Shown: positions 1 to 38,049 of the stretch, piece after piece
Position numbering within the stretch: position 1 is the stretch's first letter
Layout of the letters: every line of letters begins with the position of its first letter
NCBI GenBank assembly: GCA_902786245.1
Contig: CADABS010000027.1
Coordinates: 1 to 38,049, forward strand
Direction of reading: 5' to 3'
Length of the DNA: 38,049 nucleotides
DNA from: an uncultured Erysipelotrichaceae bacterium
GTDB lineage: Bacteria > Bacillota_I > Bacilli_A > Erysipelotrichales > Erysipelotrichaceae
Made by a program: the position numbers and the translations under genes
Notes under the pieces: generated by a model
What the model was told of the DNA's origin: nothing
Databases searched by the model: none
The model's input: the letters and a program-made list of their open reading frames with translations, nothing else

Positions 1-94
1 GGACACCCTTGAACTTGGCTAAGCCTTAGGGGTTACCACCCTTGGCTGGAGGTACCTTTCAACCTCCAAGATATGTGCCATGCCCGGCACACGT
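1..94. other. Structured noncoding segment at the left edge, unassigned
   Basis: No convincing reading frame runs through this stretch, but it folds into consecutive hairpins: AGCC(22-25)/GGCT(44-47) with AGGG(28-31)/CCCT(39-42) inside, TGGAGGT(47-53)/ACCTCCA(62-68), and TGTGCC(74-79)/GGCACA(86-91), followed at once by a bidirectional terminator. It could be the 3' end of a plus-strand structured RNA. On the minus strand it contains GGGTGGTAAC, like the T-box core in the metG leader of this window, but there is no room for a T-box stem I before the terminator. I compared it from memory with SRP, RNase P, tmRNA, 5S and common riboswitches and found no match. Confidence 0.3.
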
Positions 95-133
95 AAAAAG
101 ACTTCAGTGTTGTATGTATACTGAAGTCTTTTT
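95..133. terminator. Bidirectional rho-independent terminator
   Basis: A perfect 14-bp inverted repeat (95-108 with 120-133) has an 11-nt loop and A5/T5 ends, so it gives a U-tract in both directions. On the minus strand it ends the HTH-RCC1/GYF transcription unit; on the plus strand it would end whatever RNA enters from the left. Confidence 0.85.
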
Positions 134-140
134 CATTCGG

Positions 141-329
141 CTACCTCTGCGGGATGAAGATGCCGTAGATCGAATCACCGGCTCTGAGCCAGTTTTTCAG
201 ATCTTCCATCCAGATCAGATCATCTGCTTCGACCGTACCCTTCTGCAGCAATCCGACCAGTTCTTCATCGGTATACGGTCCGTGCTTCATGCGGTCCGCT
301 TTTACATAATACCAGACACGGTCTTCCAT
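141..329 (-). CDS. Small GYF_2-domain protein
   Basis: This 62-residue protein is almost entirely one GYF_2-like (DUF4339-type) module: an N-terminal WYY, then HGPYTDEELVGLL, and a following D-L-I-W...W-L-R pattern. GYF domains usually bind proline-rich peptides; the sequence has no signal peptide or membrane segment, so it is probably cytoplasmic. Its ATG overlaps the stop codon of the preceding 730-residue gene (TAATG at 331-327), a classic translational-coupling arrangement, so the two products are probably made together. The large partner has a proline-containing cytoplasmic linker (around residues 70-160) that could be its ligand, but this is inference. A strong terminator follows 8 bases after the gene. 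Confidence 0.75.
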   Translation of the reverse strand: MEDRVWYYVKADRMKHGPYTDEELVGLLQKGTVEADDLIWMEDLKNWLRAGDSIYGIFIPQR

Positions 330-2521
330 TATTCCCCGCCTTCATCTTTCTCCGGCTCCGGAACAACTGCCGGAACAGGTTCTTCTTCAATCAGCGCAAC
401 ACTGACGTCCATCGTATAATCGCTGGTAATGCTGACTTCCAGTTCCGGATTTTCAAGTACATATCCTTCCGGAATCTCTTCCGCCGGAATGATATCAGCC
501 AGTCTGTGCACACCCGAGGCAACCGCATTGAATGCGCTGCCGACCTGGGTGTTGGTCATATCCTTAAAGTTGAAGGTGACGCCGTATTTCTGTACCTCAT
601 AGATCAGCGAGACCGCTGCCGGTTCGCTCTGCGTATACGTCGTGCCATTGGAATATGCCGTAATCGTTACGGTATGTTCCGAACCGTCTCCCCATTCATA
701 GCCGGTCAGATCCATCGTATAGTTGATCGCCTGGGTCTGATCCTCCATCATGCCGTCGACATTGATGATGTAATAATCCGCATTGTCCACACCGTCCCAG
801 CTGACGTACCAGCCAAACGGAACAGACTGGGCATGAATATTGGAAGGAGAACTCAGCTGGATCGTCTTCGCATTGTATGTATAGCTGATCGAAGCCGGTT
901 CACTGGCCTTGTATTTTTCCTCATCATTGGCATATGCGGTAATGGTTACGGTATACGTCTGTCCGTTGACCAGCTGTGAAGCAGGAATGCTTGCACTGGT
1001 ATTGGCCGCATCCGGCAGAGAAGCTTCCAGAGCCGGTTCAAACGCAACCTTGTAATAATCCGCATGCTTGACTTCCGTCCACTTGATCTGAATATTGCCG
1101 GTGGTCTCGGTAAACTTGATATTCGTTACGGCAGACAGCTGCTCGCTCTTGTCCTCCGGTTCTTCCGGTTCCGGTTCAATGACCGTATTGTCTTCATAGC
1201 GGTCGGAAGTATTCGTTCCGTATCCGTACATTTTTCCGTTCTTGTCATAGGCAATCAGCGTATCGCCCTTGCCTGCGATCGACCGGATATCCTTCCAGGA
1301 ACCGACTGCTTTTTCCATCTGCGGATCATCTGTCTCGATCCATACTTTTCCGTCTCCGTCCAGACCTGCCGCAAATCCGGTACCCGCCACGGCAGAAGTG
1401 ATATTCCGCCACTGCGAAGTATCCATTGCCGGATTGTTTCCGATACCAATACTGCGGACACTGCCGTCCAGACCGACCATAAGAATCTGTGTTTCTCCGA
1501 TCGATACTGAAGAAAGTCCTGCGGTTCCTTCCAGACTCTCTGCTTCATCGCCGCTGATCAGCAGCTGTCCCTCTGCCGTCAGACCTGCCGTAATCGCATT
1601 GCCGGCATAGACTGCCTTAACATTGCTCCAGCCGGTAACTGCGCAGCCTGCCTGTGAACCGGTGCATTCCACCGTTCCCTCTTCTGTCAGTCCGACGCTG
1701 TGTGTGCGGCCGGCCGCAATCATCTTGATCTTTTCCCATGAAGCGACCGTCTCATTGCCATCGGATGAAACGACTGTACCGTCTCTGTTCAGACCGAGCG
1801 CATGTCCGTCATATGCACTGACCTGCACCGGCTTTCCGAAAGAATCTGCCGCCCCGAACGTACCATGCGTTACAAGTCTGCCATCCTTATTTATATACAG
1901 CGAATATGTATCGCCCAATGCAAGCCGGTTTACATCCGTAACATTATTGATATCGCCGCTGCCGCTGCATCCCTTCATAAACAGAATCAGAGCCAGAAGC
2001 ACCGCTACCGCAATCCCGGTAAATCCGAGAATCCGGGCAACCGCGGCTTTTCTTTCCGGGTCTTCCTGCCGGGGTGTCTTCTCCGGCTGCGGTTCATCAT
2101 CGATGATCTGTGTCACCAGTGTCTGCTGGAACGGCGATGTATTTGTTTCTGCAGGTTCCTGTACCGTCTGGATCGGACGGGTCTGCGTTCTTCTGTCCAG
2201 AGGCAGAACATCTTCTGTCATTTCCGCCGTCAGTTCCTGGGTTCTGTCTGCCATCGGCTGTGCAAATGGAATCTGAATCGATCCCGTATGCGGCTCAAGC
2301 TGCGGAATCACAAAGGTCTTGCTGTTGTCTGCCAGAACATCCAGCTCAATGTGATAGAGATCCGCAATCTGCTTCAGCTGTCTGATTTTGGGAATGCTGT
2401 TTCCGTTTTCCCAGTTCAGATACTCTGTCAGCGGAATTGCCAGACGGGAAGAAATATCGCCCTGCGAAAGCCCGAAATGCTTCCGCAGCAGCGTGAGTTT
2501 CTCAGGAAGTTTATTCATCAT
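329..2521 (-). CDS. Membrane-anchored HTH protein with RCC1-like and Fn3-like outer domains
   Basis: Residues about 9-62 form an XRE/Cro-type helix-turn-helix (LRKHFGLSQGDISSRLAIP, then WENGNSIPK). A proline- and acid-rich linker follows to about 160, then a single hydrophobic segment (about 163-184) ending KGCSGSG. The outer part holds degenerate RCC1/beta-propeller-like repeats (about 200-455), a Glu/Pro linker, two fibronectin-III-like modules (about 470-555 and 558-640, each with YTVTITAY or HTVTITAY), and a C-terminal beta-rich domain with an acidic tail. The predicted topology puts the HTH in the cytoplasm and the propeller outside, so it may be a one-component surface sensor; this is inference. 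The start is supported by AGGAGG ten bases upstream; the second Met (2518) is an alternative. It is translationally coupled to the GYF gene. Confidence 0.75.
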   Translation of the reverse strand: MMNKLPEKLTLLRKHFGLSQGDISSRLAIPLTEYLNWENGNSIPKIRQLKQIADLYHIELDVLADNSKTFVIPQLEPHTGSIQIPFAQPMADRTQELTAEMTEDVLPLDRRTQTRPIQTVQEPAETNTSPFQQTLVTQIIDDEPQPEKTPRQEDPERKAAVARILGFTGIAVAVLLALILFMKGCSGSGDINNVTDVNRLALGDTYSLYINKDGRLVTHGTFGAADSFGKPVQVSAYDGHALGLNRDGTVVSSDGNETVASWEKIKMIAAGRTHSVGLTEEGTVECTGSQAGCAVTGWSNVKAVYAGNAITAGLTAEGQLLISGDEAESLEGTAGLSSVSIGETQILMVGLDGSVRSIGIGNNPAMDTSQWRNITSAVAGTGFAAGLDGDGKVWIETDDPQMEKAVGSWKDIRSIAGKGDTLIAYDKNGKMYGYGTNTSDRYEDNTVIEPEPEEPEDKSEQLSAVTNIKFTETTGNIQIKWTEVKHADYYKVAFEPALEASLPDAANTSASIPASQLVNGQTYTVTITAYANDEEKYKASEPASISYTYNAKTIQLSSPSNIHAQSVPFGWYVSWDGVDNADYYIINVDGMMEDQTQAINYTMDLTGYEWGDGSEHTVTITAYSNGTTYTQSEPAAVSLIYEVQKYGVTFNFKDMTNTQVGSAFNAVASGVHRLADIIPAEEIPEGYVLENPELEVSITSDYTMDVSVALIEEEPVPAVVPEPEKDEGGE

Positions 2522-2549
2522 TTTCTTTCCCCCTCCTGCAGGTTATTTC

Positions 2550-2576
2550 ATTCTACCGCATTTCATGGAAATGCAA
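2550..2576 (-). promoter_or_regulatory. Putative promoter of the HTH-RCC1 gene
   Basis: On the minus strand TTGCAT (2576-2571) and TAGAAT (2555-2550) are separated by 15 bases, slightly short. It lies 29 bases before the start codon. A palindrome fills the space between the two boxes. Confidence 0.4.
2558..2574. promoter_or_regulatory. Palindromic operator candidate
   Basis: GCATTTC-ATG-GAAATGC is a perfect 7+3+7 inverted repeat lying across the -35/spacer region of the promoter of a gene that itself encodes an XRE-type HTH. The position is what one expects of an autoregulatory operator; the function is inferred. Confidence 0.45.
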
Positions 2577-2584
2577 CAGATATG

Positions 2585-3346
2585 CTACTCAGTATAAATA
2601 TCGCGCAGACGGATCCGTTCTTCCGCCGTAATACCGAACTGCGTCATCAGATAGGTTTCAAAGTCTCCGCAGCGTTCCCGGATCGCCTGAAGCGATACTT
2701 CCGCATTCTCCCGGGCAACACCCTCAAAGGCAATCAGCGGTTCCAGGTCTTTTTCATCTCCGATGACTTCCTTCATCCGCATCATGAAGCGTTCGATGAC
2801 CGGTGCCCGGTATTCATTTGTCAGCATATAGTCATCCAGCGCGTCTTCTTCGGATACTCCCAGCATCATCAGGATCAGTACTGCCGCAATGCCGGTTCTG
2901 TCCTTTCCGGCACTGCAGTGAAACAGGATCGGTGTTTCTTCTCTGCGGATCACCGCAAACATCTCCTGATATGCCCCGGAAAACGGCAGATTGTAATACA
3001 TGCCTGTCAGTAAGGCCCTGCCATCCGCAGTGCTTATCTGCTTCTGGATCTTTTCAATGCCGGCCGGAGAGAAATCCAGCGGATTTCCGTTTCTGTCCGT
3101 CATTGCATTGACCAGATGTACCTGTGCTCCCTCTATATACGGATCCGGATTGCGGCTTGATTCATAATTGCTGCGGAAATCAAAGATATGCCGTATGTGC
3201 AGTGCACGGATTTCCTGCAGTTCTTCTTCATTCAGATCTGCCAGTGCACCGCACCGGTAGAACTGTCCTTTTTTTACATGTCTGCCGTCATCGCAGACAA
3301 TTCCTCCGAGTTCCCGGAAATTCAGTTCTTTTCTCAGATTCATCAT
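2585..3346 (-). CDS. Tyrosine-protein phosphatase-like protein (Y_phosphatase3/IphP type)
   Basis: The product (about 253 residues) carries the Cys-based phosphatase loop HCSAGKDRTG, with NFRELGG near the N-terminus and an F-D-F-R-S element, as in the bacterial tyrosine/lipid phosphatase family related to IphP and LipA. The catalytic Cys and Arg of the C-x5-R loop are intact, so it should be an active phosphomonoesterase; the substrate may be phosphotyrosine or a phospholipid and cannot be decided here. I chose the ATG at 3346 because GGAAGG lies just upstream and the conserved family N-terminus begins there; upstream in-frame codons run into the preceding gene. It follows the Card1-like gene by 11 bases, so it is probably co-transcribed with it. 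Confidence 0.82.
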   Translation of the reverse strand: MMNLRKELNFRELGGIVCDDGRHVKKGQFYRCGALADLNEEELQEIRALHIRHIFDFRSNYESSRNPDPYIEGAQVHLVNAMTDRNGNPLDFSPAGIEKIQKQISTADGRALLTGMYYNLPFSGAYQEMFAVIRREETPILFHCSAGKDRTGIAAVLILMMLGVSEEDALDDYMLTNEYRAPVIERFMMRMKEVIGDEKDLEPLIAFEGVARENAEVSLQAIRERCGDFETYLMTQFGITAEERIRLRDIYTE

Positions 3347-3357
3347 TTCCTTCCGTT

Positions 3358-4455
3358 TCACAGCCAGGCCGCAATTCTCTCTGCGGCTTTTCTCTCCCAC
3401 ATATCGCGGTGCTGGATCAGCAGCACACCGAGTTCTTCCGCCTTGCGTACCAGCTCATCATGATCCGCATCGTTGTCATTGCACAGTACCGGCAGAGCTC
3501 TGTCGCCGCCGAACCGGACGGCATTTGCCTTGACTTCGTAGATTGCCTGCTGATCGTATTTTCCGGCTTTGCAGGAAATGCTGATCAGTCTGCCGTTCTT
3601 CGTTGCCAGAACATCCAGTTCGCTGTTGGGATCATTTCTCTCAAAGGAACCGCCGTTCCAGTCAATATTCACCCGCAGATCCAGGTCATCAAACATTCCG
3701 GAATCCAGAAGCTGATAATAGGTATCATATTCGAATGCCACACCGCCGTCCGTGAGCAGGATCCTGTAATCGGGAGATGCGAATGTGAACGTTATATACT
3801 TATCGAATTTCAGAAACTCCGAAAATACGCTCTGAATTCCCGTAAAGATCGATCTGTATTCATTGAATACCGGCATATCGACAGTCCATGTATCCGTATC
3901 CGGATATTTTCTGTTGTAGGAACCCATCGTCTTACAGAAATTCGACCATTTGCGGTTATTCTCCCGCTTGACGCGGATAATATCTTCGACTGCCTTTCTG
4001 CCGGCTTCGTCAAAGACTGCCTCGGGAAGATTTCTCACTTCGCCGCCGTAAAGACGGATCAGTTCTTTCACGGTCAGATGCGGCCATCTGATTTCCCGGG
4101 TAATTTTATCTTCGCCCTGCAGGATCAGGACCTTTCCGTCAATCAGATCCGAGAAATACATCGGACAGTCATATGTATCCGCATAGCGGATGATCATTGC
4201 CAGCAGCAGTTCCGAACCGCCTTCGATATCGAAGGCCAGGTCCTCCGGATCCAGCATATCCAGGATTTCTTCGATACCGTATATATCTGTTGAGATATAC
4301 TGTACTTCCCCTGCATATTTCTCCACGATCGGATTGTGAATCAGATGTTCCTGACGTTCTTCATAGAGGAAGATCGTTTTCTCCGGTCTTTCCGCGTATC
4401 CTGTCAGCAGATTCAGAATCTGCTGTGAATCATAGATTTCCACCAGTGTTTTCAT
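3358..4455 (-). CDS. Card1/DUF1887-like CARF-domain nuclease
   Basis: The 365-residue protein matches the DUF1887/Card1-Can2 family in length and layout. The N-terminus MKTLVEIYDSQQILNLL, followed by E-K-T-I-F-L-Y-E-E, looks like the Rossmann-type CARF sensor. The C-terminal half has a PD-(D/E)xK-like core, E-L-D-V (279-282) followed by I-S-C-K (293-296). Family members such as Treponema Card1 are cyclic tetra-adenylate-activated nucleases of type III CRISPR systems; standalone relatives are widespread and less studied. No cas gene or repeat array is visible in this window. The start at 4455 has AGGTGA upstream and fits the family N-terminus; an ATG at 4473 overlaps the preceding stop (TAATG) and would add six residues. 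Confidence 0.75.
   Translation of the reverse strand: MKTLVEIYDSQQILNLLTGYAERPEKTIFLYEERQEHLIHNPIVEKYAGEVQYISTDIYGIEEILDMLDPEDLAFDIEGGSELLLAMIIRYADTYDCPMYFSDLIDGKVLILQGEDKITREIRWPHLTVKELIRLYGGEVRNLPEAVFDEAGRKAVEDIIRVKRENNRKWSNFCKTMGSYNRKYPDTDTWTVDMPVFNEYRSIFTGIQSVFSEFLKFDKYITFTFASPDYRILLTDGGVAFEYDTYYQLLDSGMFDDLDLRVNIDWNGGSFERNDPNSELDVLATKNGRLISISCKAGKYDQQAIYEVKANAVRFGGDRALPVLCNDNDADHDELVRKAEELGVLLIQHRDMWERKAAERIAAWL
4091..4104. promoter_or_regulatory. Noc-binding-site-like sequence (13/14)
   Basis: ATTTCCCGGGTAAT differs at one position from the Bacillus subtilis Noc consensus ATTTCCCGGGAAAT. It lies inside the Card1-like coding region, which is normal for such sites. A Noc homologue is encoded at 20.1-20.9 kb. 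Confidence 0.4.
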
Positions 4456-4472
4456 CGCCGTCACCTGTTTCA

Positions 4473-6038
4473 TTACTGCTGCATATTGTTCACATCGCGG
4501 ATCGAATCCCGCATTGCCTGCTCAATTGCGATTCTGACCATTGTCGAAGGTGCCCCGAAGCAGATCGTATACCCGGCTCTGGTTTCATACACACGGCAGG
4601 AACCGATATTTCTGAGACGGCTGAGATCCATGCGGTTGGGATCATAGACGCTGACCGTCAGAGAAGAAATGGATGACTGCACCATCTTGACGTTTTCGAT
4701 GCCGCCGATCGCTTTGATCGTCGTATTGACATACAGTTCCTTTTCACCGGTTCTGAACAGATCTACGGAAAGATACTTGAAGTAGATTCTTGTCGCAAAG
4801 AAATAGATCACCATGGATACGGCACCGACTGCGGCCGCAATCAACAGCGACCGGGTCAGATTCGGATAGCGCAGATAGCTGATGAATTCTCCCAAGGTAC
4901 CCGGCAGCGCAGACATGGTCAGCGTATCCGTTGAGTAGTATCCAAGATATACATGCAGGGCCTGGAACAGACCGTACAGGACGCCTGTATACAGCAGATG
5001 GAACATATACAGAAGCGGACAGAGCAGAACCAGCATCAGTTCCAGCGGCAGCATCGTGCCGGACAGCCAGGATGCCAGTGTTCCCAGCAGAAACAGCAGC
5101 CAGGTTCTTCTGCGCTCCATGGCATCGGTATTCAGGAAGAACATGGACCAGATCATGGCAGGCACCGCAAAGATGTTCAGTACATAATACGGTGTAAAGA
5201 ATCTTCCGGCCATACCGGTCAGGGCATTGGCAGAAAGCTGGGCAGTCCAGATATTCACATCGCCGGCTACGGAAATACCTGCCACATTGACCCAGCTGCC
5301 GCCGTTTGTACTGTACCAGAACGGCTGGCGGATCAGTGTGCCGAGATGCAGCGTACCGAGAAGACGGTCCATGATGCCGTATAATGCCAGGTTGATCGGG
5401 TTCGTCGTATCCACGGAAATGAACCGGACTACCCGCTGAATGAATTTCAGCAGGAACGGCCAGCCGAAGGCAACTGCCGTACCGGCAAGGGTACAGCAGA
5501 AAATCGTCCGGATCGTACAGGCGGATTCTTTGGAAAGAAAGGAAAAGAATCCGTATTCATTTCTGCGCCTGGTCCGGTTGAACGACCAGATGGAGATCGC
5601 CGCCGTAATCAATGCGCCGAAAATACCCGTCTGCAGCGGATAGTGCGAAGTATTCGCCAGATAGCTGACCGTTGACCTTGAGATGGAAAGGCCGAGGATA
5701 CTGCTGTAGCTCGTCGAAGGCAGCGATGTATCCGTAAAAAACATGGTCGCAGTCAGATATGCAACATAGCCTGCAGCGGAAGAAATGATCGAATTTGCAC
5801 TGCCTCCGCGTCTGGCGGAAAGACGGATCAGGAACAGCAGCGGAAAGTTCACGATCAGGAACTGTCCGATCCGGTTCAGCATTTCCGCACCCGCCCGGGC
5901 ATAGGTATTCGTGATGATATCGCTCAGCCCGAACAGCGGATTCGTTACCAGGTTTCCGAGTCCGCACAGAATGACCCCCGCAAACAGTACTTCCAGGGGA
6001 TATTTCAGTATTTCATAAAATGATCGCCAGTTTCGCAT
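4473..6038 (-). CDS. PTS EIIBC-like membrane protein lacking the phospho-cysteine
   Basis: The 521-residue protein has about ten hydrophobic segments (residues 1-415) resembling the glucose/N-acetylglucosamine-family EIIC permease, then a C-terminal EIIB-like domain (about 430-510: K-A-I-G-G-I-E-N-V-K ... FGAPSTMVRIAIEQ). In functional EIIB of this family the phosphorylated Cys sits in a D-A-C-I-T-R-L context; here the same place reads Q-S-S-I-S-S-L, so the acceptor is Ser456 and the conserved Thr-Arg is also lost. It is therefore unlikely to phosphorylate sugars in the normal way and may be a facilitator or sensor. SD GAGGT precedes the start. It sits 8 bases behind nadK, and its stop overlaps an ATG of the Card1-like gene. 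Confidence 0.75.
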   Translation of the reverse strand: MRNWRSFYEILKYPLEVLFAGVILCGLGNLVTNPLFGLSDIITNTYARAGAEMLNRIGQFLIVNFPLLFLIRLSARRGGSANSIISSAAGYVAYLTATMFFTDTSLPSTSYSSILGLSISRSTVSYLANTSHYPLQTGIFGALITAAISIWSFNRTRRRNEYGFFSFLSKESACTIRTIFCCTLAGTAVAFGWPFLLKFIQRVVRFISVDTTNPINLALYGIMDRLLGTLHLGTLIRQPFWYSTNGGSWVNVAGISVAGDVNIWTAQLSANALTGMAGRFFTPYYVLNIFAVPAMIWSMFFLNTDAMERRRTWLLFLLGTLASWLSGTMLPLELMLVLLCPLLYMFHLLYTGVLYGLFQALHVYLGYYSTDTLTMSALPGTLGEFISYLRYPNLTRSLLIAAAVGAVSMVIYFFATRIYFKYLSVDLFRTGEKELYVNTTIKAIGGIENVKMVQSSISSLTVSVYDPNRMDLSRLRNIGSCRVYETRAGYTICFGAPSTMVRIAIEQAMRDSIRDVNNMQQ

Positions 6039-6046
6039 ATACTACC

Positions 6047-6841
6047 TCAGAAAAGACTCTTCAGACGCTCAAAATAAGATACATCGCGTCCTCTGAGCAT
6101 ATGTACTTCTGCGCTCTTGCATACGAATAATCTGACGCTGTTTACATCATCCAGCCTGTAGACATCCGCATCGCAGCCAAGCAGCGCACCTTTGAAGGAT
6201 TCCGACCGGAATTCCAGAACCGTATCCTTCTTCAGGATCAGCGGTGCATCCAGAGAACGGTATTTGCTGTGATGGATACCGCTGATTTCCGTGAGTTCGA
6301 TAAAGTCCATTCCCTCCTGAATAACCGCACCGCCGAGCGAGCGGTTATAGGCAGTGCTTCCGAACTGCGTACAGACACACATGCCGGTACCCCGGAATGT
6401 TTCAAAGAACACATCGTTGACATATACATCCATGACCTGGGTCCGGGCCGCATTCTCGATCCGTATTTCATTGACCGCGTTGTGCATATCCGGACCGTAT
6501 TCCGCCTGCAGCAGCGGGAAGGATGCCTCATGAAGACGGTTTTCGAAAAAATCCGCCATGAATTCATCATAGTCCGCATCCTTGTAATCCGTATAGAAAC
6601 CCAGCGTTCCCGTATGAATGCCGTAGAAATGCACCTTGTCGATGCCTCTGCCGATCGTCCGCATCATATGGTGCACCGCATAGATAAACGTACCGTCGCC
6701 GCCGATGACAAATGCCACATCCGGATGCAGTTCATCCCGGATATAGCCGCGGGCATCAAGATCTCTGATTGCTCTTTCGCATAACTCATCCGAAGCAGCG
6801 TCCGGACGGGAAATCATTGCATATCTTCTGAACTCTTTCAT
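6047..6841 (-). CDS. nadK: NAD kinase
   Basis: This 264-residue enzyme phosphorylates NAD to NADP with ATP (or polyphosphate) in the cytoplasm. The diagnostic GGDGT motif (in FVIGGDGTFIYAVHHM, about 47-51), the GTLGF segment and the second-domain G-S-T-A-Y-N-R-S-L-G-G-A motif are all present, and the length fits the short Firmicute form. The start has AGGAGG seven bases upstream. The ATG overlaps the stop of the small upstream gene (ATGA at 6841-6838), so translation of the two is probably coupled. The downstream partner in the same unit is the degenerate PTS protein, a combination I do not recognise as a standard operon. Confidence 0.93.
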   Translation of the reverse strand: MKEFRRYAMISRPDAASDELCERAIRDLDARGYIRDELHPDVAFVIGGDGTFIYAVHHMMRTIGRGIDKVHFYGIHTGTLGFYTDYKDADYDEFMADFFENRLHEASFPLLQAEYGPDMHNAVNEIRIENAARTQVMDVYVNDVFFETFRGTGMCVCTQFGSTAYNRSLGGAVIQEGMDFIELTEISGIHHSKYRSLDAPLILKKDTVLEFRSESFKGALLGCDADVYRLDDVNSVRLFVCKSAEVHMLRGRDVSYFERLKSLF

Positions 6842-7188
6842 TCTTTTTCCTCCTGATGCGCCTCTTCATCTTTCAGAATTGCGTCCATCCATTTTTCCAG
6901 GGAATACTGTACCTGCCGCCGGGTGATCTGATAATCTTTCGCCACCTGTGTCTGCGTACGGTTCTCGATCAGCAGTTCATATACCATCAGCCGGGCATTG
7001 GTTCCGCATTTTTCTTCCAGTTTATCCAGCATTTTTTCGGTATAGGCTACATCTTCCTTCAGAAAGCGGTATCTTGTTTTCAGCAGGGGATCTTCTGTAT
7101 TCGGATTCATTTTCGCAAGCATTGCTTTTTCCCGCAGATAGGTACGGCAGGAATCTTTGAATGCTTCATATTTGTTTTTTTCGTTCAT
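6838..7188 (-). CDS. Small HTH-like protein encoded before nadK
   Basis: The 116-residue product is mainly helical. Its C-terminal half (LLIENRTQTQVAKDYQITRR, then Q-V-Q-Y-S-L-E-K-W) resembles a sigma-70 region 4-like or other helix-turn-helix, so DNA binding is likely, but I do not recognise the family. The start at 7188 is fixed by GGGAGGTGG just upstream; longer readings would run through the metG terminator. The 3' end overlaps the nadK start by four bases (ATGA). As the first gene of the HTH-nadK-EIIBC-Card1-phosphatase unit it could be its regulator; that is inference. Confidence 0.7.
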   Translation of the reverse strand: MNEKNKYEAFKDSCRTYLREKAMLAKMNPNTEDPLLKTRYRFLKEDVAYTEKMLDKLEEKCGTNARLMVYELLIENRTQTQVAKDYQITRRQVQYSLEKWMDAILKDEEAHQEEKE

Positions 7189-7206
7189 TTTGTACCACCT
7201 CCCTCC

Positions 7207-7212
7207 ATTATA
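7207..7212 (-). promoter_or_regulatory. Possible -10 element for the HTH-nadK unit
   Basis: A perfect TATAAT on the minus strand lies 18 bases before the HTH gene start and just after the metG terminator. No good -35 is visible; at 17-bp spacing the position falls into the terminator stem. Confidence 0.35.
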
Positions 7213-7222
7213 CCCTTTCAAC

Positions 7223-7252
7223 AAAAAAAGAGTCCTGCGAATACAGAACTCT
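7223..7252 (-). terminator. Terminator of metG
   Basis: A nine-pair stem (7252-7244 with 7237-7229, one G-U pair) is followed on the minus strand by seven T. It starts 8 bases after the metG stop codon. Confidence 0.85.
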
Positions 7253-7260
7253 TTGTGCAA

Positions 7261-9201
7261 TTACGAGATTTTCGTGCCCGGTGTCAGTCCGTTGACTTCC
7301 ACAACTGCAATCTGGTTTTCATTCTTGCCGGCCAGCAGCATACCCTTTGACTCAACGCCGCGGATCACTGTCGGCTTCAGGTTGGTGATGACAACGACGT
7401 TCTTGCCCATGACCTGACCCGGTGTATAGCTCTGGGCCAGACCCGAGACAATCTGCCGGACATCGCCATTGCCCAGATCGACCTTCAGAACCAGCAGCTT
7501 GTCTGCGTTCGGATGTCTTTCACAGGACAGAACCCGGCCGACCCGCAGTTCGACTTTTTCGAAGTCAGCCATTTCGATTTCGGCTTTCTTCTCTTCTTTC
7601 TTCTTCTGGGCTGCTTTCTGTTCTTTCTGTATTTCTTCGATCTGCTTCTTTACTTCCTTTTCGTCCAGACGGGCAAAGAGAATTTCCGGTTTTTCAATGA
7701 CCCGGATATCTGTTTCCAGCTGTCCGAAGGAATCCAGTGTTTCAAACGATGTCTGTTCCGTGTTCAGGGACGCCAGGATCTTTTCCGCTGTCTCCGGCAG
7801 GAACGGCTTCAGCAATACACCGTTGATACGGACGCATTCCAGCAGGTTGTACAGAACCGTTGCGAGTCTGCCGATCTTTTCCGGATCTTTCGCCAGTGCC
7901 CAGGGCATGGTCTCATCGATGTACTTGTTGCAGCGGGAGAACTGGTCCAGAATGAGCTGGATCGCATCTGCGACACGCAGCTCATCCATTGCCGCATTGA
8001 CTTTTGCGACTGTATCGATTGCTGCATTCTTCAGTTCTTCATCCAGCGGTTCATCGTCTTTCGGGTTTGCGACGATGCCGTTGAAGTACTTGTTCTGCAT
8101 GGACAGCGTACGGTTGACGAGGTTGCCCATGTTATTGGCCAGATCGCTGTTGATCCGGTCGATCATGAGTTCATAGGTAACATGTCCGTCCTGTCCGTAC
8201 GGCATTTCATGCAGCATGATGAATCTGACCGCATCTGTTCCGAACAGTTTCACAAGATCATCCGCATAGATGACATTGCCCTTGGACTTGGACATCTTGG
8301 AATCCCCTGTCAGCAGCCACGGGTGGCCGAATACCTTCTTCGGCAGCGGCTCGCCGAGTGCCATTAACATGATTGGCCAGTAGATCGTATGGAAACGGAC
8401 GATGTCCTTGCCGATCAGATGCAGATCTGCCGGCCAGTACTTCGTATACAGCGGATCATGGTTTCCGTCCGCATCATAGCCGAGACCTGTAATATAGTTG
8501 GACAGCGCATCGATCCAGACATAGACAACATGATCCGGATCAAAGTCTACCGGAATACCCCATTTGAAGCTTGTGCGGGATACGGAAAGATCCTGCAGAC
8601 CCGGCTTCAGGAAGTTATTGATCATTTCATTCTTCCGGCTTTCCGGCTGGATGAATTCCGGATGATCTTCGATATACTTGATCAGCTGCGGTGCATACTT
8701 GGACATCCGGAAGAAATATGTCTCTTCCTGGGTCGGCTTGACTTCACCGCCGCAGACCGGGCATTTGCCGTCTTCTGTCAGCTGGCTCTTTGTATAGAAT
8801 GCTTCGCACTCCTGACAGTACATGCCTTCATAGGCGCCTTTGTAGATATCGCCCTGGTCATACAGCTTTTTAAAGATCTTCTGGATCTGTCTTTCATGAT
8901 AAGGATCCGTTGTACGGATAAACTTGTCATAGCTGACATTCATGACATCGAACTGCGATTTTACAACTGCAGAAATCTCATCGACAAACTGCTTCGGCGT
9001 AATTCCTGCCTGCTGCGCTCTTTCTTCGACTTTCTGGCCGTGCTCATCCGTTCCGGTCTGGAAGCGGACATCATAGCCCGTTTCTCTCTTGTGACGGGCA
9101 ATCGCATCTGCCATGACAATTTCATAGACGTTGCCGATGTGCGGCTTGCCGGAAGTATAGGCAATCGCAGTCGTAATATAATATGGTTTCTTTTCGCTCA
9201 T
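7261..9201 (-). CDS. metG: Methionyl-tRNA synthetase with C-terminal tRNA-binding domain
   Basis: The 646-residue enzyme charges tRNA-Met. The class I signature appears as S-G-K-P-H-I-G-N near residue 20 and KMSKSKGN in the middle; a CQEC...CPVCGG zinc knuckle lies between the catalytic halves. The last 110 residues (from about F-E-K-V-E-L-R-V-G-R-V) are the EMAP-II/Trbp111-type tRNA-binding domain that dimerises the enzyme, preceded by a Lys/Glu-rich helix. I chose the ATG at 9201, 7 bases after a GGGG Shine-Dalgarno; an in-frame GTG two codons earlier is less likely. Expression is controlled by a Met-specific T-box leader directly upstream, and a terminator follows the gene. Confidence 0.96.
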   Translation of the reverse strand: MSEKKPYYITTAIAYTSGKPHIGNVYEIVMADAIARHKRETGYDVRFQTGTDEHGQKVEERAQQAGITPKQFVDEISAVVKSQFDVMNVSYDKFIRTTDPYHERQIQKIFKKLYDQGDIYKGAYEGMYCQECEAFYTKSQLTEDGKCPVCGGEVKPTQEETYFFRMSKYAPQLIKYIEDHPEFIQPESRKNEMINNFLKPGLQDLSVSRTSFKWGIPVDFDPDHVVYVWIDALSNYITGLGYDADGNHDPLYTKYWPADLHLIGKDIVRFHTIYWPIMLMALGEPLPKKVFGHPWLLTGDSKMSKSKGNVIYADDLVKLFGTDAVRFIMLHEMPYGQDGHVTYELMIDRINSDLANNMGNLVNRTLSMQNKYFNGIVANPKDDEPLDEELKNAAIDTVAKVNAAMDELRVADAIQLILDQFSRCNKYIDETMPWALAKDPEKIGRLATVLYNLLECVRINGVLLKPFLPETAEKILASLNTEQTSFETLDSFGQLETDIRVIEKPEILFARLDEKEVKKQIEEIQKEQKAAQKKKEEKKAEIEMADFEKVELRVGRVLSCERHPNADKLLVLKVDLGNGDVRQIVSGLAQSYTPGQVMGKNVVVITNLKPTVIRGVESKGMLLAGKNENQIAVVEVNGLTPGTKIS

Positions 9202-9220
9202 GTGCACACCCCTTTCTGGT

Positions 9221-9441
9221 AAAAAAAGACATCCCTGATGAAAGGACGTCTTGCACGCGTTACCACCTTTGTCTTGTCCAAACGGACCTCTCTTATGCTG
9301 TAACGGGCGTTCCCGGGCTGCACTGAATATCGCACAGCCGGCTCCGGAGCCATGTTCACCCGGTCCGGAAACAGACTTTCATCACCCGTCTGCTTTCTGC
9401 ATTCCAGATATCGGATTACTCTTTCCTTCACTGCCTTTAAC
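9221..9441 (-). ncRNA. Methionine T-box leader of metG
   Basis: The minus strand shows the T-box core AAGGTGGTAACGCG (9270-9257) pairing with CGTCCTTT as the antiterminator, mutually exclusive with a terminator (GACGTCC...GGATGTC then T7, 9250-9221). Upstream is stem I, with the distal G-G-T-G-A-T-G element and a specifier-loop sequence TGAAC-ATG-G; the ATG codon at 9353-9351 specifies methionine, matching the downstream gene. Uncharged tRNA-Met should favour read-through. The core has TGGTAAC where TGGTACC is more usual. Confidence 0.9.
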
Positions 9442-9447
9442 GTTCAT

Positions 9448-9476
9448 ATTATATTCTAGACCTTTTCAATTTGAAA
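9448..9476 (-). promoter_or_regulatory. Promoter of the metG T-box transcript
   Basis: A perfect TATAAT (9453-9448) stands 17 bases after a weak -35 TTTCAA (9476-9471) on the minus strand. The expected start near 9441 fits the beginning of T-box stem I. Confidence 0.65.
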
Positions 9477-9568
9477 GCATTTTCGGACTGTTTCCTGTGA
9501 CAGACAGCGCAGCAGTTCCATCCGGAGCCATACGGCACTCCCCGGGCATACCCCATTTTTTCTTGTAA

Positions 9569-9594
9569 TTGACAGGTGTTAATAGTATTATAAC
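9569..9594 (+). promoter_or_regulatory. Probable promoter of the cold-shock gene
   Basis: TTGACA (9569-9574) is perfect and TATAAC (9589-9594) is close to consensus, but the spacer is only 14 bases. An mRNA start near 9601 would give a leader of about 50 bases. Confidence 0.5.
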
Positions 9595-9653
9595 TGTGTA
9601 TACGAAGATTCAAAATCTCCGCGAATACATAGAAAAGGAGTTTCAATCGCAAA

Positions 9654-9854
9654 ATGGCAACAGGCAAGGTAAAATGGTTCAGTGCTGAGAAGGGTTACGG
9701 CTTTATCACAACAGATGAAGGAAAAGATGTATTCGTACATTATTCCGCTATCCAGGGTGAAGGCTACAAGTCACTCGATGACGGTCAGGAAGTCTCATTT
9801 GACATCACTGAGAGCGACCGCGGTCCGCAGGCCTCCAACGTCGTCAAGTTATAA
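9654..9854 (+). CDS. csp: Cold-shock protein (CspA family)
   Basis: This 66-residue single-domain protein is a typical OB-fold RNA chaperone: [15 protein letters not shown] carries RNP1 and [10 protein letters not shown] carries RNP2, and the G-P-Q-A-S-N-V C-terminal strand is intact. Such proteins melt RNA structure and can act as antiterminators. The AAGGAG upstream is 13 bases from the ATG, longer than usual, after an A/T-rich leader that may contribute to regulation. It is one of very few plus-strand genes here, transcribed away from metG, and is followed by its own terminator. Confidence 0.95.
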
Positions 9855-9873
9855 TAGAATTTTGGCGCTGAAA

Positions 9874-9897
9874 AGAACGGTTACCGTTCTTTTTTTA
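9874..9897 (+). terminator. Terminator of the cold-shock gene
   Basis: The stem AGAACGG/CCGTTCT has a TTA loop and is followed by a run of T on the plus strand, 20 bases after the stop codon. Confidence 0.88.
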
Positions 9898-9901
9898 TCC
9901 A

Positions 9902-9927
9902 GAAGAAAACCTGCATGCCTGCAGGTT
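9902..9927 (-). terminator. Terminator of the orphan EIIB gene
   Basis: The inverted repeat AACCTGC(9908-9914)/GCAGGTT(9921-9927) is followed by a T-rich tract on the minus strand, just after the stop of the minus-strand gene. Confidence 0.65.
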
Positions 9928-9932
9928 CTTTT

Positions 9933-10241
9933 TCAGTCATTCATCAATTTGATTGCGAATTCCAGAGCGGCCTTGCCATTCATTGTGCCGTATACACGCA
10001 TGTCAATGCCTTCACACGGCTTGCCCGGGAACTTGCCCTGCAGCGTTTTCTGCGCATAGCGTACCTGGGGACCCAGCAGAATGCAGTCCGCATCCGGTCC
10101 GTATATATCAATCTGCCCTAAACCGTATGCATCAATACTGTAATCCTTTCCAAGAGCTGCGGCCGCTTCTCTCATCTTATTGACGAGGAGGCTGGTGCTC
10201 ATGCCGCCGGCACAGAATAATACGATTCTTTTATCTGCCAT
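9933..10241 (-). CDS. Orphan PTS EIIB, lactose/cellobiose family
   Basis: The 102-residue protein is a free-standing EIIB of the lactose/cellobiose (CelA/ChbB) family. The N-terminal phosphate loop VLFCAGGMSTSLLVNKM has the phospho-accepting Cys10, and the G-P-Q-V-R-Y motif of this family appears around residue 57. It would pass phosphate from an EIIA to a beta-glucoside or similar sugar on its EIIC. No EIIA, EIIC or glycosidase gene lies nearby; the neighbours are prs and csp, so it must act with partners encoded elsewhere or have a regulatory role. AGGAGG precedes the ATG, and it is flanked by terminators, so it is probably monocistronic. Confidence 0.88.
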   Translation of the reverse strand: MADKRIVLFCAGGMSTSLLVNKMREAAAALGKDYSIDAYGLGQIDIYGPDADCILLGPQVRYAQKTLQGKFPGKPCEGIDMRVYGTMNGKAALEFAIKLMND

Positions 10242-10308
10242 AATTATCTTTTCCTCCTGATTCTATATATTTAGTGTAATACATATTCCTGTCTTTTTAT
10301 AAACAAAT

Positions 10309-10334
10309 AAAAAGACAGTTCACTGTGAACTGTC
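10309..10334 (-). terminator. Terminator of prs
   Basis: A ten-pair stem (GACAGTTCAC/GTGAACTGTC, 10334-10314) is followed by T5 on the minus strand and begins right at the prs stop codon. Confidence 0.88.
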
Positions 10335-11309
10335 TTACTTATAGGAATCGTACTGAAATGCGTTATATACGTTGGATACCGGAGAATGATTCTCGATTGC
10401 GTCGATTGTCTGGGCAATCATATCCGCAACAGAGAGAACCGTAATCTTTGTCGTACGGGCCTTCTTGTCATCATCCAGCGGAATCGTATCCGTGATGACC
10501 ATTTCCTTGATCGGAGAATTCTCGATCTTTTCCAGAGCATCTCTGGAGAAAATACCATGCGTAATGCCGGTATAGATATCCGTTGCGCCATGGTCTCTGA
10601 GAATCTGGCAGCCTGCTACGAGCGAACCGGCTGTATCGCAGATATCATCGATAACGATGCAGATCTTGCCGTCGACATCGCCGATGACGTTCTTGGCTTC
10701 TACCATGTTCGGCTTCGGTCTGCGCTTGTCGATAATCGCAATCGGCGCATCCAGAATGTCCGCAAGTTTTCTTGCCCGGACAACTCCGCCGTGGTCAGGT
10801 GAAACAACGACAACACTGTCCTGCGGGAAATCCTTCTTCTTGAAATACTGACCGATCATCGGAACTGCTGTCAGGTCATCGATCGGAATATCGAAGTAGC
10901 CCTGGATCTGTGCAGCGTGCAGATCGAATGTCAGAATTCTGTCAGCGCCTGCTTTTACCAGCAGATTTGCGACGAGTTTGGACGTAATCGGCTGACGCGG
11001 CTTGGCTTTGCGGTCCTGACGCGCATATCCGTAATACGGCATGATAATGTTAATGGATCCGGCACTTGCACGTCTGCATGCATCGATGCATACAAGAACT
11101 TCCATCAGATGTTCCGTTACAGGCGTACAGGTCGACTGAATAATGAATACATCGCGGCCGCGGACAGATTCCTGCGGTTCTACCATGATTTCGCCATCCG
11201 CAAAATGCTCAACCTTGATTTTGCCAAGCGGCAGATCCAGATCTCTGCATACGGCTTCTGCCAGTTCAATGCTTGATGTCAGAGCGAATACGACAGTCTC
11301 TTTAACCAT
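10335..11309 (-). CDS. prs: Ribose-phosphate pyrophosphokinase
   Basis: The 324-residue enzyme makes PRPP from ribose-5-phosphate and ATP, feeding purine, pyrimidine, His, Trp and NAD synthesis. Visible family marks are FADGEIMVEPQESVRGRDVF near the N-terminus, the Y-G-Y-A-R-Q-D-R-K ATP loop, F-D-L-H-A-A-Q-I-Q-G-Y-F-D-I-P and the PRPP-binding loop VIDDICDTAGS. The length is normal. GAGG precedes the start codon, and a probable promoter lies about 43-72 bases upstream. In many Firmicutes prs follows glmU; here it follows ispE with its own promoter and is closed by a strong terminator. Confidence 0.97.
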   Translation of the reverse strand: MVKETVVFALTSSIELAEAVCRDLDLPLGKIKVEHFADGEIMVEPQESVRGRDVFIIQSTCTPVTEHLMEVLVCIDACRRASAGSINIIMPYYGYARQDRKAKPRQPITSKLVANLLVKAGADRILTFDLHAAQIQGYFDIPIDDLTAVPMIGQYFKKKDFPQDSVVVVSPDHGGVVRARKLADILDAPIAIIDKRRPKPNMVEAKNVIGDVDGKICIVIDDICDTAGSLVAGCQILRDHGATDIYTGITHGIFSRDALEKIENSPIKEMVITDTIPLDDDKKARTTKITVLSVADMIAQTIDAIENHSPVSNVYNAFQYDSYK

Positions 11310-11351
11310 TTTTTCCTCTTTCCTATGGGATTTCCCAAGTTTATGCGCTAC

Positions 11352-11381
11352 TAGTTAATCAGTTTTTGTTCATTTCGTCAA
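11352..11381 (-). promoter_or_regulatory. Probable promoter of prs
   Basis: TTGACG (11381-11376) and TAACTA (11357-11352) on the minus strand are 18 bases apart, in the about 100-base gap between ispE and prs. Confidence 0.5.
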
Positions 11382-11412
11382 CTATACATCCATTATATGC
11401 TGTCCTTGATTT

Positions 11413-12255
11413 TCAGCCGGCAAGAATTCTGGTTTTCCGGACAAAGTATTTTTCCTGCCGGAGTTCATCCATTGCCCGGTTCAGAAGACCGCTGTCCCGG
11501 GTGATGGCAAATACCGTAGACCCGCTGCCTGACATAAGAACGCCGTCAAATCCGTACGACTGCAGTTTCTCTTTGACGGTTTTGATTTCCGAGACAAGCT
11601 GCACGGCCGCATCCTCCAGGCTGTTTCCCAGAGAAGCGATGATTTTCTCATAGTCATTTTCAATCAGCGCTGTCCGCATCGCAGTACAGTCGGGATGAAC
11701 CGGTTCCGTGCTGTCAACGATTTCAAATGCATCCTTGGTGGATACACCCCGGCGCGGCTTCACCAGCAGGATGTCAAAGTCCGGTCTGCAGGCAAACGGC
11801 TGGATCTTCTCGCCGATACCCCCGACATATGCCGGACGGTTGAGCAGACAGAACGGTACATCCGCACCGACTTCCTTTGCCGCATCGATCATTTCCTCCC
11901 GGCTGACTGCCAGTTTTTCCATCCGGGTGATGATCCGCATCGCCGCTGCAGCGTCTGCACTGCCTCCGGCAAGACCTGCCCGGGTCGGTATATGTTTCTG
12001 CAGTTTGCATGCATATTCCGTACGGATGCCGAATCTTTCCTGCATCACGCGGATCGCCTTGATGATCGTATTTTTTTCATTGACCGGCAGATAGGCCCGG
12101 TTCAGTTCCAGACTCGTTTCCGGAGCCGGATTCATTTCCAGCACATCATAGAAATCAATCGGCACCATGATCATTTTCAGTTCATGATAGCCGTCTTCTC
12201 TCTTTCCTGCCACATCCAGGCAAAGATTGATTTTCGCATATGCCCGTTCTTTCAT
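11413..12255 (-). CDS. ispE: 4-diphosphocytidyl-2-C-methyl-D-erythritol kinase
   Basis: This 280-residue GHMP-family kinase carries out the fourth step of the MEP isoprenoid pathway. The N-terminal AYAKINLCLDV...DGYHEL is diagnostic, the ATP loop P-T-R-A-G-L-A-G-G-S-A-D-A-A-A is intact, and the C-terminal MSGSGSTVFAI motif is present. Its ATG overlaps the rsmA stop codon (ATGA at 12255-12252). The order rnmV-rsmA-...-ispE is also seen in Bacillus. This indicates that the organism uses the MEP rather than the mevalonate route, unless both exist. Confidence 0.96.
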   Translation of the reverse strand: MKERAYAKINLCLDVAGKREDGYHELKMIMVPIDFYDVLEMNPAPETSLELNRAYLPVNEKNTIIKAIRVMQERFGIRTEYACKLQKHIPTRAGLAGGSADAAAAMRIITRMEKLAVSREEMIDAAKEVGADVPFCLLNRPAYVGGIGEKIQPFACRPDFDILLVKPRRGVSTKDAFEIVDSTEPVHPDCTAMRTALIENDYEKIIASLGNSLEDAAVQLVSEIKTVKEKLQSYGFDGVLMSGSGSTVFAITRDSGLLNRAMDELRQEKYFVRKTRILAG

Positions 12256-13094
12256 CGTTCACCTGCCTCATAGATCTTTCTCAGATCGCTGACACTCAGC
12301 TGCTGTGCACGCAGTTTTTCGGAGATGCCTGTTTCTTCAAGAATACGCGCAGCTTTTTCCGCATCCTGCCAGTATTCCTTTAGATTATTATAAATCGTTT
12401 TCCGCCGCTGTTTGAAACAGGCTCTGACAAGTTCGAAGAACGCCGGAACATCTGCGGGAACGTCATCTTCCCGGCGGACAAACTGAATGATGACACTGTC
12501 CACATTGGGCGAAGGATTGAAAGACCTGCCCGGTACGGTAAACAGCTTCCGGACCTGATACAGATACGCAGCTTCCGCAGAAAGCGCGCTGTATTCCGGA
12601 TCATTCGGACCTGCCGCAAACCGGTCGCCGACTTCTTTCTGCACCATTACGGTAATACAGCCGATATCCTGGTTCTCGAAAATCCGGAACAGAACCTGCG
12701 ACGTTATATAATAAGGAAGATTTGCACAGACGGACACCTTCCCGTATTTCTCTTTCAGCTCCCTGACCTTTTCGTCCAGATCCGATTCCAGGAAATCCTG
12801 GTGGATGATCTCGATATTGTCATAGTCTGACAGTACATCCTGCAGGACCGGAATCAGACGGTCATCGATTTCATACGCAGTGACATGGCGGCTGTACCTT
12901 GCCAGCATCTCCGTCAGGCTGCCGATGCCGGGACCGATCTCGATCACCGCACCTTCGCAATGCGATTCCTTTGCGCATCTTTCCACGATCACCGGATCCA
13001 CGAGAAAATTCTGCCCATATCCTTTTTTTGCGCGCAGACCGTATGTCTCCAGTATTTCCTTTGTCCGGGATGGCGTTGATATCGCTCTTGTCAT
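12252..13094 (-). CDS. rsmA: 16S rRNA dimethyladenosine transferase
   Basis: The 280-residue KsgA-family enzyme dimethylates the two adjacent adenines in the 3'-terminal hairpin of 16S rRNA. KKGYGQNFLVDP at residues about 23-34, the SAM-binding E-I-G-P-G-I-G-S-L-T-E and the catalytic N-L-P-Y-Y-I-T are all present. It overlaps its neighbours on both sides by four bases (ATGA), so rnmV, rsmA and ispE are translationally coupled. The pairing with rnmV joins 5S and 16S rRNA maturation in one operon, as in Bacillus. Confidence 0.97.
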   Translation of the reverse strand: MTRAISTPSRTKEILETYGLRAKKGYGQNFLVDPVIVERCAKESHCEGAVIEIGPGIGSLTEMLARYSRHVTAYEIDDRLIPVLQDVLSDYDNIEIIHQDFLESDLDEKVRELKEKYGKVSVCANLPYYITSQVLFRIFENQDIGCITVMVQKEVGDRFAAGPNDPEYSALSAEAAYLYQVRKLFTVPGRSFNPSPNVDSVIIQFVRREDDVPADVPAFFELVRACFKQRRKTIYNNLKEYWQDAEKAARILEETGISEKLRAQQLSVSDLRKIYEAGER

Positions 13095-13630
13095 TCTTCC
13101 AGTATCCTTTTCAGTTCTTCTTTGGTGATCTCAATGCGGTTCAGTCTCTGCCGCATCGTCTTTGCGTTTCCGTATCCGATATGCAGGACAATGCCGAGCT
13201 TCCTGCGTTTCTCTTCGCTGTCCGGTCTGCCCAGCAGCCCGAGTTCGCTCATATCGGCAGCCGTCAGACTTCCCCGTGCGGTTTCCTGCCATGTCACAAG
13301 ATGGGCCAGGGCTTCCTGCAGGTCTTCTTTTCCGGCATGCTCAATACCGACTTTTTTCTCTGTCTTTGCGGCATCTTTATCAATAAATGCGTTTCTGCAT
13401 CCGGGCACTGCTGCATTGACCGCGCTGCGGATTCTGTTTCCCGGGGAATCCGGGTCCGTAAACACGATCACCCCGGCGGTGTCTCTTGCCTGCCGGATCC
13501 TGTCCAGAACTTCTTTTCCCAGATGGGTTCCGTTCGTCTCGATCGTTTCACAGTCAAAATACATCTTCAGCTTCTGTGTATCATGCTTTCCTTCGACGAC
13601 GATCACTTCCCGGATCTTCTGTCTATCCAT
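13091..13630 (-). CDS. rnmV: Ribonuclease M5 (5S rRNA maturation)
   Basis: The 179-residue Toprim-domain nuclease trims both ends of 5S rRNA precursors in low-GC Firmicutes, with ribosomal protein L18 as cofactor. The Toprim signature is clear: V-V-E-G-K-H-D at residues 11-17, then F-T-D-P-D-S-P-G-N-R, followed by G-I-E-H-A. The C-terminal half is the M5-specific extension. It starts eight bases inside the end of tatD and ends in an ATGA overlap with rsmA. Confidence 0.95.
   Translation of the reverse strand: MDRQKIREVIVVEGKHDTQKLKMYFDCETIETNGTHLGKEVLDRIRQARDTAGVIVFTDPDSPGNRIRSAVNAAVPGCRNAFIDKDAAKTEKKVGIEHAGKEDLQEALAHLVTWQETARGSLTAADMSELGLLGRPDSEEKRRKLGIVLHIGYGNAKTMRQRLNRIEITKEELKRILEE
13436..13449. 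promoter_or_regulatory. Noc-binding-site-like sequence (12/14)
   Basis: GTTTCCCGGGGAAT differs from ATTTCCCGGGAAAT at two positions. It lies within rnmV. Confidence 0.3.
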
Positions 13631-14399
13631 GCAGGAACCTCGTCCAGTTTTCTTCGATCCGGGCAGCCATATCTTCCAGGCTCAGCCCGCGGATATCTGC
13701 CATCTTCTGTACGATCAGCGGAATATTGGCCGGCTCATTCCGGGTTCCCCGCTTCGGCACCGGTGCCATATACGGACAGTCTGTTTCCGAAAGAAGGAAG
13801 CGGATATCGATATCTTCGCAGACTTCGACGGAATGTCTGGCATTCTTGAATGTCACCGCACCGCCAAGGGCAATATAGAAGCCCCGCTTTGTAAACTCCC
13901 TTGCCATTTCCTTCGTACCGGCAAAGCAGTGCATCAGACCTCTGCCCCCCTGCTCTTTCATGATATCAAACGTATCCTGCATTGCATCGCGGCTGTGTAC
14001 AAGATAGGGTTTTTTCAATGTATTTGCCAGCTGAATCTGGCGGATGAACCATTCTCTCTGCAGTTTTCTGACTTCCGGGTCTTTTTCCCAGTAGTAATCC
14101 AGACCGATTTCTCCGATGCAGGCAACCCCCGGATCTGCCGCAATTTTCTGAAATGCCTGCCAGTCCTGTTCCGTTCTGTCTTTTATGTCTTCCGGAAAAA
14201 TGCCGGCTGCCACCTGATAGCGCTTCGGATCTTTCCGGGCAAAGGCCAGAGCCTTTTCCGTTTCCGGAACCGAGAGCGTAATGATCATGATTCTGTCCAC
14301 ATGTGCTTCTTCCGCTCTCTGCAGAACCGCGTCAAAATCCTCTTCGAATTCCGGTGCGAATATATGTGCATGTGTATCCGTAAAATGCAGTTCACTCAT
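13623..14399 (-). CDS. tatD: TatD-family metal-dependent hydrolase
   Basis: The 258-residue TIM-barrel protein matches the TatD/YabD family: F-T-D-T-H-A-H at residues 6-12 supplies the first metal ligands, I-G-E-I-G-L-D-Y-Y lies mid-chain, H-S-R-D-A and M-H-C-F-A-G follow, and S-E-T-D-C-P-Y closes the site. TatD proteins act as 3'-5' exonucleases or deoxyribonucleases in DNA repair; the physiological substrate in Firmicutes is uncertain. GGGG lies 9 bases before the ATG. It sits 3 bases behind mnmE and overlaps rnmV, in the same order tatD-rnmV-rsmA known from Bacillus (yabD-rnmV-ksgA). Confidence 0.95.
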   Translation of the reverse strand: MSELHFTDTHAHIFAPEFEEDFDAVLQRAEEAHVDRIMIITLSVPETEKALAFARKDPKRYQVAAGIFPEDIKDRTEQDWQAFQKIAADPGVACIGEIGLDYYWEKDPEVRKLQREWFIRQIQLANTLKKPYLVHSRDAMQDTFDIMKEQGGRGLMHCFAGTKEMAREFTKRGFYIALGGAVTFKNARHSVEVCEDIDIRFLLSETDCPYMAPVPKRGTRNEPANIPLIVQKMADIRGLSLEDMAARIEENWTRFLHG

Positions 14400-14402
14400 A
14401 GT

Positions 14403-15728
14403 TTATTTCCCCAGGCAGAAACGGGAGAATATTTCATCCAGCAGGTCTTCTCTTCCCGCTTCCCCCGTAATCTCCTTCAATGCCGTCCAGCTTTTCTGCA
14501 GATCGATCGTTACCAGATCCAGTTCCATGCCGTTTTCCAGTGCACTGACCGCATCCTGCATAGCCCGTTCTGCCGTCATTGCCAGTCCGATCTGCCGTTC
14601 ATTGTTCAGCGTATCTGTTTCCGCAGCAGATAATTCATCTCTGTATTTTTCCCGGATTGCATCGGTCAGGGCTTCTATATCGCCCTGCAGCGCAGAGATA
14701 CTGAGAACCCCTTCCAGCGGATGCAGATCGTTTTTGTTATAGACGATGATCCGGTTTTTGTCTTCTGTCATCTGCAGCAGTTTTTCATCTTCTTCATCCG
14801 GCTCTCTGCCCGCATCCAGCACAACGATGACCAGCTGTGCTTTTCTCAATGCGTCCAGGGATCTTTCAATACCGATCTTTTCTACGGTATCTTCACTGTC
14901 ATGGATCCCGGCGGTATCAATCAGATTCAGGGTTATGCCGTCCAGCCGGACGGTGCCTTCCACCAGATCCCGGGTCGTACCGGCAATATCCGTAACGATT
15001 GCCTTGTCTTCTTCCAGCAGGGCATTCAGAAGCGAGCTCTTGCCTACATTCGGCTTGCCGAGAATGACGGTATTGATTCCTTCCCGGATCACGGCCGCAT
15101 CTTTCGCTTTCTGAATGATCTTTCCGATCTGCACCAGCCAGTTTCTTGCGGCCGGAAGGATTTCCTCCTCTGTCAGCTGCTGTACATCGTCGTATTCCGG
15201 ATAATCGATATTGACTTCAATATTCGCAATGATCTGGGTCAGTTCCTCTGTCAGCGGCTCAATCAGTTTCTTGACAGAGCCTTTCATGGAATGGATTGCG
15301 GAACGGGCGTTCTGCGAATCCCGGGCCTGGATCAGATCATTGACTGCCTCTGCCTGGGAGAGATCCATTTTTCCGTTCAGGAATGCTCTCTGGGTAAACT
15401 CCCCGGGCATTGCCAGGCGGGCACCGGCTCCGAGAACCAGCGAAAGCACTCTGCGGGTGATATATACACCGCCATGGCAGCTGATTTCCGCAGTATCTTC
15501 ACCGGTATAGGAATGCGGCTTCCGGAAAACACTGACAAGCACCTCATCCACCGGTTCATCGTTTTCTCTGACGGTACCGTAATGGACCGTATATCCCCTG
15601 GCATCATGCAGGTCTTTGTGCATCAGTGCGGAAATGATATCCATCGTATCCTCCCCGCTGATGCGGATGACAGAGATGGCACCCATGGCATTGGCGGTGG
15701 ATATCGCAGCGATCGTATCAGTAAACAT
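14403..15728 (-). CDS. mnmE: tRNA modification GTPase MnmE
   Basis: The 441-residue GTPase works with MnmG to build the aminomethyl group on U34 of tRNAs reading split codon boxes. The N-terminal D-T-I-A-A-I-S-T (folate-binding domain), the G1 motif G-K-P-N-V-G-K-S-S-L-L-N, D-I-A-G-T-T-R-D, D-T-A-G-I-H and the C-terminal F-C-L-G-K with its conserved Cys are all seen. I moved the start to 15728 because GGGAGG lies just upstream and MFTDTIAAIST fits the family; an ATG at 15749 would put the Shine-Dalgarno inside the gene. MnmG is encoded 7 kb away on the same strand. Confidence 0.96.
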   Translation of the reverse strand: MFTDTIAAISTANAMGAISVIRISGEDTMDIISALMHKDLHDARGYTVHYGTVRENDEPVDEVLVSVFRKPHSYTGEDTAEISCHGGVYITRRVLSLVLGAGARLAMPGEFTQRAFLNGKMDLSQAEAVNDLIQARDSQNARSAIHSMKGSVKKLIEPLTEELTQIIANIEVNIDYPEYDDVQQLTEEEILPAARNWLVQIGKIIQKAKDAAVIREGINTVILGKPNVGKSSLLNALLEEDKAIVTDIAGTTRDLVEGTVRLDGITLNLIDTAGIHDSEDTVEKIGIERSLDALRKAQLVIVVLDAGREPDEEDEKLLQMTEDKNRIIVYNKNDLHPLEGVLSISALQGDIEALTDAIREKYRDELSAAETDTLNNERQIGLAMTAERAMQDAVSALENGMELDLVTIDLQKSWTALKEITGEAGREDLLDEIFSRFCLGK

Positions 15729-15803
15729 CTCTGCCTCCCTTCTGTTCATATCCGCCTACAAGTGTATCACACACTCAGACTTCATATGTTAAGATGTGTG
15801 CGT

Positions 15804-17156
15804 ATGGAAATCAAAGAGACAATACAGAAAGCACTGCATAATCTTGGCTATGAACCGCTTCTGCCGGTGCAGAAAACCGTTATACCGATGATCATGGAAG
15901 GGAAAAATCTGTATATTCAGGCAAAGACGGGATCGGGGAAAACCGCTGCTTTTCTGATACCGCTGCTGAACCGGATCAATCCGGATACCCCGTATGTTTC
16001 TGCTCTGGTCATTTCCCCGACCCGGGAACTGGCGGTACAGACCGGACTGGAAGCCACAAAGATCGCTTCTTATACAAGAATCCATACGGTAACCGCGATC
16101 GGCGGCATGGATATCGATAAGCAGAAAAACGCACTGCGGCATCATCCCCATATGATCATCGGAACACCCGGACGGCTGAAAGATCTCATTGAGCAGAATC
16201 AGATTGATCTTTCCTGCCTGCAGGCAGCAGTTCTGGATGAAGCGGACATGCTGTATTCAACCGGGCAGCTGAATGAAACAGCCTGGCTGCTGGAACAGAT
16301 GCCTGCGGATACACAGCGGATCTGCCTGTCTGCCACGATGGGTGCCTCGGTGGAATCCTTTCTCAGTGAAGACACGGAACGCGTCATCATTGACGAAGCC
16401 GCTGTCAGCGAGCGGACGGAAACGTATTATATTAAAACGGAAAATAAGAAAGATACCCTGCTGCATCTGCTGAAGCATCTGCCGGTGCAGAGAGCGGCCG
16501 TATTCGTCAATCACCGCAGCGAAGCAATAGAACTCAGCGATCTGCTGAATCAAAACAGTATCCTTGCGTCTGCTTTCTCCGGATATTTTTCCGAAGACAG
16601 ACGTCTGGCAATTCTGCAGAGTTTCCGGAAAGGGGAAATCCGGGTCATGGTTTCGACGGACGCCGCTGCCAGAGGACTGGATATTCCGGCGGTATCCCAT
16701 GTCATTCACTATGATCTGCCGATTGATCAGGAAACATGGATCCACCGTTCCGGCCGCAGCGGACACCGCCAGGAACCGGGAATTGCCATTGCCCTGCTCA
16801 ATGAAGAAGAAGGAAATATGGAAACAGGCATGTATATCCGCCTGCATGCACAGCCCCTGACGGTTTCTGAACACAGTACCTATGATCTGTCCGTACCGCT
16901 GAAAGAAACAGAAGAAAAAAGAACATCTGCCGTAAAGATCATCCTCCGGGCCGGACGCGATGAAAAGATCCGTGTCAAAGACGTCGTCGGAGCCCTGTGC
17001 AGTGTTCTTCCGTTTGAAGAAATCGGCCCTGTTGAGATCCAGGACCGGTATACATCCATTGTCATTATGCATGATGAAGCAGATCTGATGGAGAAACTCA
17101 GCGGTCTGCCTGTAAAAGGAAAAAAACGGACATTTGAATATGCCCGTCATCATTAA
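15804..17156 (+). CDS. dbpA: DEAD-box RNA helicase, DbpA/YxiN type
   Basis: The 450-residue protein has all helicase motifs: Q-T motif near residue 20, AKTGSGKT, P-T-R-E-L-A, T-P-G-R-L, DEAD, SAT, then A-R-G-L-D-I-P and H-R-S-G-R-S-G-H. The last 75 residues (from S-A-V-K-I-I-L-R-A-G-R) look like the DbpA RNA-binding domain, which targets hairpin 92 of 23S rRNA in DbpA and YxiN, so a role in 50S assembly is likely. No Shine-Dalgarno is visible before this ATG or the in-frame ATG at 15786. It is transcribed opposite to its neighbours, divergent from mnmE and convergent with the next gene, whose stop codon overlaps its own. Confidence 0.92.
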   Translation: MEIKETIQKALHNLGYEPLLPVQKTVIPMIMEGKNLYIQAKTGSGKTAAFLIPLLNRINPDTPYVSALVISPTRELAVQTGLEATKIASYTRIHTVTAIGGMDIDKQKNALRHHPHMIIGTPGRLKDLIEQNQIDLSCLQAAVLDEADMLYSTGQLNETAWLLEQMPADTQRICLSATMGASVESFLSEDTERVIIDEAAVSERTETYYIKTENKKDTLLHLLKHLPVQRAAVFVNHRSEAIELSDLLNQNSILASAFSGYFSEDRRLAILQSFRKGEIRVMVSTDAAARGLDIPAVSHVIHYDLPIDQETWIHRSGRSGHRQEPGIAIALLNEEEGNMETGMYIRLHAQPLTVSEHSTYDLSVPLKETEEKRTSAVKIILRAGRDEKIRVKDVVGALCSVLPFEEIGPVEIQDRYTSIVIMHDEADLMEKLSGLPVKGKKRTFEYARHH

Positions 17157-17692
17157 TGCACGCCTGCACCTAATTCCTGCAGTGTCCCGTTCCCTTTCGG
17201 TTCGATATTCAAGACACAGGCAGGATTTTTTCTTTTGATGAATGCCGCAAAGCGCTCTGCTTCATCCCGGTCGATCGTCATGACTTTGAAGGTGCCCTGT
17301 TTTCCGGTCAGTTCCAGAATCATTTTCCGTCCTTTTTCACTGGCTTCGAGTTTCTGAATTCCTTCGGTTTTCTGCTCTTCGCAATGGAATCCGCAGCCGG
17401 CAATCATGCGGTCTTCGAGAATGAACGATCTGTCCAGAGCTCCGCCCCGGTCATATTCCTGTATGTTCTGAACATGATGCAGAGACCTGGCAATTGCCAG
17501 TTTATTTTTGTAATAGAAGAACATGACCGCTGCCAGTACCGCCGCAATCCCCAGCATCAGGGGCTTCAGGTTTCTGTCTGGATTTCTGTTATCCAGAAAA
17601 GCAACTGCAAATTCCGCAAAGGCAAGTATCGTCATCGGTGCACTGAAGTACATCGCCAGCAATCCGCTGTAAAATCTTTTTACCATGTTCAT
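17153..17692 (-). CDS. Two-TM membrane protein of unknown function
   Basis: The 179-residue protein has two N-terminal hydrophobic segments (about 12-33 and 43-61) joined by a short charged loop, then a soluble domain of about 115 residues containing a G-F-H-C-E-E segment and a T-F-K-V-M-T-I-D-R-D-E-A-E-R-F-A-A-F stretch. I do not recognise the family. The ATG at 17692 is very close to GGGG; the ATG at 17686 has better spacing (8 bases), so the protein may be two residues shorter. Its TAA shares bases with the helicase stop in the palindrome TTAA (17153-17156), and no terminator separates the two convergent genes. Confidence 0.7.
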   Translation of the reverse strand: MNMVKRFYSGLLAMYFSAPMTILAFAEFAVAFLDNRNPDRNLKPLMLGIAAVLAAVMFFYYKNKLAIARSLHHVQNIQEYDRGGALDRSFILEDRMIAGCGFHCEEQKTEGIQKLEASEKGRKMILELTGKQGTFKVMTIDRDEAERFAAFIKRKNPACVLNIEPKGNGTLQELGAGVH

Positions 17693-17705
17693 TTCCCCGC
17701 TGATG

Positions 17706-17711
17706 ATTATA
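17706..17711 (-). promoter_or_regulatory. Possible -10 of the two-TM gene
   Basis: A perfect TATAAT on the minus strand lies 14 bases upstream of the first ATG; no convincing -35 was found. Confidence 0.35.
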
Positions 17712-17732
17712 CTACCACTGCGTTTTTCATAA

Positions 17733-17756
17733 GAAAAGCATATCCATGCGATATGC
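17733..17756 (-). terminator. Terminator of the nitroreductase gene
   Basis: The inverted repeat GCATATC(17738-17744)/GATATGC(17750-17756) is followed by TTTTCTT on the minus strand, 10 bases after the nitroreductase stop. Confidence 0.75.
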
Positions 17757-17765
17757 CTTCCGTCC

Positions 17766-18293
17766 TTATTCTGCTTTGACGACTCTTCCTTCTTTTCTTT
17801 CCGCTGCTTTCAGCTCGATGCCGTCGGCCGGATAGCCCAGGATGCAGTGGCCGATTCCTTCCCAGTCCCCTTCAATGCCGAGGTCTTTCAGAATCTGCTT
17901 TCCTTCTTCGCTTTCAAATTCCTGTTTTGCCCGGTGGATCCAGCAGCTGCCGATGCCCAGTATGCTCGCTGCCAGCATCAGATTGCCCATGACCAGACTG
18001 CCGTCATAGAGATATGTCGGAACTTCTCTGTTTCCAAGAACGACCAGTACAGCCGGTGCGCCATAGAACGGATCGGTGCCTTCCCGGTTCATGACTGCTG
18101 CGTTCATGGCGGAAAGACGGTCCCGCAGTTTTCTGTCGGTTACGGCCAGGATCATTGCGCCTTGTCTGCCATTGCCGCTGGCCGCATACAATCCTGCTTC
18201 GATGATTTCATCGAGTACTTCTGCCGGAACCGGATCCTGTTTATACTGGCGGCAGCTTCTGCGGTCCAGCATTGCCTGAATTACATTATTCAT
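17766..18293 (-). CDS. Nitroreductase-family FMN oxidoreductase
   Basis: The roughly 175-residue protein has the nitroreductase-fold marks: R-R-S-C-R-Q-Y near the N-terminus (phosphate of FMN), A-A-S-G-N-G-R-Q, a Y-D-G-S-L-V-M-G-N-L-M-L-A-A central helix and G-I-G-S-C-W-I-H. Such enzymes reduce nitro-aromatics or quinones using NAD(P)H; the natural substrate is not visible from sequence. GAGAGG is well spaced (9 bases) from the ATG at 18293 and too close to the one at 18299, so I chose the former. It stands alone between two terminators. Confidence 0.9.
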   Translation of the reverse strand: MNNVIQAMLDRRSCRQYKQDPVPAEVLDEIIEAGLYAASGNGRQGAMILAVTDRKLRDRLSAMNAAVMNREGTDPFYGAPAVLVVLGNREVPTYLYDGSLVMGNLMLAASILGIGSCWIHRAKQEFESEEGKQILKDLGIEGDWEGIGHCILGYPADGIELKAAERKEGRVVKAE

Positions 18294-18363
18294 TATCATT
18301 GCCTCTCTTTTCTGTTTTCATCATATACGTAAGCTTTCCGGAAGTCTTCCGTTCTGCCCGACA

Positions 18364-18391
18364 GAAAAAGCCGTCCCTGCACAGGACAGCT
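18364..18391 (-). terminator. Terminator of the rsmG-noc-parA-parB unit
   Basis: AGCTGTCC/GGACGGCT (one G-U pair) forms an eight-pair stem followed by T5 on the minus strand, 10 bases past the parB stop. Confidence 0.85.
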
Positions 18392-18400
18392 CTTTGAATT

Positions 18401-19303
18401 TCAGAGTCCTTCATCCAGACAGCCGAGAATCTCAAGAATACGATTCAGATCCTCTGTATCCGAATAAGCAATGGAAATGCTTTTCTTGCCGACATTGACT
18501 TCCGTTGCCAGTTTGCTCTGCATATGCGATTCAAGGTCTCTGATCCAGGGATCCTTTTCCGCTGTACGGTGCTGCTTCTTCGGCTTGGCTTCCGTACCGT
18601 TGAGTTCATGCACGTAGGATTCCACCTCGCGGACAGACATCTTTGATTTCATGACATGCATCGCCGCATCATAGATCTGGTCTTCATCTTTCAGACTCAG
18701 CAGCGGCCGGACATGGCTCATCGTCAGTTTTTTATCGACAACCAGTTTCTGTACTTCCTCCGGAAGCTTCAGAAGACGCATGATATTGGCACAGTATTCT
18801 CTGGACTTGCCGACCCGTTCTGCCAGTTTTTCCTGGGTATAGCCGAGCTTCCGGACCAGCGAATCATATGCGGCTGCTTCTTCGATCGGATTCAGATCTT
18901 CTCTCTGTACGTTTTCGAGGATGGAGATTTCCATCATCTCTTCATCCGTAAAATCGACCTGAATTGCAGGAACCGTATCAAGGCCGGCAATCTTTGCGGC
19001 TCTCAGACGTCTTTCACCGGTGATCAGATCATAGCCCTTGACGCTCTTGCGCACGAGCAGCGGTGTGAATATGCCATGTGTACGGATGGAATCAGCCAGT
19101 TCATTCAGAGCTGCTTCATCGAATTCTTTTCTCGGCTGATACGGATTGGGCCGGATTTCATCAATATTGATGATGACTTCACGGCGCCCCGGGATTTCAG
19201 AATTGTTATTCTGAATATCATCCAGGAACTGTTCGACATTTGTACCGAAGATCGCATCCAGTCCCCGTCCGCCAAGGCCGGGTCTGTTCTTTCTGTCTGC
19301 CAT
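18401..19303 (-). CDS. parB: Chromosome-partitioning protein ParB (Spo0J)
   Basis: The 300-residue CTP-dependent DNA clamp loads at parS and spreads. The N-terminal domain has RPNPYQPRK, then L-I-T-G-E-R-R-L-R-A-A (CTP-binding arginine patch) and ENVQREDLNPIEEA; the HTH (EKLAERVGKSREYCANIMRLL) recognises parS; a C-terminal dimerisation domain follows a charged linker. It starts at the parA stop codon (TGATG). Two perfect parS sites lie 10.7 and 12.1 kb away in this same window. ParB also recruits SMC to the origin region. Confidence 0.96.
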   Translation of the reverse strand: MADRKNRPGLGGRGLDAIFGTNVEQFLDDIQNNNSEIPGRREVIINIDEIRPNPYQPRKEFDEAALNELADSIRTHGIFTPLLVRKSVKGYDLITGERRLRAAKIAGLDTVPAIQVDFTDEEMMEISILENVQREDLNPIEEAAAYDSLVRKLGYTQEKLAERVGKSREYCANIMRLLKLPEEVQKLVVDKKLTMSHVRPLLSLKDEDQIYDAAMHVMKSKMSVREVESYVHELNGTEAKPKKQHRTAEKDPWIRDLESHMQSKLATEVNVGKKSISIAYSDTEDLNRILEILGCLDEGL

Positions 19304-20082
19304 CAGTGCTTACCCCTTTCGTTCTGCGTAATGACCTCCTTCACGAGCTGCGCATATGCCTTTGCGCCTTCGCTCCGGGTATCATATTCGAAGATGCTCT
19401 CTTCCCGGGAAGGTGCCTCGGAAAGACGGACATTTCTCGGTATATAGCATTTATAGACTTTTTCTTTGAAGTATTTTCTGACTTCCTGCTGGACTTCCAC
19501 AGACAGTTTGGTACGTACATCGAACATCGTAAGCAGTACACCTTCGATCGACAGTTTCGGATTCCAAAGTCTCTGGACAAGGCGGATCGTACTCAGCAGC
19601 TGGGTAAGTCCTTCCAGTGCAAAGTATTCGCACTGGACCGGAATCATGACTGTGTCTGTCGCCGTCAGGGCATTCGTATTCAGCAGACCGAGTGCCGGCG
19701 GACAGTCAATGATGATGTAATCATATTTGTCTCTGACCATATCCAGTTTTGTTTTCAGGAGTTTTTCCCGGCCGAGTTCATAGTTCGCCATATCCACATC
19801 CGCACCGGAGAGATTGATCGTGGAAGGCAGTACATCCAGCGGCGGCATCTGCAGATGGACAACGCAGTCTTCGACGGTATCCTCTCCGAGCAGGACATCG
19901 TATACCGTCTTTGTGTATCCTACTCTGTTTGTTCCGATGCCATGCGTCGCATTTCCCTGCGGATCAAAATCCACCAGGAGCACTTTTCTGCCGACATAGG
20001 CAAGACCGGCTGCGAGATTCATTGCGGTTGTTGTTTTTCCGACGCCGCCTTTCTGATTGGCAATCGCTATGATTTTTCCCAT
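19303..20082 (-). CDS. parA: Chromosome-partitioning ATPase ParA (Soj)
   Basis: The 259-residue deviant-Walker ATPase has KGGVGKTTTAMNLA at residues 11-24 with the signature Lys, D-F-D-P-Q-G-N-A-T as Walker A', and I-I-I-D-C-P-P as Walker B. Together with ParB it segregates origins and, in Bacillus, regulates DnaA. It follows noc by 10 bases and overlaps parB at the stop/start (TGATG). Confidence 0.96.
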   Translation of the reverse strand: MGKIIAIANQKGGVGKTTTAMNLAAGLAYVGRKVLLVDFDPQGNATHGIGTNRVGYTKTVYDVLLGEDTVEDCVVHLQMPPLDVLPSTINLSGADVDMANYELGREKLLKTKLDMVRDKYDYIIIDCPPALGLLNTNALTATDTVMIPVQCEYFALEGLTQLLSTIRLVQRLWNPKLSIEGVLLTMFDVRTKLSVEVQQEVRKYFKEKVYKCYIPRNVRLSEAPSREESIFEYDTRSEGAKAYAQLVKEVITQNERGKH

Positions 20083-20092
20083 AATACAATCC

Positions 20093-20905
20093 TCAGTTCT
20101 TCGGTATCCGCACGATCATCTTTACAGAGTCTTCCGTTTCTTCCGTATCGACTCTGACATGGATGCCCATGCGCTCAATCATCTGTACGCACTGATTGAC
20201 AGAATTCACAGCAATCTGCACATTTCTCGTAAAACCTTTTGTTTTCTGCCTGCGCTTTCTTTTCTTTTCACCTGTGATCTTCTCAATATATGCTTCACTG
20301 TCCCGGACGTTCATCCCTTCCGAAACGATTTTTCTGAATACTTTCTTCTGCTGTTTTTCCGGTACGGAAAGCAGAGCCCGGGCATGCCGCTCCGAAATGA
20401 CGCCGCTGATGACACCCTGCTGCACTTCATCCGGCAGATTCAGAAGCCGGATCTTGTTTGCGACGGAAGACTGCGACTTTCCGATTTTCGCCGCGACCTG
20501 TTCCTGGGTCAGACCTGCCTGACGCATAATCTGTACATAGCTCTTGGCTTCTTCCACCGCACTGAGATTTTCTCTCTGTACATTTTCGACCAGGGCCATC
20601 TGTGCCGCTTCTTCTTCCGAAGGAGACATAACATAGCACATGATCTTCTCAAAGCCTGCTTTGACACAGGCTCTGTATCTGCGCTCACCGGCAATGATTT
20701 CATAATGTCCGTCTTTCTCCCTGACGGTAATCGGCTGGATCAGACCATTTTCTATAATGGAAGCTGTCAGTTCTTCCATCGCTTCTTCATCGAAATGAAC
20801 ACGGGGCTGATACTGGGAAGGAACGATTTTCTCCGTCGGAACCTCTATGACCCTGCCCGTACTCTGACGATCAAACAGTTCGAATATGTTTTTTGATTTA
20901 ACCAT
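20093..20905 (-). CDS. noc: Nucleoid occlusion protein Noc (ParB paralogue)
   Basis: The 270-residue ParB-like protein lies in the order rsmG-noc-parA-parB, exactly as in Bacillus. It has S-Q-Y-Q-P-R-V-H, the CTP-binding I-A-G-E-R-R-Y-R-A-C, ENVQRENLSAVEEA, and the HTH GKSQSSVANKIRLL followed by ISERHARALL, which is characteristic of Noc rather than ParB. The first residues (M-V-K-S-K-N-I-F-E-L-F) could form the amphipathic membrane-binding helix known for Noc. It would bind NBS sites and block division over the nucleoid; three NBS-like sequences are listed here. Its start is 11 bases behind rsmG. Confidence 0.92.
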   Translation of the reverse strand: MVKSKNIFELFDRQSTGRVIEVPTEKIVPSQYQPRVHFDEEAMEELTASIIENGLIQPITVREKDGHYEIIAGERRYRACVKAGFEKIMCYVMSPSEEEAAQMALVENVQRENLSAVEEAKSYVQIMRQAGLTQEQVAAKIGKSQSSVANKIRLLNLPDEVQQGVISGVISERHARALLSVPEKQQKKVFRKIVSEGMNVRDSEAYIEKITGEKKRKRRQKTKGFTRNVQIAVNSVNQCVQMIERMGIHVRVDTEETEDSVKMIVRIPKN

Positions 20906-20916
20906 CGTCTCTCTCC

Positions 20917-21615
20917 TTATAAAGGCTTCTTCTTGATCTGTCCGTAATTCCGCGGATATTTCCCGGGTGATAATTTCGTTTTCCGGTAGAAAAGATTGAC
21001 CCTGGCATCTGCGCCGGGCAATGCAATATCCTGTATGTTTTCAAGAACAGCACCAAGTTCTTTACAGGCATGTTCCGCCTCTTCCGCTTCCTGTCTGCCC
21101 TTAGAACCTTTCATTGCAATAAACAGACCGTCTTTTCTGACCAGCGGCAGACAGAGTTCGCTCAGAACCCGGAGGTTGGCGACTGCCCTGGCTGTCACAA
21201 AATCAAAGCTTTCCCTGTGCTCCGCAGCGTATTCTTCAGCCCGGCAGTTTTCAACACAGACCTGCTTCAGTTCCAGTGTCCGGATCACTTCTTCCAGAAA
21301 GCGGCACCGTTTGCCGGTCGGCTCAATCAGTGTCATATGTACATCCGGCACCATGATCTTCCAGACAAGGCCGGGAAATCCCGCACCGGTACCGATATCC
21401 GCCGCTTTACCGTTCAGACGGACTTCCCGGAGCGGAAGCAGTGAGTCATAAAAATGCTTTTCCCAGATTTCCTGCGGCTCCGTGATCGCAGTCAGGTTCA
21501 TATTCCGGTTCCACTCGATTAAAAGACCGGCATATACATCCAGTTTCTGCCTCTGCAGATCATCTGCGTCAGGAAAGATTTCCTGTATTTGTTTCCAGAC
21601 TTCCAGTTTTTCCAT
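20917..21615 (-). CDS. rsmG: 16S rRNA m7G527 methyltransferase RsmG (GidB)
   Basis: The 232-residue SAM enzyme methylates G527 in the 530 loop of 16S rRNA; its loss gives low-level streptomycin resistance. N-R-N-M-N-L-T-A-I, then D-I-G-T-G-A-G-F-P-G-L-V-W (SAM site) and V-T-A-R-A-V-A-N-L are typical. The start codon is preceded only by a weak AAAG Shine-Dalgarno and a short leader. It opens the rsmG-noc-parA-parB unit, whose upstream region carries four DnaA boxes, and is separated from mnmG by the ThyX-like gene, unlike the usual direct mnmG-rsmG neighbourhood. Confidence 0.96.
   Translation of the reverse strand: MEKLEVWKQIQEIFPDADDLQRQKLDVYAGLLIEWNRNMNLTAITEPQEIWEKHFYDSLLPLREVRLNGKAADIGTGAGFPGLVWKIMVPDVHMTLIEPTGKRCRFLEEVIRTLELKQVCVENCRAEEYAAEHRESFDFVTARAVANLRVLSELCLPLVRKDGLFIAMKGSKGRQEAEEAEHACKELGAVLENIQDIALPGADARVNLFYRKTKLSPGKYPRNYGQIKKKPL
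20958..20971. promoter_or_regulatory. Noc-binding-site-like sequence (12/14)
   Basis: ATTTCCCGGGTGAT differs from ATTTCCCGGGAAAT at two positions. It lies in the 3' end of rsmG, next to noc. Confidence 0.3.
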
Positions 21616-21633
21616 ATCTTTCAGAATACGGTC

Positions 21634-21639
21634 ATTTTA
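21634..21639 (-). promoter_or_regulatory. Possible -10 of the rsmG-noc-parAB promoter
   Basis: TAAAAT lies 18 bases upstream of the rsmG start on the minus strand; the -35 at 17 bases (TTTTCG) is poor. An activator or the nearby DnaA sites could matter. No other candidate in the 120-base gap is better. Confidence 0.3.
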
Positions 21640-21670
21640 TCATTGTTTCACGCCCGCGAAAACATGATTA

Positions 21671-21734
21671 TGTGGAAAAATGAGTTTTCCACATTTTTGC
21701 AAAAATCATGCTGTGGATAAAATAATTATCCACA
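21671..21734. promoter_or_regulatory. DnaA-box cluster: two inverted pairs
   Basis: Four DnaA boxes lie within 64 bases: TGTGGAAAA (21671-21679), TTTTCCACA (21685-21693), TGTGGATAA (21712-21720) and TTATCCACA (21726-21734). The last two match the TTATCCACA consensus perfectly, the first two differ at one base. Each pair is inverted around a 5-base spacer. The cluster fills the gap between the ThyX-like gene and rsmG, in an A/T-rich context, directly upstream of the rsmG-noc-parAB unit. Confidence 0.85.
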
Positions 21735-21735
21735 A

Positions 21736-22317
21736 TCAGTTCTGTTCGATGAGATATTCGTTATAGGGCAGCGTCTCGATCCAGGCACAGAATGCTTTCC
21801 ATTCCGGAAGACGGTTTCCTTTTCTTGCCCTGTAGATCATCCGCAGCTGCCGGTAATTCGTTGTCATCCGTGCAGTCAGCCGGAACCCGGCCGGGTTGGA
21901 ATAGATGATTTCAAGATATTTATTCGACGCCACATCATTCAGTGTCGTTACGTCTTTTCCTTCTTCCTGGAGCTGACGGATTTCTTCCTGGAGCGTGTTA
22001 TACTCTCTGACCTTCTCCTTCATGATCCCGACAATGCGCGGATCGGTGTACTGAATATAGGCATGATCCAGATCAAACTTTGTGATTCTGTTCATGGCTG
22101 ACTGTGTACTGACAAAATCCAGGAAATGAAAACGTTCCGCTTCCACCCATGCCTTATTGGAAAATGTCAGATCAAGCTGCACAATGATTCCGTTCAGAAA
22201 ACTGTCATGTCCGTTTCCCGGCTTTTCCACCGCTTCAGCAACCGGATATGCAGATCCCTGCACGGTTTCTTCCAGTCCGTAAATGTTTACATTAGAAATA
22301 ACTTCTTCCCAGTTCAT
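21736..22317 (-). CDS. Conserved protein, possibly a remote ThyX relative
   Basis: The product (193 residues) has the segments A-E-R-F-H-F-L-D-F-V-S-T-Q-S-A-M-N-R near residue 60 and TARMTTNYRQLRMIYRARKG followed by E-W-K-A-F-C near the C-terminus. The spacing and the Q-S...R and N-x-R-x-L...R patterns recall flavin-dependent thymidylate synthase (ThyX), but the diagnostic R-H-R-x7-S motif is not there, so thymidylate synthesis cannot be claimed. Similar proteins occur in phages, as far as I recall. The start at 22317 is one base after the mnmG stop and is preceded by GAGGAAGG. A DnaA box ends two bases before its stop-codon end. Confidence 0.6.
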   Translation of the reverse strand: MNWEEVISNVNIYGLEETVQGSAYPVAEAVEKPGNGHDSFLNGIIVQLDLTFSNKAWVEAERFHFLDFVSTQSAMNRITKFDLDHAYIQYTDPRIVGIMKEKVREYNTLQEEIRQLQEEGKDVTTLNDVASNKYLEIIYSNPAGFRLTARMTTNYRQLRMIYRARKGNRLPEWKAFCAWIETLPYNEYLIEQN

Positions 22318-22318
22318 C

Positions 22319-24193
22319 TCATGACCTTCCTCTCTTCTGCCGGATAAAGGCCGCAAGCACCGCAATATCCGCAGGATTGACTCCGGAAATTCTGGATGCC
22401 TGTCCGACTGTTGCCGGCTTATACTGATTCAGTTTCTGTCTTCCTTCCAGGGACAGATTCTCTACTTCATCATAGGGAAACTCCGTTCCGAGTTTCACTT
22501 CTTCCATTGCCTTGAGTTTTCCGGCTTCTCTTTTGGCTTTCTGGATATATCCTTCATATTTCAGATCGATATCGCATTGTTCTGCCAGGGCCGGATCGAT
22601 ATCCTCGCCGCTCAGCCGCATAAGGTCTGCTGTTCTGATATCCGGACGGCGGATCAGTTCATCGCCGCGCACGCCTTTATGCATTCCGGTTTCATATCCT
22701 GCCTTCTGCAGATAATCGCTGACGGCAGGATCATCCAGCAGGAATACTTTTTCCTGTATCCGGGTCTTCAGTTCCTGCAGATCCCGGGCATTCCGGAGAT
22801 ACTCTTCATAGCGCGCATCCGAAATCAGACCGACATCATGGCCTGTGCCGATCAGCCGTTCTTCCGCATTGTCATGGCGCAGCAGAAGGCGGTATTCTGC
22901 CCGGCTTGTCAGAAGCCGGTATGGTTCAAGGGTTCCCTTAGTGGTCAGATCATCGACGAGAACACCGATATACGCTTCATCCCGGCCGAAGACGACCGGT
23001 TCCTTTCCATCGAGTTTCCGGACCGCATTGATTCCGGCCATGATTCCCTGACCAGCTGCTTCTTCATACCCGGAAGTTCCGTTGACCTGACCGGCTGTAA
23101 ACAGATTCTCAATGATCTTGGACTCAAAAGACGGTTTCATCTGGATCGGATCGATTGCATCGTATTCGATTGCATATGCGTATTTTTTGATAATACAGTG
23201 CTCGAATCCCGGCAGTGTATGGGTCATTTCCTCCTGTACATCCCTTGGCAGAGAAGTGGAGAAACCCTGGACGTAGGTCGTATCCATGGAACGGGATTCC
23301 GGCTCAAGAAACAGCAGATGCCGGGGCTTGTCCTTGAAGCGGACCAGTTTATCCTCGATGGACGGACAGTAGCGCGGTCCGACTCCTTTGACAACACCGG
23401 AATACATACTCGAACGGTGCAGATTCCGGTGAATGATTTCGTGTGTCTGTTCGGTTGTATAGGTCATATAGCAGTCAACCTGCTGATCAAACGGAAGAAT
23501 CGACTTTGTTGTTTTTGAAAAGCAGATAAACGCATCGGTTCCCGGTTCTCTCTGTGTCTTTGAAAAGTCGATCGAAGAAGTCAGTACCCGGGGCGGTGTC
23601 CCGGTTTTCAGCCGGAATGTCTTCAGACCCAGACGGCGCAGAGACTCTGAGAGATCGCCCGTCGTCTCTTCCAGATCCGGTCCGCCCGGACGTACTTCAT
23701 CCGAAATCATATTGACGCCGGCCATATATGTACCGGTTGTCAGGATCACCGCATCCGCATGGATCACGGTTCCGTCTTTCAGCGTTACGCCGGTGACTCT
23801 GCTGTTTTCCGCATTGACTGCCGTTGTCATTGCCTCAAGCACAGTCAGATTTTCCTGATGGAGACAGACATCCTGCATCATTTTCGAATACAGGATCTTA
23901 TCCGACTGTACACGCAGAGCCCGGACACCCGGGCCTTTGGCGCTGTTCAGCATTTTAAACTGCAGAGCTGTCGCGTCTGCAGTGATTGGCATCTGTCCGC
24001 CCAATGCGTCAATTTCCCGGACAACGATTCCTTTGGCAGGACCGCCGACCGATGGATTGCAGGGCATTTTTCCGATATTGGCAACGCTGAGGGTCAGCAG
24101 CAGCGTCTTCTTTTTCAGCCGGGCTGCCGCAAGAGCCGCTTCAATGCCGGCATGTCCGCCGCCGATGACGATAATATCAAATTTCTCCGGCAT
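22319..24193 (-). CDS. mnmG: tRNA uridine 5-carboxymethylaminomethyl modification enzyme MnmG (GidA)
   Basis: The 624-residue FAD protein partners MnmE in modifying U34 of tRNA. I-V-I-G-G-G-H-A-G-I-E-A-A at residues 9-21 binds FAD; PCNPSVGGPAKGIVVREIDALGG and the G-Q-V-N-G-T-S-G-Y-E-E-A-A-G-Q-G segment are family signatures (quoted in part). The C-terminal helical domain that binds MnmE is complete. It overlaps the EVE-like gene by 17 bases and runs straight into the ThyX-like gene. The start ATG begins M-P-E-K-F-D, inside the preceding reading frame. Confidence 0.97.
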   Translation of the reverse strand: MPEKFDIIVIGGGHAGIEAALAAARLKKKTLLLTLSVANIGKMPCNPSVGGPAKGIVVREIDALGGQMPITADATALQFKMLNSAKGPGVRALRVQSDKILYSKMMQDVCLHQENLTVLEAMTTAVNAENSRVTGVTLKDGTVIHADAVILTTGTYMAGVNMISDEVRPGGPDLEETTGDLSESLRRLGLKTFRLKTGTPPRVLTSSIDFSKTQREPGTDAFICFSKTTKSILPFDQQVDCYMTYTTEQTHEIIHRNLHRSSMYSGVVKGVGPRYCPSIEDKLVRFKDKPRHLLFLEPESRSMDTTYVQGFSTSLPRDVQEEMTHTLPGFEHCIIKKYAYAIEYDAIDPIQMKPSFESKIIENLFTAGQVNGTSGYEEAAGQGIMAGINAVRKLDGKEPVVFGRDEAYIGVLVDDLTTKGTLEPYRLLTSRAEYRLLLRHDNAEERLIGTGHDVGLISDARYEEYLRNARDLQELKTRIQEKVFLLDDPAVSDYLQKAGYETGMHKGVRGDELIRRPDIRTADLMRLSGEDIDPALAEQCDIDLKYEGYIQKAKREAGKLKAMEEVKLGTEFPYDEVENLSLEGRQKLNQYKPATVGQASRISGVNPADIAVLAAFIRQKRGRS

Positions 24194-25082
24194 TCAGCAC
24201 CTCCGTTACCGACAGCAGCGATTCCGGAACACCTGTTCCGAGAATTTCGAATTTTACATTCTGCGGCATGCCTGCTTTGCGGATGAGCACTCTGTACATC
24301 AGCATCCTCCCGCAGATTTCTCTGATGCGGGCATCCCGGTTATTTGCCTGGGACGCAAAAGGCAGCGCAATCGTCACTGTATTGTCTTTGATCATGAGAC
24401 TGTCTGTCCGGCTGCCTCTGATCATTTCCCATTCTTCTTTTTCCACCTGCAGTGCAGCAAGCTTATGCATCATGCCGCGCTCCTTTTCGCTGCCGGCTTC
24501 CCTGCCGATCTGCTTATGGATGACCGCAATCTGATGCCGGACTGCATCCTTGGCAAAGATGATTTCCGGTGCGGTTTCCGTTCCGATTGTCCAGAGATCA
24601 ATGCCGTGCGACTGGGCTTTTTTCAGAATATTGACCGTAATCGCCGGATCGCTGCGGTCAAGATAGCAGTAAGATTCAAGATTGTTCGGTATATCCAGTC
24701 CGATTTCATCCGGATAAATCGGCGAGAGAAAGAAGACGACGTCTGTCAGATACAGACAGCTCATCTGTTTCGGCACCGGACCTTTCGCCGCCTTCTCGAT
24801 TGCTTCCTTCAGAAGCTGACGGGAATCATATCCGGTCGCCTGACCGTACTGATCCCACATCTGATACAGAGACAGTCTTTTCAGTGAATTGAAATGTGCA
24901 TATCCGATCAGACCCTTTTTCCGTCCCCTGTGCGGGCGCGCGAAAAAGAACAGAAGATCGCCTTTTCTGAAATCAGAAAATTTCTTCCGGCTGGAAAGCC
25001 GCCAGAACAGAATCGAACGGTTTCTGCACAGGCGGTGGTATTCCAGCATTTTTTCATCTGTCACATATGCAATTGAACTCAT
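24177..25082 (-). CDS. EVE/PUA-like protein with unknown C-terminal domain
   Basis: The 301-residue protein is not one I can name. Its first 165 residues have the pattern of an EVE/PUA-like fold: F-R-K-G-D-L-L-F-F-F-A-R-P, then G-L-I-G-Y-A-H-F, and later Y-L-T-D-V-V-F-F-L. EVE domains bind modified bases in DNA or RNA. The remaining 130 residues are helical and charged, with no motif I recognise. It starts just after the fhs stop with no obvious Shine-Dalgarno and ends 17 bases inside mnmG, so its translation is probably coupled to both. A role in nucleic-acid modification would fit the neighbourhood, but this is inference. Confidence 0.6.
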   Translation of the reverse strand: MSSIAYVTDEKMLEYHRLCRNRSILFWRLSSRKKFSDFRKGDLLFFFARPHRGRKKGLIGYAHFNSLKRLSLYQMWDQYGQATGYDSRQLLKEAIEKAAKGPVPKQMSCLYLTDVVFFLSPIYPDEIGLDIPNNLESYCYLDRSDPAITVNILKKAQSHGIDLWTIGTETAPEIIFAKDAVRHQIAVIHKQIGREAGSEKERGMMHKLAALQVEKEEWEMIRGSRTDSLMIKDNTVTIALPFASQANNRDARIREICGRMLMYRVLIRKAGMPQNVKFEILGTGVPESLLSVTEVLNAGEI

Positions 25083-25085
25083 AAA

Positions 25086-26753
25086 TCAGAACAGACCGTA
25101 TGTTTTCCCTTCTTCATCAATACCCATATTGACTGCTGCAGGAACTCTCGGAAGTCCCGGCATCGTCAGAATACTGCCGGTATATGCAACGACAAATCCG
25201 GCACCGGCAGAAATGCTCAGATCCTGTACATGGATCACAAAGTCAGCAGGTCTGCCCTTGAGTTTTTCGTTATCGCTTAAAGACAGAGGTGTCTTGGCCA
25301 TGCATACAGGGAGCTTGTCCCAGCCGTTTTTGATAAATGTCGCAATCTTTTCTTTTGCCAGATCGCTGTATTCAACTCCGCTGGCTCCATAGATCGTCTT
25401 CGAGATCGTTTCGATCTTTTCTTCGATCGTCTGCTCGGTATCATATACCGGCTTATATGCATTCGGCGCATCGCACAGACGGACAACTTCCGCTGCCAGT
25501 TCCTGCATGCCGTCGCCGCCTTTTGCCCATCCGTCTGCTTCCGCAACAGGATGTCCGTTTTCTTTGCACCAGTTCAGCAGCGCTTCTACTTCTTTCGGCG
25601 TATCCTTGGAGAACTTGTTGATGGCGACAACATACGGAACACCGAATGCCTTCAGCGATTCAATATGCTTTGCAAGGTTGCCTGTACCTTCCAGCAGTGC
25701 CTCTACATTTTCCTGATCCAGATCAGCCTGCTCAACACCGCCGTGCATCTTCAGCGCTCTGACTGTCGCAACGATCACGACTGCCGACGGCTTCAGTCCG
25801 GCAACGCGGCACTTGATATCCAGGAACTTCTCCGCACCCAGATCCGCACCGAATCCTGCTTCAGTAACAACATAATCCGCCAGCTTCAGCGCCAGTTTTG
25901 TAGCGATGACAGAGTTGCAGCCGTGAGCGATATTTGCGAACGGTCCGCCATGGATCAGTACCGGTGTATGTTCCAGTGTCTGAACCAGATTCGGCTTGAT
26001 CGCATCTTTCATAACAACAGTTGCCGCACCGGCAGCGCCGATATCCTTGACGGTTACCGGCTGATCGTCATATGTATAGGCAACGATGCAGCGGCCGATT
26101 CTTTCTTCAAAGTCATGAATATCGCTGGAAAGGCAGAGAATCGCCATAACTTCCGTCGCAACGGTAATGACAAAGTGATCTTTTCTTTCTACGCCGTTGC
26201 TCTTTTTGTTCTGTGCAATCGTAATATCGCGGAGCGTTCTGTCATTCATATCCAGGCAGCGCTTCCAGACGACCTTTTCAGGATCGATCTGCAGAGGGTT
26301 GCCCTGATAAATCGAATTGTCCAGAACTGCCGCAATCAGATTGTTTGCAGTTGTGATTGCATGCATGTCACCGGTGAAATGCAGATTGATGGATTCCATC
26401 GGAATGACCTGCGCATATCCGCCGCCTGTCGCTCCGCCCTTCAGTCCGAATACCGGACCCAGGGAAGGTTCACGCAGTGCTGCCATGACTTTCAGTCCTG
26501 CCTTTGACAGACCGTCTGCCAGACCGATCGTTGTTGTCGATTTGCCTTCACCGGCTTTTGTCGGATTGATTGCAGTTACAAGAATCAGCTTTCCGTCCGG
26601 CTGATCTTTTGTCTTATTGATCAGATCAAAGGAAATCTTTGCCTTTTCTTTTCCGTAAGGCTCAATATATTCCTCATCGATTCCTGCTTTTGCGGCGATT
26701 TTACGGATGTCTTCAAGTTCAGCTGCCTGGGCAATCAAAAGATCATTGTTCAT
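25086..26753 (-). CDS. fhs: Formate-tetrahydrofolate ligase
   Basis: The 555-residue enzyme makes 10-formyl-THF from formate, THF and ATP, feeding purine synthesis and initiator-tRNA formylation. T-P-type ATP loop [15 protein letters not shown] lies near residue 63, [19 protein letters not shown] follows, and [12 protein letters not shown] is in the centre. I placed the start at 26753, nine bases after GGAGGAGG; an upstream in-frame ATG would overlap recR. Its position between recR and mnmG is not the usual one and may mark a lineage-specific arrangement. Confidence 0.96.
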
Positions 26754-26773
26754 AATGGTTTTCCTCCTCCATA

Positions 26774-27367
26774 TCACATCTGCCTGCGGTCTGTTAATGC
26801 ATGCGCAAGCGTCATTTCATCAGCGTAATCCAGCAGTCCGCCGGCCGGCAGACCATGGGCAATTCTTGTGACCAGTACATCCGGGCAGGTTTCTTTCAGA
26901 AGCCTGTCAATGTACATCGCTGTTGTTTCACCATCCATCGTCGCATTCGTCGCAATGATGATTTCCTGTGCATCTGCTGCTCTTTCCACGAGCCGATCCA
27001 GATTCAGATCCTCCGGCATGATTCCCTTCGACGGTGACAGAAGACCGTTCAGTACATGATATACACCACGGTACTGTCCTGTCTTTTCCATTGCGATTAC
27101 ATCGCGTGCTGACTGTACAACGAAGATCATCTTATGGTTTCTGTCAGGGTCCGCACAGATCGGACATGTTTCTTCATCCGACAGATTTCCGCATATATGG
27201 CATGTCGTCAGCCTTGTTTTCACTTCTTCAATCGCTCTGGAGAATTCCAGGGCAGCTGACGGATCCATTTCCGTTACTGCCAGCGCATACCGTTCTGCTG
27301 TCTTTTCGCCAACACCGGGAATCCTGCGGAAGCATTCAATCAGTTTCTGCAGACTCTGCGGATACAT
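26774..27367 (-). CDS. recR: Recombination protein RecR
   Basis: The 197-residue protein loads RecA with RecF and RecO at gapped [15 protein letters not shown] near residue 15 is the HhH segment; a four-cysteine zinc finger (C-H-I-C ... C-P-I-C) follows at about 57-72, and the Toprim domain has [11 protein letters not shown] and [12 protein letters not shown]. Its ATG overlaps the ebfC stop (TAATG). RecF is also encoded in this window. Confidence 0.96.
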
Positions 27368-27678
27368 TACTCGATCCCCGGCAGACTCAGACCGGATGTT
27401 GCATTGCCAAGACGCTCTTCCCGGTCATTCGATGCATTTTCAACTGCACTGTTCATTGCAAGAAGAATCATGTCCTGCAGCATCTCTCTGTTTTCCGGAT
27501 CCATCAGGTCTTCCGCAATTGATACTTCTTCGACTTCGCAGCGGCCGTTGATTTTGATTGTTACACCATCTTCACCGCCGGAATTTCCTGTATAGATCGT
27601 CTGGTCAAGTTCTTCTTCCATCGAAGCCAGTTCTTTCTGCATTCTTTCTGCCTGTTCCATCAGTTTCTGGATATCCAT
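27367..27678 (-). CDS. ebfC: Nucleoid-associated protein, YbaB/EbfC family
   Basis: The 103-residue protein matches YbaB/YaaK: an N-terminal Met- and Gln-rich helix (M-E-Q-A-E-R-M-Q-K-E-L), a G-G-E-D-G-V-T-I-K-I-N-G beta region, and D-P-E-N-R-E-M-L-Q-D-M-I. It forms dimeric tweezers that bind DNA. The order dnaX-ebfC-recR is conserved across bacteria, and here the first gap is 2 bases and the second an overlap, so all three are co-expressed. Confidence 0.95.
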   Translation of the reverse strand: MDIQKLMEQAERMQKELASMEEELDQTIYTGNSGGEDGVTIKINGRCEVEEVSIAEDLMDPENREMLQDMILLAMNSAVENASNDREERLGNATSGLSLPGIE

Positions 27679-27680
27679 AT

Positions 27681-29333
27681 CTACTCTCCTATAATCTCGA
27701 CATTTTCCCTGCCGAACAGCCTGATGACCTTGTCTTCCGGCGTTTCCGGCTGTTCTGTATCTTTTTCATACCGTACGACCGGCTTCGCTTCCGGCAGACG
27801 GTCTTCTTTCATCATTGTGCGGAACAGTTCAGATGCTTTTCTGAAGTCATCTTCCGTTATGGCAAACAGCATCTTGTCCACACCCAGATGTTTCTTCACA
27901 AAGAAATACAATTCTCTGTTTTCTTTTCTGTCATTGATACGGTTGACTACAGCGGTGCTTCTGCACAGCAGCAATATACAGTCTTTGCCGCTGGCTGCGA
28001 TCTTTGTATCCTTCAGCAGAGACGTATATTTTCTTGTATCGAGTCCGAGAATGCCTTTCAGCTGTTCAAATGCGGCCTCATCATTTTTCTTTTCCTGTTT
28101 GGAGCACTGTACCAGCAGGGCAATGATTTCTTCTGCAGTCATTGCCTGTACAGGTTCCGCTGCAGGCAGCGGTTCTTCCTTTTCTTCTGCTGCAGGTTCA
28201 ATCACTTTTTCCGGCTGTTTTTCCGGAACCGCAGCCGGCTGGACAATTGCCTGTACCGGTCTGTCTTCCATCAGAGACAGAACAGATACTTCAAATGCAC
28301 TGGCTGCCGAAGATGCAAAACGGTATCTTTCCTTCGTTTCCAGAAGTTTTTCCGCTATATGCATGCATGTTCTGGACGTATCTGCCTGACTGAGTGTTTC
28401 CGCCTGTTCCTGACTGATGATTTTCAGAAGAGAAGCGTTGTGCGTCTGCTCATAAATGAACGTTTCTTTCAGAATATCGATCATTCCGTCCGTAAACCGG
28501 ATAAAATCAATGCCTCTTTGTTCATAGACACGTATCCTTGTCAGAATTTCGGCAAAATTACGTTCCAGGATATCGGTGATCAGTCCGATTTTCTCATCTG
28601 TTGTCGCAAGTCCGTAGATACGGTCGATATCTTCTTCGGTAATACGGTCTCCGGTATATGCCGCACACTGGTCAAGAATGGAAAGTGCATCTCTCATTCC
28701 GCCGTCGGAGAGAACCGCAATCATATCCGCCGCTGCTTTATCCAGCTGAATATTTTCTTTTGCGGCAACAAACTGCAGATGGTCGCGGATCTGATCCTTT
28801 TTCACACGTGAAAAATCAAATCTCTGGCATCTGGATATAATGGTCGGCAGCAGTTTCTGCGGATCTGTCGTTGCCAGAACGAAGATAACATTCTCCGGCG
28901 GTTCTTCCAGCGTTTTCAGCAATGCGGAAGAAGCAGCACTGGACAGCTGATGAACCTCGTCAATGATATAGATTTTCTGTTTTCCCATCATCGGTGCCAG
29001 ACGGGCACGGTCAATCAGATCACGGATATCTTCGACATGCGTTTCGTTCGCCGCATTGATTTCAATGATATCCGGATGCGTTCCTTCCGCTGCTGCGATA
29101 CAGTTTTCGCATTTTCCGCAGGGAGCTTCGCTCTTATTCTCGCAGTTGACAGCTTTCGCAAGAATTCTGGCCATTGTTGTTTTTCCGGTACCTCTCGGTC
29201 CGCAGAAAAGATATGCGTGACCGACTTTGTTTTCACGCACCGCATTTTTTATAGAACGGACAATATATTCCTGTCCGACCACTTCTTCGAATGTTGATGA
29301 CCTGTATTTCTGGTATAAAGCTGCTTTTGCCAT
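27681..29333 (-). CDS. dnaX: DNA polymerase III subunit gamma/tau
   Basis: The 550-residue clamp-loader ATPase begins M-A-K-A-A-L-Y-Q-K-Y-R and has C-G-P-R-G-T-G-K-T-T at about 45-54, a zinc module C-E-N...C-G-K-C-E-N-C, D-E-V-H-Q-L-S (Walker B) and S-R-C-Q-R-F-D (sensor). The C-terminal part after about residue 360 is the tau-type tail with a Glu/Pro-rich linker. I saw no A-rich slippery site of the E. coli kind, so a single long product is likely. AGGAG precedes the ATG; an extended -10 lies upstream. Confidence 0.96.
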   Translation of the reverse strand: MAKAALYQKYRSSTFEEVVGQEYIVRSIKNAVRENKVGHAYLFCGPRGTGKTTMARILAKAVNCENKSEAPCGKCENCIAAAEGTHPDIIEINAANETHVEDIRDLIDRARLAPMMGKQKIYIIDEVHQLSSAASSALLKTLEEPPENVIFVLATTDPQKLLPTIISRCQRFDFSRVKKDQIRDHLQFVAAKENIQLDKAAADMIAVLSDGGMRDALSILDQCAAYTGDRITEEDIDRIYGLATTDEKIGLITDILERNFAEILTRIRVYEQRGIDFIRFTDGMIDILKETFIYEQTHNASLLKIISQEQAETLSQADTSRTCMHIAEKLLETKERYRFASSAASAFEVSVLSLMEDRPVQAIVQPAAVPEKQPEKVIEPAAEEKEEPLPAAEPVQAMTAEEIIALLVQCSKQEKKNDEAAFEQLKGILGLDTRKYTSLLKDTKIAASGKDCILLLCRSTAVVNRINDRKENRELYFFVKKHLGVDKMLFAITEDDFRKASELFRTMMKEDRLPEAKPVVRYEKDTEQPETPEDKVIRLFGRENVEIIGE

Positions 29334-29354
29334 AGCTGGTCTCCTAGTCTAATA

Positions 29355-29363
29355 ATTATAACA
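29355..29363 (-). promoter_or_regulatory. Extended -10 promoter of the dnaX unit
   Basis: TGTTATAAT on the minus strand is a perfect TATAAT with the TG extension. It overlaps the T-tract of the tadA terminator, so dnaX transcription restarts exactly where upstream transcription ends. No good -35 is seen. Confidence 0.55.
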
Positions 29364-29386
29364 AAAACCTGCATATCATACAGGTT
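29363..29386 (-). terminator. Terminator of tadA
   Basis: AACCTG/CAGGTT with a 9-base loop is followed by a T-rich tract on the minus strand. The stem begins at the tadA stop codon. Confidence 0.6.
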
Positions 29387-29877
29387 TATTGTACAGATTC
29401 GGCTTTTCTTTGCTTTGCATTTTTCCTTTTCTGACGGAAAAATTCTGTCAGAATCGAACTGCATTCTTCCCGCAGGATTCCTGCAGTTACGGTTTTCGGA
29501 TAAGTGCGCAGATGCGGTATTTCCTTCACCTGAATCAGGGTATCTACTGCGCCTCCTTTCGGATCTGCAGTTCCATAGTACAGATTCCTTATTCTTGCCT
29601 GTCCGATCAGTCCGGTGCACATCATACACGGTTCCAGGGTTACATACAGATCACAGTCATCCAGACACCAGTTATTCAGTTTTTTACTGGCTTTCTGAAT
29701 GGCAATGACTTCGGCATGGGCATATGACTGCATTTTCTTTTCTTTCAGATTATGGCCTCTGGCAATAATCTTTCCATCTCTGACAATTACGCAGCCAACC
29801 GGTACTTCATCAATCAGTTCTGCTTTGTGTGCTTCTTTCAGCGCAGCACGCATATATTTCTCATGTATGTCCATCAT
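29386..29877 (-). CDS. tadA: tRNA-specific adenosine deaminase TadA
   Basis: The 163-residue zinc deaminase converts A34 to inosine in tRNA-Arg(ACG). The active site is visible as H-A-E-V-I-A-I (zinc His and catalytic Glu) and L-E-P-C-M-M-C (two zinc Cys), with G-C-V-I-V-R-D-G-K upstream. The family N-terminus (D-I-H-E-K-Y-M-R-A-A-L-K-E-A) begins at the ATGs of 29877 or 29874. There is no Shine-Dalgarno: the start codon is four bases from the U-tract of the SRP RNA gene, so mRNA must come from read-through of that RNA or from an unseen promoter. Longer reading frames pass through the SRP RNA and are not real. Confidence 0.92.
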   Translation of the reverse strand: MMDIHEKYMRAALKEAHKAELIDEVPVGCVIVRDGKIIARGHNLKEKKMQSYAHAEVIAIQKASKKLNNWCLDDCDLYVTLEPCMMCTGLIGQARIRNLYYGTADPKGGAVDTLIQVKEIPHLRTYPKTVTAGILREECSSILTEFFRQKRKNAKQRKAESVQ

Positions 29878-29880
29878 AAT

Positions 29881-29962
29881 AAAAAGCGGCACACGCAGAC
29901 AGAGGGTTGTATGGCTGCTACCTTCCGGTCCTGACCAGGTTCTATCCATGAATGCTGTGCCA
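29881..29962 (-). ncRNA. ffs: Signal recognition particle RNA (small, 4.5S type)
   Basis: On the minus strand the conserved apical domain reads GGTCAGGACCGGAAGG followed by TAGCAGCC, nearly identical to the universal SRP domain IV. A U-A pair of the usual sequence is replaced by A-U, a compensatory change that supports the fold. Ends GGCACA and TGTGCC pair to close the rod, and the transcript ends in T5. Length is about 82 bases, so this is the short form without an Alu domain, although many Bacilli have the long form. A strong promoter stands just upstream. Confidence 0.93.
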
Positions 29963-29967
29963 TGAGT

Positions 29968-29996
29968 ATTATATATTCTTTTTACTGACTTCTCAA
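29968..29996 (-). promoter_or_regulatory. Promoter of the SRP RNA gene
   Basis: TTGAGA (29996-29991), 17 bases, TATAAT (29973-29968) on the minus strand: a strong promoter, fitting a stable RNA. A parS site lies 10 bases upstream of the -35. Confidence 0.85.
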
Positions 29997-30006
29997 CAGT
30001 CTCTTT

Positions 30007-30022
30007 TGTTTCACGTGAAACA
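30007..30022. promoter_or_regulatory. parS site 1
   Basis: TGTTTCACGTGAAACA is a perfect 16-bp palindrome identical to the ParB/Spo0J parS consensus. It lies between the serS terminator and the SRP RNA promoter. A parB gene is in this window. Confidence 0.95.
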
Positions 30023-30024
30023 AT

Positions 30025-30048
30025 AAAAAGACTGCTTTCGCAGCAGTC
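30025..30048 (-). terminator. Terminator of serS
   Basis: GACTGCT/AGCAGTC with a five-base loop, followed by T5 on the minus strand, 4 bases after the serS stop. Confidence 0.88.
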
Positions 30049-30052
30049 TCAA

Positions 30053-31354
30053 TCAGAAATTCTTCTTTGTTGCGGGAGGAACGATCTTATCCTGACCGCC
30101 CATGTAAGGACGCAGAGGTTCAGGAATGTTCAGGCTTCCATCCGCATTCAGATTGTTTTCAATGAATGCAATCAGCATTCTCGGCGGGGCAACGACCGTA
30201 TTATTCAGTGTATGTGCGAAATAATTGCCGTTTTCGCCCTTTACACGGATACCCAGACGTCTTGCCTGTGCATCGCCGAGATTCGAGCAGCTTCCGACTT
30301 CGAAATATTTCTTCTGACGCGGTGACCATGCCTCGACATCACAGCTCTTTACCTTCAGATCTGCAAGGTCGCCAGAGCAGCATTCCAGTGTGCGGACAGG
30401 AATATCCAGCGAACGGAAGAAGTCAACGGAATTCTGCCAGAGCTGGTCATACCAGTACGGAGAGTCCTCCGGTTCGCATACAACGACCATTTCCTGCTTT
30501 TCAAACTGATGGACACGGTACAGACCGCGTTCTTCAATACCATGTGCGCCGACTTCCTTACGGAAACACGGGCTGTAGCTTGTCAGTGTATACGGCAGGT
30601 CTTCTTTTCTCAGAATCTGGTCAATGAATCTGCCGACCATCGAATGTTCCGAAGTTCCGATCAGATACAGATCTTCGCCTTCGATTTTATACATCATGTT
30701 CTGCATTTCCGCAAAACTCATAACACCATTGACAACACTGCCATGGATCATGAACGGCGGAATGAAGTATGTAAAGCCTCTGTTGATCATGAAATCTCTT
30801 GCATAAGAGAGAATCGATGAATGAAGACGGGCAATATCGCCTTTCAGATAATAGAAGCCGTTGCCGGATGTACGTCCTGCACTGTCAATATCGATACCGT
30901 CCAATGCTTCGAGAATATCGGTATGATACGGAATATCATAATCAGGAACAACCGGATCGCCGTATTTCTGAATTTCAACATTTTCACTGTCATCTTTGCC
31001 GATGGGTACAGAAGGATCGATGATATTCGGAATGATCATCATACGGTTGCGGATTTCCGCATTCAGTTCTTCTTCCCTCTTTTCAAGGTTTTCGAGTTCT
31101 TCGCCGATTTCCTTGACTCTTGTTTTGGCAGCTCCTGCTTCAGCTTTTTTTCCTTCTCTCATGAATGAACCGATTTCTTTGGAAATACGGTTGCGGTCTG
31201 CACGGAGCGCATCGCCTTTTGTCTTCGCTGCACGGTATTCTTTATCCATTTCAGCGACTTCATCGACCAGTACGAGTTTTTCATCCTGGAATTTCTTTTT
31301 AATATTTTCTTTTACGATTTCAGGATTTTCACGGATCAGTTTAATATCAATCAT
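30053..31354 (-). CDS. serS: Seryl-tRNA synthetase
   Basis: The 433-residue class II synthetase starts M-I-D-I-K-L-I-R-E-N-P, followed by the long antiparallel coiled-coil arm (about 25-105) that reads the tRNA-Ser variable arm. Motif 2 (F-R-K-E-V-G-A-H-G, then H-Q-F-E-K-Q-E) and motif 3 near the C-terminus (L-N-N-T-V-V-A-P-P-R) are intact. I chose the ATG at 31354, 6 bases after AGGAGG; longer frames run back through the T-box leader. It is controlled by a serine T-box and closed by its own terminator, so it is monocistronic. Confidence 0.97.
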   Translation of the reverse strand: MIDIKLIRENPEIVKENIKKKFQDEKLVLVDEVAEMDKEYRAAKTKGDALRADRNRISKEIGSFMREGKKAEAGAAKTRVKEIGEELENLEKREEELNAEIRNRMMIIPNIIDPSVPIGKDDSENVEIQKYGDPVVPDYDIPYHTDILEALDGIDIDSAGRTSGNGFYYLKGDIARLHSSILSYARDFMINRGFTYFIPPFMIHGSVVNGVMSFAEMQNMMYKIEGEDLYLIGTSEHSMVGRFIDQILRKEDLPYTLTSYSPCFRKEVGAHGIEERGLYRVHQFEKQEMVVVCEPEDSPYWYDQLWQNSVDFFRSLDIPVRTLECCSGDLADLKVKSCDVEAWSPRQKKYFEVGSCSNLGDAQARRLGIRVKGENGNYFAHTLNNTVVAPPRMLIAFIENNLNADGSLNIPEPLRPYMGGQDKIVPPATKKNF

Positions 31355-31371
31355 AGTTCCTCCTAATAAAA

Positions 31372-31597
31372 TAAAAACATCCTCCGTAAAGGGACGATGT
31401 ATAATCGCGGTGCCACCCTTTTTGTCAAATTGTTTCACGTGAAACAATCAGGCCACTTCATTGTCGGATAACGGCCGATACCGGAAAGGATTGGTTTCAC
31501 TCCCGGGATGGATTCAATACCATATACAGACAGCTCGCATCATCCGCTGTCTTTCTGCAGATGCATATAATACTTACTATTCCCGATCAACGCTGTA
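31372..31597 (-). ncRNA. Serine T-box leader of serS
   Basis: The minus strand carries the T-box core AAGGGTGGCACCGCG pairing with CGTCCCTTT, and the competing terminator ACATCGTCC...GGAGGATGT with a T-rich tail (31400-31371). In stem I the specifier segment reads TGAA-TCC-A, with the Ser codon TCC at 31512-31510; the distal loop has G-G-A-T-G. Context in the metG leader is alike (TGAAC before the codon). A perfect parS site lies between stem I and the antiterminator. Confidence 0.9.
31431..31446. promoter_or_regulatory. parS site 2, inside the serS T-box leader
   Basis: TGTTTCACGTGAAACA, the perfect 16-bp consensus, 1.42 kb from the other copy. It is transcribed as part of the serS leader, where it would also form an RNA hairpin. 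Confidence 0.95.
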
Positions 31598-31602
31598 AAT
31601 GT

Positions 31603-31631
31603 ATTTAATCATTGGAAAAAATGTTTGTCAA
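31603..31631 (-). promoter_or_regulatory. Promoter of the serS T-box transcript
   Basis: TTGACA (31631-31626), 17 bases, TTAAAT (31608-31603) on the minus strand. Its -35 overlaps the -35 of the divergent plus-strand promoter. Confidence 0.7.
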
Positions 31632-31652
31632 GTAACAGAAATTAAGTATAAT
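31625..31652 (+). promoter_or_regulatory. Promoter of the RHH-like gene
   Basis: TTGTCA (31625-31630), 16 bases, TATAAT (31647-31652) on the plus strand, back to back with the serS promoter and sharing five bases with its -35. Confidence 0.7.
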
Positions 31653-31693
31653 AATAGTTGACTCATTCTACAATATATTTGGGGGAAATAAGC

Positions 31694-31921
31694 ATGCTTA
31701 AGCAGACACAGTATCAGCACAAACTTGAGTATAACAATACGTATAATCGTAACAACTACAGATCTTTTTCTGTCCGTTTCAATAATTCTTCTGAGGCAGA
31801 TATTATCAAATGGCTGGAGAGTCAGGAAAGTATCAAGAATTATCTCAGTAGTCTGATCCAGGCAGATATGAAGAAAAAGGAAAAAGCCGCAAAACGTTCT
31901 GCCGCAAAAGCAGCAAAATAA
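31694..31921 (+). CDS. Small ribbon-helix-helix-like protein
   Basis: The 75-residue product has a polar Tyr/Asn-rich start, a beta-like stretch Y-R-S-F-S-V-R-F, then two predicted helices (S-E-A-D-I-I-K-W-L-E and I-K-N-Y-L-S-S-L-I-Q-A-D-M), the layout of a MetJ/Arc-type ribbon-helix-helix seen in many small Firmicute proteins. The last 17 residues are a Lys/Ala tail that could bind nucleic acid. GGGGG lies 8 bases before the ATG. It is transcribed on its own, away from serS. Its function is unknown; an antitoxin role is possible but no toxin gene is adjacent. Confidence 0.7.
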   Translation: MLKQTQYQHKLEYNNTYNRNNYRSFSVRFNNSSEADIIKWLESQESIKNYLSSLIQADMKKKEKAAKRSAAKAAK

Positions 31922-31934
31922 GAAATTCTGTAAA

Positions 31935-31965
31935 ACATTCATGCATATGCATGGATGCTTTATTT
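31935..31965 (+). terminator. Likely terminator of the RHH-like gene
   Basis: CATTCATGCAT/ATGCATGGATG is an 11-base near-perfect inverted repeat (one G-U pair) followed by CTTTATTT, 14 bases after the stop codon. Confidence 0.55.
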
Positions 31966-32040
31966 GGTGTATGGATTACAAATCCATTCAATACGTTAAC
32001 ATACAGTTGTGAAACAGATATTGTATCAATCATTCATTAC

Positions 32041-32070
32041 AAAAAAGGCCATGGCTTTGGAGTCATGGTC
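32041..32070 (-). terminator. Terminator of the gyr operon
   Basis: GACCATGAC/GCCATGGCC (two mismatches) followed by T6 on the minus strand, just after the gyrA stop. Confidence 0.7.
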
Positions 32071-32078
32071 TTCTTTCC

Positions 32079-34565
32079 TTATTCTTCTGTTTCTTCGTTT
32101 TCGTCTGTATCTTCTTCCGGAGAAAGGATTGCGACAGTAGATACTTTCTGATCATCTTTGACATTGATCAGATGAACACCGGCAGCTGCTCTGCTGTAAA
32201 CACTGACCTGTTCCAGTGAAATACGGATAATAATACCGGAATTTGTCATGATCATACAGTCTTCATCGCCGTTGACAGCGCAGGTACATACAAGTTTACC
32301 GGTACGCTCGGTGACATTCATTGTCTTGACGCCCTTTGTACCACGGTTTGTCATACGATATTCATTGATATCAACCTTCTTGCCGTAGCCGTTCTCAGAA
32401 ACCGTAAGAATATATCTGCCTTCTTCGTTGGTAATCATACCTACGACTGTACCGCCGTCGGTATTGAATCCCTTTACGCCTCTGGCGATTCTGCTCATCG
32501 GACGGACTGTATTTTCACGGAATCTGACAGCTTTTCCGTTGGATCCGGCAATGATGATTTCCGCTTCGCCGCTGGTTCCTTTGACGAATGCAAGTTCATC
32601 GTCATCGTTCAGCTTGATTGCAATCTTGCCGTTCCGGTTGATGCTTTCAAATTCACTGATCTGCGTACGTTTGATAATACCGTTTCTTGTCGTAAAGAAC
32701 AGATAATTTGCTGTATCATCTGCCGAATACGGAACAAGTGCACAGATTTTCTCATTTCTGTCGATCTGCAGCAGATTGACAACCGGAATACCCTTGCTTG
32801 TTCTGCCGTATTCAGGAATATTGAATCCCTTGATTCTGAATACACGGCCCGTATCTGTAAATACAAGCAGGAAATCATGCGTAGACATGGTAATGAACTG
32901 ATCGATACCGTCATTATCATTCAGTTCCATGCCCTTGATACCTTTGCCGCCTCTGTTCTGTACACGATAGTTATCCGTTGTCATGCGCTTGATATATCCG
33001 CGGGAAGACAGCGAGATAACGATATTTTCTACCGGAATCAGGTCTTCATCTTCCATATCTGCAGGCGCATCGATGATTTCACTGCGGCGGGGATCTGCAT
33101 ATTTATCTTTGATTTCCGTCAGCTCATCTTTGATGATCTGAATGACTCTTCCGTGATTTGCGAGAATATCCTGCAGATCATCGATCTTTACCAGGAGATC
33201 CTGATATTCATTTTCGATTTTTTCCCGTTCCAGACCTGTCAGTCTTCTGAACTGCATATCCAGAATTGCCTTTGCCTGGATTTCATCGAGATTGAATCCG
33301 TTCATCAGTCTCGGCATCGCTTCATTGGCGTCTTTTGAATCACGGATCGTATGAATGATAGCATCCAGGTTATCGACCGCAATACGCAGACCTTCCAGAA
33401 TATGTGCTCTGTCCTGTGCCTTCTTCAGATCAAACTTTGTCCGGCGGACAATTACTTCATCCTGATGTGCAATATATCCCTGCAGGAGTTCCTTCATGGA
33501 AGCCTGACGGGGTGTCTTGCCGAACAGAACGACGTTGTTTACACCGAAATTGGACTGCAGCGGAGAAAGTTTGTAAAGCTGGTTCAGAAGAACTTCCGGC
33601 TGGACATCCTTCCGCAGCTCCAGAACAATGCGCATGCCGTCCATATTGGATTCATCACGCAGATCCGTAATGCCTTCGATCATCTTCTCTTTGGCAAGGT
33701 TTCCGATCCGTTCCACCAGAGAAGCCTTGTTGACCATATACGGAATTTCCGTGATGATGATTCTCGATTTGCCGTTGGGCATATCTTCAATATGCGACTT
33801 TGCACGCATGATAATACTGCCGCGGCCGGTTTCAAATGCCTGTCTGATACCGCTTCTGCCGAGAATATATCCGCCGGTCGGGAAGTCCGGACCTTTGATA
33901 TACTGCATCAGTTCCGTTGTCGTAATCTCAGGATTGTCCATGACCGCAAATACCGCATCAATCGTTTCACCGAGATTATGCGGGGCAACATTGGTTGCCA
34001 TGCCTACGGCAATACCGTACGAACCGTTGACGATCAGATTCGGGAAACGGGACGGAAGAACATCCGGCTCCACTTCCTCACCGTCGTAGTTCGGACTCAT
34101 ATTGACGGTATCTTTGTCCAGGTCTCTCAGCATTTCCACTGCAATCTTGGACATACGTGCTTCTGTATAACGCATCGCTGCAGCACCATCGCCGTCCATG
34201 GATCCGAAATTGCCGTGTCCGTCAACGAGAACCTTGCGCATGTTCCAGGGCTGTGCCATATAAACCAGTGCACCGTAGATAGATGAGTCGCCGTGCGGGT
34301 GATATTTACCCATGGTATCGCCGACGATACGCGCACATTTACGGTATGCCTTATCCGGTCCGTTATTCATTTCATTCATCGCATAGAGAATACGTCTCTG
34401 TACAGGCTTCAGACCGTCCCGTACATCTGGCAGCGCTCTTGCGACAATTACAGACATGGAATAGTCAATAAAATCGCGGCTCAGTTCTTTTGTCAGATTT
34501 GTTTCCGTTATATTTCCGGGGTCAAAATTTGACTCATCAAATTCCATAAAATCATCTCTGGCCAT
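32079..34565 (-). CDS. gyrA: DNA gyrase subunit A
   Basis: The 828-residue subunit cuts and rejoins DNA for negative supercoiling. The winged-helix region has R-D-G-L-K-P-V-Q-R-R-I-L-Y and the catalytic Tyr in A-A-A-M-R-Y-T-E-A-R. In the quinolone-resistance region the sequence is H-P-H-G-D-S-S-I-Y-G, i.e. the usual Ser is present. A gyrase-type C-terminal beta-pinwheel is present, with the GyrA-box-like Q-N-R-G-G-K-G-I-K-G that distinguishes gyrase from topoisomerase IV. The acidic C-terminus ends in Glu/Asp repeats. It follows gyrB by 14 bases with a strong AGGAGG. Confidence 0.97.
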   Translation of the reverse strand: MARDDFMEFDESNFDPGNITETNLTKELSRDFIDYSMSVIVARALPDVRDGLKPVQRRILYAMNEMNNGPDKAYRKCARIVGDTMGKYHPHGDSSIYGALVYMAQPWNMRKVLVDGHGNFGSMDGDGAAAMRYTEARMSKIAVEMLRDLDKDTVNMSPNYDGEEVEPDVLPSRFPNLIVNGSYGIAVGMATNVAPHNLGETIDAVFAVMDNPEITTTELMQYIKGPDFPTGGYILGRSGIRQAFETGRGSIIMRAKSHIEDMPNGKSRIIITEIPYMVNKASLVERIGNLAKEKMIEGITDLRDESNMDGMRIVLELRKDVQPEVLLNQLYKLSPLQSNFGVNNVVLFGKTPRQASMKELLQGYIAHQDEVIVRRTKFDLKKAQDRAHILEGLRIAVDNLDAIIHTIRDSKDANEAMPRLMNGFNLDEIQAKAILDMQFRRLTGLEREKIENEYQDLLVKIDDLQDILANHGRVIQIIKDELTEIKDKYADPRRSEIIDAPADMEDEDLIPVENIVISLSSRGYIKRMTTDNYRVQNRGGKGIKGMELNDNDGIDQFITMSTHDFLLVFTDTGRVFRIKGFNIPEYGRTSKGIPVVNLLQIDRNEKICALVPYSADDTANYLFFTTRNGIIKRTQISEFESINRNGKIAIKLNDDDELAFVKGTSGEAEIIIAGSNGKAVRFRENTVRPMSRIARGVKGFNTDGGTVVGMITNEEGRYILTVSENGYGKKVDINEYRMTNRGTKGVKTMNVTERTGKLVCTCAVNGDEDCMIMTNSGIIIRISLEQVSVYSRAAAGVHLINVKDDQKVSTVAILSPEEDTDENEETEE

Positions 34566-34579
34566 GAGTTCACCCCTCC

Positions 34580-36552
<1,973 letters not shown>

Positions 36553-36556
<4 letters not shown>

Positions 36557-37650
36557 ATACTGCCTCCTTGCTTTTCTGCTGTGATCCTGCCCTGTTCGAC
36601 ATAGAAACCTGTCCAGGCAAGATTCTTCATATGCGCAGGTATTTCCGCTGCTGTAATAATGCACTGGCACCTGCCCCGGATCATTTCAAGAAGTCTCCTC
36701 TGTCTTTCTGCATCAAGTTCAGACAGAACATCGTCCAGCAGCAGTACCGGCTGCTTTCCCGTTTCCGCCTGAATATACTTCATCAGCGCCATTTTGAATG
36801 CAAGCATGGTCATTCTTTTCTGCCCCTGTGAGGCCTGCTGAATGAGACTGACATCATTCATTTCAAACAGGAGATCTTCCCGATGTATTCCGTTATTTGT
36901 AATTCTGTAGTCAATGTCGCGCTGGCGGCTGTCTTTCATCATCTGCAGAAGATGCTCTCTGTCTGCTTCCATACAGCATTTTTTATAGCGCACATTGACC
37001 GTGACTGTTTCATCCATGGACAGCTCTCTGTAAATCTGAGGCATATGCAGATTGACCGTTTCAATGAATTTCTGTCTTTTTGCGATCACTGCCTCCATCA
37101 GATCTGCCATCTGCTCATCCAGAATATCCAGATACCGCATATCGATATTCATGTTTTTCAGCAGATCGTTTCTTTCCTTCATCAGATTTCTGTATTTATT
37201 CAATGAAGTAAGATATCCCGGTGAAACTTTTGTGATTTCCTGATCCATAATCTTTCTGCGGGTCTGGGGATGATCGCTGAATATATACAGATCATCCGGA
37301 GAAAAAAGGATCACATTGACCGCGCCGATAAAATCACTGCTTTTTTTCACAGGAATCTGATCGATCCGAAGTGTTTTTCCATTCGGATGAATGATTGCCC
37401 GCAGATCCTTTTTAATGCCTTCATCATCAATCCGGCATCTGATATCCGCAAACGGCATATCATTTCGAATCAGTTTTTTTTCATCAGCGATTCTGTGTGA
37501 CCTTGTCAGAGAAAGATATACCAGACTTTCCAGGAGATTTGTTTTGCCCTGGGCATTATGTCCGGTGATTACATTCAGATCAGGACTGAACGCAACCGAT
37601 GTATTCTCATAATTCCGGAAATTGCGGAGCTGGAGTGTTTCAACCTTCAT
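36553..37650 (-). CDS. recF: DNA replication and repair protein RecF
   Basis: The 365-residue ABC-type ATPase recognises gapped DNA and helps load RecA. The N-terminus L-R-N-F-R-N-Y, Walker [13 protein letters not shown] at about 31-42, signature Q-G-Q-K-R-M-T-M-L and Walker [12 protein letters not shown] are all present. The start codon overlaps the yaaA stop (TGATG), and the stop overlaps the gyrB start (ATGA). Confidence 0.97.
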
Positions 37651-37850
37651 CAGCGGACAGTGTACTTCCTTCCTCTGAAAGCAACAACATCCCCCGGATA
37701 CAGTTTTCTGCCTCTTCTGTTTTCCTTTTCACCGTTCACGGTTATACTGTTTTCAAGGATCATGATTTTGGCTTCACCGCCGGTGGACGCAATTCCGGCA
37801 AACTTCAGGAACTGCTGCAGAGTGATATATTCAGTTGTGATTTTATCCAT
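37650..37850 (-). CDS. yaaA: S4-domain RNA-binding protein YaaA
   Basis: The 66-residue protein is a lone S4 domain: I-T-L-Q-Q-F-L-K-F at the start, then G-G-E-A-K-I-M-I, V-N-G-E, and R-R-G-R-K-L-Y-P-G-D-V-V. It is the protein found between dnaN and recF in Firmicutes (YaaA/RlbA, implicated in 50S assembly). I chose the ATG at 37850, eight bases after AAGGAG; an ATG at 37901 would lie in the promoter region. It is first gene of the recF-gyrB-gyrA unit. Confidence 0.93.
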   Translation of the reverse strand: MDKITTEYITLQQFLKFAGIASTGGEAKIMILENSITVNGEKENRRGRKLYPGDVVAFRGRKYTVR

Positions 37851-37889
37851 TGTGACAGCTCCTTTTTCATGATGGAATACATCTGTATA

Positions 37890-37898
37890 ATTATACCA
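37890..37898 (-). promoter_or_regulatory. Extended -10 promoter of yaaA-recF-gyrBA
   Basis: TGGTATAAT on the minus strand gives a perfect TATAAT with the TG extension, 40 bases before the yaaA start. A poor -35 (AGGACT) fits the extended -10 class. Confidence 0.65.
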
Positions 37899-37934
37899 CA
37901 AAAAGTGTCAGAAGTCCTTTATTAATGGGCTTTT

Positions 37935-37995
37935 TCAGCAATTTCACCGATAAAAAAAGAGGCTTCATCAAGAAGTGTGGGCAGATTTAAGAAGC
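37935..37995 (-). terminator. Possible terminator of the gene entering from the right
   Basis: AGGCTTC and GAAGCCT (minus strand) pair across a loop of about 24 bases and are followed by CTTTTTTT. The stem overlaps the stop codon of the partial frame at the edge. Confidence 0.45.
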
Positions 37996-38049
37996 CTGTA
38001 AGGTAAATCCACCGGTATATCTGAACATCTCAGAAAGATCATATCGATC
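37987..38049 (-). CDS. Possible C-terminal fragment of a gene cut by the window edge
   Basis: A 20-codon frame open to the right edge ends at TAA (37989-37987): it reads ...M-F-R-Y-T-G-G-F-T-L-Q-A-S. Its stop precedes a terminator-like hairpin and the yaaA promoter, which fits a real gene end. It does not look like the usual DnaN C-terminus, which one would expect here. Too short to identify. Confidence 0.3.
   Translation of the reverse strand, partial: DRYDLSEMFRYTGGFTLQAS

Follow-up and report, generated by a model that had tools for sequence, protein, structure and literature searches.

A probable DnaA operator of fixed design at the rsmG-noc-parA-parB promoter of an Erysipelotrichaceae genus

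The four DnaA boxes that precede rsmG in an uncultured Erysipelotrichaceae bacterium are, judging from their sequence, very probably two copies of a DnaA operator at the promoter of an rsmG-noc-parA-parB operon. As expected for a DnaA-regulated promoter, the boxes match those of the host's own oriC, and they hold a fixed place relative to the promoter that is conserved in relatives. The window, the whole 38,049-nucleotide stretch that was analyzed, carries the genes of the locus on its minus strand in the order mnmG, an ORF, the box dyads, rsmG, a noc-like gene, parA and parB. The mnmG gene (gidA; 22319..24193, minus strand; TIGR00136, 816.9 bits) is followed by an ORF of about 194 aa (21736..22317, minus strand) that belongs to no Pfam or NCBIfam family and whose homologues occupy the same place, between mnmG and rsmG, in most of the genus. 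The first gene of the operon, rsmG (gidB; 20917..21615, minus strand; TIGR00138, 177 bits), precedes a ParB-family gene (20093..20905, minus strand) with ParB_N and HTH_ParB domains, for which 'noc-like' is the careful wording because its TIGR04285 score of 311.1 bits lies just below the curated cut-off of 315. The last two genes are parA (soj; 19303..20082, minus strand; AAA_31, 227.8 bits) and parB (spo0J; 18401..19303, minus strand; ParB_N and HTH_ParB). A 301-aa ORF at 24177-25082, also without a Pfam or NCBIfam family, lies between mnmG and a formate-tetrahydrofolate ligase gene and is conserved at 55% identity in G058, a relative assembled as a single contig.

The region upstream of rsmG holds two 23-bp dyads of the pattern TGTGGANAA-N5-TTNTCCACA, both with a spacer of 5 bp and both inside the 120-bp gap between the family-less ORF and rsmG. 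The promoter-proximal dyad, which reads TGTGGAAAA-ATGAG-TTTTCCACA on the plus strand (21671..21693), is made of two TTTTCCACA boxes at 21671-21679 (minus strand) and 21685-21693 (plus strand), and the distal dyad, TGTGGATAA-AATAA-TTATCCACA on the plus strand (21712..21734), of two TTATCCACA boxes at 21712-21720 (minus strand) and 21726-21734 (plus strand). The two dyads are 41 bp apart from start to start, and the distal one begins 1 bp past the stop codon of the upstream ORF. The original prediction of two pairs of 9-bp boxes with 5-base spacers is thus borne out at both positions, although the pairs, described there as head-to-head, are divergent when the arrow is taken as 5'-TTATCCACA-3'. 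Single near-match boxes are no rarity in the window (13 versus 8.35 expected); the cluster is rare, with four boxes in the 120-bp intergenic region compared to 0.054 per shuffle (maximum 2 of 500). No exact dyad occurred in 60 dinucleotide-shuffled windows (2.28 Mb), and the 2.75-Mb assembly contains just the two at rsmG. Allowing up to one mismatch adds a single dyad before dnaA and nothing else genome-wide, giving no sign of a wider dyad regulon in this genome at that threshold, and still looser matches in five genomes resemble chance.

The identity of the arms is established by the organism's own origin. The dnaA gene of the same genome lies on another contig, C43, in the order jag-dnaA-dnaN, and there 456 bp encompassing the end of jag and the start of dnaA contain 13 boxes of the TTNTCMACA family where 0.15 would be expected. 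The 9-mers of the rsmG dyads are the same 9-mers as in this family, and with 13 such boxes in the host's oriC the dyad arms are DnaA boxes of this organism. In the encoded DnaA the box-binding domain is normal (PF08299, 98.5 bits), and the dyad at its gene reads TGTGGATAA-TTTTT-TTATCAACA. Dyad symmetry and a rigid 5-bp spacer also resemble the sites of dimeric regulators, and the dyad could in principle be the operator of some protein other than DnaA that co-controls dnaA and rsmG-noc-parAB. We consider this highly improbable, since both arms are DnaA boxes whose degeneracy is that of the oriC boxes in this genus, and the exact dyads found outside the genus, six in 395 Bacilli genomes, adjoin dnaA in five cases. 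In another genus of the family (L247, G103) an exact dyad before dnaA has a spacer of 6 rather than 5.

The position of the boxes relative to the replication origin can be estimated by synteny. The window and C43 show no terminal overlap, and so their adjacency is inferred from G058, in which the order is dnaA (about base 101-104), S4, recF, gyrB, gyrA, and further on mnmG, the ORF, rsmG (20.8 kb), noc, parA and parB. The right edge of the window is gyrA-gyrB-recF-S4, as implied by the original expectation of dnaA/dnaN on that side, and because these are the genes found in G058 the boxes would lie some 19 kb from dnaA. An origin of replication at mnmG-rsmG, secondary or ancestral, would account for four DnaA boxes in AT-rich sequence and for a gidA/gidB context like that in E. 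coli, and in Deinococcus DnaA-binding repeats upstream of parAB do act as origins of secondary replicons (PMC7671480). We nevertheless give this reading almost no credence. The GC skew is negative in all 2-kb slices of the window without a change of sign, and an intact oriC with its 13 boxes is present at jag-dnaA on C43. In G058 most sampled slices have a positive skew between 0 and 1.4 Mb and a negative one from 1.6 Mb onward, with two slices off the trend, which puts the origin near dnaA. The skew comparison proposed with the original prediction thus speaks against its suggestion that the boxes are part of an origin, there being no switch at the boxes and, in the complete relative, a switch near dnaA; the resemblance it drew to the gidA/gidB position of E. 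coli oriC does not explain the boxes either, the dyad being retained in relatives where rsmG follows another gene.

Conservation was examined in 60 genomes of the genus (Erysipelotrichaceae, Solobacterium/Lactimicrobium-like), the named relatives being Solobacterium sp. MAGs, Lactimicrobium massiliense and other Erysipelotrichaceae, with dyads placed by the positions of rsmG and dnaA and by tblastn on the loci. These genomes contain 46 exact dyads, 36 directly before rsmG, 10 directly before dnaA and 0 elsewhere, and a reversed-pattern control returned 0 in the same 60 genomes. With up to two mismatches a spacer-5 dyad is present upstream of rsmG in 46 of the 57 usable regions and upstream of dnaA in 48 of 50, while spacers other than 5 number at most four at rsmG and the mismatches there are bimodally distributed, at 0-2 or 6-7. 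The conserved box spacing that the original prediction proposed to look for in related genomes is therefore found, in the form of a dyad with a fixed 5-bp spacer. Usually dnaA has a single copy, and rsmG has one or two, at most three. In the cultured relative Lactimicrobium massiliense (locus L052) the dyad before rsmG is exact. No dyad is found at rsmG in 11 of the 57 genomes; in several of these rsmG starts close behind the preceding gene, in at least three (G008, G040 and G033) a promoter-like -10 is retained, and such lineages still have the dnaA dyad where it is readable. Four identical spacer-6 dyads, TGTGGAAAACTTTGATTTTCCACA, occur in both orientations in G058 (C1, positions 386574, 1570629, 2496434 and 2558176) and may belong to a repeat or mobile element.

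The placement of the dyad relative to the promoter is constrained as well. An extended -10 (TGATAAAAT; 21634..21642, minus strand) is predicted for rsmG-noc-parA-parB from its sequence and its recurrence in relatives, with the -10 hexamer at 21634-21639, 31 bp from the proximal dyad. An extended -10 of the form TGNTANAAT recurs in relatives at a phased distance downstream of the nearest dyad at rsmG; the -10 assignments are pattern-based, and those of G011 and G038 were re-read by eye. Most dnaA promoters have 31-32 bp between the dyad end and the -10 hexamer; at rsmG the corresponding distance is 30-34 bp in 23 genomes, 41-43 in 6, 53-55 in 13 and 15-18 in 3. All but the three shortest, or 42 of 45 rsmG promoters, thus fall into phased classes about one helical turn apart, and the vector strength of the distances is maximal at a period of 10.5-10.75 bp. 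The rsmG tree requires at least 16 changes among the distance classes, and hand-grouping into 16 roughly independent cases gives p of about 0.002 at 10.5 bp, or about 1e-5 without the three short ones, values that are rough because the grouping is a matter of judgement. Since the dyad geometry at rsmG is that found before dnaA, the segregation genes and the start of replication are probably under one control.

The original prediction had raised both a regulatory cluster controlling the partition genes and DnaA titration. The conserved fixed spacing, the set distance to the operon's -10 and the sharing of the dyad with the dnaA promoter support the former. A titration site near oriC, of the datA type or like other DnaA-box clusters and without direct effect on the operon, would fit the two to six good boxes found at rsmG and their distance of about 18-43 kb from dnaA where both are on one contig. 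Such a site is nonetheless very unlikely to be the explanation, as it leaves the promoter-phased geometry unaccounted for; the fixed 5-bp dyad, the phasing to the -10 and the mostly one or two copies suit an operator more than a sink, and oriC by itself already has 13 boxes.

Inverted repeats in such a position could also act as RNA hairpins, either terminating the mnmG-ORF operon or serving as a leader attenuator, and indeed a terminator scan scores both stems as terminator-like on the minus strand, and the folding of the region is stronger than that of shuffled sequence (z -4.4). An intrinsic terminator or attenuator should keep its stem through compensatory changes. At position 3 of the box, however, there is no covariation between the arms (16 symmetric versus 15.2 expected), and in relatives the arms are often non-complementary at this position; they are identical in just 7 of 43 distinct rsmG dyads. 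Variation is nearly limited to positions that DnaA boxes tolerate, the outer TGTGG/CCACA being nearly invariant, and the dyad also occurs ahead of the -10 of dnaA. The invariant 5-bp spacer together with arms that vary independently at position 3 indicates a DNA site rather than an RNA stem. Moreover, the predicted start site at about 21627 leaves the dyads outside the rsmG transcript, and so they would not belong to its leader. The hairpin explanation accordingly has only a very small chance of being right.

Other sites related to segregation occur in and around the locus. Two perfect parS sites (TGTTTCACGTGAAACA) at 30007-30022 and 31431-31446 lie toward oriC, 8-10 kb away from the dyads, and three sequences resembling Noc sites (ATTTCCCGGGAAAT with 1-2 mismatches; 0.21 expected) are found at 4091-4104, 13436-13449 and 20958-20971. 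In the rsmG leaders of G001, G002, G039, G049 and G055, Noc-site-like palindromes (e.g., TTTTCCCGGGAAAA) stand between the DnaA dyad and the -10, where they may possibly reflect Noc self-regulation. As the main explanation Noc self-regulation was rejected, a Noc-type palindrome being present in just 5 of 58 rsmG leaders.

With DnaA as the preferred ligand, we suppose that the protein would occupy the rsmG dyads as it presumably does the matching dyad of its own promoter, and that once bound it would contact or block RNA polymerase. The output of noc, parA and parB would thereby follow the level of free, active DnaA. By analogy, repression is somewhat favored over activation: repression of dnaA-dnaN by DnaA is widespread among bacteria (PMC12112137), and the trmE-noc operon of B. 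subtilis is another reported target of such repression. The phasing and an apparently weak -35 leave room for activation, which we rate as somewhat the less likely of the two. If ParA and Noc in turn act on DnaA or on the start of replication, initiation and segregation would be joined in a feedback loop. Such a loop is plausible, since DnaA is subject to regulation by ParA/Soj in B. subtilis and the Noc protein of S. aureus holds initiation in check (PMC6399470, PMC5540599). The full proposal, a genus-specific DnaA regulon of two promoters in which a rigid same-face operator jointly controls dnaA and noc-parA-parB, with the loop closed by ParA and Noc, we regard as having about an even chance of being correct.

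Outside the genus the arrangement at rsmG is absent. The rsmG upstream regions of other genera and families yielded 1 box in 53 regions versus 59 boxes in 21 genus-like regions, and there is no enrichment of boxes before noc alone or parA alone. The noc operon of the Bacillaceae is mnmE-mnmG-rsmG-noc, with mnmE at its head. In B. subtilis, parAB (soj-spo0J) is regarded as a unit separate from the trmE-noc operon. Among the Bacillales examined, most Bacillaceae and Listeria loci carry boxes of the TTATCCACA type at 1.5-2.0 kb upstream of mnmG, which from typical gene length places them at the start of mnmE. The presence of boxes before mnmE in most Bacillaceae loci implies that DnaA control of the noc operon predates this genus, and the rsmG dyad would be a rewired, lineage-specific form of the known DnaA-noc link that now includes parAB. 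Searches of open-access papers turned up no description of such boxes in front of rsmG-noc-parAB. Control by DnaA seemingly was kept, or regained, as the noc-bearing operon was rebuilt, and its appearance before mnmE in Bacillaceae and before rsmG and parAB here suggests that selection has favored tying initiation to both segregation and nucleoid occlusion. With its helical ruler to the -10, the rigid dyad offers a clean system for studying the action of DnaA on RNA polymerase, and the bioinformatic signature is simple, a single 23-bp pattern leading to just two promoters per genome.

Known systems offer several parallels. In B. subtilis, DnaA binds upstream of trmE (mnmE), downstream of jag, in one of its strongest binding regions and appears to repress trmE-noc, in what is thought to be direct control (PMC4447404). 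There, as here, DnaA boxes head an rsmG/noc operon near oriC, but in B. subtilis they precede mnmE, whereas in this genus the operon begins at rsmG, includes parA-parB and carries a dyad with a rigid 5-bp spacer, in phase with the -10. The autoregulation of dnaA-dnaN, as in E. coli and B. subtilis (PMC12112137), is matched by the identical dyad design at the genus's own dnaA promoter; the rsmG dyads differ in serving another operon and in their one or two (up to three) copies. On chromosome II of Vibrio cholerae, RctB stimulates transcription of parAB2 (reviewed in PMC6399470), likewise linking a replication initiator to a par operon near its origin, although RctB is a different initiator that acts at other sites, on a secondary chromosome, and by stimulation. 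DnaA acts at parS centromere DNA in Caulobacter (reviewed in PMC6399470), which also ties DnaA boxes to chromosome segregation, while the dyads described here are at the par promoter with parS well removed. Finally, datA and other DnaA-box clusters share with the rsmG dyads a location near the origin and outside oriC, and differ from them in that the rsmG boxes are few and phased to a promoter.
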